Assembly (NCBI GenBank): GCA_030427805.1
Contig: JAUICP010000001.1
Location: 496,001 to 560,000, forward strand
Length of the DNA stretch: 64,000 nt
Origin: Bdellovibrionia bacterium
Lineage (GTDB): Bacteria; Bdellovibrionota; Bdellovibrionia; Bdellovibrionales; JAGQZY01
Direction of reading: 5' to 3'
In this document: one piece after another, positions 1-64,000 of the stretch
How the letters are laid out: every line of letters starts with the position of its first letter
Position numbering within the stretch: position 1 is the stretch's first letter
Notes under the pieces: model-generated
What the model saw: the letters and a program-made list of their open reading frames with translations, nothing else
Told to the model about the DNA's origin: nothing
Databases searched by the model: none
Translations under genes and position numbers: made by a program

Positions 1-20
1 CCGGTAATAGATTCTTCGGA

Positions 21-380
21 TTACCTGACAAGCTTTTCGAGGATATTAAAGAGATCAGTGCCGGAGTAGGGTTTATGAAGAAGTTCAATTCCTAATGACT
101 TAGCTTCTTCGTACTCAGGAACACCTCCTCTATGACCAGTTACCAAAACTATCGGAGTTTGGTTGCCTGTAGCACGTAATTTTTTATAAAAATCGAGGCC
201 TGTCATTTCGGGCATCGTGATATCTGAAATGAGTAAGTCAAAGGATTCTTTCTCGATGCATGCGAGTGCTTCAGTCGGACTCGTAAAGGTCACAACCTCA
301 TCTTCATCGAGGAGCTCAGATACGAAGAAGCCAGCGTCAGGTTCGTCATCTAAAAAGAGAATTCTGTGTCTAGGCAACAT
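21..380 (-). CDS. Single-domain response regulator (receiver only)
   Basis: A 119-residue CheY-like receiver with no output domain. The acidic pair is at D11-D12, the phospho-acceptor Asp is D53 in LISDITMP, the switch Thr is T81 and the conserved Lys is K103 in HKPYS. Length fits one receiver domain exactly. Its start overlaps the end of the upstream sensor kinase gene by 11 bases, so the two are translationally coupled and almost certainly cognate partners. Without an output domain it probably acts by protein contact or as a relay to another protein. The family call is secure; the target is unknown. Confidence 0.93.
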   Translation of the reverse strand: MLPRHRILFLDDEPDAGFFVSELLDEDEVVTFTSPTEALACIEKESFDLLISDITMPEMTGLDFYKKLRATGNQTPIVLVTGHRGGVPEYEEAKSLGIELLHKPYSGTDLFNILEKLVR

Positions 381-3342
381 TCTTCTCCTGGTTTACAAGA
401 GGTGGAAACCTTAAAACAATTTCAGATCCTTTACCAAGTTCAGTGTTGAACTCCATTGTGCCATTGTGATCAGCAATGAGGCCGTGAATAATGGATAAGC
501 CCAATCCTGTACCCTTGCCAGGAGGTTTGGTCGTAAAGAATGGGTCGAATATTTTTTGCTTCGTCTTTTCGTCAACACCCGTACCGTTGTCTCTAACAGT
601 TAACTTAACTTCGTCCTCGTCTCCACATAGAGCGATCGAGAGGCGCCCTCCAAAGCGGCCATGCCTCGCAACTATGGCATCTCTAGCATTTGAAATCAAA
701 TTGACTAGAATTTGCTCCATTTGCGTTTCGTTTGCCTCAACAAAAACTTCAAATTGGGGAGGGGTCCATTCCAGTTCGATGCCGCTGATTTTTAACTGTT
801 GATTAAAGAAAGTTAACGCTCTCTCGGCAACTTGGTTAACAGAGACGGCGGCTTTACTTGCGTGATTCACCCGTGAAAAGTTTCGAAAATGCTCAACAAT
901 GTCTACCACTCTCTGGCAGTTCTCGTGAATTCTCTGTGAATAATCACGTACTTTCTTGAGGTCGACTTTATCTGGATCGATAGTTTTTCGCTCAATCAGT
1001 TCGTTGAAGCCCCGAATCGACTGTATGGGATTGTGAATTTCGTGGGCAAGTCCTGCAGCCATTTCTCCGAGTGAGGCAAGTTTTGAAGATTGAACCACTT
1101 GGGCTTGAGCATCTTCTAGCTGTTGCTCAGTTTTTCGTCGTTCTGTAAAGTCGGTGCCGAGAAGAATATAGTCAGAATCGTTTCCATCAGTTTGAATTAT
1201 GGTGAATTCATAATTTCGGACTTCGCCAAATGTGTCTCGTGTATATTCAAAGGAACCATTTCGATCTAGATTCCTATTCTTATCGATCAAAGCGATTAAA
1301 TCATCGTCAAAAAAGTCGTCCAATTTAGAAAATGGGTCTTCTGGAATTTTTGAGGCAAATTTTCTAAAAGCTGTGTTTGCAAACAAAATCTGCCCTTTCG
1401 CATCTATTTTAGCGATAACGACAGGTAGAGCATTGGCGATCACTTCAACTCGTTCTTCAGATTCTTGAATTTGTTTTTGCGATTTATCGAGCTCCTGAAA
1501 AACGAGTTTAACTTCTGATTGAACTTTATTGAGAGTCCGACAAATGAGATCGAGATCGGTATCCCTTAAGCCGTCATCAGCTTGAACATTGAAATTAAAA
1601 CGGGAAATACTTTCGAGGGCAGATAGGATACTATGGGTTTGTCTGAAATCGGAAGGAGAAAATACTTTTTCCTTTCTAGAGTGGTAATACAAGAAACCGC
1701 CAGATGTCAAAAAGGCTAATAGTGGCAAGACTGTATGGAAGAGAGTTTGCATGTTAAGGGTATGACCCTTTGACCCCAGAAATATTTGAAAAGCCTCAAG
1801 TGAGAGCATCCCTAAGGAGGCTCCCATCCAGAACAATAGCTCAGAAGTTAAAAACACATTCGAGCTGAGGAAAATTGTTACTATTGCAGGGACAGCTATA
1901 TAGTAGAGTGAATAGTCGGCGGTGGGGTCTTGCATATAAGTGTAAGTGCCATAAATAAGAGGTAAACCGACTAAGGATCTCACAAGGAGTTTAAAAATAT
2001 GTCGACCCAGATATCTTTCATTACCGTATTGCTGTTCTTGTCCTTTAAATTTTTCGTAGTCGAAGTCCTCTAACCAGCTTTTGGCCTCGTTTCGCCGGTG
2101 AAAGGTTTTGAATTCAAATCCACTGATTTGAAGGCGACTAAATAGTGCGGCGATTCCGTAGAGGAGACTGGATTTTTTCGCAACGATGGTCGCTCTACTC
2201 AGCATATTCGGAAACTTAATTCCCACTGCAAAAATAAAGGCGCTTGGCGTTACCATAAGGATGTTTCTAGCGTCAATTAAGAGGGGTTTTCGAATATCGA
2301 TTCTTGATAGGTTAAACTGGCGGAGTAAATTAATAAGAACTCTTCTAGTAAGAAGTGTTCCAGGGGCAAATGTGATCTCATTTTGGTTTTCACTAATTCG
2401 TTTGAGGTGAAATTTTTGACCAGGACCAATGTGTTCATTGAAACGTGAGTGAGGGTCTCGTAACCAATCTAAAGCGAGATCTTTGGAGTAAAAGGTTCGA
2501 ATCGGAAGCTGATGATCTGAAACCTTCATCATCAGAGATGATATGACGGCAACAATCCGCGAATTAACAAGTACCGATATTTGTAGTAAGCCGTCTTGTT
2601 CAGATAGATTTAGAATTCGTTTTCTAGCGGCGGTGGTCATGTAAAGCATTTTTCTAGCATCGACAAATAATTTAAAACCGCTTCCGAGATGCTCTTTCAT
2701 TTTACTGATGCAAAAATCAATATCGCCGTCATTGACTATACTTTTTTCCCTTTGGATGATTTTTGCTACCTTATCATCATAAATTTCTAGATTGCCCGAC
2801 CCATGTTCATAGCGAGCCAGGAGCTTTGCCTTTGATGGTTCAGCAGCCTCGGGTTCTTCTTTTAAAAATTGAATTTCTTTTTCTAGCCAGGCTCTTGCAT
2901 GTTCTTCTTTATGGAAGACTCGAGCGGGGATCGATGGTTTTGAAAATTTCAGATAGAGGTTAGCGAGACTCGCAGCAACTGGTTTTCTAGCAATAATTGC
3001 CATTATAGAAAAGTTTGAAAGAAATTTGTCTTGGGCGGATTTATCTCGAGCTGCAGATGAGGCCATCCCTATTTCAGAAATATCGGCTAAATAGGGAAGT
3101 CGTTTTCCCTTGTGGATTTTTCGATAGGCTTCAGATAAAATTTCAATATTTTCGACTGTTGGGTTTTGACCTTTTTTAATTTTGACTTCGCAAATACCAT
3201 CGACGATTTTGGCTTCAACCCAAGGAGAGTCGAAGCCATCTTCTGTGTATGAAATATCTGAATGGGAAGGTTTTGAATGACCCATGAATCCTCGAAGTTG
3301 TTGCAGCAAATACAAGAATTTATCGGTATATTGGGTAAGCAT
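370..3342 (-). CDS. Membrane sensor histidine kinase with three N-terminal STAS-like repeats and PAS
   Basis: 990 residues. Residues about 43-155, 185-297 and 310-426 look like three diverged copies of one domain, each with a strand ending in (A/V/I)D(I/A)(S/R) followed by an A/T-rich helix and ending in a W-L-E/R-(K/D) helix; the layout recalls STAS/SpoIIAA-like folds. Four membrane segments follow at about 454-553, then a linker helix, a PAS domain (about 635-735), a dimerisation helix with phospho-His H767 in GLAHEIHNP, and a catalytic ATPase domain with DNGTG (918-922) and GKGTGLGLS (942-950). It overlaps the receiver gene downstream. The first ATG has no clear Shine-Dalgarno; a second ATG at 3285 has GAGGA close by, so the start is uncertain. 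Confidence 0.9.
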
Positions 3343-3390
3343 TATTACGTATCAAAGTGGGATTAATTGGATCTTTAAGGTAGCTTCTAG

Positions 3391-5127
3391 CTACAGTTCT
3401 TCAGCGAAGATTTTTTCAGTAATACGCCAAAATTTGCCCTGTTTACGAGCTATCAAAAAGGCTGGCATTCGGTACAGGGGTTGGCATCTGATGGCATCGG
3501 ACACCGATTCAATGGGAAGTTCAAATTCGGGTCTTCGCATGTGCGACCTCAAAAAATTAACATTGAATTTTTTGATATCGGACTCGGTTTCAAAGTAATG
3601 GTTTTCCGCCAAGTATTTGGCATCAAAGTCGTAATATCGAACCTGCAGATAGGTTTTTCCGCGTTTGTCGATTCGTTCTTCGAGTTCTATTGAATCGGGT
3701 TTTAAAATATGAGCGCCTTTAGAAAGTCGGGCTTGTTTCAGTTTTGTGTCGGCATCGACCAAGACTTCTTTGCATTTTTGACATTCTCGGGCTGATAGAT
3801 CGTTTTGAGTTTGGCAACTCGGGCAGGTTTTAAAGCGAAAGCGATACCCACAGGGCTTAAAGAGCATGGTTTCTGGATCTTGGATACCACCGCGGCAGGT
3901 TCTTCCGTAGTGTTCGATGATATTTCCGTCGTCATCGACCTTTCCCCAAAAATTATTTTCGAATCCACATTGGGGACATGGGATCGGTACGTTTACTGAA
4001 TTCGGAGTTGGTTTTTTATCGCCAATTTCGGGAGCGTAAATGTCGTGTGGTATACCGGCATAATCAAGAACCAGGCAGTCCTTTTTTCCTTCGGACAAAC
4101 GAAGTCCGCGCCCAATGATTTGCTGATAAAGACTGACCGAATCAGTTGGTCTTAAAATGGCAATGACATCCACGTGAGGGGCATCGAAACCCGTTGTCAG
4201 TACGCTGACATTTACGAGATATTTAATCTTTTTGTCTTTAAATTCATTGATGATTTGATCGCGGCTTGTTTCATCCGTATCGCCGAGAATAATTTGCGCT
4301 TCACCTTCAGGTAGATATTCAAGGATTTCCTTAGCATGGTTAACCGTACTACTAAAAATCATAATACCTTTGCGGTCGTACTTTTCTGCGATATCGACAA
4401 TATTCTTAACGATCAATGGAGTCAGTCTTCGTTGTGACTGAAGAACCTCTTCAACTTCGGCATTTGTGAACTTTGAACCCTTTTCCATAAGCTCTGAAAA
4501 ATCGTAACTCGTTACCGGAATTTCAATCTTTACAGGAGGAGTAAGGTACTTGTGCTTGATCATGTAATCAAGAGGCAGTTCATAGACACAGTTTTTAAAA
4601 AAACGAGATTCTTTAGTTCTTTCGACCCCGCGGTGACTGTAATTAAAAATCCAGCCCAGTCCCATTCGGTAGGGAGTGGCTGTTAGTCCTAAAACACAAA
4701 TATCTTCGTTGTCGGCCTGAAGTTTTTTGATCACCTGGGAGTACTGGGTTTCTTGTTCTAAGCCAACGCGGTGACACTCGTCGATTACGACCAATGTAAA
4801 GTCTTTAAAAAAATCGTCACTGGCTCGAGCTACCGATTGAATACTGCCAAAGATCACCTTTTGGTGGGATTCTTTTTTGCTGAGACCCGCTGAATAGATT
4901 CCGGCTTCGAGTCCATAACTTTCGTATTTTTGATGGTTCTGTTCGACCAGCTCTTTGACATGGGCAAGAACTAGAACACGCCCTTTAGCGATTCGCGCAA
5001 GCTCTGCAATCACTAAACTTTTTCCAGCTCCTGTCGGCAGAACAATGACCGCCGGAGCATTGGTTTTTCTGAAGTAATTCAGAGTATTATTGACTGCTGT
5101 TTTTTGATAATCTCTTAACTCGTACAT
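3391..5127 (-). CDS. radD: RadD-like superfamily II DNA helicase
   Basis: 578 residues, close to the length of E. coli RadD (YejH), a DNA-repair ATPase. Walker A is PTGAGKS (31-37), the Walker B box is DECHR (116-120), motif III region is GLTATP, and motif VI is QIIGRGLR (336-343). A C-terminal cysteine-rich part has CPQC (384-387), C411, C426, CPSC (435-438) and CQKC (449-452), consistent with two zinc-binding knuckles as in RadD. It lies upstream of the sensor kinase gene on the same strand but with about 50 bases between them. The helicase family is certain; the exact RadD assignment rests on length and the zinc region. Confidence 0.78.
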
Positions 5128-5319
5128 TCCACTCAGTTGCTAGCAATCCCCATTCCTGGTGATGGGCTGCCATGAACTATAAACCAGGAGCCCTTTTAAG
5201 AGAACCCTTGATGGTTAATGCCCTGAGTTAATCACTGAGCGACATTCCAAGTCAGTGACTTTATTTGCATAGGTCATATTATGGTGCAGTTCAAAAAGTC
5301 TCTTTCTGGAGCAATCTAT

Positions 5320-6099
5320 ATGAAGAATAGCAAAATGAAATGGTTACTACTAATTGGAGTTCTCTCGGTTTTGTTGGTGGCGGTTATTGCCTTTAGCAAA
5401 CGAAGGAACGTGTATTACCTTCAAGCCAAAAAAGGGGATGTCCTTGAGGCCATATACGGTTTGGGAAAAGTTGAAACCGATGAGGTTTTTGAGTTAAAAA
5501 TAGGGGTAATGGGTAACGTTAAGAGCCTTTTTGTGAACGAGGGAGATTTCGTTAAAAAGGGTCAGAGAATGATTAACTTTGAAAACATAGGTGCCTTTTT
5601 TGCTCCATTTTCTGGCACGATTACATCGGCCGAATACAAAGATGGAGAGCTCGTTTCCCCTCAAGTTCCGGTTTTACGATTAGAAAATCTCGATAAAAAG
5701 TATATTCAAGTTTCTCTGGAGCAGGAAGCAGCTTTAAGGGTGCGTCCCGGACAGCAAGCGAAAATTGTTTTTCAAAGCCTTTCTGGAGGAACCATTTTAG
5801 GTAGGGTAGAGCGAGTCTACCCAAAAAATGGAGAGTTCATTGCTCGCATTAATGTCGACACTATTGATTCACATGTTTTGCCGGGAATGACGGCAGACGT
5901 AGTTATTGAAGTTGGAAGTAAAAAAGATGTTGTTTTGATTCCGATTAAAGCGATTTCGTCGGGACAGGTAATTCGTAGACGAAATGGTAAAAAAGAAAAA
6001 ATCGATGTTGTTACAGGACATACAGATGGTCTTTGGTCAGAACTTGTTGAAGGGGATATTCTTTTGACAGATGAACTTTTGGTGAAGGGCAAGAAATAG
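5320..6099 (+). CDS. HlyD/MacA-type periplasmic adaptor subunit
   Basis: A membrane-fusion protein for an ABC export system. It has a short cytoplasmic N-terminus, one membrane anchor (about residues 7-25), a biotinyl-lipoyl-like barrel half (GDFVKKGQ) and a beta-barrel part; at 259 residues it is shorter than typical MacA because the alpha-helical hairpin is essentially absent. The stop codon touches the start of the permease gene, and the ATPase follows, giving an adaptor-permease-ATPase operon. I chose the ATG at 5320 because GGAG lies 8 bases upstream; an in-frame ATG at 5281 is the alternative. Substrate cannot be told from sequence. Confidence 0.85.
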   Translation: MKNSKMKWLLLIGVLSVLLVAVIAFSKRRNVYYLQAKKGDVLEAIYGLGKVETDEVFELKIGVMGNVKSLFVNEGDFVKKGQRMINFENIGAFFAPFSGTITSAEYKDGELVSPQVPVLRLENLDKKYIQVSLEQEAALRVRPGQQAKIVFQSLSGGTILGRVERVYPKNGEFIARINVDTIDSHVLPGMTADVVIEVGSKKDVVLIPIKAISSGQVIRRRNGKKEKIDVVTGHTDGLWSELVEGDILLTDELLVKGKK

Positions 6100-7344
6100 A
6101 TGCTTTTTTTGGCTATGAAGCAACTCTTTTCTAAGAAAACTCAAACCTTCCTAATTCTTATGGGTGTGAGTTTCGGAACAATGCTTTTTGTATCTATTTC
6201 TGGCGTTCAGTTGGGGCTCAGAGAATATATGATTAAAGCTCTACTTAATAATACGGCACATATAATTATTTCCGGTGCCGAAAATGAGATTACAGAAAAA
6301 GAAGTTAGATCGCAAATATACCCTGAGGGTCGGTTTATCAATTGGATCACTCCTCCGGGGGGGAAAAGAGATGAGTCCAAGCTAGAGAGTTACTTAGGGT
6401 GGGTCGAAATATTAAGGGCTAATCCCGACGTCTATGATTTTTCACCACGATTTTCGACAAATGTGATTATCAAGAGCAAAAAAATAAAAACCAATGTGAA
6501 TTTAGTGGGTTCACTCCCCAAAAAGCAGATTCGAATTAGTGAGATTTCTGATTACATAATAGAGGGGGATTTTGAGAGCTTGTCCTCGGGAGGGAACAAA
6601 ATTGTTCTTGGAGTAGGAGTCGCCGAGGATTTAGGGGTGAGTCTTGGCCAGTTTGTCGATGTCCTTAACGCTTTTGGAAAAATAACACCATTCAAAATCG
6701 TAGGACTCTCAAAATTTGGCGATACTCGGACAGACTCTGCCCTAGCCTTTGCCCATCTCTCTGATGTTCAGAAAGTAAATCGTACTCCCGGTAGATTGAG
6801 CGAAATTGCAGTTTCTTTGACTGATATTGATAAATCCGAGGAGCTTGCTGAACTGTGGTCTTCTTTCAGTAAAGATAAGGTACAGGATTGGCGTTCTGCC
6901 AATGCTATGTTCATGGAAATGATAAAGATGCAAGATATTGTACGCTACTTTATAATGTTCTCCGTTCTTATAGTCGCCGCATTTGGAATTTATAATGTGT
7001 TATCAATTATGATTAATCAGAAGAAAAAGGAAATTGCCATTCTCAGATCAATTGGTTTTCCTCCCAAAAAGATTCTCATTCTCATTCTTTATCAGGGATT
7101 TTTCTTAGGAATTTGCGGGGGAGTAGTTGGCCTTGCGATGGGATCATTGGTGACCTATGGTGTTGGTTCTATCGATATCGGCGTAGAATTGGGCGGGAGT
7201 AATCATATATTTGTTAGTTATGACTATTCTATTTACCTTTCGGCATTTATTGCCGCACTTTTCGCCTCCCTTGTAGCGAGCCTAATTCCTGCCTATATGG
7301 CAAGCCGCATGACACCGATTGACATTATTCGAGGCCAGGCATGA
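6100..7344 (+). CDS. ABC transporter permease, FtsX/MacB family
   Basis: 414 residues with one N-terminal membrane helix, a large periplasmic domain (about 40-280) and three C-terminal helices, the standard FtsX/LolC/MacB layout. The segment after the periplasmic domain contains the typical coupling region KKKEIAILRSIGFPPKKI. It starts directly after the adaptor stop codon and its end overlaps the ATPase start by four bases (ATGA). Together with the HlyD-like adaptor this is more like a MacAB-type export or mechanotransmission system than a LolCDE lipoprotein releaser, but the substrate is unknown. Confidence 0.88.
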   Translation: MLFLAMKQLFSKKTQTFLILMGVSFGTMLFVSISGVQLGLREYMIKALLNNTAHIIISGAENEITEKEVRSQIYPEGRFINWITPPGGKRDESKLESYLGWVEILRANPDVYDFSPRFSTNVIIKSKKIKTNVNLVGSLPKKQIRISEISDYIIEGDFESLSSGGNKIVLGVGVAEDLGVSLGQFVDVLNAFGKITPFKIVGLSKFGDTRTDSALAFAHLSDVQKVNRTPGRLSEIAVSLTDIDKSEELAELWSSFSKDKVQDWRSANAMFMEMIKMQDIVRYFIMFSVLIVAAFGIYNVLSIMINQKKKEIAILRSIGFPPKKILILILYQGFFLGICGGVVGLAMGSLVTYGVGSIDIGVELGGSNHIFVSYDYSIYLSAFIAALFASLVASLIPAYMASRMTPIDIIRGQA

Positions 7345-8003
7345 TTATCGGGAAGAATATTGTAAAGGAGTTTGGAGATCCACCCCATCGAATTTTGCAC
7401 GATCTAAGTTTTGTAATTCAGGACGGAGAGTTTGTTTCCATTTCGGGTCGCTCGGGTAGTGGTAAGAGCACTCTATTGTATATTATTAGTTCTCTTGATT
7501 TCCCTAGTTCGGGGCAAGTCTTGTTCGATGATGAAGATACGTCTTTAATGTCTGTCGAACACATACATGAATTTAGGACAAATCATGTAGGATTTATTTT
7601 TCAGTTTCATTATTTGTTACCCGAGTTGACGGGATTAGAAAATGTCCTTCTTCCGCCCCGTAATATCGATCGAGTTGATGAGTTTAGAGATCGAGCTTTA
7701 GAGCTTTTGAAGACGATGGATGTTTCGAAAGTTGCCGACAAATTGCCTTCGCAAATGTCTGGAGGCGAGCAACAACGAGTAGCCATCGCCAGAGCCCTAA
7801 TTATGAAACCAAAATACCTTTTTGCCGACGAACCCACTGGAAATTTAGACAGTGCAAATGGTGAAGTCGTGATGAATATTCTTAAGTCAATTAATAAAGA
7901 GCGAGGAACAACTCTTTGTTTGGTCACTCACGAAGAAGAGTACGCAGCAATGGCCCAAAGAGAAATTTATTTAATAGATGGTAGAATGAGTGAGCGAGGT
8001 TAG
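7341..8003 (+). CDS. ABC transporter ATP-binding subunit (LolD/MacB-ATPase type)
   Basis: 220 residues, one complete nucleotide-binding domain. Walker A is GRSGSGKST, the Q-loop region is FIFQFHYLLPELT, the ABC signature is MSGGEQQR, and Walker B plus D-loop is LFADEPTGNLDS; the H-loop is VTHE. The stretch before the Q-loop, including YLLPELTGLENV, is typical of the LolD/FtsE/MacB clade that pairs with FtsX-type permeases. It is the third gene of the operon and overlaps the permease gene by four bases. Confidence 0.92.
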   Translation: MIIGKNIVKEFGDPPHRILHDLSFVIQDGEFVSISGRSGSGKSTLLYIISSLDFPSSGQVLFDDEDTSLMSVEHIHEFRTNHVGFIFQFHYLLPELTGLENVLLPPRNIDRVDEFRDRALELLKTMDVSKVADKLPSQMSGGEQQRVAIARALIMKPKYLFADEPTGNLDSANGEVVMNILKSINKERGTTLCLVTHEEEYAAMAQREIYLIDGRMSERG

Positions 8004-8032
8004 TTGAATGGGCTCTAATTGAAATAGGTTTG

Positions 8033-8566
8033 CTAGTACTTTTGTTTAACTAGATAGAGCACGTGCCAGCTGAGGGGATGTCCCTTTTCTACATTTGGAT
8101 GTTCAAAATCTCCACCCTCAACTCGATGCATACCTATGCGCTCCATCACAGACATGGAGGGAGTGTTTAGTTTTGAAGTGAAAGAAACGATTTCGTCGAG
8201 CTTAAGTTCATCGAAAGCATAGTTGAGAACAGCTTTAGCACCCTCGGTTGCGTATCCTCTCTTCCAGAACTTATTATCGAGTCGCCAGCCGATTTCGGTA
8301 CAAGGAGTGAAGTGAGTTGTGTACTCCGGGCAATTGAGGCCAATGGTACCAACAAAGAGACCGCTCTCCTTTTCTTCAACCGCATAAAAGCCAAATCCAT
8401 TTTGATCGATCTTTGCCTTCATCCGATCTGCAAGAAGGTCTGACTCCTCACGACTAAGCGGCTTCGGGAAAAACTTCATAACCTCAGGATTTGAATTCAT
8501 ATGAAAGTTTGGGGTCTTATCACTTTCTTTCCATTGCCTAAGGATAAGTCTTTTGGTTTCTATCAC
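8033..8566 (-). CDS. GNAT N-acetyltransferase, RimJ/RimL type
   Basis: 177 residues starting with VIETKRLILRQW, the usual N-terminus of RimJ/RimL-like acetyltransferases, and containing IGWRLDNKFWKRGYATEG, the acetyl-CoA pyrophosphate-binding region, then the SVMERIG helix. The open frame extends to an ATG at 8638 inside the upstream gene, but a GTG at 8566 overlaps the upstream TGA as GTGA, which suggests coupled translation and places the family N-terminus correctly. Substrate is unknown. Confidence 0.85.
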   Translation of the reverse strand: MIETKRLILRQWKESDKTPNFHMNSNPEVMKFFPKPLSREESDLLADRMKAKIDQNGFGFYAVEEKESGLFVGTIGLNCPEYTTHFTPCTEIGWRLDNKFWKRGYATEGAKAVLNYAFDELKLDEIVSFTSKLNTPSMSVMERIGMHRVEGGDFEHPNVEKGHPLSWHVLYLVKQKY

Positions 8567-8958
8567 AGGTTCACCATAATTAGGGAACTGGTCGCGAGCA
8601 TGACTAGTATGAGAGGTAGCCATAGAATTCGCTCCCATTTACTGGGGGTGATGATGTGGAGGACCACTCCAATAATGTTGTAGCCGATGACAAACCATAG
8701 TGCGATTCGAGCTACAGAGTTGAGCTCAATTAAAAATGTTCCGGCACTGATTTCGACGATTAGAAGAAACAAGAAAAGAATTAATATCGAAACCGCTGAT
8801 ACCACTTTCATTTTGGTTGGGAGTACTCCCTTGAACTTCCCACCCATTGTGAGGTGTCCCCAGGGCTTTCCAAGTATAAGTAGGCTGTGAAAAACAATAA
8901 TGACGATACAGCAAAGACTGTGGATATGAGCTACTAAACTTAAATAATTACCTTGCAT
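8563..8958 (-). CDS. Small integral membrane protein, four predicted helices
   Basis: 131 residues, mostly hydrophobic, with predicted membrane segments at about 8-30, 52-74, 80-102 and 110-130, separated by short polar loops. I do not recognise the family. It lies upstream of and overlaps the RimJ-like acetyltransferase gene, so the two are probably co-transcribed. No catalytic motif is visible. Confidence 0.7.
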   Translation of the reverse strand: MQGNYLSLVAHIHSLCCIVIIVFHSLLILGKPWGHLTMGGKFKGVLPTKMKVVSAVSILILFLFLLIVEISAGTFLIELNSVARIALWFVIGYNIIGVVLHIITPSKWERILWLPLILVMLATSSLIMVNL

Positions 8959-9008
8959 GGTTACACTCTACTAAAAAGGTTGAGCTTTGTCGAAAATTTT
9001 AGAGCCGA

Positions 9009-9548
9009 CTATTTATCAACGAGATTTTTAAGCTTTACTGTCGTATTCCAGTTTCGCACAGTTACTAGCTTGTACTCTGGTTTAGAAACGATTTTAGAAA
9101 GGTGACTCTTAGAAGCCTGACTTTTTAAGCGCGAAAAATAAATGGCATCTTTGCCAACATGAACATTATCAACGCCTTCTTTACAGGAAATTACTTTTGA
9201 GAAGGCTTTTGCTGTGATGTCTTTGACAATGTAAATTACATCGCAACGGTAATTTTCGAGATTCGTACCAAATCCCTTTGGAGCTGATTGAATGATGGAT
9301 TCGAGTTTTTTCTCTGTGAGTACCAAGACTGGTTCTTTGTATTTAAACTTTTTGAGTAGAGTTTTTTCAATAAGGCTCGTTAGCAGACCTGGGGCTTTGC
9401 TTGATTCAAAAACAACGTTCCCACTTTGTATATAGGTTTGCACACTCTCAAAGCCCATTTTTTCAAAGCAGGCTTTGAGATCAGCCATTTTAATGATGTT
9501 TTTTCCACCAACATTAATGCCCCTGAGAAGGCAGATGCGTTTTGCCAT
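9009..9548 (-). CDS. DUF1697 family protein
   Basis: 179 residues beginning MAKRICLLRGINVGGKN, the hallmark start of DUF1697 proteins, followed by the conserved YIQSGNVVFES segment near residue 40. The function of the family is not established. The open frame runs upstream to 9632, but the ATG at 9548 has GGAAGAG upstream and begins at the conserved family N-terminus, so I take that start. Confidence 0.88.
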   Translation of the reverse strand: MAKRICLLRGINVGGKNIIKMADLKACFEKMGFESVQTYIQSGNVVFESSKAPGLLTSLIEKTLLKKFKYKEPVLVLTEKKLESIIQSAPKGFGTNLENYRCDVIYIVKDITAKAFSKVISCKEGVDNVHVGKDAIYFSRLKSQASKSHLSKIVSKPEYKLVTVRNWNTTVKLKNLVDK

Positions 9549-9679
9549 TACTTCACTCTTCCCAGGCCATAGTGGCGTAGCGAAGGACTTTGAGAACTTG
9601 CTCGTGATTTTCCATTTCAGCAGTGGGCCCAAAATCTTGATTTTCCATATAATTATCCAAGCTCATTGAAATTATTGAG

Positions 9680-10432
9680 TCAATTAGACTTTCTCTTAGC
9701 TTTACGAATTTGAGTCAATTTAGCCTTCTCGGTTTTGCTTAGTTTTTCGGTAGCGGCTGTCCATCCTCCAGGGGGAATGCGGTGGGCCCTTTGTTCTAGA
9801 TATTTATAGGTCTTTTCAGGGTAGACATTCCAGCATTCGCGAAGAGTCCAACCGATGGCTTTTTGCACATAGTAGTGCTGATCTTCGAGGTGGGGGTCGA
9901 TGAAACCAATCGCCAATTTGTACGAAGGGTAGCTTTTGCGCATTCGTGAGTAATAGAAAAGTCCCACCATAGAGTTTCTTCGTTCCCAGGGATTTTTTGA
10001 TCGGTTCCATTTCTCGAGAGTCGGTTTAAGGTCTTTTGGCTTAAATTCATAGAGTTTCGCAACGATGTTACTAAATTCATCCGACAGGGCCCAGTTGTCG
10101 ATTCGCTTGATCCATTTTAAAAGTAACGTTCTCTTTTGATAAAGTTCCTCAGGAGAGCGCTTATTGGCAAAATGAAGGGCTATAAGAGCCTGTTCGTAGA
10201 TCTTCGAATGGTGCCAAATATAATCCCAAGTCGTCCATTGTTCATCTATTGAATCGTTTGAGAAGGAAAACCCCTTTTTTAAAAGGGCTCTAATTTTAGG
10301 AACTCTAATATTGTAAAATTTAAAATTACCGTACTCACTACCAACGTAGCTATCGGGCAAGTAAATCGAAGGTTGCTTGCCACCTTGCAGATTTCTTAAC
10401 TCTGAGTCTACCTCAGTTAGGTATTTTTTCAC
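9680..10432 (-). CDS. AlkD-like DNA alkylation repair (HEAT-repeat) protein
   Basis: 250 residues of HEAT-like helical repeats. Segments such as IKRIDNWALSDEFSNIV and the YVQKAIGWTLRECW helix match the AlkD family of base-excision glycosylases that remove alkylated purines. The conserved Trp/Asp positions (W in DNWALSD, W in IGWTLRE) are present, but I cannot confirm the catalytic Asp without alignment. It begins directly after the LysR regulator gene, so the pair is likely one transcription unit. Function as an active glycosylase is inference. Confidence 0.78.
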   Translation of the reverse strand: MKKYLTEVDSELRNLQGGKQPSIYLPDSYVGSEYGNFKFYNIRVPKIRALLKKGFSFSNDSIDEQWTTWDYIWHHSKIYEQALIALHFANKRSPEELYQKRTLLLKWIKRIDNWALSDEFSNIVAKLYEFKPKDLKPTLEKWNRSKNPWERRNSMVGLFYYSRMRKSYPSYKLAIGFIDPHLEDQHYYVQKAIGWTLRECWNVYPEKTYKYLEQRAHRIPPGGWTAATEKLSKTEKAKLTQIRKAKRKSN

Positions 10433-11251
10433 TTAGAATCCTTTTGCACTCCAAATGTCTCTTGCGACCTCACCGAACGGAGCATTCTTGTTAGCCATTA
10501 GATAGATATCTAAAACAATTTTTTGATGATGTCTCGACTTTATTGCAGACAATTGACTCGATAAGGCTTTGACTCTGAATCGACTCATTCTTCCCCAGCC
10601 ATGTCCCCCGAGTATTAGCTCTTCCTTGCGCGAGTGGCTCGAGACAAACCAAGTCGGTATTGCTGGGATTTTTGCTTTTTCTGATTCGAGATCGTTACTA
10701 ACTACAATATTTGGAATTTTTTTAAAGTCGATATTCTTTTTTACGACGGGTATGAGCTCAATTTGACAGATTTTCTTTTTAAGAACCTCTGAATGTCGTT
10801 GTGACGGACAGTGACCCACCCCAAACTGGACAGTGTTGTTGATTACAGCATTGAGAGGGCCCTCTAAGACCTCTTCTACTAAAATGAGTTGAGTCGTATT
10901 CATTCGTGATTTTAAAATTTCGAGGGGTTTCTCGATTCGACTGAGTAAAACGATTGGATCAATTGCGATCTTTATTTTTGATTCTATTTCACCCGCAAGT
11001 TCCGTGGCGACCTTGTGTAGATTGCGATGGGCTAAAAGAACTTGTCGGGCATTTTGATAGAATACCTCTCCCTCATTGGTGAGTTGGGGGCGATACGACT
11101 CTCTTGAGAAAAGCTTAATGCCATAGAATTCTTCAATTTTTTTAATTCCGACACTGAGGCTTGGCTGACTTTTGTGGATCTTTTTTGCAGCCTTCTGCAT
11201 ACTACCCTCTTCAATAATTGCCTCAAGCATTTCAAGTTGGTCTAGGGTCAT
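10433..11251 (-). CDS. LysR-family transcriptional regulator
   Basis: 272 residues. The N-terminal winged helix shows the LysR pattern (LDQLEMLEAIIEEGSMQKAA, then QPSLSVGIKKIEEFYGIKLF), followed by a substrate-binding domain that is somewhat short for the family. It is divergent from the pirin gene and immediately precedes the AlkD-like gene. By LysR convention it probably controls the divergent pirin/flavin-reductase genes and its own operon; the inducer is unknown. Confidence 0.9.
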   Translation of the reverse strand: MTLDQLEMLEAIIEEGSMQKAAKKIHKSQPSLSVGIKKIEEFYGIKLFSRESYRPQLTNEGEVFYQNARQVLLAHRNLHKVATELAGEIESKIKIAIDPIVLLSRIEKPLEILKSRMNTTQLILVEEVLEGPLNAVINNTVQFGVGHCPSQRHSEVLKKKICQIELIPVVKKNIDFKKIPNIVVSNDLESEKAKIPAIPTWFVSSHSRKEELILGGHGWGRMSRFRVKALSSQLSAIKSRHHQKIVLDIYLMANKNAPFGEVARDIWSAKGF

Positions 11252-11277
11252 TTCTCACCTCATAATGATAGGTAAAA

Positions 11278-11294
11278 ACTATTAAGTATATAGT
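11278..11294. promoter_or_regulatory. Possible LysR operator between divergent genes
   Basis: The 87-base gap between the LysR gene and the pirin gene holds the inverted repeat ACTAT-N7-ATAGT, which fits the T-N11-A logic of LysR sites, in a very A+T-rich stretch that also suits overlapping divergent promoters. Seen in sequence; binding is inferred. Confidence 0.4.
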
Positions 11295-11338
11295 AATATA
11301 ATAATATCAATATATTAAGAGATTTTGTAAGATAAGTC

Positions 11339-12145
11339 ATGAAGTCAACGAGAAGACGTGTGCTCATTCAATCATTATCAGCTTTTATTGGGGGCTTATT
11401 ATTTCGCCCTTGGTGGGCGAAAGGAGGAAATATGAAGACAGTCGTGCATAAGGCAGACTCCAGAGGAGTTGCTGACCATGGGTGGCTAAAGTCCTACCAC
11501 ACTTTTAGTTTTGCCTCATATCATAACCCCGAACGCATGGGTTTTGGTCTACTGAGAGTCATTAATGATGATCGAGTTGCACCGGGCATGGGTTTCGGAA
11601 CTCACCCCCATCGAGATATGGAAATTGTGTCAATTCCCCTGAGTGGGGCGCTGGAACACAAAGATAGTCAGGGTAATGAAACTGTTATTCGAAACGGTGA
11701 AGTTCAGTTGATGTCTGCGGGAACCGGAGTCACCCATTCGGAGTACAACCACTCCAAAGAAGAAGAAGTTAACTTTTTGCAGATCTGGGTCATGCCTGAA
11801 AAGCTGGGAATAAGCCCCAGATACGATCAAAAAAGTTTTGATATTGATAAACGAAAGAATCAGTTTCAAACAGTGGTGTCTCCGCTTGATAAGAACGAAG
11901 AGGGTGTAAAGATTAATCAGCAAGCCTATTTCTCACTCGCAGATTTGGATGGGGATAAGTCTGTAGAATATCCCTTGCGTGAGAATGGTCATGGCGCATA
12001 CATTTTTGTTTTGGATGGAGAAGTTGAGGTAGGAGGTACTGTGCTTCAACGCAGAGATGCTCTCACTCTCGAGGATACCAACAAATTTTCCGTTTCGGCA
12101 AAAAATGCGTCTAAGGTTTTAGTAATTGAAGTTCCAATGGCTTAA
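11339..12145 (+). CDS. Pirin-family cupin protein with twin-arginine-like leader
   Basis: 268 residues. From residue 32 it follows the pirin/YhaK bicupin pattern: ADHGWLKSYHTFSFASY, then GTHPHRDMEIVSIPLSG with metal-ligand His residues, then TGVTHSEYN. Pirins are iron-binding cupins; some act as quercetinases or redox-sensing regulators. The first 31 residues (TRRRVLIQSLSAFIGGLLF) look like a twin-arginine export signal. However, an in-frame ATG at 11432 is preceded by AAAGGAGG and starts at the conserved pirin N-terminus, so either an exported, a cytoplasmic, or both forms are possible. It is divergent from a LysR gene and followed 15 bases later by a flavin reductase gene. Confidence 0.87.
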   Translation: MKSTRRRVLIQSLSAFIGGLLFRPWWAKGGNMKTVVHKADSRGVADHGWLKSYHTFSFASYHNPERMGFGLLRVINDDRVAPGMGFGTHPHRDMEIVSIPLSGALEHKDSQGNETVIRNGEVQLMSAGTGVTHSEYNHSKEEEVNFLQIWVMPEKLGISPRYDQKSFDIDKRKNQFQTVVSPLDKNEEGVKINQQAYFSLADLDGDKSVEYPLRENGHGAYIFVLDGEVEVGGTVLQRRDALTLEDTNKFSVSAKNASKVLVIEVPMA

Positions 12146-12160
12146 AGTAGGGGAGATAAA

Positions 12161-12691
12161 GTGAAAAAAATTGTAGGTATTATTGGTAGTTTAAGAAAGG
12201 ATTCGATTCACCGAGTTCTGTTTAATGAATATAAAGAGATTTCAAAAGATCAATTCGAATTGATTGAAGGAGAAATTAAAGATTTACCTTTATATAATCA
12301 AGATATTGAGGTTCAACCAGATTCGGTAGCGGCTTTGGCAAAAAAAGTCTCAAGTGCAGACGGGATTCTTTTTTTCTCTCCAGAGTATAACTATTCGATC
12401 CCTGGAGGCTTAAAAAATGCTCTCGATTGGATTTCAAGGGATGATGATAAACCTTTTGATCGAAAGCCTGCGGCAATTATTGGAGCGAGTCCCGGAGCTA
12501 TTGGTACAGCGAGAATGCAGTATCATTTGCGACAAGTCGGCGTTTTTCTAAATATAAACTTTTTAAATAAGCCTGAGGTGATGGTTGGAAAAGCCTATGA
12601 CAAAATCAAAGACGGTCGACTCACTGACGATGGGACCTCTGAGTTCTTAAAGAAACATGTAGAGGCTTTTTCCGCTCATATTGAAAGATAA
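12161..12691 (+). CDS. NADPH-dependent FMN reductase family protein
   Basis: 176 residues, flavodoxin-like. It begins IVGIIGSLRKDSIHRVLF, the phosphate-binding loop for FMN, and contains FFSPEYNYSIPGGLKNALDW, the diagnostic SPEYN..(I/V)PG segment of the ArsH/YieF/azoreductase-type family. It starts with GTG, preceded by GGGGAGA. It follows the pirin gene by 15 bases, and the pairing of a pirin with a quinone or flavin reductase suggests a redox or quinone-stress role. Confidence 0.9.
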   Translation: MKKIVGIIGSLRKDSIHRVLFNEYKEISKDQFELIEGEIKDLPLYNQDIEVQPDSVAALAKKVSSADGILFFSPEYNYSIPGGLKNALDWISRDDDKPFDRKPAAIIGASPGAIGTARMQYHLRQVGVFLNINFLNKPEVMVGKAYDKIKDGRLTDDGTSEFLKKHVEAFSAHIER

Positions 12692-12700
12692 GGTTTTCTT

Positions 12701-13219
12701 TTAGTTTCCGCTTTCGTTAAGTACCTTTACCGGTACACCCTCGCTGTCACTGGGTGGCTCGAAGATACCCTCCATAAAATCGAAGAGCGAGTCATCAACC
12801 TCCATGACATAGGTGTCACCCTTTTCTCGATTGCGAGATTCTACACGACGCTTTCGCTCGCCTTTATCAATATCGAGGAAGTGTATTGTTACGGGGACGT
12901 TTTCTTTAGAAAAAAAGTTAATGAAGTCTTTTCTATGATCTTTAGTAGAGAAACCGAGATCTAAAATACTTTGCTGGGCGATTAGAGCCCTATTTTTGCT
13001 AAGATCTTTTATCTGGGCCTCGCAGCGTTTGATTCGCGCCACATACCATTCGTGATTTTCGTGAAACCATTCTGGTTTCGGGTCTTCGGGCATATCGGCA
13101 CCAAACAGGGACTTCATCCAATTATCAATGGAATAAACGACGGCTGGAAGTTCTTTAGCCAATTTACGAGAATAAGTTGTTTTACCCGCTCCGGTGGATC
13201 CAACGATGAGTGTGATCAT
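12701..13219 (-). CDS. P-loop kinase-like ATPase (AAA_33/zeta-like)
   Basis: 172 residues. Walker A is GSTGAGKTT at the N-terminus, with a DNW segment (SIDNWMKSLFG) and a C-terminal R-rich lid (ERKRRVESRNREKG), as in small predicted nucleotide or small-molecule kinases of the AAA_33 family, which also includes some aminoglycoside phosphotransferase-like proteins. The start at 13219 has GGGAGAG in front; the longer frame to 13231 abuts the exporter gene. No antitoxin gene is adjacent, so a zeta-toxin role is not supported. Confidence 0.75.
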   Translation of the reverse strand: MITLIVGSTGAGKTTYSRKLAKELPAVVYSIDNWMKSLFGADMPEDPKPEWFHENHEWYVARIKRCEAQIKDLSKNRALIAQQSILDLGFSTKDHRKDFINFFSKENVPVTIHFLDIDKGERKRRVESRNREKGDTYVMEVDDSLFDFMEGIFEPPSDSEGVPVKVLNESGN

Positions 13220-13231
13220 AAACTCTCCCAA

Positions 13232-14971
13232 CTAAATTTGCTTTTGTACCAACTGATAATAAGGTCCCGTTGTGTCGGCCACGAGCTCTTCGTGGGTTCC
13301 TTGCTGTTTAATTTCACCTTGGTCTAATAAGATGACGCGATTTGCTTCTCGAACGGTGGACAGTCGGTGAGCAATAATAATAACAGTTCGCCCTTGCATG
13401 AGTATCTGCAGTGCTTCTTGCACTAAATGTTCGCTCTCTGCATCTAAAGCGCTAGTCGCTTCATCAAGAATTAAAATACGCGGATCCTTTAAAGTAGCTC
13501 GAGCAATTGCAATCCGTTGTTTCTGTCCTCCAGAGAGCTGAACTCCGCGCTCCCCAACTTTAGTTTCGAAGGATTCAGGAAATTTTTCTATAAAACTTAG
13601 TGCATTGGCCGAAGCGGCGGCTTGTCTAATTTGTTCGTCCGTAGCTTCCGGATTGCCATAAGCAATATTTTCCTTAATCGAAGTCGACATTAATACCGGC
13701 TCTTGCGAAACAGTTCCGATTTGTCCGCGGAGCCAACTGGGATCAAGCTCGTGTAAATCCCTGCCATCGAGAGATACCTTCCCTTTAGTTGGGTCGTAGA
13801 AACGTTGAATGAGGGCGGCGATTGTCGATTTACCACTTCCAGAGGGACCAACCAAAGCGACGACCTCACCAGCCTTAATAGAAAGGTTGAGGTTTTTAAA
13901 AACTTCAACATCGGGTCGTGTGGGGTATGAAAACTGAATGTTTTCTAGATCGATGTCGCCTTTTAAATTTTGAAGTGTATCTCCGCCGGTATTCTTTATA
14001 CTTGGTTCATTGTCTATAATTTGAAAGATACGACTGGCAGCGCCGATGGCCGACATAAAATCGGTCCATAGACCACCAAGGGTAGCTACTGATACAGCCA
14101 CTGTCATTGTATAGAGAATATATGCCGAAAGAGTTCCCATGGTGAGTTCACCGCTGATGACCAAGTGAGCTCCGTACCAGAGAATGGCGGCAATTGCCGT
14201 AAGACCGAGGACCGAAAGAGTCCCAGAAAACTCGGCAATGGTGCGGATCTTTTGTCGGGCTTTTTCGAGTGCTGCATCGAGGGCTTTTTGAAATCGGTGG
14301 TATTCAGTCGTTTCGGCGGCAAAAGCTCTCACTGTGCGAATATTCGAAATCGACTCGTCGGCAACGGCGCTGGAATTACCCAGGGCCTCTTGCACGGCTT
14401 GAGACTGACTTCGAACTTTCTTGCCAAAACGAGCCGCCATGAATGCTGCTGGCGGAAGAGCTGCCAGCATCGCAATAGTCAGCGATGGAGAAGTATAGAA
14501 AAGTAAAATAAAACCACCCGTCGCCGCTGTAAAATTGCGAAGGGCCATTGAGATATTAACACTTAATGTATTTTGCAAAAGTGCTGCATCCGTGTTGAGT
14601 CGGCTCAAGAGGTCTCCAGTCATTTGACCATCAAAGAAACCAATTTCTTGGGCGAGCATACGTTCAAAAAGTGACTTTCTAATGTGTCTGACGATACGTT
14701 CGCCGGCGAGAGTAAAAAGGTAATAGCGAAGAGCAACGGCTATGGACGAGACAACTAAGATGGCCACCATATAGAGACCAAGACGGTTCACCAGTTCAGC
14801 CGATTTGTTTTCGACAGCTTCGTCCACCATGATGCGTACCATTTGTGGGAAAATCAGTGATGCTGCGGATCCAAGCCCCAAAAAAAGAGTTCCCCAGATG
14901 AGGAGCTTCTTTTCGGGCTTAACAAACTGTAGAAGCCTACTTACAATTTTCTTAGTTTCGCTGTATTTCAT
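13232..14971 (-). CDS. ABC exporter, fused membrane and ATPase domains (MsbA/ABCB type)
   Basis: 579 residues: six membrane helices over about 1-310, then a nucleotide-binding domain with Walker A GPSGSGKST, signature LSGGQKQR and Walker B LILDEATSALD. Length and organisation match homodimeric exporters of the MsbA/BmrA/ABCB10 type. Neighbouring genes do not identify a substrate; lipid or drug export are both possible. The kinase-like gene follows almost directly, so they may share a transcript. Confidence 0.92.
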   Translation of the reverse strand: MKYSETKKIVSRLLQFVKPEKKLLIWGTLFLGLGSAASLIFPQMVRIMVDEAVENKSAELVNRLGLYMVAILVVSSIAVALRYYLFTLAGERIVRHIRKSLFERMLAQEIGFFDGQMTGDLLSRLNTDAALLQNTLSVNISMALRNFTAATGGFILLFYTSPSLTIAMLAALPPAAFMAARFGKKVRSQSQAVQEALGNSSAVADESISNIRTVRAFAAETTEYHRFQKALDAALEKARQKIRTIAEFSGTLSVLGLTAIAAILWYGAHLVISGELTMGTLSAYILYTMTVAVSVATLGGLWTDFMSAIGAASRIFQIIDNEPSIKNTGGDTLQNLKGDIDLENIQFSYPTRPDVEVFKNLNLSIKAGEVVALVGPSGSGKSTIAALIQRFYDPTKGKVSLDGRDLHELDPSWLRGQIGTVSQEPVLMSTSIKENIAYGNPEATDEQIRQAAASANALSFIEKFPESFETKVGERGVQLSGGQKQRIAIARATLKDPRILILDEATSALDAESEHLVQEALQILMQGRTVIIIAHRLSTVREANRVILLDQGEIKQQGTHEELVADTTGPYYQLVQKQI

Positions 14972-14989
14972 CAGAGCAGTAAAGTTTAT

Positions 14990-15580
14990 CTAGTTTTTCG
15001 TTGAGAGTTTATTGGCAAATTCAAATGCCTTGTCCATGTCCGGGAGTTCAGATAACTCAGAAACAATCTGCATGTAAGAAACTTTGCCTTTTTCATCGAC
15101 GACGATAACTCCACGGGCGAGAAGGGCACTTTTTTCAACGAGGAGTCCCGTGGTCTTTCCGAAGGAGGCTGTTTTATAATCTGAATCATAAGAGAGGTTT
15201 TCGAGCTTTGCTTCTTTGGCAAATCGCTTTTGAGCCATTGGTAGGTCACGACTGAGAACGATGCGGTCAATCCCTGGCTTGAGTTTCTTTGTTTCTCCAA
15301 GGATGTGTGTTTGTTCCTCACAGACCGCGGTATCTATTGAAGGTACAATGCTGATGACCGTGACCTTATTATTGAAAGGGAACTTAACGTCGGTCTTTTG
15401 TGCCAATGCATTGAGGTCATCTCCTATAGCTATTTTGCCTTGATGGAGCTTAAGAGGTTTACCTCCCCAATTGACAGTAGTTCCAGGAGTTGTTTCGCTG
15501 GTATTAACCTTCATTTCCTTTTTATGGGCACAAGCCGCTCCGATAAATAGAATAGAAATAAGTGAAATCAAGAGTTTCAT
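14990..15580 (-). CDS. tpx: Thiol peroxidase (Tpx-like), exported, lacking the resolving cysteine
   Basis: 196 residues. The peroxiredoxin core has peroxidatic Cys C87 in SIDTAVCEEQT and the SRDLPMAQKRF helix of Tpx enzymes. In E. coli Tpx the latter is followed by the resolving Cys; here that position is Ala121, and the only other Cys is C17 in the leader. The N-terminus (MKLLISLISILFIGAAC) is a signal peptide, possibly of lipoprotein type although the residue three before the Cys is Gly. Canonical Tpx is a leaderless soluble protein (periplasmic or cytosolic); this one would be a one-Cys form anchored or secreted in the periplasm. It could need an external thiol partner. Confidence 0.88.
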   Translation of the reverse strand: MKLLISLISILFIGAACAHKKEMKVNTSETTPGTTVNWGGKPLKLHQGKIAIGDDLNALAQKTDVKFPFNNKVTVISIVPSIDTAVCEEQTHILGETKKLKPGIDRIVLSRDLPMAQKRFAKEAKLENLSYDSDYKTASFGKTTGLLVEKSALLARGVIVVDEKGKVSYMQIVSELSELPDMDKAFEFANKLSTKN

Positions 15581-15657
15581 AGTTTCTCCCTTTTTTTGAT
15601 TTCATAGCATACTTTGCAGTCTCGAAGTACCGAATTGGTGGTCAAAAGCAGCAAATT

Positions 15658-16296
15658 TTAGGGGAAGCTCGCAAATTCAATGGAGCTCGCAAAGTGATCA
15701 CCCTTCACCAGGGAAATCATTAAGTGGGCAATATCACTCACTTTTGAGCCGCCATACTTTTTAAGGGGACCAATAAAGAGGGGGCTGAGGAGTTTCGCTG
15801 CCACTATACCGATCGCTTCACCGGGGCGACTTTCTTTTCGCTCTCCAACAATAATAGATGGGCGAATAATAAATAGATTTTTCAGTCCCAGTTGAATCAG
15901 GTCTCGCTCGAGTTCGCCCTTTACTTTGTTATAAAATATTTTTGAATCGGCGTTGGAGCCAAGCGCCGTAATAACGGCAAACTTTTCAACCCCCTTTTCT
16001 TTAGCGATTTGAGCCGCTTGCAAGGGGAATTCGTAGTCGACGAGTTTAAACTTTTCTTGGCTCCCAGCTTTTTTAATAGTCGTACCTAGGCAACAAAGAA
16101 CGGCATCAACGGCAAAGGCTTGAGGTGAATTGTCCATTTCGTGAAGAGAACCAATAAACTCTTCGAGCTTCGGATCTACATTGCCGGTAGGTCTTCTTGA
16201 TAGAACATTGACCTTACTCACTTGTGGATCCGCCAAAAGTAAATCTAAAACTTTGTTTCCGACAAGGCCGGTAGCTCCGAGCAAAAGAATTTTCAT
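15658..16296 (-). CDS. NAD(P)-binding Rossmann protein, HTATIP2-like
   Basis: 212 residues beginning MKILLLGATGLVGNKVLDLL, an atypical-SDR nucleotide-binding loop, with AVLCCLGTTIKKAGSQEKF and an ALGSN..S..FYNKVKGELE segment that match the NAD(P)H-binding family containing human HTATIP2/TIP30. The canonical YxxxK is represented by FYNKVKGE. Substrate unknown. It is divergent from the thioesterase gene. Confidence 0.82.
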   Translation of the reverse strand: MKILLLGATGLVGNKVLDLLLADPQVSKVNVLSRRPTGNVDPKLEEFIGSLHEMDNSPQAFAVDAVLCCLGTTIKKAGSQEKFKLVDYEFPLQAAQIAKEKGVEKFAVITALGSNADSKIFYNKVKGELERDLIQLGLKNLFIIRPSIIVGERKESRPGEAIGIVAAKLLSPLFIGPLKKYGGSKVSDIAHLMISLVKGDHFASSIEFASFP

Positions 16297-16410
16297 AGAG
16301 AGAGTCTATTTGAGAGTCTTTATAAAGTAAACAACCCATGCAGCTTGTTTGTAGCTATTTTTACGGAACGGTTTCCTTGAAATTATTAAAGGACCAGGTG
16401 AAGATACCCT

Positions 16411-16806
16411 ATGGTTGATAAAATTCAAAAGTTCCTAGATGACGAGTTTCCCCAAAATAACCTAGTCGTTGAACACACAGGAGGGGAGAGTTCTATTGTT
16501 CGCAAAAAAGTCAAATCAAGCGACCATCGCCCCGGAAACACGGTATCGGGTCCCACGATGATGACCCTAGCCGATGCTGCAATCTATGTAGCTATTTTGG
16601 GCGAAACTGGTAACTACGGAGCCGTGACAATTCAGCTCACGATCAATTTTCTCAGAAAGCCAGAGGGAGATAAGGATTTAATTGCTCGTTGTAAACTTCT
16701 AAAGACCGGCAAGACATTGGTGGTAGGCCAAGTTGAACTCTATTCAGAGGGCAAAGAAGAGATGGTGGCCCAGGCAACTGCATCTTATACTTTGCCTGGT
16801 AGTTAG
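16411..16806 (+). CDS. PaaI-type hotdog-fold thioesterase
   Basis: 131 residues. The core MMTLADAAIYVAILGE is the central hotdog helix with the catalytic-type Asp, followed by VTIQLTINFLRKP and the TGKTLVVGQVELYS strands. This is the PaaI/YdiI thioesterase layout acting on acyl-CoA or aryl-CoA; specificity cannot be told. Its stop codon abuts the end of the convergent gene. Confidence 0.88.
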   Translation: MVDKIQKFLDDEFPQNNLVVEHTGGESSIVRKKVKSSDHRPGNTVSGPTMMTLADAAIYVAILGETGNYGAVTIQLTINFLRKPEGDKDLIARCKLLKTGKTLVVGQVELYSEGKEEMVAQATASYTLPGS

Positions 16807-18360
16807 TTAATCGACTAATTCTAGAAATTCTGGGTACCAGTGGTAAAATAGATCGCCCTTGAAGAATTTGGAATAGGGTGCGACAACGAGATTTCCTTTA
16901 CCATAGCGGGCCCAATAAAAAGCCATCGTGATTTCTTCGTTAACCTGATTTAAAGTTTTGTCGACGACTCCATCCATAAAAAGATCGAAGTCCTTTTGTT
17001 CAAGGCAACAAGTTTGCTTTTTTAAATTCTTTTCTGTAAAAACTCCGAGAACCACTTGGTCAGAACACTTAATCGTTTTGGATTGAACGCAAAGCTTCCC
17101 AGTAGGGCCTTCCTTTAACAAGACACCTGGTGACCAATATCTATTAATGTGGACTTCCTTTTTTAAGAGAGGTTTAACAAGTGGATGTTCGTTCTCAATA
17201 AATGAGAAGCTACGGTTGTCACTGATATAGCCAAAACTCATACCGTAACCTACGGTAAAACCAAAGTATTCAGTGAGATCGATTTGACCAGCTAGATGTG
17301 TTGCAATTTTTTCTGGAAACTTCGGGTACATGGGATCGTGTTTATAGTTGAAATAAAATTCGTACTGCTCTTCGTTGGATCGAATTCTACGAAAAGCAAA
17401 TTCTTCAGATGCGATGATTAAGTTGCCACCGGACTGGACATAATCCCGAAGGTCATCTAGAAACTCTTTAGATAAATACTCTTGTAATCCTGTAATAACT
17501 ATTGTTTTGAAAGTCTTTAAATCGATTTGGTTATTAGTCATTTGAAAGTTATTGGGTAAAACCTGCCCTTTTAAATTCAAACGATAGAGGCTTTCAAGAG
17601 GGGAAAAGCCAAAATAGATGTCTTTTAAGCCGGGTAGCAACCCGTCAGGACTTCCTCTTTTTCCGTAGGAGGGAGTCCTCGGGTAGAGCGGTCTTTTTAA
17701 AGAGTAAACGCTGTTTATCTCGTGTTCTAACTTAGAATTGGGGAGAATCTTATCACTCTTGAGGTGCACATAAATATTCTGTCCAGCATAGAAATTATAG
17801 GCCTGAAAGGTCATCCAGTCTTGGAGAAATAGAAAGTCCGAATATCCCTGTTTAGTTTTTACGAAGAAATAAATCTTTTTTATGTGATTATTAGAGTCCA
17901 TAAAGGAAGCGATGTAGTAGCCGGGTTCCCATTCTGCTGGAACCTTTAGGTTGTAATTGCTTTTCCAATCGCAACCATTATTTGATGTGCATTTAGTAGG
18001 AAGATTTGAAGAAATCGAATTCACCGAGATTGATTGAATGGGCGCTCTTTCCTCAGACTTAAAGTCCGTAAGTCTTCTGAATTCGAGTTCTATTTCTGCC
18101 TTGCGAGAGTGTATGAAAAAACCGATCTCTTCACCACGAGACACCACTGTAGGCCATGCGAAGCCATTTTCGGTGGCTTCAGGAAAGTGCTTACTAAAGT
18201 CACTCATAGGCTCTTCGAGTAGGTCATTATCGAATTGGTTGCTGTATTTAAAAATTATAAATATACAACTTATAGAGATGAGACCGAACAAGGCCCAATT
18301 AATATTGGATTTTCGATTAACATTTGCTCTGAATTTATTGTCTGAATTATTTCTACCCAT
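16807..18360 (-). CDS. Membrane-anchored protein related to N,N-dimethylformamidase large-subunit domain
   Basis: 517 residues with one N-terminal membrane anchor (about 22-40), so most of the chain should be periplasmic. The segment FLFLQDWMTFQAYNFYAGQN and later VYSLKRPLYP resemble the start of the DMFase large-subunit C-terminal domain (DMFA2), where similar text is S.WVTYQAYN. A further DLRDYVQSGGNLIIASEE segment is glutaminase/ThuA-like in feel. I regard the family call as likely but the activity as unknown; no small-subunit gene is nearby. Confidence 0.6.
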   Translation of the reverse strand: MGRNNSDNKFRANVNRKSNINWALFGLISISCIFIIFKYSNQFDNDLLEEPMSDFSKHFPEATENGFAWPTVVSRGEEIGFFIHSRKAEIELEFRRLTDFKSEERAPIQSISVNSISSNLPTKCTSNNGCDWKSNYNLKVPAEWEPGYYIASFMDSNNHIKKIYFFVKTKQGYSDFLFLQDWMTFQAYNFYAGQNIYVHLKSDKILPNSKLEHEINSVYSLKRPLYPRTPSYGKRGSPDGLLPGLKDIYFGFSPLESLYRLNLKGQVLPNNFQMTNNQIDLKTFKTIVITGLQEYLSKEFLDDLRDYVQSGGNLIIASEEFAFRRIRSNEEQYEFYFNYKHDPMYPKFPEKIATHLAGQIDLTEYFGFTVGYGMSFGYISDNRSFSFIENEHPLVKPLLKKEVHINRYWSPGVLLKEGPTGKLCVQSKTIKCSDQVVLGVFTEKNLKKQTCCLEQKDFDLFMDGVVDKTLNQVNEEITMAFYWARYGKGNLVVAPYSKFFKGDLFYHWYPEFLELVD

Positions 18361-18392
18361 TAGCTACAACGTTAACCTAGCCTTTAAGATTT

Positions 18393-20282
18393 TTAAAGTA
18401 GAAGCTTATTCTCAATTTTAGAGTGATCGCTGGATTGTCCAGAGAGTCTGTCTTTAAGTAACGCAGCTTCAAGTTGAGTTGCCGGATCTTTTGAACGTGC
18501 TTTCTTGGCTACTGTTGTATTAATTTTTCCTTCGACTTTTGCAAAAAAGGCTTCTAAATCTTTTTTGTATTTTTTATTTATACGTTCAGCTCTGTTTTCA
18601 ACACGACTCGCTTGAGATGCGGTACTGCAATTTCCAAGGGGTTTATCTCTTCGAGTTGCGGTATTTTTAATGACCTCGCAATTGCGTCGAAATGAGTTGT
18701 CAATTGCTGGAAGAGAATAAGTTTTTTTACTCCCTTTAAAAATAGTTTCAAAGGAGCCAAACATCGTCTCGCCGTAGTCGACATGATATTTCACGTGCAT
18801 TTCATAGCCTTTAAGCACGTACTCTGTTCCACCTTGAACTATTTTCGCCTGAGCCTTTTGTGCCTCTCTAACCGCTGATTGATAATTTAGATTGGGTTTT
18901 GGTTTGTAGGTTTTATTGTTGAGGACGAGGTAGGTTCCAGAAGAGCGAGTTTCGATGCGATTTCTATTTTCATGACGAAATTTTGCTTGAGATGTCATAT
19001 TATTAACGAGAGCCTCAGTCTTAGCCATTGCCGCCTTCCATTGAGCTTCCTTTGCCACTCTTCTGGCTCTTGCAGCCTCTGCTTCTCTCATTTTTGAAGC
19101 TGCCGATTCTTCGTATATAGGCTTGGAACTGATTAGCACTTCTTTACTCTTATCGTATTTCAATAGGTCCTTTTGCAGATAAGCAGTTATTTTGCAGTTC
19201 TCTGCCAAATTAGATGTAAATTGATCGATGGACTTCATTGAGTCTTGAGCCACTTTTTTTAGTGCTAGTTGTGTTTCAAATGTGTTGCCTGTAAACTTCG
19301 TGCTTACGCCATTGGCCTTTTCCGCTCTTATTTTACAAGAATATTCTTTGTGAAATTGTGTGTCGTAACTTTTAAGGAGGCCACTTAATTTTTTGTCCTC
19401 TCGATTGAAATTAACAATTTGTGCCTGCTTAATATAAAATTGAGCAGTGAGAAAGTTTCCCTTTTTTGCTTGATCTCCGGCGAGAGCTACATATTTGTCA
19501 ATTTTCTTCTGGTCGACGGGTTTAGCTCCAAACACGAATTTTCCGTGACCATCAACAGGGCCAGGCATATAAGCTCTGTTGCTTTCGGCGGTCAGGTTCT
19601 GGAGATTCAACGGGGGTAGGTTTTTTCGTCTATCGACAAACTGACGTGTTACCGGATATTTAACAAACTCACTTCCTTTTCGAAGGCGGCTATCTTTTAT
19701 TATAATCGGAAATGTATCGCCTTCACGATAGGGTTGTTTTTCTAGTTTTTGAATTTCGTGAAAGTCAGAAAGATAGAAAGTAAAGTTTCTTTTAATCGAC
19801 TTTTGTTCTTTGTCATCGCGAACCGTATTTCCTTTTTCGACTTCGGTGTCTAGCTGACCGATGACCTCTACATTATAAAAGTGAAGTTTAGGGCCATGAC
19901 TCTTGAGATGAAGTTTTACATTGTCTAATGTTAAATTCATAAAGTGAAGATCGCGAATTTCTTCTACGGAGATGGTTCCTTTGATGATTGTCTTTCCTGG
20001 TCCTCTTCCCACGATTCTTTGGCCTGAACTCGTTTTACTTCGCGGAGTGTGTAGTGGGGGTAACTCAAAGGTTCCTTCCTTCATGGCGATTCCATCGACC
20101 TCGTAGTAACTATTGCGATCAGCTCCATAAACCCAGTATTTGCCATCATTTCCAGTTTTCTTTTGGTGAGCAATGACGCCGTTGTCATAGAGCGCATAGA
20201 GTGGAATTGGCCGTTTACCGCCTCCTCCAGAAGCACACCCTATAAGAAATACGAATGATAAAAGACCAAAGAAGACTTTCAT
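18393..20282 (-). CDS. Large lipoprotein of unknown function
   Basis: 629 residues. It begins with a lipoprotein signal (FVFLIGCASGGGG, lipobox LIGC). Residues about 40-170 contain short beta-rich segments that could form part of a right-handed helix, such as RGPGKTIIKGTIS followed by a run of DLHFMNLTLDN-like turns. Residues 260-480 are charged and helical with probable coiled coils (SKMREAEAARARRVAKEAQ), and the C-terminus is Lys-rich. I do not recognise a family. It lies upstream of the DMFase-like gene with a 32-base gap, so they may be co-transcribed. Confidence 0.75.
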   Translation of the reverse strand: MKVFFGLLSFVFLIGCASGGGGKRPIPLYALYDNGVIAHQKKTGNDGKYWVYGADRNSYYEVDGIAMKEGTFELPPLHTPRSKTSSGQRIVGRGPGKTIIKGTISVEEIRDLHFMNLTLDNVKLHLKSHGPKLHFYNVEVIGQLDTEVEKGNTVRDDKEQKSIKRNFTFYLSDFHEIQKLEKQPYREGDTFPIIIKDSRLRKGSEFVKYPVTRQFVDRRKNLPPLNLQNLTAESNRAYMPGPVDGHGKFVFGAKPVDQKKIDKYVALAGDQAKKGNFLTAQFYIKQAQIVNFNREDKKLSGLLKSYDTQFHKEYSCKIRAEKANGVSTKFTGNTFETQLALKKVAQDSMKSIDQFTSNLAENCKITAYLQKDLLKYDKSKEVLISSKPIYEESAASKMREAEAARARRVAKEAQWKAAMAKTEALVNNMTSQAKFRHENRNRIETRSSGTYLVLNNKTYKPKPNLNYQSAVREAQKAQAKIVQGGTEYVLKGYEMHVKYHVDYGETMFGSFETIFKGSKKTYSLPAIDNSFRRNCEVIKNTATRRDKPLGNCSTASQASRVENRAERINKKYKKDLEAFFAKVEGKINTTVAKKARSKDPATQLEAALLKDRLSGQSSDHSKIENKLLL

Positions 20283-20551
20283 TTTAACTCCAAAAAATTA
20301 AAGAAATTTTGATGACTTAAATCATAGCAATTACAGAATAAATAGTAATCAGTATTCTATTGAAAATTGGCAACATGTGGGTGACCTGCCTAATTATATT
20401 GCATAATTTCAATATGAAAGTATAGGAATTGAAATAAGCTCTGAATGGCAATCCCTAATCCCATACTTACTACCTACTGTTTTCCCGAGTCTTTTTTACA
20501 CTTATTTCATAAAGGGTAGGAAGCGTAATTCATAGTTTCGCTTGAAAGGAG

Positions 20552-20821
20552 TTACTTACCAATTAATATCCAAAGGCCGATGCCAATGAATAGGGTTCCG
20601 CTGACCCATTTAATATATTGTGGGTTCAGAAATTCGCCAAGGTACTTTCCGGCAACGACTCCTAGAATGCCAGCAATGGACAAGGCTAATACGACAGCGA
20701 GTAGAACCGAGATTGTCGATTTAGAACCTGCCGACGCTGCTAGAGCCGCAAACTGAGTTTTATCGCCCATTTCGGCTATAAAAATCATGGTGAATGTCGT
20801 CGTAAAAACCTGCCAATCCAT
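20552..20821 (-). CDS. TMEM165/GDT1 (UPF0016) family membrane protein, single-repeat form
   Basis: 89 residues with three hydrophobic segments and the family signature EMGDKTQFAA near the start. Family members transport Mn2+ or Ca2+ (with H+) and usually have two such repeats; this one holds one, so two copies or a partner would be needed to form a full carrier. The start at 20821 has AGGAG upstream. No second half is seen nearby. Confidence 0.85.
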   Translation of the reverse strand: MDWQVFTTTFTMIFIAEMGDKTQFAALAASAGSKSTISVLLAVVLALSIAGILGVVAGKYLGEFLNPQYIKWVSGTLFIGIGLWILIGK

Positions 20822-20883
20822 GGTGCTCCTCAAAAAGTACAATACCTATGATTTTAAATAAAATTTTGAATTTTAAAAGGATT

Positions 20884-21474
20884 TTAATTGCTATTAGCTC
20901 TCACATTTTCGCTAGCTAAAAGCGCCGTTTCAATAATTCGATTTTCGCGGGTCTCTGGTTTTCTAGCCGATTTTATCCAATAGAGTATGCCTCGTTTAAT
21001 GCTTTTAGGAAATTCTTCGAAGTAGCCAAGGGCATTGGGATAGAGTTTGAGTTCAGACATTAAGTCGTTTGGAATAATCAATTGGTCAATTTCATCCAAG
21101 AAGTTCCAGCTGCCATCTTTTTTTGCCCGCTCAATAACTTCTAATCCAGCAGAAGTCATCTGACCTTCTTTGATAAGTTGAGAGACCTTGTTTTTATTAA
21201 CTAGTGACCAAATGCTCCCCTTTTTTCTCTTCGAAATCAGGCGCATCGTTCGATGTTCATCAACTTTGTTTATCACACTATCAATCCAGCCGAAGCATAA
21301 AAGTTGATCGACTAAGTCGCCCCAGCTCACATGATAGTCAGTATGAGATTTCTTATACGAAATCAGCCAGTAGCTTTTATGAGAGGTGTGATTTATTGCA
21401 AGCCACTCCCGCAGCTGACTTTTTGATTTAATTTCAATTCTATCCAGGTTTTTACCTATTCTATTTGCCTTCAC
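20884..21474 (-). CDS. YdeI/OmpD-associated-like protein
   Basis: 196 residues with the family pattern: IEIKSKSQLREWLAINHTS, then VSWGDLVDQLLCFGWIDS, then RRKKGSIWSLVNKNKVSQLI (here KRKKGS) and the C-terminal SIKRGILYWIKSARKPETR. Biochemical function of the family is not settled. The open frame reaches 21579 inside the upstream gene; I prefer the GTG at 21474, 12 bases after the upstream stop, because family homology starts just after it. Confidence 0.82.
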   Translation of the reverse strand: MKANRIGKNLDRIEIKSKSQLREWLAINHTSHKSYWLISYKKSHTDYHVSWGDLVDQLLCFGWIDSVINKVDEHRTMRLISKRKKGSIWSLVNKNKVSQLIKEGQMTSAGLEVIERAKKDGSWNFLDEIDQLIIPNDLMSELKLYPNALGYFEEFPKSIKRGILYWIKSARKPETRENRIIETALLASENVRANSN

Positions 21475-21485
21475 GGATATTGAAC

Positions 21486-22022
21486 TCAAAGAAGAAAGAG
21501 GCCAAAGTAGATAAGTGCACCGCTGACACCGGTTGCAATTGTTATTTTGCGAAATTGAGGAGAACTCCATCCCAACCATAGACCGCTAAGAACTGCGCCA
21601 ATAACAATTAAACCAAGTATGCCCAGTATGGGGCGAGAGGTCCGTGGTCCGTGACCCTTATGGAGTTCCATAAGGCTCAATCGAATTGATGGTATATGTT
21701 TTTCTATGAGAGCTTGGTTTTCTTGAACTTTAATTGTGTAGTAGGTTCGCGAAGTCGGACGAGCCGTAAGAGATTTATGACTTCCTTTTATATAGTCGAA
21801 ACTATAGTTCTCATCGATGCCTTTTAACTCTTTTTCGAAGAGTGAAGTCAGTTGCTCTTTATCCAATTCTGAATCTAGGGTTATGGTCTTCATACTTTGC
21901 GTCTCTACATCTTCGTCGCCAGCTAAAAGGTGAAGGGCCCCGGACGTAGCCATTAAGCCCATAAATACGATGGCGACACCAGAGAGGTAGAGGTGGATTT
22001 TGATAAAGGTAATTCTTTTCAA
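21486..22022 (-). CDS. PepSY-associated membrane protein
   Basis: 178 residues. Two membrane segments flank a PepSY-like periplasmic region: an N-terminal helix (IKIHLYLSGVAIVFMGLMA) with the typical start of PepSY-TM proteins, then a soluble part (about 40-120), then an ELHKGHG motif and C-terminal membrane helices. Related proteins occur with iron and heme uptake. The best start is TTG at 22022, because AAAGGAG precedes it by 6 bases; the open frame runs on to 22109. Confidence 0.72.
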   Translation of the reverse strand: MKRITFIKIHLYLSGVAIVFMGLMATSGALHLLAGDEDVETQSMKTITLDSELDKEQLTSLFEKELKGIDENYSFDYIKGSHKSLTARPTSRTYYTIKVQENQALIEKHIPSIRLSLMELHKGHGPRTSRPILGILGLIVIGAVLSGLWLGWSSPQFRKITIATGVSGALIYFGLFLL

Positions 22023-22215
22023 GAGCTCTCCTTTGATTTGTCTGGATTGTAGTTGGGAAGGAACAAAATGATCAAGTAAATTGAGGCCTTCAGCTCTGAG
22101 CGCGCTCAATTAGCTTTCATTGGGCCTTAGTAAAGGAGTGATTTTCTTGGTTTTGACAAGCAATTTCGATGTCGATATGAATACCATATTAAATTTTGAT
22201 TCAGAAGGGGGCATT

Positions 22216-22629
22216 GTGAACGTTGCAGAGAGTGAGATTAAAGGCTTAATGGAACAGTATAAACAGTACACGGTCTATGGATTGAGTCCCGATGAAAATA
22301 AGGCCAGTCATTACGTTCCGGCTTACATGCGCGATCATTCTTGGGGGATGGTGGGAGTCTACCCGAAACCTCACAGTGAAAATGGCTTTCAAATTTATAA
22401 GAGCTTAAAAGAAGTGCCAGAAGTCTATCGAAAATTTGTGAATGTTTTTAGGGCTTCCAATAATATTCCAGATCTTGTCGATGAGATCTTAGAAGTGGGC
22501 GGAGTTGAAGTGATGTGGCTTCAATTGGGTATCGAAAACGAAGAGGCCGAAAAGAGGGCTGAAGCCGCCGGAATTAAAGTCGTATCCAATCACTGTATGA
22601 TCATTGAACACAAGAAATGGTTTACTTGA
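22216..22629 (+). CDS. CoA-binding domain protein (YccU-like)
   Basis: 137 residues. It contains TVYGLSPDENKASHYVPAYM (Rossmann-type nucleotide loop), VGVYPK, and the C-terminal GGVEVMWLQLGIENEEAEKR and GIKVVSNHCMIIEH, matching the CoA-binding YccU family. The GTG at 22216 has AAGGGGG upstream and gives the usual family length; earlier ATG codons at 22120 and 22177 would add a non-homologous tail. A decayed copy of its 3' end lies at 24434-24492. Confidence 0.84.
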   Translation: MNVAESEIKGLMEQYKQYTVYGLSPDENKASHYVPAYMRDHSWGMVGVYPKPHSENGFQIYKSLKEVPEVYRKFVNVFRASNNIPDLVDEILEVGGVEVMWLQLGIENEEAEKRAEAAGIKVVSNHCMIIEHKKWFT

Positions 22630-22653
22630 AAAGTTGCAAATATTTAAAAGTAA

Positions 22654-23355
22654 CTAAAGCAAGATACAATCTAAATCCGCAAAAATTGTCGAACCTGAAG
22701 AGGCATCGGTCAATGTGAGATCATAAACGCACTTAACATCCCAAGCAGCTTCATTGGGTTCATATGAGATACTGTCATAAAGGGGAGCCGAATATGCCGC
22801 ATCATAGTCATCCACTAAAAATGCTTCGATGACATACTCGCCTTCTTCAATACTATCGCCATTATCATTACCCATGTTTGGTAGCACGGTCCAAGTTTTG
22901 GTGTAAGGAAAGGTTCCAGAGACAATTTCGTTACTTCTCAGTGTGCAACCCGTAGTATCACAAATGGGACCAGCAATAGTTGTATCGGAAGGATCAGAAC
23001 TTGCAGCTCGTCCCCAGGCGTAGGCATAAAGCAAGTCATCCTGAGCCCCGCGAATTGTAAGGTAGTATTGACTTCCTTGTTCGATCGCGCCAGCGACATT
23101 AGTTGTAAGTCCGTAGGACCCAGTACCATTCCAATAGTATCCATTTCCTCCCCAATACACTACAAAGTCAGTACCATTGTTTCGTAGAGCTTGCTGGCAC
23201 ATCGAAATTTGCGATTGAAGACAAGTAAATTCATAGGAATTTGGAAGAGTGGCGTAGTTTACTGAGTCGCCGCCGCCATCATTGTTGTCTTCTTTTTTAC
23301 ATGAAATGGTAATGCTTAAACACAGTAAAAGAAGAAAACTTAGTAAAAATCTCAT
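22654..23355 (-). CDS. Predicted lipoprotein, unknown function
   Basis: 233 residues. The signal peptide (MRFLLSFLLLLCLSITISC) ends at a Cys followed by KKEDNNDGGGD, a typical outer-membrane lipoprotein linker. The mature part is rich in G, Y, D and has three or more paired Cys (for example CLQSQISMCQQ and CDTTGCT) that may form disulphides. I see no family. Its end faces the CoA-binding gene. Confidence 0.7.
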   Translation of the reverse strand: MRFLLSFLLLLCLSITISCKKEDNNDGGGDSVNYATLPNSYEFTCLQSQISMCQQALRNNGTDFVVYWGGNGYYWNGTGSYGLTTNVAGAIEQGSQYYLTIRGAQDDLLYAYAWGRAASSDPSDTTIAGPICDTTGCTLRSNEIVSGTFPYTKTWTVLPNMGNDNGDSIEEGEYVIEAFLVDDYDAAYSAPLYDSISYEPNEAAWDVKCVYDLTLTDASSGSTIFADLDCILL

Positions 23356-23540
23356 TGCCGGCTGCCTTTCAAAATAAATTTTGGAACTCTCATTTTTATC
23401 GGTTGATTCTAGCAAGGATTTAAGATTAAGAGTCTAATAAAATTAGGCACCTAAATTGTAACGGATCATTTTGCGAATGGCTCTTTGTACGACAACAGAA
23501 CATTCTTAAATAAAAAATGAGTTGCTAGGAGAACATTTTT

Positions 23541-24377
23541 TTAAAACTCTAGATTTATTTCTCCAAACCGGTTTGCTGCTGTAACGCCACCATCGATTAA
23601 AAAATCACTTCCTGTAACAAACTGTGCCTCTGGTCCCAGTAAATAAGCACCTAGTTGAGCAATTTCAGCAGGACTCCCTGGACGTTTGCAAACAGTAGCC
23701 TCCATCATTTTTTGATAGTGAACGGCATTGGGCCCCGATTTTTCAGCGTCAGATAAAGAAGTACTTACAAATCCCGGACTGATCGTATTAAGACGTGCTC
23801 CATTTTTTGCCCACAGAACGGACTCGTATTGAACTCTTAGTGAAGAGCCTCGTTTGGCTACCTGATAAGCGTATAGTGGTTCAGCCATTAGGGGAGAATT
23901 TAAAATGTTAACTTTTAGGAGTTCGGCAGCGGGCGTGCTCGCTAATTCTTTTTCCACACTAGAATCGAGCCTTGATAGTCGGTGGCCTGCTTGCGAGCCA
24001 ACGACAAGGCCCGCAGCTCCCTCCATCATATGTTGACGAAAAATTTCAAGGGCCAAAGCAACTCCATAGAGATCGACTTTGAGGATTAATTGACTGGAGG
24101 CACGGCTTGGCGAGAGCCCAGTTGCCAATACGAAACGAGAGATACTTCCAATACTTTGTGCTTTCCTAGCGAGATCTTCTAAAGAGGACTTCGAAGTTAC
24201 ATCAACAGTCTCAGCTGTCGACGAAATACCAGCGTGAGTTAATTTTTCTTTTGTGGTTTTTGCATTCTCTAAATTTAGGTCAGCACAGAGTACATGGTGG
24301 TTCCTACCTGCTTTTTCAGCTATTGCAGAGCCAATTCCTCCAGATCCAATTAACACTAGAACGTCTTTTTTTGCCAT
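23541..24377 (-). CDS. Short-chain dehydrogenase/reductase
   Basis: 278 residues. The cofactor loop is GSGGIGSAIA, the active-site pair is YAYQVAKR (Tyr and Lys), and the C-terminal GSDFLIDGGVTA is the usual SDR end. The central insertion before the active-site Tyr (about 40 residues, including SRLDSSVEKELASTPAAE) is longer than in minimal SDRs, as in hydroxysteroid-dehydrogenase-like members. Substrate unknown. It stands alone between two convergent/tandem genes. Confidence 0.9.
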   Translation of the reverse strand: MAKKDVLVLIGSGGIGSAIAEKAGRNHHVLCADLNLENAKTTKEKLTHAGISSTAETVDVTSKSSLEDLARKAQSIGSISRFVLATGLSPSRASSQLILKVDLYGVALALEIFRQHMMEGAAGLVVGSQAGHRLSRLDSSVEKELASTPAAELLKVNILNSPLMAEPLYAYQVAKRGSSLRVQYESVLWAKNGARLNTISPGFVSTSLSDAEKSGPNAVHYQKMMEATVCKRPGSPAEIAQLGAYLLGPEAQFVTGSDFLIDGGVTAANRFGEINLEF

Positions 24378-24433
24378 GACCTAGAAATCTAACATAGATA
24401 GGGGGCTTTATCAAAACTGTGTTTGATTGAGCA

Positions 24434-24492
24434 AAATTAAAGTCGCAGCCAATCCCTGTATGATCATTGAACACAAGAAGTGATATACTTGA
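24434..24492 (+). pseudogene. Decayed 3' fragment of a CoA-binding gene
   Basis: This 59-base piece matches 22572-22630, the end of the CoA-binding gene plus its stop, at 53 of 59 positions by eye. It reads IKVAANPCMIIEHKK then stops where the intact gene reads IKVVSNHCMIIEHKKWFT. No start or upstream homology remains. It lies in the upstream region of the SDR gene, so it is most likely a remnant of a duplication. Confidence 0.7.
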
Positions 24493-24497
24493 ATCTA

Positions 24498-24887
24498 TTA
24501 TTGAGATGTGTCAGTAAACACCCCGTTTAGTATTTTAATCTCAATCCAACTGAGAGTGACTATAACTACAACTTCACCCAAAAAGTAAAGAAGACCATAA
24601 AGATTCATGGATTCAAAATTATAAAATACCAAGGCTAAAGTGAAAAAACAGTAGGTTAAGTTTGCGATGATTATAGTTTTTAGATAATTAGACATGACAT
24701 TGAGCTTAAGTAGGTAACAAGAAATAGAATAGACGCCATAACACAAAGCCACTCCCGCAAGGGTATAGAGAATTCGGTTACTGAGTCCGATGTCAAATAG
24801 AGGTAAAATAAGACCAATCATAAGAGCCGTTACGAAAGCTCCCATTCCATCGATTAAGAAAATATTTCGATTAATCCATTCTTTCAT
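24498..24887 (-). CDS. Small membrane protein, four helices, unknown
   Basis: 129 residues, very hydrophobic, with predicted membrane segments near 10-30, 38-60, 70-88 and 98-118 and few charges between them. No family recognised. It sits just downstream of the DUF1905 gene (11-base gap), so the two probably share a transcript with the ArsC-like gene. Confidence 0.65.
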   Translation of the reverse strand: MKEWINRNIFLIDGMGAFVTALMIGLILPLFDIGLSNRILYTLAGVALCYGVYSISCYLLKLNVMSNYLKTIIIANLTYCFFTLALVFYNFESMNLYGLLYFLGEVVVIVTLSWIEIKILNGVFTDTSQ

Positions 24888-24897
24888 AGGTGTTAAT

Positions 24898-25233
24898 CTA
24901 CCAGCTCGAATTTTCTTTGGTCAAAAACAAGGTGCCATTGATTTTGGAGTCTATTGTCAGAGCTTCTGCCTTTCGAACAGAAGTTTTTATAGGTAGGAGA
25001 TAGCTTTCTGCCTTAGAGTCGAACCAAATTGCGGTTGTCCACTCGGTCTTATTGATGACCGCAGTCGCTTTTAGCCTTCCCCAGCCCTCTTCATCACGAC
25101 CGTGACTTTTGCGAATCTTTACGGATACGGACTTCGGTAAAGTGACAAAATGCCATCCACCAGGCCCTCTGCTTTTCCAGATCGTTCCTCGAAAATTGTA
25201 TTTTTCTATACTTGCATACTTTTTTCGGTTCAT
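24898..25233 (-). CDS. DUF1905 domain protein
   Basis: 111 residues. The pattern GPGGWHFVTLPKSVS, then GWGRLKATAVINKTEWTTAIWF and SYLLPIKTSVRKAE matches DUF1905. The family is of unknown function, often beside YdeI-like genes. It begins just after the ArsC-like gene stop (two-base gap), indicating a short operon with it. Confidence 0.85.
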   Translation of the reverse strand: MNRKKYASIEKYNFRGTIWKSRGPGGWHFVTLPKSVSVKIRKSHGRDEEGWGRLKATAVINKTEWTTAIWFDSKAESYLLPIKTSVRKAEALTIDSKINGTLFLTKENSSW

Positions 25234-25235
25234 TT

Positions 25236-25580
25236 TTATAAGAGGCTTTTAATATTTTCCGGTGGGCGTCCTAATACCGCTTGGTCGCCCTTGACGACTA
25301 CGGGGCGTTCCATGAGCTTAGGGTGCTTTGCAATAACTTTTGCAATGGCCTCTGCCGAGTCGATATCGAAGTTATTTTCTTTAAAAACATCTTCTTTTGT
25401 TCGAACTAAGGACTGGGGGTTAGAGTTGAGCTTCCCTAGAAGTGCTAAAACTTCCGATTCGCTGAGAGGATTTTTCAGGTATTCGATGACTTCCGGTTCA
25501 ATTCCATTGGACTCGAGAAGTTCTAAAGTTTGACGGCTCTTACTGCATCTTGGGTTGTGGTAAATTTGATATTTAGACAT
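25236..25580 (-). CDS. arsC: ArsC/Spx-like arsenate reductase family
   Basis: 114 residues. The thioredoxin-like fold starts YQIYHNPRCSKSRQTLELL with the catalytic Cys, and has the ArsC-type Arg residues in LVRTKE, LMERPVVVKG and LGRPPE. Length matches glutaredoxin-dependent ArsC (YffB/ArsC). No arsenic-transport gene is adjacent, so arsenate reduction is possible but not shown; a YffB-like role is an alternative. The start at 25580 is the ATG at the domain's N-terminus; the open frame reaches 25610. Confidence 0.85.
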   Translation of the reverse strand: MSKYQIYHNPRCSKSRQTLELLESNGIEPEVIEYLKNPLSESEVLALLGKLNSNPQSLVRTKEDVFKENNFDIDSAEAIAKVIAKHPKLMERPVVVKGDQAVLGRPPENIKSLL

Positions 25581-25630
25581 GCTAGGTACCCTATATCGGG
25601 TCCCTTGCAATTGTCTATAAAATTTCTATT

Positions 25631-26812
25631 TTACTCCCATACAATTGTGATTGGCTCAGAGATCGCCTTACCGAGTGATTCCGATACAGAAACAGCCTGG
25701 ATGATCAAAGGTACGTTCTGCTCAGGAAAAATTCGAACAAAGTGGACTTTTCTTAGGACGTTGTCCGAATCAGTAATAGTTTCTTCACCAGTATTCTGAT
25801 TTACAATTCGTACCTGTGAGGTGGCGTAGATATTTGTTTCCCAAGAGACATTAATTCCGTAGTCGAGATCTTCTTCGACCTTAAAGTTACTGATGATCGG
25901 CGCAATACCCTGATTACAAGGGTTGTGGCTATCATCATCTTTGATGGCAAAGTTTCCAGACTCTAATGGTTTCCATCCGCGAGCTTGCAGGTCTAGATAG
26001 CCTTGCTTGGGGTCTGAATTGTTATCGGGATCAAAGTATTTGTGATTTCCTTGCACACCACAAAGAGGGTCGTCACCAGCGCTATGGCCTTCATCGACCT
26101 TTCTCCACAAGAGCATATTCGAAATGTGATTACGCGGTCCCTGGTAGTAGTCGAGTACAAAAGGGATTTTTTGGCCCTGGCTTAAATTAATAAGAGCCTC
26201 ATCTCCACAACCAAAGCGGGTAGGGTGGTCACCGTTGTTATCGATTACAGTTTGTAATCCGAGTTCTTGATCGAGATTGAGTTTTAAGATCGTTCCATCG
26301 TCCGAAAGGATGCCTAGCTCATACCAACCTTCTTCGTCTTCAGAAGAAAGCTGAATCTCTCCATCAAAGCGCAGAGCGAAGTATTCAATAAGGTCCTCAC
26401 CAAGGTCATTTTGAATGAGATCGCCAGTTTCTTTTGGAAAGCCAATTTCAAAGCGACGTGTTGGCACATTAACACTCGAAAAGAAAAGATCCTCTTCGGC
26501 TTCGATTCCAAATTCAATATATTCATTCACATCGTAGTAGCGGTCTCCGGCAGCTAACCAGAAGAGTTGCGCACGAACTCCTAATTTCGGGTCCTCGTTT
26601 TCGTTGTGTTCAGACATGGGGTCACAAACGATCTGGTTAATTTTGTACTGATTCATATTGAAGGGGGCAGCGATTTCATCTTTAATTTTGTCGGTGTCGG
26701 GACTTACTGAGCTAGTGGACTGTTCTTGTGAACCATTACAGGCGGCTAAAAGGAGGCCAGTTAGACTTGCAATAATTAAGCGAATAAATTTGGATTGATT
26801 CCTTTGAATCAT
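25631..26812 (-). CDS. Lipoprotein with PA14-like and FN3-like regions
   Basis: 393 residues. The signal peptide ends LLLAACNGS (lipobox LAAC). Residues about 135-235 contain WYELGILSDDGTILKLN and a YYQGPRNHISNMLLWRK strand, resembling the PA14 sugar-binding fold (Y.F.L.SDDG...Y.....L.W). The last 90 residues look like a fibronectin-type III strand set (ISNFKVEEDLDYGINVSWET). Such proteins often bind glycans at the cell surface. The PA14 call is moderate. Confidence 0.68.
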   Translation of the reverse strand: MIQRNQSKFIRLIIASLTGLLLAACNGSQEQSTSSVSPDTDKIKDEIAAPFNMNQYKINQIVCDPMSEHNENEDPKLGVRAQLFWLAAGDRYYDVNEYIEFGIEAEEDLFFSSVNVPTRRFEIGFPKETGDLIQNDLGEDLIEYFALRFDGEIQLSSEDEEGWYELGILSDDGTILKLNLDQELGLQTVIDNNGDHPTRFGCGDEALINLSQGQKIPFVLDYYQGPRNHISNMLLWRKVDEGHSAGDDPLCGVQGNHKYFDPDNNSDPKQGYLDLQARGWKPLESGNFAIKDDDSHNPCNQGIAPIISNFKVEEDLDYGINVSWETNIYATSQVRIVNQNTGEETITDSDNVLRKVHFVRIFPEQNVPLIIQAVSVSESLGKAISEPITIVWE

Positions 26813-27187
26813 ATTTTTTCTCCCAACAACGTACCGAATTTTGAGTTTTAGAATTTTTGTTTCTCTATAGACTTAAGCCTAGGCAATTTTCTATGAATTT
26901 TGGGAAAAATTTTTTCGTTAGCCAAGCTTGGATAGCAAAGAGTTTTACACTTTCTTTTAACTTCCAGGAAAAATCATCAACACTGAAAGGCGATTCATCT
27001 AAAGATATAGAATAGCTACAGAATTCCTACTTTTTGAAAGTGAGAGAAACTGTTAAATTCCTGGTCAAAAAGGACCTTGTATCAAGAAAATACATTTGAA
27101 TGGGTCGAAATTGTCCATATTTTCCTCACGGCAGAGGCAAAAAGTTCGACTTAAAAGTGGTAGATGCACTCAACGAATCTATTTTTT
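26813..27187. other. Gene-free interval, 375 bases
   Basis: A+T-rich upstream region of the PA14-like lipoprotein gene and downstream region of the MBL-like gene. No open frame with family likeness, no terminator hairpin with a T-run and no obvious promoter beyond scattered TA-rich segments. An open frame on the plus strand at 27100-27330 overlaps the MBL-like gene and lacks support. Confidence 0.5.
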
Positions 27188-27892
27188 CTATGAATAGTAG
27201 GCGTCGACATACTTACTCAGTTTTTCTTTGGCATTTCCAATTATGGGTGCGCCATGGGCCGGAACGAAATTCTCGAATTCAAAATTCAGTGGTGCTCGCA
27301 TTGAAGACTCAGGTGGTTTGGCGACCTTAACCCAATTTGGTCCTATGTAAGTAGGATCAGGCAAAAACTTACTAAGAGTTGCCGTCAGCCAATTGTGATT
27401 TGCATCGATCCCCATATTAACAAATGCATCACAGGAATGGAGGCAGCCCTTGTCGGAGTTTGTAATCAAAACCGACTCTTTAATTTTAGAACCTTCAATG
27501 ACCTTTACTCGAGCATCTAGAAAGGGAAGGGTTTTGGAGTCGTCAAAATAACCAGTAATACTATGGCCTTTAATTGAAGGGTCGCCCTTATTCGCCCAGA
27601 GTTGAGGAGAAAACTGATCCATATAAAATGAAACGTCTACGTTGTGAAGTTGTCCTATTTTCAAAAGGTATTTAATTTTACCAAGTTTACTGACTTCGTT
27701 GAGGAGGCTTTCATCCACTCTTACCGGATGAAGAAGTGCAAGGTCGCTCCCATTTTTTATAATCGTCATAACGCGAGAGTATTGGAATAGACCAAATAAT
27801 TTCATTGTTCCGGTTACTGTGAAAATATTTGGTAGGACTTCATTTAGAGACCCGTGGGGTAAAAGGGGGAAGTATTTTTTTTTGTTTTGCAT
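27188..27892 (-). CDS. Metallo-beta-lactamase-like (DUF4336-like) protein
   Basis: 234 residues with strand-turn patterns of an MBL fold: ALLHPVRVDESLLNEV, then KYLLKIGQLHNVDVSFYMDQF and LFLDARV-like strands. The order resembles DUF4336 proteins, in which full MBL metal motifs are degenerate; I do not see a clean HxHxDH. The open frame continues to 28003 and overlaps the aldo-keto reductase gene by 59 bases; I take the ATG at 27892, which leaves a 52-base gap. Another member of the same broad family is at 62.2 kb. Confidence 0.6.
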   Translation of the reverse strand: MQNKKKYFPLLPHGSLNEVLPNIFTVTGTMKLFGLFQYSRVMTIIKNGSDLALLHPVRVDESLLNEVSKLGKIKYLLKIGQLHNVDVSFYMDQFSPQLWANKGDPSIKGHSITGYFDDSKTLPFLDARVKVIEGSKIKESVLITNSDKGCLHSCDAFVNMGIDANHNWLTATLSKFLPDPTYIGPNWVKVAKPPESSMRAPLNFEFENFVPAHGAPIIGNAKEKLSKYVDAYYS

Positions 27893-27944
27893 GCGCTCAT
27901 CTATGAAAGGGTGAGAAAGTTTTGTTTCGAGAATTTTATCCAAT

Positions 27945-28859
27945 TTACTTTTTAAGTGGAGGTGCTTCTTCCATAGGGTTGAGTCCATTTGCTGCCCAAG
28001 CAATCGGTTGATTTTGATTGAGCTTATTAAGATGAATCATATCTTCATTTGAGAGCTCAAAATCAAATAAATTCAGATTCTCTTTGATTCGTTCAGGTTT
28101 ACTACTTTTTGTAAGTACAGCATATCCTTGTTGCAATCCCCACCGTAAGAGTAATTTTGCCTCCGAAACGCCAAGGCGCTTTGAGATTTCTCTAGTTACA
28201 GATTGACAGTCTTTTTTAACCTCAAAAAGAACATTCCCACCCTGGCCCTCTTCTGTGCGCCATGTTGATAAAGGGGCGAGAGAGCTATAGGCAATTGGGT
28301 TAATAGCATTATCAATCATAAATTGAGTTAACTCGGTCCGATTACAAAGGGGGTGGAATTCGATTTGGTTAGCTTCGGGTTTTGTTAGGTCAGCATCAAA
28401 TATTTCATTAAGTGCCTCTATATTATAATTGGAAACGCCAATATGCTTGGTTAACCCCATTTTCTTGAGTTCAATTAGAGCCTCCCACTGTTCTAGTCTC
28501 AATTCTGATAGTGGAGCGTGAATCAAGTATAAATCAACATGGTCGAGTTGAAGTTGAATCAATTGTTTTTTTAAGGTTTCGATGGTGGTTTTAAAATCTT
28601 TGTCGGGTGCGCCCCATTGCTTAAACCCAGGAAATACTTTAGTTGTAACGAAAAGTTCATCGCGGTTAATACCAGATGCCTTGATACCTTTACCAGTACC
28701 TTCTTCATTATTGTAGCCTTCTGCCGAATCGATGTGTCTAAATCCTGCTTTTAGAGCTTCATTAACACAAGATTCTGCCTGTTCGACCGAAAGTTGATAG
28801 GTGCCGAAGCCAACGAGAGGCATGCCGATTTTGTTTTGCGACTTTTCAGATAACTTCAA
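27945..28859 (-). CDS. Aldo-keto reductase
   Basis: 304 residues. The catalytic tetrad of the family is present: D44 and Y49 in HIDSAEGYNNE, K74 in VTTKVFP and H114 in YLIHAPL. The cofactor region near the end has TKSSKPERIKENL, which recognises NADPH. It resembles 2,5-diketo-gluconate reductase-type AKRs. The downstream MBL-like gene may be co-transcribed. Substrate unknown. Confidence 0.92.
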   Translation of the reverse strand: MKLSEKSQNKIGMPLVGFGTYQLSVEQAESCVNEALKAGFRHIDSAEGYNNEEGTGKGIKASGINRDELFVTTKVFPGFKQWGAPDKDFKTTIETLKKQLIQLQLDHVDLYLIHAPLSELRLEQWEALIELKKMGLTKHIGVSNYNIEALNEIFDADLTKPEANQIEFHPLCNRTELTQFMIDNAINPIAYSSLAPLSTWRTEEGQGGNVLFEVKKDCQSVTREISKRLGVSEAKLLLRWGLQQGYAVLTKSSKPERIKENLNLFDFELSNEDMIHLNKLNQNQPIAWAANGLNPMEEAPPLKK

Positions 28860-28956
28860 AATTCCCCCTAAAATGATTACAAGAAATTATAAGAGGGAGT
28901 ATATTGAAATGACAAGGCTAATTCATGATTTTAAATATTTAGACTTATTAAAACCT

Positions 28957-29433
28957 CTAATAAATCAATCGCATGGCGACGTTACATCGGTCGTAGCTTG
29001 CGCCGTAGCTCTTTTTTATTATTTCATCGTGAACGAAGCCGTTTTTCTCATAAAGGTGAATGGCAGCTTTGCAATCAGCGTTGGTTAGTAAATAACATTC
29101 AAATTTATGGCTTCGAACAAACTCGATAACATGTTTTAAGAGTTCTTCACCAATTTTTAGGCCTCGAGCCTTTTCAAGGACACCCATCTTAGTTAGTTCA
29201 TACATGCTATCGCCTTTTTTCATAAGTGCGCAGGTACCTACGACGCCTGCCTCTTTATGTCGGGCAAACCAAATATATCCACCAGGATCTATGATTTCTT
29301 GCTGGGGGTTTAGGAGGGCTCGCTCATCAGCGGGCTCCATGACAAACATGGAGTTAATCCACTCTTGGTTTATATGATAGAAGTCCTCTTTTAATTCGGG
29401 GGAGTACTCTACAATTTCTATTTTATTACCCAT
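28957..29433 (-). CDS. GNAT N-acetyltransferase
   Basis: 158 residues. It has VVGTCALMKKGDSMYELTKMGV, then the acetyl-CoA loop EKARGLKIGEELLKHVIEF (variant of Q/RxxGxG/A) and CKAAIHLYEKNGF, the usual GNAT end. The open frame starts at 29469 and overlaps the sulfatase gene; the ATG at 29433 starts at the typical domain N-terminus and follows the sulfatase stop by 20 bases. Confidence 0.88.
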   Translation of the reverse strand: MGNKIEIVEYSPELKEDFYHINQEWINSMFVMEPADERALLNPQQEIIDPGGYIWFARHKEAGVVGTCALMKKGDSMYELTKMGVLEKARGLKIGEELLKHVIEFVRSHKFECYLLTNADCKAAIHLYEKNGFVHDEIIKKSYGASYDRCNVAMRLIY

Positions 29434-29453
29434 AGAGAATCTTATACGACATT

Positions 29454-30965
29454 CTAGACGGATTTCCAATTCACAGGTTTGCGCAGCGAGTTTTTAGATG
29501 GAATGAGACCGTCAAACATCCTTACCATGGTTCGCACAAATCGTTTCTGATCTTTTAACGATTTACTAGGGTCGTATAAATTGAACCATTCATTGGGATC
29601 TTGCTGGGTGTGGTAGAGTTCTCGGTCCCCATTGTAATAACGGATATAGCGATGGGTTCTAGTGCGTAATGCAAAAGCGGGTTCGAAGTTAACGCCTCCG
29701 TCTTTGGGCTGAATCGTCCAATTTTGCAGGGCGGTTGGTCTCCAGTTGGCATTGCGATCGATGAGTAGGGGGCGAAGGGATCTACCATCGAGCTCCGGAA
29801 GCTTCTGCCCAAGAACAAGGTCTGTTAGGGTTGGGTACAGGTCGATAAGACTAATTGGCTGTTGAACATTTGTCGGTTGAATCCCGGGCCCTGAAATCAT
29901 GACCGGTACTCGCGTGGCTCGCTCCCAAAGTGTTTTCTTTTTCCAGGCCAGCTTTTCACCAAGCTGCCAGCCGTGATCACTCCATAGAACAATTAAAGTG
30001 TTGTCATTATTCGGTCCCGCCTCTAGAGCGTCGAGAACAATGCCGAGGCAATAGTCAGCGAATGTTATGGAGGCCAAATAAGCTTGAATGGCTTCTCTAC
30101 GCAAATTTTGATTATTCAATCTGTTGTGGACGATGCTGTACTGCTCAATGAATTTAATCGCCGCAGGAGGAAGGTCACTGTGATCAGGGTGGCCACCAAT
30201 ATTGTATATCCCGTTTTCAAGATTCAAGGGGAGGTGTACGTTTTCTATGGGATACATATCAAAGTAGCGCTGAGGAACTATTAGAGGTGTGTGTGGTCTA
30301 AATATTCCATAGGCTAAAAAAAGTTGTTGGTTGTGGGAGTTACTGAGGCGCGTAGCAACTTTACGAGCGCGTTGAACATCTCCCATTTCGTCATCTGTAA
30401 ACGAGGCACCAAAGTTAACACCCCTACCAACACTCTCGATGCCATCTTCTGGTTCTTTGTTTCCACTTTTATCGGCGTTGAGATAATCGTTCCAGTCTAC
30501 GGGCCCTTTTTCTGAACCGTGAAAAATCTTACCAGATCCGATAGTTTTAAATCCGGCTTCTTTAAAGACCTGGGGCAATGCCTTCTTATCTTTTATAAAG
30601 CGACTGTCATCAAACATATGATCGTTTGTGTATACACCAGTGCGGTGAGGATAGTATCCAAACAATGCAGCTGTCCGTGATGGAGAACAGGCCGGGACGA
30701 CGGCGTGAGCATTTTGAAAGACGGCCGAGCGTTGGGCTAGGCGTTCAAAGTTAGGGGTGATCACACCAGGATAACCACCAAGGGGAGCGATCCAGTCATT
30801 AAGATCGTCGACGGCAATAAATAAAACATTTCGATATGGACCCAATGTTGGATTTTCTTGAGCGCCTAAAAGAGAAGTAAACCCCGTCATCAGGGCCGAA
30901 GAAGCTAAAGCCTGCCCTGAAGCCTTCATAAATTTTCGTCGATTGAACTTTTTGTTTTTACTCAT
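29454..30965 (-). CDS. Sulfatase (iduronate-2-sulfatase-like), Tat-exported
   Basis: 503 residues. The leader contains NRRKFMKASGQALASSALM, a twin-arginine signal. The N-terminal metal site is FIAVDDLNDW and the formylglycine motif is CSPSR in VPACSPSRTAALFG, so a Cys-type sulfatase needing FGE maturation or an anaerobic maturase. WSDHGWQLGE is the second metal segment. The start at 30965 follows the RTX lipoprotein stop within a few bases, so they are an operon. No maturation gene is seen in the window. Substrate is likely a sulphated sugar, by family. Confidence 0.92.
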   Translation of the reverse strand: MSKNKKFNRRKFMKASGQALASSALMTGFTSLLGAQENPTLGPYRNVLFIAVDDLNDWIAPLGGYPGVITPNFERLAQRSAVFQNAHAVVPACSPSRTAALFGYYPHRTGVYTNDHMFDDSRFIKDKKALPQVFKEAGFKTIGSGKIFHGSEKGPVDWNDYLNADKSGNKEPEDGIESVGRGVNFGASFTDDEMGDVQRARKVATRLSNSHNQQLFLAYGIFRPHTPLIVPQRYFDMYPIENVHLPLNLENGIYNIGGHPDHSDLPPAAIKFIEQYSIVHNRLNNQNLRREAIQAYLASITFADYCLGIVLDALEAGPNNDNTLIVLWSDHGWQLGEKLAWKKKTLWERATRVPVMISGPGIQPTNVQQPISLIDLYPTLTDLVLGQKLPELDGRSLRPLLIDRNANWRPTALQNWTIQPKDGGVNFEPAFALRTRTHRYIRYYNGDRELYHTQQDPNEWFNLYDPSKSLKDQKRFVRTMVRMFDGLIPSKNSLRKPVNWKSV

Positions 30966-30967
30966 CG

Positions 30968-32278
30968 CTAGTTCTCTCTTTCGCAACTGTCGTAATTCAT
31001 AGTAGGTACCGTATCGCCCTGAAAGGTGACTGAGCCGACGCCCCAGTCGAGGCGAATGCCATCATCAACTGTTTGGACTTTGACTCGAAAGTTCAGACAG
31101 ATAATAGTGTTCTGACCGGCTCGGTCTCGAATGATGTGGTGACCACCTCTGCGTTGAAAAACATAGGTATCATTACCGCCACGCCCGATTAATATTTGGT
31201 CGCGGTAAGCCTTCGGGTAAATGAGATTGTTTTCGGGTCCTCCCCCGACATGCCATTCTTGGTGATTAGCGGCCGTAAGACCAGGGTAGAGTTCCTCGAT
31301 GGTACTACAGCTTGTTTGAATGCAATCCGAAATATCAGTCTGATTGCGAAAACTTTGTTGAATACTTAGGGTCGAGCCCGAAGGAAAAAGTAGAATTCGC
31401 TGTCCACTATTATCAATGCATTGGCTGGCTTTTTCGTTTTGGCAGAGAACTTGATCGCCATCGACTCCCTGAAAAAGAATATCAAAATCCTTAGGATCAT
31501 CGGCAGTTCTTTCTATGATGATTTGATCTTGTCCCTCTCCTGGATAAATATTGTCATCACCCAAACCAGGGTAAATCGTGTCATTGCCTTCTTTTCCTGA
31601 GATATCGTCGTCACCACCAAAAGCAAATATTTGATCAGCCTCACTCGTACCTCTCAAGACTTCATCTCGATTGGTTCCCTGACCTGGGGTACCGTTGTTT
31701 TCCATACTAACGTTTTCTTTTTCTGAGAATATGGCAGATCCCGAACTGGAATCTTGAGTGCCAGAAACGAGGTTTGGATCAACAACTTCATTGGCGTCGC
31801 TTGGATCGATGGAAATGCTTGCAATTATTTTTTTAGATTCAAGGTCCACAATCTCGAACTCTTTAATACCTTCGCTCTTTTGTTCGTCGGTGAGCTCAAT
31901 TCGACAACCGCTATTACTTCCACTGGTTTGAAAAAGCTCTGAGACATAGTTATTGTTTTGATCACAAACAATTTCTTGAAGATCTAAGGCTCCAGCTAAG
32001 CGAAATCCCAAACGAACACTCTTAGAGAGGTCCTTTTCATCAAAAGCCCAGCCCAATAGGTTTCCAGATTCATCGACTCCTAAAATTCCAGTTCGTATCG
32101 TACCGGTGTAACCGGCAATTTCTTCGAGGGGTTCCTCAATAGGCACGTTCGACTCGTTAAGTTGTGAGGTATTGTTAAGAGGGGACGAGGTGAATTCACC
32201 ACAATTCTGATATAAAAATAAAATTGAAATGATCAGCAATGCCGCTGCTCTCACTTTGAAGCGAGCGCTTTTGAACAT
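30968..32278 (-). CDS. Lipoprotein-like protein with RTX-type calcium-binding repeats
   Basis: 436 residues. The leader is ILFLYQNCGEF, with a Cys context (YQNC) unlike the usual lipobox; an FG-GAP-like protein at 55.1 kb has the same FQNCG pattern. Residues about 205-255 carry repeats of the GGxGxDxx type (AFGGDDDIS, GKEGNDTIY, GLGDDNIY, GEGQDQI), which form calcium-binding beta-rolls; a second small set is IGRGGNDTYVF near residue 375. The end touches the Tat sulfatase gene, suggesting a secreted pair. Confidence 0.8.
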   Translation of the reverse strand: MFKSARFKVRAAALLIISILFLYQNCGEFTSSPLNNTSQLNESNVPIEEPLEEIAGYTGTIRTGILGVDESGNLLGWAFDEKDLSKSVRLGFRLAGALDLQEIVCDQNNNYVSELFQTSGSNSGCRIELTDEQKSEGIKEFEIVDLESKKIIASISIDPSDANEVVDPNLVSGTQDSSSGSAIFSEKENVSMENNGTPGQGTNRDEVLRGTSEADQIFAFGGDDDISGKEGNDTIYPGLGDDNIYPGEGQDQIIIERTADDPKDFDILFQGVDGDQVLCQNEKASQCIDNSGQRILLFPSGSTLSIQQSFRNQTDISDCIQTSCSTIEELYPGLTAANHQEWHVGGGPENNLIYPKAYRDQILIGRGGNDTYVFQRRGGHHIIRDRAGQNTIICLNFRVKVQTVDDGIRLDWGVGSVTFQGDTVPTMNYDSCEREN

Positions 32279-32420
32279 GATACCCCCCACACCCATTTTT
32301 TATGATAACTTATTTCGATTTATAAGGGGGAAACAGATCTCGACGAGGTTTCAAATTGTGACAATATAGATCGTGCCAATTTGAGAAAATCAATCAACAA
32401 GTATTCTTAAGCTCCATAGT

Positions 32421-33008
32421 TTAGGAATTTATGTCAGCCAGTAAATCTTCGAGCCGGTCGTCGCCCCAATACTTTTCACCATCGCAAAAAAACATGGGAG
32501 CACCGAAGACATTGAGCTGATTTGATTGATCTGTGGCCTTTTTGAGTCTTTCTTTCATTTCTGGCGAATGAATGGCCTCAGATAGGTGGCCCATCCCATT
32601 GCTTTCTAGACACTGACTGAGGAGATCTTTATTTCCGATATCTTTATTTTCTTGAAAATAGAGCTTGTATAAGAAGAGTGTGGTTTTTACTGCCAATTCT
32701 TCAGATTCTTGAGCTGCTGCTAGTATAACCCTTGCGGCATAAACGCTATTGACAGGAAACACGTCTGGACGACTGAAGGGAATATTGAACTTTTTGCATC
32801 TTCGAGCAACATCGACCCACATATAATCACCTTTTTCTTTTTGGATATTAAAAGGTGTTGTATTCCAGCCCTGAGTTTTAAAAAAGGGACCTAAGAGAAA
32901 AGGGTGCCAAGAGAATTTCACACCATGCTTTTTTTCTAGTGAGGGTATTCTCATCGCGCTGATGTAGCTGTAGGGGCTCGATAATTCGAACCAAAAATCA
33001 ATTGTCAT
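32421..33008 (-). CDS. 2-hydroxychromene-2-carboxylate isomerase-like DsbA-family protein
   Basis: 195 residues of a thioredoxin/GST-kappa fold without CxxC. The N-terminus FWFELSSPYSYIS holds the Ser that binds glutathione in HCCA isomerase, and the later NVFGAPMFFCDGEKYWGDDRL segment is diagnostic. The enzyme class isomerises a chromene intermediate of naphthalene breakdown; related proteins act on other substrates. It lies three bases downstream of the extradiol dioxygenase-type gene. Confidence 0.88.
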   Translation of the reverse strand: MTIDFWFELSSPYSYISAMRIPSLEKKHGVKFSWHPFLLGPFFKTQGWNTTPFNIQKEKGDYMWVDVARRCKKFNIPFSRPDVFPVNSVYAARVILAAAQESEELAVKTTLFLYKLYFQENKDIGNKDLLSQCLESNGMGHLSEAIHSPEMKERLKKATDQSNQLNVFGAPMFFCDGEKYWGDDRLEDLLADINS

Positions 33009-33011
33009 ATT

Positions 33012-33830
33012 TCAACTCTCAAAATGAAATGCCGTATTTGAAGTACCATTTATGGCTCCTGTCCAACTCACTTTGGCGGCGTCATCTTCAGCAGCTCCCA
33101 TAACAACCATCAATGGAATAAGGTGCTCTTCTCTCGGGTGACATTCCCTAGCTCCAGGCGCATTTTCCCAGTTAAGAACCGCTTTTTTGCGATCATCTGC
33201 ATTTAACTTCAATGTCTCCTTCAGCCACTCGTCAAATTCCTTAGAATCACTGATCGCTTTTGGGCTAGGTTTGAACATACTTCGCACGTTGTGATAGGAA
33301 TTTCCACTACCAATAATGAATATGCCTTTTTCCCTTAAGGGTGCCAGGGCTGCCCCGAAATTGAAGTGTTCCGCTGGGCTCAGGTTAGTATTTAACGAAA
33401 CTTGTATAACAGGTATTGCGGCGTCCGGATATGCCGGCATTAAAGGAATAAAAATCCCGTGGTCATAGTCTCGTTGATCGTCTTCATTAAACTCGATACC
33501 AGCGGTACTAAGAGCATTTTTAACTTCGTTAGCGATTGAAAGATCATTTTTTACCGGCCAGTCAAAGTCATAAGCCGCCGGCGGAAACCCATAGTAGTCG
33601 TACATTAATTCCGGATTGGGATTTGTGTTAATAGTAAATTTTGACTCTTCCCAGTGGGCTGAAACGACGAGCAGTGCCTTAGGTTGTGCCTTAGGAATTT
33701 GGCTAATGCTATTCATATAATTATATAAACTTTGTCTCTCCGGTTCGTTAAAACCATCAAGTGAAAGTATTGGCCATGGTCCACCCCCATGGGAAACAAA
33801 GGCGACCGGTAGTTTATTTTCTGACATAGA
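33012..33830 (-). CDS. LigB/DODA-type extradiol dioxygenase
   Basis: 272 residues. Residues that bind the metal are in FVSHGGGPWPIL, SAHWEES and DYDHGIFIPL, with a later GSGNSYHNVR. This matches the DODA/YgiD class of class III extradiol dioxygenases, which open aromatic rings (for example 4,5-DOPA). The start at 33830 has AAGGA upstream; the open frame extends to 33854. It is followed directly by the isomerase gene, which suggests a shared aromatic-handling role, not proven. Confidence 0.88.
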   Translation of the reverse strand, partial: SMSENKLPVAFVSHGGGPWPILSLDGFNEPERQSLYNYMNSISQIPKAQPKALLVVSAHWEESKFTINTNPNPELMYDYYGFPPAAYDFDWPVKNDLSIANEVKNALSTAGIEFNEDDQRDYDHGIFIPLMPAYPDAAIPVIQVSLNTNLSPAEHFNFGAALAPLREKGIFIIGSGNSYHNVRSMFKPSPKAISDSKEFDEWLKETLKLNADDRKKAVLNWENAPGARECHPREEHLIPLMVVMGAAEDDAAKVSWTGAINGTSNTAFHFES

Positions 33831-33871
33831 ATTTACGTCCTTCTTGCTTATCAAAGTATAATATGATTTTT

Positions 33872-34450
33872 TTACCGATCACTGATTCCTTTTCCTGAAA
33901 GGATTTTATCGGTACATTTTTCGATTCGTGACTGCCGAGTTGCCGATTGTTTAGCGCTTGAGACGTGAAGGATGTAACCACGCTGGCGGCCCGGAGTAAG
34001 GGCCTCGAATGCTTTTTTTACTTTAGGCTTCTTTTTAAAATAGTCCTTCATCTCTTTTGGCATTGGCTCGGGCTTTTTCTTGAATTTAACCTTTTCACCT
34101 GATTTTGCGATGGCTATGGCTTCTTTTACATAAGCTCTGAGTATGGGGCCTTGTTTGTTGATTTCAGAAAGGGACCTAAATTCGAGTCGTTTGGCCGCTT
34201 GAGAGTTGGGTCCATTATCAACGAATAACTTCTTAGGGTCCTTCAGTAATGACCCTTTAAAAAACATGAAGCCCAAACAAGACTTAAAAGGTTGAATTAT
34301 GGCAATGTTACTTCCGTCAAAGCAGTAACAAGGTTTTGACCATTTAAATTCCTCCGCTAATTTTGTCTTCAGCAAAATATTCCTGAGGGCCTTTATTTCT
34401 TCTTTCCAGCGTTTGGCAGACTTTATATATTTTTCTACTTCAGGATTCAT
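33872..34450 (-). CDS. DUF1801/YdeI-type protein
   Basis: 192 residues. It begins VEKYIKSAKRWKEEIKALRN, then KWSKPCYCFDGSNIAII, and ends with the KKPKVKKAFEALTPGRQRGY and SAKQSATRQSRIEKC segments of the YdeI family. The DUF1801 half resembles iron-chaperone-like YdhG. Another YdeI-like protein is at 20.9 kb with a different layout. Function unknown. Confidence 0.85.
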   Translation of the reverse strand: MNPEVEKYIKSAKRWKEEIKALRNILLKTKLAEEFKWSKPCYCFDGSNIAIIQPFKSCLGFMFFKGSLLKDPKKLFVDNGPNSQAAKRLEFRSLSEINKQGPILRAYVKEAIAIAKSGEKVKFKKKPEPMPKEMKDYFKKKPKVKKAFEALTPGRQRGYILHVSSAKQSATRQSRIEKCTDKILSGKGISDR

Positions 34451-34465
34451 TTCGATGGTTCTCTT

Positions 34466-34876
34466 TTATTGCTTGGATTCAACATGCTTTTTGAAATTAT
34501 CAAGGATATTTTGCCAGCCTTGTCTCTGCATTTCTGCAGAATTTTCGTTTTCTGCATCGAAGGTCTCGACGACTAGAGTGCCATCATTTGATTTTTCAAA
34601 CGTGATTCTTACCTTGCGATCATCATCGATTTTATATTCGATAAGCTGGTGCACAGTAATTGACGTGTAGGTACCTTCAAAATCAAATCCCATGGATCCG
34701 TCCTTAGCTTCCATGCGATAGTTGAATCTCTCTCCCACGGCAAAATTGTTATGCGCTTTGGGGCAAGCCCAGTCATCGGAGGCAAAATTCCAATTTTGAA
34801 CATCTTCTGGGGTGATCCAAGCAGACCAAACTGTTTCAATGGGTGCGTTTACTTTTGTTTGAATTGAAATTTCCAT
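34466..34876 (-). CDS. SRPBCC/AHSA1-type protein
   Basis: 136 residues. The N-terminus (KVNAPIETVWSAWITPEDVQNW) and C-terminus (RQGWQNILDNFKKHVE) match the AHSA1/SRPBCC cavity fold, which binds lipids, hydrophobic ligands or hydrolysis substrates. The start has AGGAGG just upstream. It belongs to the same minus-strand run as the neighbours, with gaps of 15-24 bases. Confidence 0.9.
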   Translation of the reverse strand: MEISIQTKVNAPIETVWSAWITPEDVQNWNFASDDWACPKAHNNFAVGERFNYRMEAKDGSMGFDFEGTYTSITVHQLIEYKIDDDRKVRITFEKSNDGTLVVETFDAENENSAEMQRQGWQNILDNFKKHVESKQ

Positions 34877-34900
34877 TATTCCTCCTGACCAAAAGGCCTC

Positions 34901-35275
34901 TTAATACATGGTGTTTCCATTGAGGGTTTTTTCGGGAATTTGTTGTATCGCATCCCAATGTTCTACAATTTTGCCATTACTATCAAAGCGAAAGAAATCC
35001 ATCGTTACATACTCATCTCCGCCGGGCCAAACTTGATGGGTATGAAGCGCAACTAAATCACCCTCTTCGATCGCTCTTACAAATTCTATTTTTTTATTCG
35101 GGTATTCCGCATGCATTCGCTCAAAATATTCGACAAAAGGTTCCTTACCGTCTCCGACGTCAGGATTGTGTTGAATGTATTGATCACCTACATAGAGCTC
35201 AATGGCCCTAGAGGGGTTACCCTCGTAGGCCATTCTATAAAATGAGATGGCATTTTCTTTATTGGTGCCAGACAT
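34901..35275 (-). CDS. SnoaL-like (NTF2 fold) protein
   Basis: 124 residues. The pattern NKENAISFYRMAYEGNPSRA, YIQHNPDVGDGKE and MDFFRFDSNGKIVEHWDAIQ is typical of the SnoaL-like polyketide-cyclase family, in which the fold serves small enzyme or ligand-binding roles. It sits inside the run of small enzyme genes; activity unknown. Confidence 0.88.
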   Translation of the reverse strand: MSGTNKENAISFYRMAYEGNPSRAIELYVGDQYIQHNPDVGDGKEPFVEYFERMHAEYPNKKIEFVRAIEEGDLVALHTHQVWPGGDEYVTMDFFRFDSNGKIVEHWDAIQQIPEKTLNGNTMY

Positions 35276-35293
35276 GGTGTTTCCGTTTTTGTT

Positions 35294-35692
35294 TTAATTC
35301 ATGGAATGAAGGCCGATCATATTGCCCGCAGGATCTTGGCACATCGAGATATGACCGAACTCTCCAATAGAAAACTTGGACTTCATTACCTTACCGCCAG
35401 CATCGGCCACTCTGGCCTCTTCTACGGAACAATCCTCGCAAGAAAAATAAACTGTAGTACCCATGCCACCTGGATTGACGCCATCCATTTTACAGATCGC
35501 ACCTGAAGCTCCGTAACTTTCAAAATTCTGCGGAAAACTCCACATTGCTAATCCTGATTCTTCGGCACCAGGAGGAGAAACCTGTGATAATTCAATTTGA
35601 AAAACATCTTGATAAAACCGCTTAGCTTTCTCAATATCGTCGACATAAATTTCAAACCAACCGATCATGTTTCTATTATTCATTACTGCCAT
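35294..35692 (-). CDS. VOC-superfamily (glyoxalase-like) protein
   Basis: 132 residues with one or two beta-alpha-beta3 units: NMIGWFEIYVDDIEKAKRFY then PAGNMIGLHSMN at the end. The metal-binding or substrate residues are not clear. VOC proteins include glyoxalase I, dioxygenases and antibiotic-resistance proteins. The start at 35692 is supported by AAGGAGG upstream. Confidence 0.88.
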   Translation of the reverse strand: MAVMNNRNMIGWFEIYVDDIEKAKRFYQDVFQIELSQVSPPGAEESGLAMWSFPQNFESYGASGAICKMDGVNPGGMGTTVYFSCEDCSVEEARVADAGGKVMKSKFSIGEFGHISMCQDPAGNMIGLHSMN

Positions 35693-35783
35693 ATTTTCCT
35701 CCTTGGATCTAAAGAATTAACTCTACCTGAATTAAAGAGGCTGGCAAACTATTACCTATGCTGTCCTAATTTGAAGCTGGGCA

Positions 35784-36185
35784 TTACATATTGAAATGAT
35801 TTCTCATTCTTTTTGATTTGAAAAGGTACAGCGTAATTGCAATATACTCGACGAGCTCAATTGCATATAGGATATATCTACTTTCCTTAGTCATAAAATC
35901 AAAAGTTTCAATAAAACAAAGAGTGCTGAGACAGCAATAGAGAATAGCCATTACATAAGGTGTATGTTTCCACTTTTCTAGATAGCCAATAAGAAAGGTG
36001 AAGCCAGCAGTTGTTGCTAAAACCCAGTGTAAGAATTGAGTGCCAGACGGGAAGTTTGGATTTTGTAGTGAAACTATAAGTACGTGGCCTGTTAAATACT
36101 CGATAAAACCAAGAAGGCCCCAGATACCGAGTGCAAAATGCACAGTTAAAATAAGGTATGAAAAAGCTAGAGAAATAGTTTTCAT
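35784..36185 (-). CDS. Small membrane protein, four helices, unknown
   Basis: 133 residues, hydrophobic, with segments near 5-25, 50-65, 72-95 and 100-125 and a basic C-terminus (KSKRMRNHFNM). No family recognised. It stands in the same orientation between two VOC genes but with gaps near 90 bases on both sides. Confidence 0.65.
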   Translation of the reverse strand: MKTISLAFSYLILTVHFALGIWGLLGFIEYLTGHVLIVSLQNPNFPSGTQFLHWVLATTAGFTFLIGYLEKWKHTPYVMAILYCCLSTLCFIETFDFMTKESRYILYAIELVEYIAITLYLFKSKRMRNHFNM

Positions 36186-36272
36186 TGAGGCCTTTCCGAG
36201 ATGATTTTTCGAACAAGTATCCGTTTGGTGGACTTTCTCGCAAAACTATAGAACTTGTGTGACTCTTCCTGA

Positions 36273-36629
36273 CTAATCTTTATGCCAACTTACTTCGATT
36301 TTGTAACCATCAGGGTCGAGAGCGTAAAAGGCTACCGCGTCCTCACCATACTCTTGATATTTTTTAGCAAACTTAATTCCAGCAGTTTCCATTCGATCAT
36401 AAATCGTCTTTACGGCTACCTTATCTTTTAGACAAAAACCGAGATGAAACCAACTTGGGAGTTCAGGTACCGAGTCTACGGGGTCAATGGCAATCAAGAA
36501 ACCTGAATCATCTTCAAGAAAAACTCCATCACCGTGATCAAATTTTTTGCGAAAGCCAAAGAAGGATTCGTAAAACTCTTTGGACTGACTTAGGTTTTTT
36601 GTTCCTATGTGAATATGATTCATTGTCAT
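36273..36629 (-). CDS. VOC-superfamily (glyoxalase-like) protein
   Basis: 118 residues, one vicinal-oxygen-chelate domain: MNHIHIGTKNLSQSKEFYES with an N-terminal His ligand and a C-terminal DPDGYKIEVSWHKD, the usual glyoxalase end with a Glu ligand. GGAG in front supports the start at 36629. Substrate unknown. Confidence 0.9.
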   Translation of the reverse strand: MTMNHIHIGTKNLSQSKEFYESFFGFRKKFDHGDGVFLEDDSGFLIAIDPVDSVPELPSWFHLGFCLKDKVAVKTIYDRMETAGIKFAKKYQEYGEDAVAFYALDPDGYKIEVSWHKD

Positions 36630-36732
36630 GCTGGTCCGCTCCTTTGTTTAAAATTAGCTCATAGTCGCTTGCTAAAATTCACGACTCGCCGGCAATCGTC
36701 CAACCGACAAATTAGTCATTGTGTATCTGCTA

Positions 36733-37152
36733 CTAAATAACTTCATTATCTTTATGGCCCGGATAAACAGTGTTTCTAGGTAATCCATCACTCAGATCGT
36801 AGTAGTCACCCTTATCTTTAACGAAGATATGTTCTTGTATTTTCACGTTTGTTTCACCATCAAAAGCCCCCATTGATACGCCGATCCATGGGATCTTTTC
36901 TTTATCAATAGGGTCAAAAAACAGGTTGGCTCCACAGTGTTTGCAAAAGCCTCTGCGAGCCCAACCAGAACTTTTGTACCAAGTGATATTTTCTTCACCA
37001 GATATGCTTAGGTTTTCTCGTGGCACGTCAGTTCCGGCTCCTATGTGACCAGAGCCTTTTCTACAGATGGAACAATGGCAGGCATGGAGGGGTTTTAGAT
37101 CACCTTGGACTTCAATTTTTATTTTGCCGCATATACATGAACCTTTGTGCAT
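36733..37152 (-). CDS. GFA-family (CENP-V/Mss4-like) zinc protein
   Basis: 139 residues. Zinc ligands are in GSCICGKIKIEV, HACHCSICRKGSG and GFCKHCGANLFF, the standard GFA arrangement. The family was named for glutathione-dependent formaldehyde activation, but most members have no known activity. Same strand as neighbours. Confidence 0.9.
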   Translation of the reverse strand: MHKGSCICGKIKIEVQGDLKPLHACHCSICRKGSGHIGAGTDVPRENLSISGEENITWYKSSGWARRGFCKHCGANLFFDPIDKEKIPWIGVSMGAFDGETNVKIQEHIFVKDKGDYYDLSDGLPRNTVYPGHKDNEVI

Positions 37153-37217
37153 TAGGCCTCCAGGAGTTTAGAAAGTGGCGTAGGATTCTTTGGTACTCCA
37201 CCAGAATTGATTTCTAT

Positions 37218-37634
37218 TCAGACAGATCTTTTCATCATAATCAAGTGAGGATACTTCTTTCTGTTCTCTTTAATTCTTGCCTGCAGGTGAATAGGGGCAA
37301 GACCATCTTCGATTTTCTTAAAACCAATTTGCCCATAAAACCCTTCGAGCCAGGCATGTGGGATACAAAAGCAATCCCGTTCCCCTATGGATTGCTCCAA
37401 CCTTTTGATCATCATGGTGCCAATCCCTTTTCTTTGATGTGATTCCGCAATCATCATTCCTCGAAGGACAAGAGTTCCCTCCTCAGGTGCAATCCTCACA
37501 ATACCAATTATTTTGTCGTCATCCTTGGCACTGAAAACGATATCGTCTGGTTGTATTTCAGAGTAATAGCCAACAGAAGAGTAAAACTCTTGAGCCTTAG
37601 GGAGGTCTTCTGTTGGTGCTCGTTCTATTTTCAA
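37218..37634 (-). CDS. GNAT N-acetyltransferase
   Basis: 138 residues. The acetyl-CoA loop is SHQRKGIGTMMIKRLEQSI (Q-R-K-G-I-G), preceded by the beta strands VRIAPEEGTLVLRGMMI. The end YGQIGFKKIEDGLAP is the GNAT C-terminus. It ends 65 bases upstream of the GFA gene and starts 14 bases after the GMC oxidoreductase gene. Confidence 0.9.
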   Translation of the reverse strand: MKIERAPTEDLPKAQEFYSSVGYYSEIQPDDIVFSAKDDDKIIGIVRIAPEEGTLVLRGMMIAESHQRKGIGTMMIKRLEQSIGERDCFCIPHAWLEGFYGQIGFKKIEDGLAPIHLQARIKENRKKYPHLIMMKRSV

Positions 37635-37648
37635 ATCTTACTCCTAAA

Positions 37649-39292
37649 TTATTGATCCACTTGGTGCCTATAGTAATTTGTCTTTTCTGCTGGCAAAGGA
37701 GTGTTTCCTAAAATTAAATCACTGGCTTTTTCTGCGAGCATTGTAACCGGTGCATGAATATTTCCGTTCGTGATTGACGGCATTGATGAAGCGTCGACAA
37801 CTCTTAATCCTTCGATCCCGTGTACTTTCATAGAGTTTGGATCGAGTACCGAAAGTGAGTCACTCCCGATACGACAGGTACTACAAGGGTGGAGTGCTGT
37901 TTCAGCATCCTTTGCCACCCAATCCAAAATCTCTTGATCGGACTGAACTGAAGGACCAGGAGATATTTCGCCGCCATTAAATTCATCGAGAGCCGACTGT
38001 TTTAAAATGTCTCTAGCGACATTTATTGCTTCAATCCACTCCTTACGATCATTCTCTGTGGACAGATAATTAAATTGAATTTTTGGATATTGCCTTGGGT
38101 CTTTTGACTGAATTCTTACCCAGCCACGAACATCGGAGTACATAGGACCTACGTGGACTTGGTAACCATGCCCACTCTCTGGAGAGGAGCCATCGTAGCG
38201 GATGGCGAGAGGTAAAAAGTGAAACATAAGATTTGGATATTTGACCGATTCATTGCCTCTCACAAAGCCTCCAGCTTCGAAGTGATTTGTCGCCGCTGCT
38301 CCCTGACGCATAAACAGCCACCGAAAGCCAAGCCATGGTTTTCGGTACCATTTTAATTGCGGATTCATAGAAATAGGTTTTTTACAGGTATGTTGAATAT
38401 AAACTTCTAGGTGATCTTCCATGTTCTCGCCGACTCCAGGGAGGTCATGCCTAACTGAGATATCGAGCGATTCAAGGTGAGTGGCTGGGCCGATTCCAGA
38501 TAGTTGTAGTAGTTGTGGAGAGTTAAAAGCGCCGGCACTTATTATGACTTCGTTAGCGTAGATCTTTTCTCCATTACAAATAACTCCGATTGCTTTTTTC
38601 CCTTCAAATAAAATTTCAGAAACAAAGGCATTTGTCTTTAAAGTGAAGTTATCTCTATTCATAATAGGGTGGACATAGGCCCGCGCAGAACTTAATCTTC
38701 GACCTCTCCTAACGTTTCTATCAAAAAGTGCAAATCCCTCTTGTTTGAATCCATTCACATCATCTGTTCGCGGGTAACCGGCCTCTTCAGTTGCATTCAA
38801 AAACGCTTTAAAGAGTGGATTTACTCCTGGTCCGCGTTCTAATTCAAGGGGGCCACTACCACCGCGAAAATCTGTTTCTCCTGTAGCAAGACAATTTTCC
38901 ATTCTTTTAAAGTAGGGGAGGCAGTGGGCGTAGTCCCAATTTAAAAGTCCCTCTCCTTTAGCCCATCTTTCGTAATCCATCGGATTACCTCGTTGCCAAA
39001 TCATCCCATTGATACTACTACACCCGCCAAGAACTTTTCCCCTGGCGTGATAAATACGTCGACCATTCATGTGGGGTTCAGGTTCTGATTCATACATCCA
39101 GTCATAGCGATTATTACCAATGGGGATTGTCAGTGCCGCAGGCATATGGATGAAAATATCCCAAAGAGAATCCTTTCGACCTGCTTCTAGGAGTAAAACT
39201 TTATTGCTCGGGTCTTTACTTAGTCTATTAGCTAAAACACAGCCCGCAGAACCCGAGCCGACGATAAGGAAATCATATATTTTTTTTGCCAT
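37649..39292 (-). CDS. GMC-family oxidoreductase (choline-dehydrogenase-like)
   Basis: 547 residues. FAD-binding starts [18 protein letters not shown], the second signature is [18 protein letters not shown], and the substrate end has [10 protein letters not shown] and [17 protein letters not shown]. Length matches BetA/alcohol dehydrogenase members of the glucose-methanol-choline family. No betaine-aldehyde dehydrogenase is adjacent, so choline oxidation is one of several possibilities. Confidence 0.92.
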
Positions 39293-39347
39293 TCGCTGAA
39301 GCTAACACAAAACGGGTTGTTATGAAAAGTGATTTGAACTGTCTCAT

Positions 39348-39800
39348 TTACAGCTTCTTCCGATAGTAGACGACACGTTCAGTCTCTTGAAAGCCCCATT
39401 TAATATGAGCCTTTTGAGACTTTAGGTTTTCTAGTTCTGTATCTGAGCCAATTTCTTTATACCCATTTTCAGTCGCCCATTTTTCGAGATTTAAGAGTAA
39501 GGAGTGGCCAACCCCTTTATCTTGGTGCATTAGATGAACCCATATACCTTCTAGAAAAACGACGGGGCGATGGTCACATCCATTGGCAAAAGGTCTAACT
39601 GAGGATTCAATGAATCCAATATCCTGATCTTCGTATGAGGCAATCCAGCCTTTATAATATTCACCTTCAAGATCTATTAGTTCTTGTAAATGCTCGTCCT
39701 TTGAAAGGGAGGGCCACAATTGATTCCTTAGGATGGCCCAGCTCTCGTAATCACTTCGATGTGCTTCACGAACGCTAACTCTTATTTGTTCTCTCGACAT
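39348..39800 (-). CDS. AAC(6')-I-like aminoglycoside acetyltransferase
   Basis: 150 residues, GNAT fold. The features resemble AAC(6')-I enzymes of Acinetobacter: a W..LRN.LWP.....L at the start, RPVVFLEGIWVHLMHQDKGV in the centre (FLEGI followed by the acetyl-CoA loop), and the end GFQETERVVYYRKKL, close to GFQETERVVYFSKK. This suggests acetylation of the 6'-amine of aminoglycosides, but a housekeeping GNAT with the same fold cannot be excluded. It stands upstream of the GMC gene with a 55-base gap. Confidence 0.72.
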   Translation of the reverse strand: MSREQIRVSVREAHRSDYESWAILRNQLWPSLSKDEHLQELIDLEGEYYKGWIASYEDQDIGFIESSVRPFANGCDHRPVVFLEGIWVHLMHQDKGVGHSLLLNLEKWATENGYKEIGSDTELENLKSQKAHIKWGFQETERVVYYRKKL

Positions 39801-39896
39801 AGTTTGATAACCTTTCTAAATCGCACATCGGGTTGCAGCCTTAAAGTTCTGCAGTTAGAATTTCTTTATCCTGAATTTCTCAGAAAGTGAATTTCT

Positions 39897-40361
39897 ATGA
39901 CTAAAATTTATATCGATGCTGATGCGTGTCCTGTTAAAAAAGAAGTTTACCGTGTGGCTGAACGTTACAACTTGTCTGTCATTCTAGTATCGAATCAATA
40001 TATGAATCTACCACTGAACCCTTTATTGGAGTTAATTGTTGTAGATGGAGGATTTGATGCCGCCGACGACTGGATTGTAGAAAATTCTGAAGAGGGTGAC
40101 ATAGTAATAACGAGCGACATTTTATTAGCTGATCGATGTGTTAAAAAATCAGTAAGAGTTCTTGGGCCCAAAGGTAACGAATTTACAGAAGACAATATTG
40201 GTATAGCGGTTTCAAATAGGGAACTTATGGAGACACTGAGGCAAACTGGAGAAGCAAAAGGGGGGCCGGCTCCTATGGACAAAAAAGCAAGATCTCAGTT
40301 TCTTGGTTCACTCGATCGAATCATTCAGTCACTTAAAAAAGAAGGCAAGCTAGATTCTTGA
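39897..40361 (+). CDS. YaiI/YqxD-family (DUF188) protein
   Basis: 154 residues. It begins [20 protein letters not shown], then [34 protein letters not shown] (shortened here), a PIN-domain-like acidic centre, and ends with the conserved [16 protein letters not shown]188 is thought to be a PIN-like nuclease family, but function is unproved. It is a lone plus-strand gene. Confidence 0.88.
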
Positions 40362-40406
40362 GACTTATATTACAAGGAGAAGCACAGTTTCTTTACAACG
40401 GCTTAG

Positions 40407-40559
40407 GGGTCATTAAGAGAGTGTCAGACCATCTTTGAACTTGTTGGTATTGAAAACCAAAAAGTAAACGACAAGGCCGATGTTCTTGGTGCCAGTCTCT
40501 ACAAACTCGTTAATTCAAAAATTAAAAATTCGCCAAACTGGCGAAAAGCTCACAACTGA
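40407..40559 (+). pseudogene. Short coding-like remnant
   Basis: An open stretch of about 50 codons with amino-acid usage like real protein (for example FELVGIENQKVNDKADVLGA), but with no start codon and no ribosome site; an in-frame stop precedes it. It lies just before the copy of the tmRNA end, so it may be the tail of a gene disrupted by integration or deletion. I do not recognise the protein; chance is possible. Confidence 0.3.
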
Positions 40560-40574
40560 TATCCGATATCCGAA

Positions 40575-40592
40575 TGATTCTGGTGGAGGCGG
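40575..40592. repeat. Direct-repeat copy of the tmRNA 3' end (att-like)
   Basis: The 18 bases TGATTCTGGTGGAGGCGG are identical to 43309-43326, which spans the 3' terminus of the ssrA gene. Integrative elements that use tmRNA create such copies; see the findings. No integrase gene lies between them. Confidence 0.75.
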
Positions 40593-40713
40593 CCCTATGC
40601 CGCTCAACTAATTGAAATCCTTGATATTAGTACCGCAGGGTCATCGGAATGTCATCGAAACTCTTAGATTCTCTGGGGATTGTGTGAAGAAATAGATAGA
40701 GCAAAAAGTAAAA

Positions 40714-40965
40714 TTAGTTCAGTAATTGCAAAAGTTCATCTGCGTTCGGTAATTTCAAAGAGCAACCACCGCCTGAAGCCAAAGAACCAAAAATGATTTT
40801 GCTGCCCTTTAGCAATGTGGGTGATGAATAATTCTTCAATGGATTATCTTCCTCAAGCATATCCTGATTAACAGACTCAAACTTAACATTGAGAGGTTCT
40901 AATAACTCGACTGCGGGCAAATAATTTGGGCAACCTTCAAAATAGATTAGCGTCAGTTTTTCCAT
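40714..40965 (-). CDS. Small thioredoxin-like-fold protein
   Basis: 83 residues. The start TLIYFEGCPNYLPAVELL has a single Cys at a thioredoxin-like active site, with a Cys in SGGGCSLKL near the end. Such short thioredoxin-like proteins occur beside metal-resistance or methylase genes. Function unknown; it lies downstream of the CDGSH-GltS gene with a gap of about 100 bases. Confidence 0.7.
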   Translation of the reverse strand: MEKLTLIYFEGCPNYLPAVELLEPLNVKFESVNQDMLEEDNPLKNYSSPTLLKGSKIIFGSLASGGGCSLKLPNADELLQLLN

Positions 40966-41070
40966 GAAATAAAAGGTACCATACAGAACTGTATAGTACC
41001 AAATAGAAGTGGTGGAGACGGTGATTTACTCGTAAGTCATCAAAATCATAAACTAAAAACTATACTGTCA

Positions 41071-42597
41071 CTACAAATAACTACTTAAGCCACTAAATTT
41101 GACGCCAGATAAATCACTCATCTCTCTTTTCCAGGTTGTGAGATCTGAACTAGCAAACTCATTGAGGTGTTTGTGGCCGCACGCTCGAGCTAGAATTTTC
41201 ATTAATTCTGTTGAAGAGTTGAAAAACCTAGTAAGCCTTGCCGAAGCGTCTTCAATGTTTAACTTTTTTCTGAGTTCTGGTTTTTGAGTGGCAATTCCAG
41301 CAGGACAATTGTTGGTATTACACATTCTTGCACCAACGCAGCCTATGGCTTGCATTGCAGAGTTTGATAGAGCAATTCCATCCGCACCCAATGCTAGTGC
41401 TTTAGCAAAATCAGCAGGAGTTCTTAAGCCTCCAGTGATGATTAACGTGACGTGATCGTACCCCTTTTTGTCGAGGTAATGTCTCGCTCTTGCCAAAGCG
41501 GGAATTGTTGGAACAGAAATATTATCCCTAAAAATCAATGGCGCAGCTCCCGTTCCACCGCCTCTACCATCTAGGATGATGTAGTCAGCGCTAGCTTCGA
41601 CGGCGAACTCTATATCTTCCTCGATGTGTTGGGCAGAAAGCTTGAATCCTATGGGTATTCCGCCTGTCACTTCTCTCACTCGGTCGGAAAACCTTTTGAA
41701 ATCTTCAACTGTATTGAGATCGGAGAATGTCGAAGGAGATATAGCATCAGTGCCTTCGGGGATTTGTCTTACCTCAGAGATTTTTCCTTTCACCTTATTT
41801 CCAGGGAGATGTCCTCCGGTACCAGTTTTAGCTCCCTGGCCCCCTTTAAAGTGAAAGGCTTGTACATTCTTGAGTTTATCTTCAGAGTATCCGAATTTGG
41901 CGGATGCCAATTCATAGAAATACCGTGAGTTGGCTTGTTGTTCTTCGGGTAGCATTCCGCCTTCACCCGAGCAAATGCCAGTACCTGCGCCCTCGGCACC
42001 TTTTGCGAGTGAGACTTTTGCTTCTTCGGAGAGAGCGCCGTAACTCATATCTGATACAAAGAGAGGGATTTTCAATTTTAATGGTTTTTTTGCTTTTTTG
42101 CCGATGACCAATTCAGTTCCCACTTCAGCATCATCAAACAGGGGCTTTCTTGCCATTTGCCCAGTAATAAATTGTATATCACTCCACTTGGGTAAATCTT
42201 TACCGGGTACGCCCATGGCTCCCATCTCACCGTGGTGACCAACTTTTGAAAGGCCATTTTTAGCAAGTTCATGAATATATTCGACGTATGGCTCTTCTGG
42301 GGTTGCAGTAGCCTCAGGATTGGAGCTGCTAGAAGGTTTAGTAATTTTATCAGCTGAAATACTTTTATGCGTTCCATCGCAAAAGGGAGGATTATTAGTT
42401 TGCTTACACATGCAAAGATAGGCCTCGGAGCTTTCTTCAGGAGTGAATTTTTTAGGCGTGATCCCGGTGCCTTTATGGCTACCATCACAAAAGGGTTGAT
42501 TGCCAGATCGACCACATGCGCACCAAAAGTAGTCCTCACCTTTTTTAAGTTCTGTTTTCTTTGGCTTGTTATCTGCAACAAGTGACTTATCCACCAC
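41071..42597 (-). CDS. FMN-binding glutamate-synthase-like protein with two N-terminal CDGSH iron-sulphur domains
   Basis: 508 residues. Two CDGSH cluster sites lie in the first 80 residues: C26, C28, C37, H41, and C62, C64, C73, H77, each with PFCDG(S/T)H and able to hold a [2Fe-2S] cluster. The rest is the glutamate-synthase large-subunit core: ILDGRGGGTGAAPLIF, ITGGLRTPADFAKALALGAD and the Cys cluster region CVGARMCNTNNCPAG. It lacks the amidotransferase domain, so it is not a full GltB. It is divergent from a MarR gene with a palindromic operator between. The fusion could deliver electrons from the clusters to FMN; that is inference. Confidence 0.85.
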   Translation of the reverse strand: MVDKSLVADNKPKKTELKKGEDYFWCACGRSGNQPFCDGSHKGTGITPKKFTPEESSEAYLCMCKQTNNPPFCDGTHKSISADKITKPSSSSNPEATATPEEPYVEYIHELAKNGLSKVGHHGEMGAMGVPGKDLPKWSDIQFITGQMARKPLFDDAEVGTELVIGKKAKKPLKLKIPLFVSDMSYGALSEEAKVSLAKGAEGAGTGICSGEGGMLPEEQQANSRYFYELASAKFGYSEDKLKNVQAFHFKGGQGAKTGTGGHLPGNKVKGKISEVRQIPEGTDAISPSTFSDLNTVEDFKRFSDRVREVTGGIPIGFKLSAQHIEEDIEFAVEASADYIILDGRGGGTGAAPLIFRDNISVPTIPALARARHYLDKKGYDHVTLIITGGLRTPADFAKALALGADGIALSNSAMQAIGCVGARMCNTNNCPAGIATQKPELRKKLNIEDASARLTRFFNSSTELMKILARACGHKHLNEFASSDLTTWKREMSDLSGVKFSGLSSYL

Positions 42598-42635
42598 TAC
42601 TGACTCCTTAAATTTAAAACTTATCTTTTTCTATG

Positions 42636-42654
42636 TAGTTGACATAGTCAACTA
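42636..42654. promoter_or_regulatory. 19-bp palindromic MarR-type operator
   Basis: TAGTTGAC-ATA-GTCAACTA: two perfect 8-base arms with a 3-base spacer, in the 76-base gap between the divergent CDGSH-GltS and MarR genes. Its form and position match MarR-family autoregulatory operators, so both genes are probably repressed by it. Binding is inferred. Confidence 0.75.
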
Positions 42655-42673
42655 ATATTTCTAGGGTCTGCCT

Positions 42674-43102
42674 ATGAAGAAACATGCCACCAAAGACAGT
42701 CTGGGTTATTGGCTTTGTCGATCTGCACGTAAGCTCGATAAATTCTTTCAAAACTATTTGAGTGACCTCAACATAACTTCTAATGAGTACGCCATTTTAA
42801 ATAGTGTCTACACTGCTGAATCAACAACGCCATCAGAAATAGTCAATTTCCTGAATATGGATAAAGGTTACGTCACTCGACAAATAGTTAATCTTGAAAG
42901 AAAAGATCTAATCAAAAGAATCGAAAATGAAAGTGACCGGCGCTCTTATTGTCTAGAGCTTACGGCGAAAGGAGAAGCAGTTCTGCCTGACCTTGTTGAG
43001 TGTTCTTTTCAAACTAACAAACAATTAAAAGCTCTTCTGACTGAAAAAGAACAAGCTTCTTTGTTGAGAATTTTAACTAAAGTTGGAAATTCAGATATAT
43101 AA
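42674..43102 (+). CDS. MarR-family transcriptional regulator
   Basis: 142 residues, the winged-helix MarR fold: LDKFFQNYLSDLNITSNEYA, then TPSEIVNFLNMDKGYVTRQI (recognition helix) and LIKRIENESDRRSYCLELTAKG, the wing. Two Cys (C16 and C95 regions) could permit redox sensing. The gene is divergent from a CDGSH-GltS gene and sits 19 bases from the palindromic operator, so it likely represses itself and that gene. Confidence 0.92.
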   Translation: MKKHATKDSLGYWLCRSARKLDKFFQNYLSDLNITSNEYAILNSVYTAESTTPSEIVNFLNMDKGYVTRQIVNLERKDLIKRIENESDRRSYCLELTAKGEAVLPDLVECSFQTNKQLKALLTEKEQASLLRILTKVGNSDI

Positions 43103-43131
43103 AAACAAAACCCTGGAAATGAACCAGGGTT
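43103..43131. terminator. Bidirectional terminator hairpin after MarR gene
   Basis: AACCCTGG-N7-CCAGGGTT stem loop with an A-rich stretch (aaaaacaaaa) on the MarR side, which reads as T-rich in the minus direction. It therefore stops minus-strand transcription (from the tmRNA side) best and could also end the MarR transcript. Confidence 0.7.
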
Positions 43132-43137
43132 CAAATT

Positions 43138-43150
43138 TGGTGGAGGCGGG
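43138..43150. repeat. Second copy of the tmRNA 3' end
   Basis: The 13 bases TGGTGGAGGCGGG equal 43315-43327, the last bases of ssrA. The sequence after it (to about 43240) is unusually G+C-rich with hairpins, unlike the surroundings. It is another candidate remnant of integration. Confidence 0.6.
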
Positions 43151-43254
43151 AACTCGGGCGAGCCTCGCCCCGAACTGCGTTCGAGGCTCTCGCCCTCGCG
43201 AACCCCGTCGAAGCTGCCGCTTCACTTGCAAATTCAATTGCCTCACTTCACGAG

Positions 43255-43309
43255 AAAAAGTGATTAAACGAGAACTTTCGTTTCACTCAAGTCCTCATTT
43301 AATCACTTT
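43255..43309 (-). terminator. Rho-independent terminator of ssrA
   Basis: In the minus direction AAAGTGATTAAA pairs with TTTAATCACTTT (12-base arms, 43257-43268 and 43298-43309), with T-rich sequence after, just past the CCA end of tmRNA. The long loop holds a smaller stem. It separates tmRNA from the MarR terminator region. Confidence 0.8.
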
Positions 43310-43314
43310 GATTC

Positions 43315-43667
43315 TGGTGGAGGCGGGGGGAATCGAACCCCCGTCCGCGAACGATCCATGCAAAGGCGGGCTACATGCTTAGTCTATGTTTGATAATCTT
43401 TCGAACTTCCACAGACAAACTTCCAAAAGATTTGTCCTAGGTTTATTTAAATCAAAACCCCCTGAGACACCAAGTTTTGATCGAGACCACTAAAGTGACA
43501 CATTCCCAACCGCGCGGTCGCCGGAAGGTTCAGTGGGCAGCCTAATTAGGCAGCCATAGCATAGTTAGCTTCGCCAACTAAAAAGATTGCTCGTTTTTGA
43601 CGAGGACCTCGAGCGCCCCGGCATGCTCCTCAGACTTCAACACCCACGTCGAAACCATTACGCCCCC
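43315..43667 (-). ncRNA. ssrA: tmRNA (ssrA), one-piece
   Basis: Acceptor stem 5' GGGGGCG (43667 downward) pairs with CGCCTCC before the encoded CCA, with one G-U pair; the 3' T-arm reads GGTTCGATTCCCCC. The 353-nt length is normal. The TAGTT resume context precedes a coding region for the tag, GEANYAMAA followed by TAA (43546-43575), preceded by the charged Ala from tmRNA, so the full tag is AGEANYAMAA. The end -AMAA differs from the usual -ALAA. It serves ribosome rescue with SmpB. Confidence 0.97.
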
Positions 43668-43739
43668 AATTGATTCTTCACCTACGTACCGCTGATTGGG
43701 AGTTGCTGATCAAAATTCTGATCAACATAGGAAGGGTTG

Positions 43740-43768
43740 AGTATGGCTTCAATGGTTTTTAATGTCAA
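43740..43768 (-). promoter_or_regulatory. Sigma-70 promoter of ssrA
   Basis: In the minus direction TTGACA (43768-43763), a 17-base spacer, then CATACT (43745-43740). Transcription would start near 43733, giving a leader of about 65 bases that is removed by processing before the mature 5' end at 43667. Confidence 0.8.
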
Positions 43769-44237
43769 TATGAGACTTCATTAGTTTAGAATTAATCCTT
43801 TAATTTCAATACTTTGAGGTATTAGTGAGCTTGAAATTGTCGACTGTCCTGCGATTATATCTGGTAGAACTGTAGCAGGCGAAACTTTCATGGAGTTCGA
43901 GTGTTTCTAGGTTGGTAGGTAATGTGGATTGTGGTGGTCCACCTATGGTTAAAAAGGGGATAGTGGTAATGAAAATAATTGTAATTGGTTTAGTGATACA
44001 AGCACTAGTGATGTTCTCAATTGACGCCCTTCTAATGGCTGCAAATTTTTGATGAGCCAAATTAATATTGGCGGTGATTTCAGTAGGTTGGGTCGAAATT
44101 AGCAATATTGAAAAAATTAGATAAAAAAATATTTAAAAAATTTTGCATCGGGCGAAACTTTTTCAGTAATCAAGTGTTCTACCTAAAGTTGGGAAAAATA
44201 GATTAATGCCTCCGGGGTTGGTTAAAAGGAGGTAATC
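43769..44237. other. Gene-free interval upstream of secreted-protein genes
   Basis: 469 bases of A+T-rich DNA between the tmRNA promoter and the next gene. A 99-codon open frame on the minus strand (43806-44105) has no signal peptide pattern, ribosome site or family likeness; I treat it as spurious. The end contains the ribosome site AAGGAGG of the next gene. Confidence 0.5.
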
Positions 44238-45347
44238 ATGTTACATCAGTTTTATTTAGCGGTTCTTACGGCACTATTAATTTTATTTGGCCACAGTTTA
44301 TGGGCTCGACAATCTACCATTTTTAACTTGAATGGAGATCGTTCAGTTCTCCATATTGGTGAAGATGCAGACTTTGTAAAAGGTCTATTTGATGCACTAC
44401 CAAATTCTTTGACTGTTCAGCTTCTCTGTAAAGAAAGAAATGATGGAGACTGGAAAGGTGGCCCATATGAACCTGTAGCTTGTGGGAGCAATGATCTTTT
44501 TGGTGATCAATCTTATGATGATTCGAGAACAGGCGACCCTTTCTTTTTGTTGCGTAATTTTGGTATTTCCTCAGAAGAATACTATGCATTTCGCTCAGGG
44601 AATTACTCGAGTCTCGGGTATACACAGGGGAGTGCTGCGTCCCAAGTATTTCAGGCGATTACACAGTTAGGAACTAATAGTGGACTCTATAAGTGGAGAA
44701 TAAAGTATCACGAACTACCTGAAAGAGTAACTTACAAATTACCGGGCACTGGACCACACCTTCACTTGGGTCAGGCCTTTCCCAAAGGTGAGGAGATGCC
44801 GATTTTTTCCAGTGATAATGTTATCTCACTCGACATTCATACGGCGCTTTCTGTGCCAAGATATGTGAAGAGTTATAGTGATCCAGATTGGGAGCCTCAC
44901 TCTTCAGTAACTCTAGTTGCGAAGTTTGTAACTGAAATGCAGAACCAAGATAAAAACCAATCGTTTACTCTCAACATTTCTGCATTTTACGATGAATTTG
45001 ATAAAGATGACATAAAGGAGACCGTCGCAACTGATGGGACAAATACTTATTTGAGAACAAAATTTAGTCCCGACGCTACATTTGGAATCAACGTAGGTAC
45101 TCAAACAAAAAATAGTGCTTTTACGAACATCTCTAACTTTAGAATGTCTCTGAATAGGGAGAGCTTTTCTAACATGATTCAGGCCTATAACCTGGCTGTA
45201 CCTACGGAAGATCATTTAGCTACCAATGTGAATAAAATTAAGTTTACAGGTATTAGCTTACATAATGAGGCAACAAATCTTTACGGAAACGAAATAGAGA
45301 TTCAGGTATTTGTAAATTCATTGAGAGCTTTACTGATGACTGAGTAA
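44238..45347 (+). CDS. Secreted protein, unknown family
   Basis: 369 residues. A signal peptide (LAVLTALLILFGHSLWA) is followed by beta-rich sequence with mixed DNST content, including ISLDIHTALSVPRYVKS. No domain recognised. The start is supported by AAGGAGG seven bases upstream. It is followed by another secreted protein gene on the same strand with a 68-base gap; the two may be co-transcribed. Confidence 0.65.
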   Translation: MLHQFYLAVLTALLILFGHSLWARQSTIFNLNGDRSVLHIGEDADFVKGLFDALPNSLTVQLLCKERNDGDWKGGPYEPVACGSNDLFGDQSYDDSRTGDPFFLLRNFGISSEEYYAFRSGNYSSLGYTQGSAASQVFQAITQLGTNSGLYKWRIKYHELPERVTYKLPGTGPHLHLGQAFPKGEEMPIFSSDNVISLDIHTALSVPRYVKSYSDPDWEPHSSVTLVAKFVTEMQNQDKNQSFTLNISAFYDEFDKDDIKETVATDGTNTYLRTKFSPDATFGINVGTQTKNSAFTNISNFRMSLNRESFSNMIQAYNLAVPTEDHLATNVNKIKFTGISLHNEATNLYGNEIEIQVFVNSLRALLMTE

Positions 45348-45415
45348 TATTAAATTAAGAGATTTTTTATGATTTGGAAGGAGTGTATCTGGTTTAACGC
45401 TCATAGGAGTCCAAA

Positions 45416-46507
45416 ATGAGAAAAAATCTAAGCTTCAATCTTTGTCCGTTTTTTGCATTTATCGGATTAATTATTACCTTTTCGAACTTAGCGTTCGCAG
45501 GCATGCCAAATTTGGATAGTTTTTGCGTTGATAAAATTAAAGGAAACAACGTAAATGCGACAAATGGTCTTTATATGATCAATGGGGATCTATGTGCCAT
45601 CAATCCCAATGAAACTGGTGACCAAAATTCCAACTATGGTTTTCATTCAATCGGAGTTCCCCACAATTATTATGACGGAAATGGCAATGTGAGAACCTCA
45701 GGTAGTTACGCAATAAGAGGTGTTTGGGTACATCTAGGAGGATCAGCTGGCAAACCCTATGACCCAAATGGATCGAATCCAGAAAAATTTAAATCTCAGT
45801 TGTTTATGGATGAAATAATGCAACGTAGATATTTAGTCATCAAACTAGCTTACCCGAATGCTGCAGAAGAAACGACTGCCTACTTGTGTCCAGAAAATCA
45901 AGGAGGAAACGATTGTGCCGGTAAAGTAAGGAGAGAAAAACTTACGGGAATAAATTATTCAAATAAAATAAATATTGGATCGGCTCAGAGTATTGAACGA
46001 AGGCTCGATAAATTAATGGACTATTTGGTAAGTAATAATTTTATTAAAATGCCTTTAGGAAGTTACGTCAATGGATCTCCTGTCTATCCAGAAATTATTT
46101 TTAGCGGTCACTCAGAAGGTGCTAGTCAGGCAGCCTATATTGCGAAACATAGAGCTGGTGGTGTAAAGGCGTCATGCTACATCGCCGGAGCTTTTGACCC
46201 TCCGGATTCATCGAATAGTGACGCCGCTGATTGGATTGAATCATCTGTTCAAGAGTCTAATATTTGGAAGCAAGGAGCTTTACGCGTCGGTAATGATGAT
46301 AAAAATACTTTTTGGGAACTTGGTCACGATTTGTTGGGAGTCGCGCCTCAAAGAGAAGCTCCATCTTTAGTTTATCATGATAAGTGGGGAAACGAAATTA
46401 AGATCAACGGAGCTTACAGTGATGGCCATTTGGCTGCCATGGGTGCAAAGAATTTAGATTACTATCGCGAAAAAGCGTGTTTTAGCGATGGTGCTGGAAT
46501 CGAGTGA
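45416..46507 (+). CDS. Secreted alpha/beta-hydrolase-like protein
   Basis: 363 residues. The N-terminal signal (FAFIGLIITFSNLAFA) is followed by a chain with a nucleophile elbow GHSEGASQAAY (G-H-S-E-G) after a beta strand (EIIFSGHSEG), the form of the alpha/beta-hydrolase catalytic Ser. An acid could be D259-ish and the His in DGHLAAMGAK; not assigned with certainty. BPSS1187-like families are similar in style. AGGAG precedes the start. Substrate unknown. Confidence 0.7.
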   Translation: MRKNLSFNLCPFFAFIGLIITFSNLAFAGMPNLDSFCVDKIKGNNVNATNGLYMINGDLCAINPNETGDQNSNYGFHSIGVPHNYYDGNGNVRTSGSYAIRGVWVHLGGSAGKPYDPNGSNPEKFKSQLFMDEIMQRRYLVIKLAYPNAAEETTAYLCPENQGGNDCAGKVRREKLTGINYSNKINIGSAQSIERRLDKLMDYLVSNNFIKMPLGSYVNGSPVYPEIIFSGHSEGASQAAYIAKHRAGGVKASCYIAGAFDPPDSSNSDAADWIESSVQESNIWKQGALRVGNDDKNTFWELGHDLLGVAPQREAPSLVYHDKWGNEIKINGAYSDGHLAAMGAKNLDYYREKACFSDGAGIE

Positions 46508-46544
46508 AAAAAGTCAGGTTGACTTCAAAATTCACTTGATTGCC

Positions 46545-47348
46545 TTAAGCCTCAAAAAAATCGATGAGGAGGCAGTGAACCTCCTCTTCATTTGAGTCCT
46601 TCACTGTGGCACTGACATTTTGAATCGCGGCCTTCAATGAATCCAAAACCTCTGGGATATCTTTTTTGGCAATACTTAAAGGGGCTGTGAAGTGGAGATG
46701 TCTTTCGTCAGAGGTACTAAAGTTTTCGATGGCCTTAATATGCCAGTTTGAATGGTGCTGTCTAAAAAATGGCGAGTCTTTGCTCACGTGGGTGCTCTTT
46801 GCTCCCATTTCAAATTGGTTTTGCTTTTTCACACAAAGGCCAGCCGACACTAAAAAATCCAGAACATCTTTTATTTCTGCAAGTGGTTTTTGCAGATGCT
46901 CAGAAATGGCTTTGGCACTTTGATATTTTTTAATTCCGGTCAAGAGTCGTACCTGGGAGTAAATGGGGTCCGAGTAAAAAATAGCCTGGTCAATGCTATC
47001 GAGAACCTGGTGATCGGAAACATAGTTTGATAGCTTTTTGGCTTCTTTTTGTAGGTTCTTTAATCGACTCGCGAAAAAATCTTTAGTTTCATAGGATGCA
47101 CTTCGCTCTTTTTGCACCAAGTTCATAAAGTACTCAGTTTGCAAGTTATTAAATTTTAAGAGCTTTGCGATCTGAAGGGCATGATCAATCGACAGGTGTT
47201 TATCGCCCTTAAAGACCTGGCTGATAAATGTACTGTTCACATTTAAATGTTCGGCCAGGCGTGCGTAGGGACCACGACCCAGAAGCTTCGTTTGAGACAC
47301 TAAATCGAGAACAAATTCTTTGTAGTCTGCGTACTCGAAGAGATTCAC
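46545..47348 (-). CDS. TIGR02147-family regulatory protein
   Basis: 267 residues. The N-terminal half is a helix-turn-helix-like segment (GRGPYARLAEHLNVNSTFISQVFKGDKHLSIDHALQIAKLL, shortened) followed by a C-terminal half of the DUF4423 type, matching TIGR02147, a family abundant in Bdellovibrio and Fibrobacter. It begins with GTG at 47348, preceded by AGGAG. It is divergent from the secreted-protein genes starting at 47564, with two palindromes between, so it probably controls them. Confidence 0.85.
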   Translation of the reverse strand: MNLFEYADYKEFVLDLVSQTKLLGRGPYARLAEHLNVNSTFISQVFKGDKHLSIDHALQIAKLLKFNNLQTEYFMNLVQKERSASYETKDFFASRLKNLQKEAKKLSNYVSDHQVLDSIDQAIFYSDPIYSQVRLLTGIKKYQSAKAISEHLQKPLAEIKDVLDFLVSAGLCVKKQNQFEMGAKSTHVSKDSPFFRQHHSNWHIKAIENFSTSDERHLHFTAPLSIAKKDIPEVLDSLKAAIQNVSATVKDSNEEEVHCLLIDFFEA

Positions 47349-47368
47349 GTTTTGCTCCTATTAGGTGA

Positions 47369-47378
47369 GGGGGGGGGG
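47369..47378. repeat. Ten-base G homopolymer in the leader of the TIGR02147 gene
   Basis: A run of ten G (ten C on the coding strand of the regulator), 20 bases upstream of its start codon and between it and the palindromes. Such runs slip in replication and can vary gene expression; see findings. Confidence 0.75.
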
Positions 47379-47404
47379 ATCTGGCAGCCTCGTTTGCCCC
47401 TAAA

Positions 47405-47498
47405 TATTTACTATTTAGTAAATAAACAGCCCCTGTTTTTCAGCAAAAAAGCCTATTAAGGGCAATAAGTATTTACTAATAAGTAAAAACAACAGGGG
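47405..47498. promoter_or_regulatory. Paired palindromic operators in the divergent region
   Basis: Site 1, 47405-47424: TATTTACT-ATTT-AGTAAATA, perfect arms. Site 2, 47472-47487: TTTACT-AATA-AGTAAA. Both share TTTACT-N4-AGTAAA. Between them are CCCCTGTT (47430-47437) and AACAGGGG (47491-47498), an 8-base inverted pair. The region lies between the TIGR02147 gene and the secreted-protein genes and may bind the regulator or form hairpins. Confidence 0.7.
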
Positions 47499-47563
47499 TG
47501 ATCTCTAATCAGGATCGCCTAAAACCAAGGGGCCGATTCATTGGCTCTCAAAGAGGAGGAAGA

Positions 47564-48031
47564 ATGATTAATAAAATACTCGCTTCACTTGTGTTGTCAG
47601 TCGGATTCATCACAGGATCTTTAGCTCAAGCTGGCCAAGCGGACTCGGGTCAGACAAGAGTTCACTCGTTTAAATTAGCCGGAAAAGCAGCCCAGCAAAT
47701 TATGGCTCTTGGGTCTTTAAAAACAATCGAATGTGTCGACCATAGTTTTCGCAATCCCGACACGGATCAAATGATGGATGCTCCCTATTGCAAACTCAAA
47801 GGGGTCGTTTTCGATGTTCAGCCTGTTTATTGGTTTCCTCGGGAGCATGTCGGGAAAATTCAGGTCGAATTTGACGGTCCTTCGGCCAATGAGTTGGTCC
47901 AAAGGGGGCTTCACATTCTTGGAGAGGGTGGCACCCATATCTCCTGCTCTCAATATGCATGGGCGCCTGGAACGGGCCACTGCACAGCCATTATCGAAAT
48001 GGTGGATGAAATTCACACCCAAGAAGATTAG
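47564..48031 (+). CDS. Secreted protein of a tandem paralogue pair (short)
   Basis: 155 residues with signal peptide MINKILASLVLSVGFITGSLA. Mature residues share with the next gene: a K/R-L-A/S-G-x-A-A start, two Cys around a YC(K/D)L segment, a V-x-W-F-P strand, GPSANELVQRGL and SCSQYAWAPGTGHC. The start has AGAGGAGGAAGA just upstream. The earlier frame to 47498 is not needed. Function unknown; likely disulphide-bonded and periplasmic. Confidence 0.75.
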   Translation: MINKILASLVLSVGFITGSLAQAGQADSGQTRVHSFKLAGKAAQQIMALGSLKTIECVDHSFRNPDTDQMMDAPYCKLKGVVFDVQPVYWFPREHVGKIQVEFDGPSANELVQRGLHILGEGGTHISCSQYAWAPGTGHCTAIIEMVDEIHTQED

Positions 48032-48087
48032 TTTGCGGGATGAATCTATTTAATATATCTAAACGAAGTGCACGGATTGGGGAGAGT

Positions 48088-48951
48088 ATGAAATTTTTAC
48101 TGAATCTTTTAGCTCTAGTCGCGACAGTTTCATTGGTGTTTTCCGCCAAAGCTCAAGAGCTTCAACCCAGTGATGTTGAAATTCTCCCTCTTCCCTCCCG
48201 TGGGGGAATGGATAGTGGCGGTGGAGATCCCTATGTTATGGATTTTCAAAATAAAGCTCTGCAGTTTTCAAGACTCCTCCGTCAGTTTCCAGTGAGTGGG
48301 CTCGATGCCAATGAACTCGCCGAAGATATCATCGCCGAGAAAACTCAGATTACTTCAAAAGACCAAGTCATGGTCGATGGAGTACAAAAGTGTGCAAAGT
48401 TTGATCGAGTTCATAGAGCGATTGAGATTGCCCGAAGCTGTTGGCTGAGAATGGATACCTATTATAAAGTCATCACCATTTGTCATGAGTTTCGCGGTAT
48501 TTATGGGCACAGCGATTACAACGAAAATTCCGAGTGTCGAAAACTTCCGCGCTTGAATGTGATGCGTGCTCTTGAGCCCGAGTACAAACTCTATAAACTT
48601 CGCATTAGTGGTTTAGCGGCTGAGGAGTTGGCAAACATCCAGGAGCCTGAAAGCCCCTTTTCTTGCACCCGAAATAAAATCAACAACCCAACTTCTGATA
48701 AAGAGGTCTTTACCTACTTTTGCGATCTCGAGGCGAAAGTGGATAAGGCGGGCCCGGTCGAGTGGTTTCCAAAGTACCTGCTCTACCATTCACAAATTGA
48801 TATTACTGGACCAACCGCAGACTATCTTGTGCAAAAAGGTTTGAGTCGAACGCCCTTGATGAATCAGTTTCACTTTGTCTCTTGTTCGACCTACGCTTGG
48901 GATCAAGATTCTGGTCATTGCAGTATTACGATGCGCTCCCACGCTTGGTAG
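48088..48951 (+). CDS. Secreted protein, paralogue of the preceding gene with N-terminal addition
   Basis: 287 residues with a signal peptide (LNLLALVATVSLVFSAKAQ). Residues 1-150 are unique, Cys-containing, with SGGGDPYVMDFQ. Residues 175-285 match the 155-residue neighbour: AGPVEWFPKYLL, GPTADYLVQKGL and SCSTYAWDQDSGHC. So the pair is a tandem duplication with added sequence. GGGGAGA precedes the start. Function unknown. Confidence 0.75.
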   Translation: MKFLLNLLALVATVSLVFSAKAQELQPSDVEILPLPSRGGMDSGGGDPYVMDFQNKALQFSRLLRQFPVSGLDANELAEDIIAEKTQITSKDQVMVDGVQKCAKFDRVHRAIEIARSCWLRMDTYYKVITICHEFRGIYGHSDYNENSECRKLPRLNVMRALEPEYKLYKLRISGLAAEELANIQEPESPFSCTRNKINNPTSDKEVFTYFCDLEAKVDKAGPVEWFPKYLLYHSQIDITGPTADYLVQKGLSRTPLMNQFHFVSCSTYAWDQDSGHCSITMRSHAW

Positions 48952-49027
48952 CTTCTAGTCATAAGTCACGTACTCTATTGATAAAATTCCCCATAGAATT
49001 GAACTAATCGATATCAGGGGGGCCCTA

Positions 49028-49591
49028 TTGAAGACTGTTTTGTTAATTGCTGGCATTTTGTTTTTTAGTTCGACCCTAATGGCACGATCAGCACCGGCAG
49101 ATAAAGAACTTTTCGCGGCGGCAAAAGCTATCGAAAAAAAGATTCCTAAGGTGCGTATCCTGCGAACGGTTAAATGTGAAATTTCCAGCATGAAATTGAA
49201 AGCTATTGGCCTGATTACCCTTGATTTGAGTAAAAAAGAAGCCAAAGAGGGGCTTGCGGCCCACATATTCTACGGTACAGGAGATAAGGCTAAGGTTGTC
49301 GAACTGAAAGAATATCGAGAGGGTTCTGATATGCCATCGACCCTTGCAATCTTTTGGGATCAAGAATCAAAAAATTTAAAGGACTTTGAGATGGTTTGTG
49401 ATACCCCAGGCCGCAAGGGCGGCAATATTTTTGATGGATATGAGGTCGGAAGCTTCAAGAAATCAAAAGAGTACAAAACTCCACAAATTTGTATTCAAAC
49501 AGATAATATGTATACCAACTTCAGCTGTTTTAATTTCAATCTAAAAAGCAAAAAGATCGAGTTGAGTCATGTTCAAGAATTTGCAGATTAA
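49028..49591 (+). CDS. Secreted protein, unknown
   Basis: 187 residues starting with TTG; AGGGGGG lies about 7 bases upstream. The signal peptide is VLLIAGILFFSSTLMA. The mature part is Lys-rich with four Cys and no recognised domain. Its end overlaps the next gene's longer frame; I take the next gene from the ATG at 49593. Co-transcribed with it. Confidence 0.65.
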   Translation: MKTVLLIAGILFFSSTLMARSAPADKELFAAAKAIEKKIPKVRILRTVKCEISSMKLKAIGLITLDLSKKEAKEGLAAHIFYGTGDKAKVVELKEYREGSDMPSTLAIFWDQESKNLKDFEMVCDTPGRKGGNIFDGYEVGSFKKSKEYKTPQICIQTDNMYTNFSCFNFNLKSKKIELSHVQEFAD

Positions 49592-49592
49592 T

Positions 49593-50342
49593 ATGTTTTA
49601 CCCAAAACACTTCATTTCATTTTCGTTTCTCATACTTTTTATAGTTCCGAGCATTTCTTGGGCCGACCAATGTGCATGGAATAGCGAAAAGGTGGCCAAA
49701 GAAGCATTAAAAGTACTTGGTCCCCATAAACATTACTTAGATTATTGTGAGCCTTGCGGGCAAAAAGAACCCAAAAAGATTTATATAAAGTCGGTCAATA
49801 TGGGGCCAGCTAAAATGGGCGATGAGATTCAAGATGGATACTTCGAGGTTTCCATTAACGGAGCGGCTAAAGACATCGCTTATGTTTTTGTGCGCAAAAA
49901 AGGGACTGAAAATGAGTGGCAAAATCTAGGGGATCTCGCCAAATGCAGAGATCAATCAATTTCGGGAACTATTGAAGAAGTCGCCTATCCGGCTAAAAAG
50001 AGCCCCGTCGAACAAAAACAAGAAAAAACCAAGAATTACGTTGGCACCTTTGAGAATAAGAAAAACCAAGTAAAGATCGTTTTAAAGCGACAAAAACTAC
50101 ACGGCCCAGACTGGCTAAAAATTAATATCGGAATTATTTCGTCTGAGTGGGGAGATAGTCGTGGAGGAATGGTTGGATATCTGCAATTCAATCATAAGAA
50201 ACCCACCTACTTTTCGGCCTTCGATAAGTGCGCCTTCTTTATGGAATATGAACCGGCTAAAAATGGTATCGGAGTTCGCGCAAATAAAGAATGCGGATCT
50301 TCTTTAAAAGATAAATTGACCGGATTTTATAAAAAGAAATAA
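49593..50342 (+). CDS. Secreted protein, unknown
   Basis: 249 residues with signal peptide FISFSFLILFIVPSISWA. The mature start DQCAWNSEKVAKEAL and YCEPCGQKEPKK have Cys pairs, and the C-terminus ends with basic residues. No family. The ATG at 49593 is two bases after the upstream stop; the longer start at 49569 is possible. A terminator follows at once. Confidence 0.65.
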   Translation: MFYPKHFISFSFLILFIVPSISWADQCAWNSEKVAKEALKVLGPHKHYLDYCEPCGQKEPKKIYIKSVNMGPAKMGDEIQDGYFEVSINGAAKDIAYVFVRKKGTENEWQNLGDLAKCRDQSISGTIEEVAYPAKKSPVEQKQEKTKNYVGTFENKKNQVKIVLKRQKLHGPDWLKINIGIISSEWGDSRGGMVGYLQFNHKKPTYFSAFDKCAFFMEYEPAKNGIGVRANKECGSSLKDKLTGFYKKK

Positions 50343-50369
50343 GGTCAGGCTCACTGACCTTAATCTTTT
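50341..50369. terminator. Convergent terminator between two genes
   Basis: AAGGTCAG-gctca-CTGACCTT, perfect 8-base stem overlapping the stop of the secreted-protein gene, with T-rich sequence on both sides, so it can stop transcription from both directions. Confidence 0.85.
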
Positions 50370-51138
50370 AGATATTGACCTGAGTAAAGCCAAAGATGCC
50401 ATTGACTTGGCCCTGTGATTCGGAGGCATCTTGGCCATTGACAGTAAAACTTATTGAGCTTTCACTTCCGGTAGTCGTCCAATCCATGGCGAAGTTCATG
50501 ACCTGACCACCTTTTGTAACAGCGCCATTGAGAGAAACCGAAAAGGATTCACCTTGGGTTCCGGTCATGACTGAGACGACCTTGAGATTAAAGCTTTCTC
50601 CGCTTTGGGTAACAATATCGCAACTCATATTAATTTGAATTCTGAAAGTCGAGCCTTGATTGGCTACAAAATCTCCAGAACATAGGCTTGATTTTACGGA
50701 ACTCAATGATTCGAGACTAGGGTCATCAATGGAAAAACTAGAGCTTACAGTACCGGTGATAACATTGTTGCTGTAGTTTACAGTCGTTAACTTTGAATAT
50801 GTGATTCCACAATCTTCTCCCGGACTATCAACAATTTCGATTTGTTCGGATGTATCCGTATCTGTTAATTGAACTATGCAGTTTTCTAGAAGTTGATTGA
50901 GACTGGCTTCTCCGGTATCTGAAATCGATCCTTCGAAGTCAGTTTCTTGCTCAATTTTACTTAAAGTTGATAGACCATCACTGTACTCTACGAGAAGATT
51001 CTGTCCTTCTTCAAAACTAGTGTTTGCGACCGGGAGATTGAGGCCAAATCCCAGGCTATTGTTATCAGAGTCACTACCACAAGCAGTTAGAGCCATAAGA
51101 GGTATAGAGATAAGAATTCTAAAAATAGTACGTTCCAC
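50368..51138 (-). CDS. Lipoprotein, unknown
   Basis: 256 residues. Signal ends LMALTACGSDSDNN (lipobox LTAC). The mature part is acidic, Ser-rich and beta-like, with three or four Cys (CIVQLTD, EDCGITYS, LCSGDF, MSCDIVT). The start is GTG at 51138 because AGGAGG lies six bases ahead; the ATG at 51156 would sit on that site. No family recognised. It is divergent from the cytochrome-like gene. Confidence 0.75.
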   Translation of the reverse strand: MERTIFRILISIPLMALTACGSDSDNNSLGFGLNLPVANTSFEEGQNLLVEYSDGLSTLSKIEQETDFEGSISDTGEASLNQLLENCIVQLTDTDTSEQIEIVDSPGEDCGITYSKLTTVNYSNNVITGTVSSSFSIDDPSLESLSSVKSSLCSGDFVANQGSTFRIQINMSCDIVTQSGESFNLKVVSVMTGTQGESFSVSLNGAVTKGGQVMNFAMDWTTTGSESSISFTVNGQDASESQGQVNGIFGFTQVNI

Positions 51139-51419
51139 AGAGATCCTCCTGAGCATTAGTTACACATATATGCAGCGAATTTTATGCCGGATGAGGGGAG
51201 CCAGGGAGCCCTTCGGACGTCTAATTTATTAAACTGCTAAAAATCTACACAAAACAAAGTGAATTCACTCTCATTTTGATATTCACAAATCATTACTCAG
51301 TACATTGAAGTGAATTTGATATATGCCACTTCGATTTGGATAATGCCAAGAAATCATAACATAATATTTCGAACCAAATGTTCATTCGTTTCGTCTAACT
51401 AAAAACAGAGGAGAGGATA

Positions 51420-51809
51420 ATGAGTGCACGTTTGCTAATGGCATCGCTATGCCTAGTATTACTAGCCGCCTGTGAAGAGGCTTCCGAATCTACCATTGGT
51501 TCTACCGATTCTAAGGTACAAGAAGTCTGTGGAACTGAAGAAACCTATTCGAATCCCGCAACTTTTTGCCAAATACAGCAGGCTTTACTCATACCTAAAT
51601 GTTTGCGTTGCCATGATGGTGGTCAACGCTCCATTGGTGATGCCGAATACGATGAATTTATGGATAGTGATTGGGTCGTACCTGGAGATTCTGATTCGAG
51701 TATTATGTTTATTCGAATGGTGAATGGTAATATCACAGATACTGTCATCACGGACGAAGAAATCGATGCAGTGGAGTCATGGATTCTCGATGGTGCTCAG
51801 GATAACTAA
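51420..51809 (+). CDS. Monohaem c-type cytochrome-like lipoprotein
   Basis: 129 residues. Signal LVLLAACEE (lipobox LAAC); one haem-binding CLRCH in LLIPKCLRCHDGGQ; the end has PGDSDSSIMFIRM and DEEIDAVESWILDGA, as in planctomycete-type cytochrome c and other small haem domains. It could pass electrons or act in sensing. No partner gene adjacent. Confidence 0.85.
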   Translation: MSARLLMASLCLVLLAACEEASESTIGSTDSKVQEVCGTEETYSNPATFCQIQQALLIPKCLRCHDGGQRSIGDAEYDEFMDSDWVVPGDSDSSIMFIRMVNGNITDTVITDEEIDAVESWILDGAQDN

Positions 51810-51880
51810 AAAACTTAGTATTTTCGCTAAAAGCCGGAAAACTATTTGTTTTGCGGCTTATTCTTTAGATAATCAACCCT

Positions 51881-52336
51881 ATGAAGAATATTTTTATATT
51901 TACATTGAGTGTGCTTTCCTCGCTGGTTGCTTTCGCCGATGATGGGGTGACCGAAGAACCTCTGTTGAAAGAAAAGGTGCAAGAAACCGAAACGATCTAT
52001 GCCAACCAGCCTGATGAAGAAATAACGGGTGTGAGTATTTGCCTGAATAGGGTGATTAACAAAACCCTTCTCGATGAAAACTGGAAGACTCAGCAAAAAA
52101 TTCAAATCGATGGCGGACCTAAAATTGACTTTACCGGAATGCCAAAGATCGTCGCGAAAGATTTAGATCCCAAAAAAAGAGTAAGAATTAAAATTACCAA
52201 CGGTCCAGAGCTTGTCACAGCATGGTGGCAAAGGTTCGAAGTTGGAGTCGCAATGATTAAAATTCAATTTAAACCGGGAACTTGGCAGGCAAAACCTTAC
52301 GGCCCAGGGGCGAAGTGTGATGGAGAAATGCCCTAG
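51881..52336 (+). CDS. Secreted protein, unknown
   Basis: 151 residues with signal MKNIFIFTLSVLSSLVAFA. The mature part is mixed alpha/beta with two Cys (SICLNR and AKCDGEMP). No domain recognised. It follows the haem lipoprotein gene with a 71-base gap, same strand. Confidence 0.65.
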   Translation: MKNIFIFTLSVLSSLVAFADDGVTEEPLLKEKVQETETIYANQPDEEITGVSICLNRVINKTLLDENWKTQQKIQIDGGPKIDFTGMPKIVAKDLDPKKRVRIKITNGPELVTAWWQRFEVGVAMIKIQFKPGTWQAKPYGPGAKCDGEMP

Positions 52337-52378
52337 CTGTTTTCTTTATAAATCAGTGAGATTTTTTTGGGGATACCA

Positions 52379-52407
52379 AATAAAAAAAGGCCAGTCAGAA
52401 ACTGGCC
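52379..52407 (-). terminator. Terminator of the Cys-repeat gene
   Basis: GGCCAGT-N5-ACTGGCC stem followed on the minus strand by seven T, 70 bases after the stop codon of the repeat gene. Confidence 0.8.
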
Positions 52408-52475
52408 ATATCGTCTTAACCTTTTAGAAAAATACGTCTTAACCTCTTAAAAATATTTTTCTCAAATAATTAGTT

Positions 52476-53033
52476 TTATTTACCTCTACATGCCGCCGTC
52501 CAAGGAGTGCTTTCGCAGCGAGCCTCTGAGCCTTCACACTCAGAGATCCAAGGTGTCCGCTGGCAGTTGGCTTCAGAGCTTTTACACTCGGCAATCCAAG
52601 GAGTTCGTTGGCAATTGGCCTCTGAACCTTTACATTCGGCGATCCAAGGAGTTCGTTCGCAGTTGGCCTCGGAGCTTTTACACTCGGCAATCCAAGGAGT
52701 TCGTTGGCAATTGGCCTCTGAACCTTTACATTCGGCGATCCAAGGAGTTCGTTCGCAGTTTGCTTCGGAACCTTTGCATTCAGCCACCCATGAGTTGTTC
52801 TTACAATAAGCTTCAGAACCTTTGCACTCAGAAGTCCATGCGTGATCTTTACAGTAGGCTTCACTCGCCTCGGCTCGTCTCTTTAAAAAACTCACCTCAA
52901 CATGACTCATAGATAGAGCCGTTTTTAGAGCGCTCGCTTGAGAGGCATTTAACGGACGAAACCTACTTTCTTCAGCAAAAGAATTTTGCACAAAAGAAAA
53001 TACTAATAACAATGAAACAAAGAAAACCCTCAT
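52476..53033 (-). CDS. Secreted protein made of eight Cys-pair repeats
   Basis: 185 residues. The signal peptide is FFVSLLLVFSFVQNSFA. After a 35-residue helical start come eight tandem 16-residue units (58-185), consensus E-A-N-C-x-R-T-P-W-I-A-E-C-K-(G/S)-S, each with two Cys and one Trp. The Cys at unit positions 4 and 13 could form disulphides within or between units, giving a solenoid-like or cell-surface structure. The start has AGGGG seven bases upstream. It has no relatives I recognise. Confidence 0.85.
   Translation of the reverse strand: MRVFFVSLLLVFSFVQNSFAEESRFRPLNASQASALKTALSMSHVEVSFLKRRAEASEAYCKDHAWTSECKGSEAYCKNNSWVAECKGSEANCERTPWIAECKGSEANCQRTPWIAECKSSEANCERTPWIAECKGSEANCQRTPWIAECKSSEANCQRTPWISECEGSEARCESTPWTAACRGK
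52479..52862 (-). repeat. Eight tandem 48-bp repeats inside a gene
   Basis: 384 bases, eight copies of 48 bp. Inner copies alternate between two near-identical versions, giving a 96-bp higher-order unit repeated at least twice, while the end copies have diverged. Because 48 is a multiple of three, unit gain or loss keeps the frame. Confidence 0.9.
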
Positions 53034-53454
53034 AGAACCCCTCAATTTGTCTTTTCGAGAGACTGAGATAGCAGTATTGATGCCAGTGATATCAGTGTCA
53101 CTTTGGCTTTGGTTATGTGATTAAATCTGCACGTTCTTTTGCAAAAGTTTACAGATTTGCAAGAAAATGTGGATAAGGCTGTGCGAATTGTGAATTACTC
53201 ATTCCCTCTACAGCTTTTAAGAGGTGGCAAATTTCCCCCATTTTAAAAACTGGTGTCATTTTGATCGTATCGAAACGAGCGTTTTTTTATAGACAAAATT
53301 GTTACCCATTGGGGCTCCAGGGGGCCTTATTCTAATAAAAAGAACGAAACCCACCCAGGGCTCCTGGGAATCAGCCCAGGAGCCCAACCCTTTACTTAAG
53401 TACAGGGACTAATCGTTCGATAACATTATTGACGATAAAGATGGGATTAAAACC
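53034..53454. other. Gene-free interval with a strong G+C hairpin
   Basis: About 420 bases before the TPR regulator gene. It holds a perfect 11-base hairpin (53358-53368 GGGCTCCTGGG, loop AATCAG, 53375-53385 CCCAGGAGCCC), not followed by a T-run on the plus strand. A second segment GGGGCTCC (53311-53318) could pair with the 3' arm instead. The sequence before it is A+T-rich with no gene visible. Confidence 0.6.
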
Positions 53455-54927
53455 ATGAAAAAAGAGAAACTCGAAGAAATTGAGGAGCTTATCAGTGCTG
53501 GCCAGTCGGCTCGAGCGCGAAAACTCCTTGAAGGGCTTCGAGTTTCTAAAATTCCTCGCAATCGGATGTCGACCGTAGCAAACCTTTGTCGTCGCGTTGG
53601 ACTGGCGGAGCTGGCCCTAAAAATTCTCAAATCAGTGGTCCGTTCAAGTAACTCCCAAGTGAAGGCAAAAGCCAATGAAGTGGTTGTTTACGCCCAAGCC
53701 CTCTCATCAATCGGTGGCAGTGAAGAGGCCATTCGACTTCTTAATAATGATTATATTTTGCAGGAAGAGCCCAAAGCCTCTCTTTATCTCGCCTTTGCCT
53801 ATTTTGCCCAATGGGATTATCAGACGGCACTTGTTCATCTCGAAAACTTTTTGAATCGAATTGAGAAGGGCACATACATCTACTATATCGGGCAAGTTAA
53901 TTGTGTGGCAGCTCTTGTTACCCTTGCCCGTTATAAAGAAGCCAAGGAATTTTTAGAACCACTCATACAGGATTTAGATTCGAGAAAGCATACGGTTTTG
54001 GCGGGCAACTGTCGCGAGCTCTTGGCTCAAGTTTTTTTTAATCAAAACAAGTTAGAAAAGGCGAGTATCCTTCTTGATCAGGCTTTAGAACTTCTAGGAG
54101 ACCAGAAGTATCCAGATGCTCTTTTCGTAAAGAAATGGCAGGCTCTCATTGATTTAAAAAAGGACCGCACCAGTAAAGAGGCTCGAAAGAAAATTGAATG
54201 GATTCGCAATAAAGCGCGAGAAATAGATCATTTTGAAACCCTTCGCGATGTTGACTACCATACGAGTCTTATTGATGGCGATCGTGAACTCTTTAATCGA
54301 GTTTATTTTGGGTCACCCTTTGCGGCCTACAGACAAAAAATGAAGAAAAGTAGTAAGATGCCTGTGGATCTAAGCTTTCGCCGAAACTTTTCAAATCTTC
54401 AGGCAAAAAAATATATCGAGATCAATAGTTTGATTGAGGGACCCGAAGCTTTATTTGCCAAAGGCTCTCTCTATCACCGACTACTTTATCAACTCTCCTT
54501 AGACTTCTATCGACCGATTCGAATTCCTACTTTGTTTTCAAAGCTTTATAGCGATGAATTTTTCGAACCAGAATCCTCTTCTCAAAAAATGAAGATGCTG
54601 ATTTCAAGACTCCGTAAAATCATTGCTCCTCTAGGGTTAAAAATCGAAGAGAAGAGTGGGAAGGGGTACCTCTTAACAGCCGACTCTAAAGTTGGCCTTA
54701 TTTACAGAGCTATAGAAAAGAAACCACCCTCAAGTCGCCTTCACTCGCGTTTTAAAGAAATCTGTGAGCATTTTTCAGATCAAGATTTTAGTTGTGAAGA
54801 TGTTTCTCAGTTCTTTGATGTGAGTCCGAGGACGGCGGTTCGCTGGCTCAACGAATACTGTGAACAGGGGATGATGGAAAAGATCGGTGTTAAAAAAGGG
54901 GTCCGTTACCAGGTGGCGATTGCTTGA
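53455..54927 (+). CDS. TPR-repeat regulator with two putative C-terminal DNA-binding regions
   Basis: 490 residues. Residues 1-280 are TPR-like helices (for example AYFAQWDYQTALVHLENFL and CRELLAQVFFNQNKLEKAS). Residues about 345-430 look like an OmpR-type winged helix (KMKMLISRLRKIIAPLGLKI and GKGYLLT), and residues about 440-490 form another helix-turn-helix (SCEDVSQFFDVSPRTAVRWL). The architecture suggests a ligand- or partner-sensing regulator of local genes. I know no characterised protein with it. Confidence 0.8.
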   Translation: MKKEKLEEIEELISAGQSARARKLLEGLRVSKIPRNRMSTVANLCRRVGLAELALKILKSVVRSSNSQVKAKANEVVVYAQALSSIGGSEEAIRLLNNDYILQEEPKASLYLAFAYFAQWDYQTALVHLENFLNRIEKGTYIYYIGQVNCVAALVTLARYKEAKEFLEPLIQDLDSRKHTVLAGNCRELLAQVFFNQNKLEKASILLDQALELLGDQKYPDALFVKKWQALIDLKKDRTSKEARKKIEWIRNKAREIDHFETLRDVDYHTSLIDGDRELFNRVYFGSPFAAYRQKMKKSSKMPVDLSFRRNFSNLQAKKYIEINSLIEGPEALFAKGSLYHRLLYQLSLDFYRPIRIPTLFSKLYSDEFFEPESSSQKMKMLISRLRKIIAPLGLKIEEKSGKGYLLTADSKVGLIYRAIEKKPPSSRLHSRFKEICEHFSDQDFSCEDVSQFFDVSPRTAVRWLNEYCEQGMMEKIGVKKGVRYQVAIA

Positions 54928-55128
54928 AAAGCGGTTATATCATTGAGTAATTTCTAGATTGTCTCAGAATGGGAAAATGAATAAGTGTTAGACATAAAAT
55001 TTTGAGGAATGTCTTATAGACATCATTGTTACTCATATCTGTACTAGTTTTCGTATATTCTATAGATGTATCGGGTTAGAGTCCGTCTGGGGAGATGGAC
55101 TCGATAGTAAAATGGTGGGGAATTTCAA

Positions 55129-56670
55129 ATGAACATTCAAAGAGTCACAAAATATAGTCTTATATTTTTCACAGCTCTCCTGGTACTTCTTTTTCAAAAC
55201 TGTGGTCAACTCAATCTTGATGGTCAGTTCGGTCAATTTGGAATTGATCTGACTAATCAACAATCTGGTAATGGTGATGGTTATGCTGGAGTTCAGTTTC
55301 TCTATCCACCAGAGACCGAAAGTGGGTCGATTTTTTCGGTGGAACCTACGGGTCTCATTCTTGAAGGCTTTTCTTTTGAGCTTTTAGTTGGTGATGCTCG
55401 AATTGAAACTTTAGATAAGGGTATAGGTGCCGTTGTTTATGTTGATCCGAGCTACATAGGTAACCTTATTATTCGTGTAACGGCTCTAACGGGCGAAGTT
55501 AAAGATCTCGAAATTCAGGTGGTCGAACCCCTTGCTGTCAATTCAAACTTTCAGAATCAAACGTTTGGTAGTGAGCTGAGAGTTTCTGGTAAACGAATTG
55601 CCGTGGCATCTCCTAAGAAAAATATTGATGGCTATGTCAACGCAGGAAAAGTAACTATTTATGGTATTAATCCAGAAACGAAGAATGTTTTTCGAGTTCA
55701 AAATATCGTGTCTCCAGTTCTTACCGATCAATTCGAAACTAAATTCGGTCAATCAATGGCTTCAACCAAAGAAGAGCTATTTATTTCTTCGCCAACTTTG
55801 AATCAAATTTATCATTATCGCATCGAAAGAAGGCCTGGAAAGGTCAACAGGTACAATTTAGTTCAATCTATTAGCGAGCCTCAGTCAGTTAGCTTTGGCG
55901 CAAGTATGGATGCTACTCCGAAATTTCTAATTGTTGCCGATAGGGGATTTGATGATTCTAAGGGCAAGGTTATAGTGTTCTCTCGCGACGGCATAGAGAG
56001 TGATAACTTTTCAAAGCAATTAGAAATTGTATGTCCTTCAGGATATGTCAACTGTGGACGGAATGTTCGAAAAAATGGTCCCGAGCTTTTTGTGAGTGCT
56101 CGAAGACAGCAAACGGGTCGAAATGAAGGAGTGTTGCTACGTCTGGATATGCAGGGAAATTTAATTCAAGCGATTGAAGCTCCATCTGCTCGATATAATT
56201 TCGCTGAAGAAAGCAAACACGTTGGTGATTTCCTCCTTGTTTCACAGCCGAATCGCGGGACTACAGAACTAAAGGAATTCCTTGGCGTGTTCAGGCTCAA
56301 TTCTTCAAATAACATGTATGAACTCGTTCAGGAAATTAACCATCCTTTTCTTGAAAAGAGTAAGGATTCATTCGGAATTTCAATGGCTGGAAATTCAAAA
56401 TTTCTCTTTGTCGGTGCTCCGAGAGCCAACTCGTTTAGACAGGAGCGTAGTGGCAAGGTTTTTATGTACGAGTTTAATCTAGTGAGTAATCAATTCGAGT
56501 TTAAGGGAAATATAACTCCTAACTTTGCTGACGGGTCGGAATTTCGAGGTTTCGGTCGGTCCTTGAAGGCCAATAAGGGTGTCCTCTTTGTCTCCTGTTC
56601 TGTTCAAGAAGAGGATCTGGATCACCGAACAGGGACTCTGTATCACTTGATTTTTTCAGCTCCCGAATAG
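55129..56670 (+). CDS. FG-GAP-like beta-propeller lipoprotein
   Basis: 513 residues. The leader ends LLFQNCGQLN, the (F/Y)QNCG form. About six similar strands follow, such as QTFGSELRVSGKRIAVASPK, FGQSMASTKEELFISSP, FGASMDATPKFLIVADRG and FGRSLKANKGVLFVS, as in FG-GAP repeats, building a surface beta-propeller. Likely outer membrane, facing out. Promoter lies in the A+T-rich region 54.9-55.1 kb. Confidence 0.75.
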   Translation: MNIQRVTKYSLIFFTALLVLLFQNCGQLNLDGQFGQFGIDLTNQQSGNGDGYAGVQFLYPPETESGSIFSVEPTGLILEGFSFELLVGDARIETLDKGIGAVVYVDPSYIGNLIIRVTALTGEVKDLEIQVVEPLAVNSNFQNQTFGSELRVSGKRIAVASPKKNIDGYVNAGKVTIYGINPETKNVFRVQNIVSPVLTDQFETKFGQSMASTKEELFISSPTLNQIYHYRIERRPGKVNRYNLVQSISEPQSVSFGASMDATPKFLIVADRGFDDSKGKVIVFSRDGIESDNFSKQLEIVCPSGYVNCGRNVRKNGPELFVSARRQQTGRNEGVLLRLDMQGNLIQAIEAPSARYNFAEESKHVGDFLLVSQPNRGTTELKEFLGVFRLNSSNNMYELVQEINHPFLEKSKDSFGISMAGNSKFLFVGAPRANSFRQERSGKVFMYEFNLVSNQFEFKGNITPNFADGSEFRGFGRSLKANKGVLFVSCSVQEEDLDHRTGTLYHLIFSAPE

Positions 56671-56804
56671 TCAGTTCTAGCTACATACCTTATTTTTTTG
56701 AAATAAAGGCTTGCATATCTTTCCCCTGCATAATGTCATGTATGGCGTATCAGACCTTTGTCCTATAGATTTTACTCTTGGTAGGGGTCTAAAGAGGGGA
56801 CTGT

Positions 56805-59333
56805 ATGTTTAAGTATCTTATTGCAATCGCACTAATCTTTTCTAGTTTTACTGCAGGAGCGCAAGAATCTTCAACTGAAGATACGAATGCTTCACAGGGA
56901 ACAACGTCGGCAGAAACAACCAACCAAGTTGGCTCTGCAAAAAGTGATGTTGAAAAAATTGAAGTAACTGGTTCATTGATTCGAAGAATCGATATGGAGG
57001 GCCCGTCGCAAATCATAATCATCGACCGAGAACAAATCGAGAACTCTGGATTTAACGAGGTCGGATCACTTTTGAGGAGTTCTACGGTTTCGCCTTTTGG
57101 TTCGAGCGCCGATCGAGCTAACTTAAAAGGACTTGGTTCGGCTCGGACACTCGTTCTTGTTAACGGACAAAGACTTCCGGCTGGTGGAGATAGTTATTCT
57201 TCGGGAACCGATATCAACGTGATCCCATTGGCTGGTGTTGAGCGCATCGAAATTTTAAAGGAAGGTGCTTCATCGACCTATGGTTCAGATGCCCTTGCCG
57301 GTGTTGTTAATATCATCACTAGAGAAAATATTGATGAAATCATATTTGCCTCTAAGTTGTCGGTTCCATCCCAGCCAGGTGGCGGAAGCTTAAGAACGAG
57401 TATTGCCTACGGCGATACTTGGGGAAAAAGCTCTATCATGACGAGTTTTCAAATTATTGCCTCCGATACCTTTAAGGCTTCTAATCGAAATTACCTCGAG
57501 GGAATCAACAAAGACTCTCGATTTTCTAATAACTATATTGATTTAACGGCAGATGCGAATACGACGTTCCCTTTTCCGTCTTGTACTGAACTCAATGCCG
57601 ATGGCCTGTGTGAAGAAGAGTTGGCGAGTGAATCGGTTTCTGAGCCTGGTCTAGATTTTTCAAGTTTCACTTCTTATAAGTACAAGATGAGTTCAGAGCT
57701 TGAGTTCTTCTCTGATTTACTTTTGAGATATGGGCGATCAAACTCAAGAAACTTTGAAGCTGTGTTTACAGGTGAGCGATTTACAGGTGCTGATGCTCCT
57801 CCGGCTAATTGGGGGACGGCTCTTCCCAATTATACAGCGGGGAACGACATCCAGGTTTTCTATAGATTCAAAGACCTACCAAAAAGAAAGACACAGTTTG
57901 ACCAACTTTCTGCTGGTTACGTTTTTGGTTTTAAAGGTTTGTGGGGAGATAGTGATTGGGAGTGGAAAGCTTCGAATAACACCCACTATTTTTTAACTGA
58001 CGAAAAGAACTCTAACTACGGTCTTAGAGCTCCCATGAGAGCTGCCATTATTAATGATACCTACAATCCTTTTGATAACACCAAAAGAGACACGACTGGG
58101 TTTTTGACCGATCCATTTTCGCGAGCTTACTACATTATCAATTCAGCCCAAGCCACTGCAAATGGAGAGCTTGGAGAATACCTGGGTGCCGTTTGGTCAG
58201 CTGGATTTGGTACATTCTTTCAATTTTCAGAGTACAAAGATGAAAGGGATGATGAAACTCTCAATGGAGAAATCTTAGGTCTTGGCGGTGTTACTGGTGG
58301 TGGTAACCGTTTTGTTGGAGCCTTGTTTGGAGAACTCAGTGGTCTCTTTGGAAACTCAGTAGAGCTGCAACTTTCACTTCGACATGACCAGTACAATGAT
58401 TTTGGTGGAACGACGAACCCACGAATCGCTTCCCGTTGGAAAATAAATAATACGTTTATGGTTAGAGGCTCCGCTGGAACGGGCTTTCAAGCGCCAACGC
58501 TTCAAGATTCCTACGGTCCAAAGTTGACGGGCTTTTTGTTTGTCCGCGATTACCTTCTTTGTAATGCGGATCCAAACTCACCAGGATGTAATAATCAGTT
58601 TTACCCTGCAGAGCAAGGAGCTAACCCTGACCTTAAAGAGGAGACCTCGTTTGCATACAGCATAGGTACGGTCATTCAGCCCATGCGGGGTTTTTCGATG
58701 TCCTTTGATTACTGGCGAACTAAAGTTGAGGACGTTGTTTCTTCAGACGCTCAAGGGCTTCTTGAAGCAGAAGCGGCTGGTGCTGATCCAGCCAAGTACG
58801 GAGCTGTAGTTGAGAGAAATGGTCCTGGTAACTCGATTTCTTTTATTTCTGCTCCACTTAGAAACTTTGCCAAAGACGATGTTGATGGTCTTGATATCAA
58901 TCTCACCTATGACCATAAAGTTTCATTTGGTAATTTGAGATACTCAATTGATCATACGGTCATGTTCCACGCATTCTCTGAATCCTATGAAGAGCTTGGT
59001 AAAAGAGACTTGTTGGGTGAAGATGGTTTTCCTTACTGGAAAAACGTAGTCACTATAAATTGGCAGTCTAAAGACAATGTTTGGGGTTCTGCTCTTACAG
59101 CACGAACTATTTCCGTAGTCGAAAAGTTTGATCCTAATAAAGGTTTAACTCCGGTTTATACAGAAGCTGACTTTCAAATTAATTATAAATCGCCCTATGG
59201 TAAATTTCAGTTGGGTTTCTTGAACCTCCTAGATACGCAACCTGAGTTTGATGACGATCTTCAGACTAAGTTTGATAGTAGCTTGTATTCGAGATTGCGA
59301 ACGAGCTATCTTCAGTACGAAACCACTTTCTAG
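56805..59333 (+). CDS. TonB-dependent outer-membrane receptor
   Basis: 842 residues. A signal peptide is followed by a TonB-box-like KIEVTGSLI, the plug domain (about 60-160) with LVNGQRLP and GASSTYGSDALAGVVNIITR, and a 22-strand barrel ending LRTSYLQYETTF, whose final Phe fits barrel insertion by BAM. It is followed after 8 bases by a racemase and then a peptidase gene, so the substrate may be peptides or amino-acid conjugates. No TonB gene here. Confidence 0.95.
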   Translation: MFKYLIAIALIFSSFTAGAQESSTEDTNASQGTTSAETTNQVGSAKSDVEKIEVTGSLIRRIDMEGPSQIIIIDREQIENSGFNEVGSLLRSSTVSPFGSSADRANLKGLGSARTLVLVNGQRLPAGGDSYSSGTDINVIPLAGVERIEILKEGASSTYGSDALAGVVNIITRENIDEIIFASKLSVPSQPGGGSLRTSIAYGDTWGKSSIMTSFQIIASDTFKASNRNYLEGINKDSRFSNNYIDLTADANTTFPFPSCTELNADGLCEEELASESVSEPGLDFSSFTSYKYKMSSELEFFSDLLLRYGRSNSRNFEAVFTGERFTGADAPPANWGTALPNYTAGNDIQVFYRFKDLPKRKTQFDQLSAGYVFGFKGLWGDSDWEWKASNNTHYFLTDEKNSNYGLRAPMRAAIINDTYNPFDNTKRDTTGFLTDPFSRAYYIINSAQATANGELGEYLGAVWSAGFGTFFQFSEYKDERDDETLNGEILGLGGVTGGGNRFVGALFGELSGLFGNSVELQLSLRHDQYNDFGGTTNPRIASRWKINNTFMVRGSAGTGFQAPTLQDSYGPKLTGFLFVRDYLLCNADPNSPGCNNQFYPAEQGANPDLKEETSFAYSIGTVIQPMRGFSMSFDYWRTKVEDVVSSDAQGLLEAEAAGADPAKYGAVVERNGPGNSISFISAPLRNFAKDDVDGLDINLTYDHKVSFGNLRYSIDHTVMFHAFSESYEELGKRDLLGEDGFPYWKNVVTINWQSKDNVWGSALTARTISVVEKFDPNKGLTPVYTEADFQINYKSPYGKFQLGFLNLLDTQPEFDDDLQTKFDSSLYSRLRTSYLQYETTF

Positions 59334-59341
59334 GATTTAAT

Positions 59342-60058
59342 GTGGACCTGATTGAACCGATCAAAAAGGTGGGGCTCATTGGTGGAATGAGCTCCCAGGC
59401 CACGGGCCGCTATTACGAACTCATCAATCAGGTTTACAATCAAATTGCTGGCGATCACAATTATCCAGAGATCATTTCTTATTCTGTAAATTTTCAAAAC
59501 ATAGAGAACTTACTCAAAGAAGACGCATGGGAAGCGGGTTCTAAATATCTTTCTGAAAAGGCAAAACTCCTTGAGCAATCCGGAGCTGACTTTGTATTAA
59601 TGGTTTCAAATACCATGCATCGAGTGGCGGATAGCATTCAAAAGAATATATCTATTCCATTTATTCATATCGCTGATGCCGTTAGCGAAAAACTCAGTGA
59701 TGAGTTTGTAAAATCCATCGGTGTTCTCGGAACTCTTCCGGTTATGAAAGAGGAATACTATAAAGAGTTTTATCGTTCTCGTGGGTTTGAGGTCCATGTC
59801 CCCGATGAACTCGACCAGATCGAAGTGGATCGCATTATATTTGATGAACTTTGCAAGGGTAAGGTTCTCAATTCTTCTAAGAAAAAGCTTCAAGAAATAT
59901 GTCTTAAATTTGTCCAACAAAATACAGATGGTATTTTACTCGCTTGTACAGAACTTGAAATGGCCATACAACAAGAAGATCTCAAGCAAATCAGTTTGTT
60001 TGATACCATGGAAATCCATGCCAGCAAGGCGGCTATGCTCGCCCTCGGTCGAGACTGA
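59342..60058 (+). CDS. Aspartate/glutamate racemase-family protein, first Cys replaced
   Basis: 238 residues with GTG start. The pattern GLIGGMSSQATGRYYELINQ, FIHIADAVSEKL and CKGKVLNSSKKKLQE matches the YgeA branch of the family, which has two catalytic Cys. The second is C202 in LLACTELEMAI. The first should precede NTMH (in YgeA CTNTMHKVAD); here the text is VSNTMHRVAD, so Val88 and Ser89 occupy the site. This may limit it to one-base chemistry or change its substrate. It lies in the receptor-peptidase unit. Confidence 0.85.
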   Translation: MDLIEPIKKVGLIGGMSSQATGRYYELINQVYNQIAGDHNYPEIISYSVNFQNIENLLKEDAWEAGSKYLSEKAKLLEQSGADFVLMVSNTMHRVADSIQKNISIPFIHIADAVSEKLSDEFVKSIGVLGTLPVMKEEYYKEFYRSRGFEVHVPDELDQIEVDRIIFDELCKGKVLNSSKKKLQEICLKFVQQNTDGILLACTELEMAIQQEDLKQISLFDTMEIHASKAAMLALGRD

Positions 60059-60191
60059 GTTTAAGGCGACTGCTCGCATCAACTCCTAATCTTGTCAAAA
60101 AATTTACAGCCCCTAGAATTCCCTTGTGGCCCTCCTTTGCCTTAGATAAGGTCCTCTTAGAAAAATCAAACATCTATTATGTGAGGTTTAA

Positions 60192-62090
60192 ATGAAAAAT
60201 TTAATTATTCTAGCGTTGATGGCGACACTTATGTTCGGTTGCACTTCGACGACCAAGAAAAATCACTTAGGGCAAAAGCTCATACCCCTAACTGACTTTT
60301 TTAAGAACGCACAGGTAAGGTCATATTCAATTTCGCCGGATGGAAAATTCCTTGCATATCTAAAACCCTATCAAAAGCGGATGAATGTTTTTGTTCAAGA
60401 TGTAGAGGGGAAGACTCCCGAAAAAAGACTGACCAATCAAACTGATCGAGATATTTCAGGTTTCTTTTGGAAAGAAAACGATACCATTCTCTTTCTTCGA
60501 GATTTTGGTGGAGATGAAAACTATCACCTTTTTAGAGTTTCTGTAGATGGGACCGACGAAAGAGACCTTACTCCGTTTAAAGAAACGCGAGTTGGCGTCA
60601 TTGATGATTTAGAGAACATTGACGATGAGCACATCATTATCTCCATGAATAAAAGAGATAAAAAGGTCTTCGATGCCCATCGACTCAATGTTAAAACCGG
60701 CAAGACAGAAATGATTGCCAAAAACCCTGGAAATTTCTCTGGCTGGATGACTGACCATAAAGGGAAGCTTCGAGTTGCATCTGCCACTGATGGCGTTAAT
60801 ACCTCGGTGTTTTACCGCGACAATGAAAAGCAAAAATTTAGAAAGATTATAACTACGAATTTCAAAACGAGTGTCTCTCCGCTCTTTTTTACATTCGATA
60901 ACAAGAATCTTTATGTAAACTCGAATTTAAATCGCGATAAATCTGCGATCGCTATTTTCAACCCCAAGACAAAAAAAGAAACCAAAGTACTTTTTAGTCA
61001 TGATGAGGTTGATGTCGGAGGATTGAGTTATTCGAAAAAACGGAAAGTCTTAACAAGTGCTTCTTACACCACATGGAAACATCAGTATAAGTTTTTTGAT
61101 AAACAAGCTGAGACCACGCACAAGGATTTACTGAGCAAGTTGCCAGGCTATGAAGTTTACCTCACTTCAACAAACAAGAATGAGGATACTTTTGTAGTTC
61201 GTACTTATAGTGATCGAAGCTTAGGAGCCTACTATCTTTACACTCCCGCCGATAAAAAGCTGACTAAGCTAAAAGACGTTAGCCCGTGGATAAAAGAAGC
61301 TGAGATGGCAGAAATGAAGCCGATCATCTATAAAAGTCGCGATGGACTTACGATCCATGGATATTTAACTCTTCCCAAAGGTGCTGAAGCTAAGAATTTG
61401 CCGACGATAGTGATGCCGCACGGGGGCCCCTGGGCTCGTGATCGTTGGGGCTATCGCCCGGATGTACAATTTCTTGCAAATCGTGGTTATGCGGTTTTAC
61501 AGATGAATTTTCGTGGTTCAACGGGTTACGGTAAGAAGTTTTGGTCAGCCTCGTTCAAAAAATGGGGTAAAGAGATGCAGGACGATATCACAGACGGGGT
61601 CAATTATCTGATCAAAGAGGGGATTGCTGACAAAGAAAAGATTGGTATTTACGGAGGATCTTACGGCGGATATGCGGTTCTTGCCGGCTTGACATTCACA
61701 CCTGACGTCTATGCGGTAGGGGTTGATTACGTTGGTGTTTCTAATTTATTTACCTTTATGAAAACAATTCCACCTTACTGGAAGCCTTACTTGACTATGC
61801 TTTATGAAATGGTGGGGAACCCGGAAAAAGATAAGGATCTGTTGAGATCTGCGTCTCCAGTTTTTCATGTTGATAAAATCAAAGCGCCATTGATGGTCGT
61901 TCAAGGAGCTAAAGATCCGCGTGTTAATATTGAGGAATCCAATCAAATTGTCGATGCCCTCAAAAAGAAGGGAATTGATGTACCTTATATTGTTAAAGAA
62001 AACGAAGGTCATGGGTTCCGCAATGAAGAAAATAAAATGGAAATGTACGGAAAGATGGAGAAATTTTTAGAAAAGCATTTATTGCTCTGA
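60192..62090 (+). CDS. S9-family peptidase (prolyl-oligopeptidase type), lipoprotein
   Basis: 632 residues. The lipobox is MATLMFGCTS. The first 380 residues form a beta-propeller-like part (SYSISPDGKFLAYLKP, FFWKENDTILFLRD) and the rest an alpha/beta-hydrolase with the nucleophile in GGSYGGYAVLAG, the acid in GAKDPRVN and the His in NEGHGFRNEENK. It cleaves peptides, often with Pro or N-terminal amino-acid preference. It stands 133 bases after the racemase, perhaps in one unit with the receptor, with a terminator after it. Confidence 0.93.
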   Translation: MKNLIILALMATLMFGCTSTTKKNHLGQKLIPLTDFFKNAQVRSYSISPDGKFLAYLKPYQKRMNVFVQDVEGKTPEKRLTNQTDRDISGFFWKENDTILFLRDFGGDENYHLFRVSVDGTDERDLTPFKETRVGVIDDLENIDDEHIIISMNKRDKKVFDAHRLNVKTGKTEMIAKNPGNFSGWMTDHKGKLRVASATDGVNTSVFYRDNEKQKFRKIITTNFKTSVSPLFFTFDNKNLYVNSNLNRDKSAIAIFNPKTKKETKVLFSHDEVDVGGLSYSKKRKVLTSASYTTWKHQYKFFDKQAETTHKDLLSKLPGYEVYLTSTNKNEDTFVVRTYSDRSLGAYYLYTPADKKLTKLKDVSPWIKEAEMAEMKPIIYKSRDGLTIHGYLTLPKGAEAKNLPTIVMPHGGPWARDRWGYRPDVQFLANRGYAVLQMNFRGSTGYGKKFWSASFKKWGKEMQDDITDGVNYLIKEGIADKEKIGIYGGSYGGYAVLAGLTFTPDVYAVGVDYVGVSNLFTFMKTIPPYWKPYLTMLYEMVGNPEKDKDLLRSASPVFHVDKIKAPLMVVQGAKDPRVNIEESNQIVDALKKKGIDVPYIVKENEGHGFRNEENKMEMYGKMEKFLEKHLLL

Positions 62091-62116
62091 TAAAAAGGCT
62101 CATTTTTTTAGTTTAG

Positions 62117-62147
62117 AAAGCACTCTCTTTAGAGGGTGCTTTTTTTA
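62117..62147 (+). terminator. Rho-independent terminator after the S9 peptidase
   Basis: AAAGCACTCTC-TTTA-GAGGGTGCTTT stem with one G-U pair, then a T-run; 26 bases after the stop. Strong. Confidence 0.9.
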
Positions 62148-62200
62148 TGTGGTAACCAATCACTACATAATCACCAAAAATGACTGCACGCCTGGCTGTT

Positions 62201-62869
62201 TCACAGGGTCGTAATGTGGCTTCTAAATTGTTCTGGATTTTCAACCGTACTTCCATGAAAAACGAGGACTCGATTGAATTTTAACTTTAAGACTTTCTGA
62301 ATTGATTCGCGAAATGCCTTTTTATTTTTGATATTGAGTTTAACAAGTCGGCTTGTTCCCAACTCTTCTTTGATTCCCATTAAAAAGAGTGATGCCTTAA
62401 GGGCCTTACTCGTGAAAACCTGAAAGTTGAAGACGAGATCCGTAACGATCAGAGCTTTTTCTTTTTTGACTAAGTAGAGTGACTCTTGGATATTCGGACA
62501 GCCATTGAGGGAGATGACATCAAAATCACTTTTATACTTTTCTGCAAAATCCTCTGGAGTATCAATATGGCTTTGAAATCGCGTGTTTTTTCGTAAGATT
62601 TCAAGAGGACCATAATACTTTGCCTTGAGGTCGCTATATTCGTGGAGATACATGTGGTGAAACATGTTGGGCGCAACAATGACAATTTCTTTTTTGGTCT
62701 TTAAGAGTCGATCTAGGGCTGGAAATCGTGGGCCGGGAGAAAAAATAAATGCAGTTTCACCCGAGGTGACTATGAAAGTACGGGTTGGTAGCATCACTTT
62801 TGGCAATACGGAGACTTCGAAATCGTAATACTGAATCATGTCTGATTCTTTAATGAGCTGTAGTTCCAT
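62201..62869 (-). CDS. MBL-fold-like (DUF4336-like) protein
   Basis: 222 residues. Strands and loops such as VAPNMFHHMYLHEYSDL, GCPNIQESLYLVKKEKALIVTDLV and VLVFHGSTVENPEQF follow the DUF4336/MBL-like plan. The HHxxxHE segment could bind metal, but a full motif is not clear. The start at 62869 is the ATG just at domain onset. The longer frame begins with TTG at 62923 inside a terminator-like hairpin and is rejected. Confidence 0.68.
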   Translation of the reverse strand: MELQLIKESDMIQYYDFEVSVLPKVMLPTRTFIVTSGETAFIFSPGPRFPALDRLLKTKKEIVIVAPNMFHHMYLHEYSDLKAKYYGPLEILRKNTRFQSHIDTPEDFAEKYKSDFDVISLNGCPNIQESLYLVKKEKALIVTDLVFNFQVFTSKALKASLFLMGIKEELGTSRLVKLNIKNKKAFRESIQKVLKLKFNRVLVFHGSTVENPEQFRSHITTL

Positions 62870-62894
62870 GGCTCGGAATACAAACATAAAAAAT

Positions 62895-62921
62895 GCAAAA
62901 AGGGAATAACTCCCTTTTTGC
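62895..62921 (-). terminator. Terminator-like hairpin upstream of the MBL-like gene
   Basis: GCAAAAAGGGA-ATAAC-TCCCTTTTTGC, perfect 11-base arms, followed on the minus strand by ATTTTTTATG. It lies between the MBL-like gene and the next gene on the other strand, so it either ends a short minus-strand transcript from 62.9-63.15 kb, or attenuates the MBL-like gene. Confidence 0.6.
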
Positions 62922-63213
62922 AAATTAGGATTCTGAAGGTTTTTTATTGGTTAATAAATTTCGTCACTTTTGGTGGCTCTGGAACCAGTTCGGAAAAACA
63001 CGGGTTAGATGTTTATAATCTCCGAAAAAAATTCCAAAGTGACACCTCAACTGACAACATAGGTATATTTTTCAAGACCTGTGCCAATCAAAATCAGTGT
63101 TGAAATGACCCCATGGCTCTGTCGCGTCAAGTGTCTCCGGCCTTTCATTGAGTTTAGAGAATGGTGTCATCCTTTCCGTTGATCAATTGAGTAGAAGGGG
63201 TCAGCATTATTTT
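62922..63213. other. Interval without a recognised gene
   Basis: Divergent region of about 290 bases between the MBL-like gene and the histone-fold gene. It contains no family-like frame; a 61-codon open frame on the plus strand (62918-63103) lacks a ribosome site or homology signs. If the hairpin at 62895 is a terminator, a minus-strand small RNA could start here. Confidence 0.5.
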
Positions 63214-63711
63214 ATGGAACAAAATTATTGGAAAAAGTGTAGCGCCTGTAAGAAAGAGATCCCATTTTCCCACAAATACTATCAGTGTAGTGTTTCTACC
63301 TGTCAGGGTAAGCGAACAGGCCTCCAGTTTTGTTCAGTCTCCTGTTGGGAGCGACATCTGCCGGGTGCTAGGCATAAGAACGCTGGTGCCATCGAAAAGC
63401 ACTCCCCAAGTAAGGCTGAGTTTGAGAAGGAGCAGGGGGGCTCAGAAGCGAGTCAGCCCCAACGTCGAATCATTCGCAGTCAACCCGCTTCGGCCCAGGG
63501 GAATCCTGGTGATAAAGCCAAAGTTGATAACCACGAAGTCCTGATAGTGGCTTCAAAGCTCAAGCAATACATTAAAGATGTGTCGGGTATGAATACTTCT
63601 CAATCTGTACTCAATGTACTCTCGGATATGGTTCGTCGAGCGAGCCAAGATGCAATCGATCGCGCTAGAGAGGATGGTCGAAAAACCGTCCTCGACCGGG
63701 ATTTTAAGTAG
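63214..63711 (+). CDS. Zinc-finger plus histone-fold protein
   Basis: 165 residues. The N-terminus holds a zinc-binding region with C9, C12, C25, C30, C40, C44 and nearby H48 and H54, ending FCSVSCWERH, similar to MYND/HIT treble-clef fingers. After a flexible linker (about 55-107) the C-terminal 58 residues look like a histone fold: KLKQYIKDVSGMNTSQ, then VLSDMVRRASQDAIDRAR and GRKTVLDRDF, the last being the RKTV..D loop of archaeal histones and of the Bdellovibrio histone Bd0055. The third helix is nearly absent. It probably binds DNA. The open frame reaches TTG at 63148; ATG 63214 starts before the finger. Confidence 0.78.
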   Translation: MEQNYWKKCSACKKEIPFSHKYYQCSVSTCQGKRTGLQFCSVSCWERHLPGARHKNAGAIEKHSPSKAEFEKEQGGSEASQPQRRIIRSQPASAQGNPGDKAKVDNHEVLIVASKLKQYIKDVSGMNTSQSVLNVLSDMVRRASQDAIDRAREDGRKTVLDRDFK

Positions 63712-63715
63712 TCGA

Positions 63716-64000
63716 TTACTGGGCTAAATAATTACTGATTTTTTCGAGTTCCTCAGTACTCAGAATTTCTCCGTAGGAGTTTGGCATAACTCCGCTCGGG
63801 CAGTCTCCAGATGGACAATGTTGGGAAATGCTTGCTTCAGGGTTGAGTATGGCTTCTTTGATTTCATTGGAAGTCATTCTTAGCCCAAGATTATTGAAGC
63901 TCGGCCCGACGACACCACCATCATTACCGAGCCTGTGGCAGCCCGTACAGCCGTATTCCACGAGAAGTTGATAGGATTCGTCAGACTGCTCTAAGCCCTC
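63716..64000 (-). CDS. C-type cytochrome, cut by the window edge
   Basis: The frame is open to the right edge, so the N-terminus is missing; 94 residues are visible. The haem site is EYGCTGCHRLG, followed by GPSFNNLG, and a later Met (GVMPNSYGEIL) can be the sixth ligand, with the end EELEKISNYLAQ typical of class I cytochromes c. Its end lies five bases from the histone-fold gene's stop, tail to tail. Confidence 0.88.
   Translation of the reverse strand, partial: EGLEQSDESYQLLVEYGCTGCHRLGNDGGVVGPSFNNLGLRMTSNEIKEAILNPEASISQHCPSGDCPSGVMPNSYGEILSTEELEKISNYLAQ

Follow-up and report, generated by a model that had tools for sequence, protein, structure and literature searches.

A ZZ Histone Gene in a Bdellovibrionia Bacterium and the Separable Finger and Histone Modules of Its Relatives

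The Locus and Its Reading Frame

Near the end of the window, by which is meant the whole stretch of 64,000 nucleotides that was analyzed, lies a gene for a 165-residue protein that joins an N-terminal Cys/His finger to a C-terminal histone domain. The gene encodes a ZZ histone, a member of a class that is already published, having been described in predatory bacteria and their relatives by Schwab et al. in 2024 (PMC11390915); the class is thus not new. The host genome has a size of 4.5 Mb and a completeness of 98.9%. The features of the locus are as follows.

63187..63202, plus strand: putative ribosome-binding site AATTGAGTAGAAGGGG, at least about 11 bases 5′ of the ATG
63214..63711, plus strand: coding sequence of the ZZ histone, 165 amino acids, ATG start and TAG stop, from the open reading frame and its translation
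63214..63411, plus strand: predicted ZZ-type zinc-binding domain, residues 1–66, with C9, C12, C25, C30, C40, C44, H48, and H54, from the structural model and Foldseek
63412..63531, plus strand: linker, residues 67–106, predicted to be flexible, with an RRII motif
63532..63708, plus strand: α3-truncated histone fold (almost certain), residues 107–165, containing the RD clamp (R156/D163) and the K157-T158 loop, from phmmer, Foldseek, and VIA

The closest relative, L033, comes from a Bdellovibrionia metagenome bin and encodes a protein 97% identical to that of the window. The two genes are separated by 24 synonymous differences and 6 differences in non-synonymous codons (dN 0.013, dS 0.280, dN/dS about 0.05), and on this comparison of coding sequences purifying selection acts on the ZZ histone gene. 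All five resulting amino acid changes fall within residues 76–97 of the linker; therefore, both ends of the protein appear to be strongly selected, while the middle is free to vary. Conservation begins just past the ATG at 63214, indicating that this start is correct and that the in-frame TTG at 63148 is unneeded. The assignment of the ribosome-binding site, whose counterpart in L033 is GAGGAGAAGGGG, is uncertain because its spacing to the ATG is long.

The ZZ histone gene converges, across a gap of four bases, with a minus-strand cytochrome c gene whose stop lies at 63716 (Pfam 8e-9). The other adjoining gene, on the minus strand at 62201–62923, encodes a 240-residue protein for which Pfam gave no match at 0.01; it adjoins the histone gene in L033 as well. 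Across about 60 loci, no conserved neighborhood of the finger/histone gene was found; the exception is a small number of related genomes, in which the ZZ histone gene (L044, L049, L052, and related loci) lies in a flagellar cluster, with a flgD-like gene and other flagellar genes as neighbors.

The Domains of the Protein and Its Class

The sequence-only reading had taken the C-terminal part of the protein for a histone fold with a shortened third helix and the ending RKTVLDRDF. The motif is present, although the chain runs on for one more Lys and ends in RKTVLDRDFK. The last 58 residues match HBb of Bdellovibrio, the phmmer search of residues 108–164 against the PDB giving 9.1e-9 for entry 8cmp and 1e-8 for 8fvx, with weaker matches to HLp (1.2e-3), HTkC, and an archaeal histone. 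The NCBIfam archaeal histone model matched at 2.2e-4, which is under its curated cut-off, and Pfam and PADLOC scans of the 165-residue protein found no family above cut-off. The AlphaFold monomer model built with 79 relatives has a mean pLDDT of 86, the value mostly exceeding 90 in the finger and in the histone domain; an earlier model built without relatives (pLDDT 58) was set aside. The modeled histone helices comprise residues 113–124 and 130–153 and a third helix of three residues, 161–163, after which the chain ends within two residues; such a very short third helix is the mark of α3-truncated histones. In Foldseek, the best matches of the domain were the HBb structures 9ezz, 8fvx, and 8cmp (TM 0.86–0.91), followed by HTkC and HLp, and VIA-align against 9ezz gave a Z of 8.7 and an rmsd of 1.6 over 60 residues. 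A histone fold was thus predicted, and profile and structure searches linked the C terminus to histones only, so that the fold and the shortened helix, much as first read, can be taken as almost certain.

The phmmer alignment places residue n of HBb at residue n + 105 of the ZZ histone. Ten HBb residues have been reported, from simulations, as the main DNA contacts (PMC11317129), and nine of them are identical here: Asn22, Arg57, Ser9, Thr53, Ser24, Lys10, Lys12, Lys52, and Lys16 of HBb correspond to N127, R162, S114, T158, S129, K115, K117, K157, and K121, respectively, the sole difference being Thr8, which is replaced by A113. Among 79 sequences, R156, T158, and D163 are invariant, and S114, K117, N127, S129, K157, and R162 are more than 90% conserved. 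Because the contact residues are identical or conserved, DNA binding by the ZZ histone in the manner of HBb is likely, and we would expect it with good confidence.

The histone domain shares with HBb (Bd0055) the fold, the RD clamp, and the KT loop, but the two are only about 43% identical, and HBb has no zinc domain. In a tree of the histone domains, which is based on about 60 columns with weak support and is suited to broad grouping only, the HBb-type histones form a group of their own (support 94). They are conserved in the DNA contacts and the RD clamp, as is the window's domain, but consist of a single domain of about 60–70 residues without additions, whereas the present protein has 165 residues including the zinc domain. 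The face-to-face histones HLp and HTkC, which assemble as tetramers, have the same truncated-α3 fold (TM 0.88–0.92) but are 34–39% identical and have no finger. A full-length α3 of about 10 residues, characteristic of nucleosomal archaeal histones, is absent.

All eight Cys and His ligands of the N-terminal domain stand where the sequence-only reading had placed them, and all are invariant in the alignment of 79 relatives. Their spacing, C-x2-C-x12-C-x4-C-x9-C-x3-C-x3-H-x5-H, recurs in 116 of the 118 finger sequences parsed, the x9 segment being x5 in the other two; given this invariance and constancy, the pattern is not due to chance. Trp6 and Pro65 are also invariant, and Glu61 is nearly so. 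Foldseek matched the modeled finger to the ZZ domain of p62/SQSTM1 (5yph_A; probability 0.98, TM 0.63, E 0.043), in line with the earlier suggestion of a ZZ-type histone variant, a term that coincides with the published name of the class (PMC11390915). Eukaryotic ZZ domains (p62 and KCMF1; in the literature also HERC2, p300, and ZZZ3) have the same two-zinc layout, C4 plus C2H2, but profile searches revealed no significant sequence similarity between them and the bacterial finger. The profile of the finger had no match among solved structures, and hhalign gave none with a human ZZ sequence, a comparison that carries little weight. Assignment of the finger to the HIT, MYND, FLZ, or FCS types, prompted by an FCSxxC(W/F)xxH motif, was rejected as the Pfam matches were weak and scattered (zf-FLZ at 0.0035 in one member, zf-FCS, and zf-HIT); the ZZ model was absent from these matches. 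Because the structure search favors ZZ and the Pfam alternatives are weak, the ZZ assignment of the modeled domain is retained with moderate confidence. The protein would be expected to contain zinc, the ligands pairing into two sites (C9/C12/C40/C44 and C25/C30/H48/H54) as in the published model (PMC11390915). It should be noted that the legend to Fig. 4 of that paper gives a ligand as C43 (C53 in D0LYE7), which conflicts with the C-x3-C spacing (C40, C44) of 79 of 79 relatives and is perhaps a misprint.

The linker of about 40 residues is flexible in the model, where the pLDDT falls to 53–75, and an R-x-hydrophobic-hydrophobic motif occurs in the linkers of 73 of 99 fused relatives. The protein combines an α3-truncated histone related to the bacterial dimers, HBb being the best match, with an eight-ligand C4 plus C2H2 domain, and it does not differ in architecture from the published ZZ histones, with which it also shares the ligand order and the bacterial groups of origin. 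The observation and its reading are correct and the class is known; the remaining interest lies in the evidence for modules more than in the gene itself.

Distribution of the Modules and a Proposed Function

A survey of 84,980 species genomes yielded 445 candidate stretches that were confirmed as relatives, of which 80 were kept; these are mostly from Bdellovibrionota, with Myxococcota, other Deltaproteobacteria, and a few other groups also represented. No relatives of the finger were found on viral contigs. Within the phylum, the finger occurs in 100 of 192 genomes, practically always in single copy, and a histone of the wider family in 171. This patchy presence of the finger gene, together with the low transcript and protein levels of the ZZ histone of B. 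bacteriovorus (PMC11390915), argues against a bulk chromatin protein like HBb, a role that the HBb DNA surface of the histone domain would allow but that is very improbable.

Within the phylum, at least 19 genomes have frames that encode the finger without a histone domain (L113–L128 and L130–L132). Fourteen of the 19 proteins have 108–130 residues and a basic C-terminal tail such as PKVILRR, and each of the 14 genomes also encodes a stand-alone histone, a co-occurrence that is not significant by itself because histones are common in the phylum. The other five are short, about 70–75 residues. Short finger genes were found in six genomes of genus g32 (family f9), two translated in full (G002, G041) and four seen as short frames only (G011, G019, G064, G072), and a search of these six for a histone gave no match at E 1e-4. 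A finger in genomes without a detectable histone is therefore probably useful, and able to work, without histones. Conversely, families f13, f17, and f14 contain histone genes that lack the finger and resemble the C-terminal half. The finger and histone halves are separable modules, which to our knowledge is new here. The stand-alone histones of f14 (L145, L157, L158, L172) have an N-terminal motif, PRRILV, similar to the RRII of the ZZ histone linker.

ZZ domains are a class known to bind peptides, and the eukaryotic ones read histone H3. A finger that reads the tail of another histone in this way would agree with the similarity in fold (Foldseek; PMC11390915) and with the genome of the window itself, which contains three genes with a histone fold: those for the ZZ histone, the HBb-type L002 (C6:160475), and L003 (C9:35582), which resembles face-to-face histones. 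However, L002, with 64 residues, has only about two ahead of its fold and so offers no tail, and the six finger-bearing genomes of g32 have no detectable histone. Schwab et al. also considered tail reading unlikely, since the bacterial ZZ domains have not kept the peptide pocket of their eukaryotic counterparts and a second histone is present in only half of the proteomes that carry a ZZ histone (PMC11390915). It is, accordingly, an improbable function.

The reading that we prefer, with some reservation, is that the ZZ histone acts locally as a DNA-bending homodimer with an arm for a protein partner. The histone domains would pair, and the homodimer would, like HBb, grip the DNA backbone regardless of sequence and bend it; the N-terminal zinc domain, on its flexible linker, would serve as an arm for recruitment or targeting. 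By binding the partner, this arm would place or use the histone at specific sites rather than have it package the chromosome as a whole. A local role is favored over a bulk one by the scarcity of the protein in B. bacteriovorus (PMC11390915) and by the presence of L002 and L003 in the same genome, and the finger-only genes, found even where no histone is detectable, indicate that the finger has a job of its own. That it binds protein is only marginally favored, since the ZZ peptide pocket is not conserved in bacterial members (PMC11390915), the absence of a conserved neighborhood means that no partner is indicated, and the finger is basic (11 Lys and Arg versus 4 Asp and Glu; net charge about +7) and could itself touch nucleic acid. 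The main competing explanation follows from this last property: the zinc domain may be a second nucleic acid contact, making the protein a two-handed architectural factor that needs no protein partner. The linker, often with its basic-hydrophobic motif, and the ..VILRR tails in which finger-only relatives terminate are in keeping with such a contact, but the top structural match is a ZZ domain, of a peptide-binding class, and sequence matches to nucleic acid-binding fingers were all below significance, so that this explanation appears rather unlikely.

Hocher et al. describe a second, longer histone of B. bacteriovorus, Bd3044, that is scarcer than Bd0055 and cannot replace it (PMC10627809); Bd3044 is presumably the ZZ histone of that species. 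According to a review, deleting either bd0055 or bd3044 is lethal (PMC11318664); in the excerpted passages of the primary paper, failed deletions are given for bd0055 only (PMC10627809). Bacterial histones are a young field, in which the detailed studies found in the literature concern only HBb and the face-to-face HLp. A literature search found no zinc, DNA-binding, or partner data on any ZZ histone and no later functional study of the class, and the separable modules offer a direct way into the function of these proteins.

A Predicted Nested Start in Genus g42

In eight fused genes of genus g42 in family f17 (L173–L178, L184, and L185, from G038, G077, G119, G160, G180, G098, G084, and G163), an in-frame ATG with a purine-rich ribosome-binding site ahead of it, for example aaAGGAGctagatATG, lies directly before the histone domain. 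In the close relatives L179–L181 and L183, a stand-alone histone begins at the same ATG and site. The gene in the window has no such internal start before its histone domain. In the histone tree, the g42 fused genes group among stand-alone histones, apart from the type found in the window (support 84, which is weak), a position compatible with a second fusion and also with repeated loss. Loci L060, L067, L070, L077, L102, and L105, labeled single or finger-only in the trees, look like fused genes missed by the pattern and were left uncounted.

These arrangements suggest, tentatively and at somewhat less than even confidence, that finger and histone are modules of one system that have been fused and separated repeatedly, and that the g42 gene is nested, giving rise to both a full ZZ histone and a finger-less histone, with mixed dimers possible. 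If this is true, a g42 cell could build dimers carrying one finger or none, and the nested gene would represent a natural mix of finger-bearing and finger-less histones. Two further loci, L162 and L163 (in G184 and G158), encode doublet histones of 132 and 149 residues, with two folds per chain, each with an RKTVM..DF end and with the DNA-binding motif kept.
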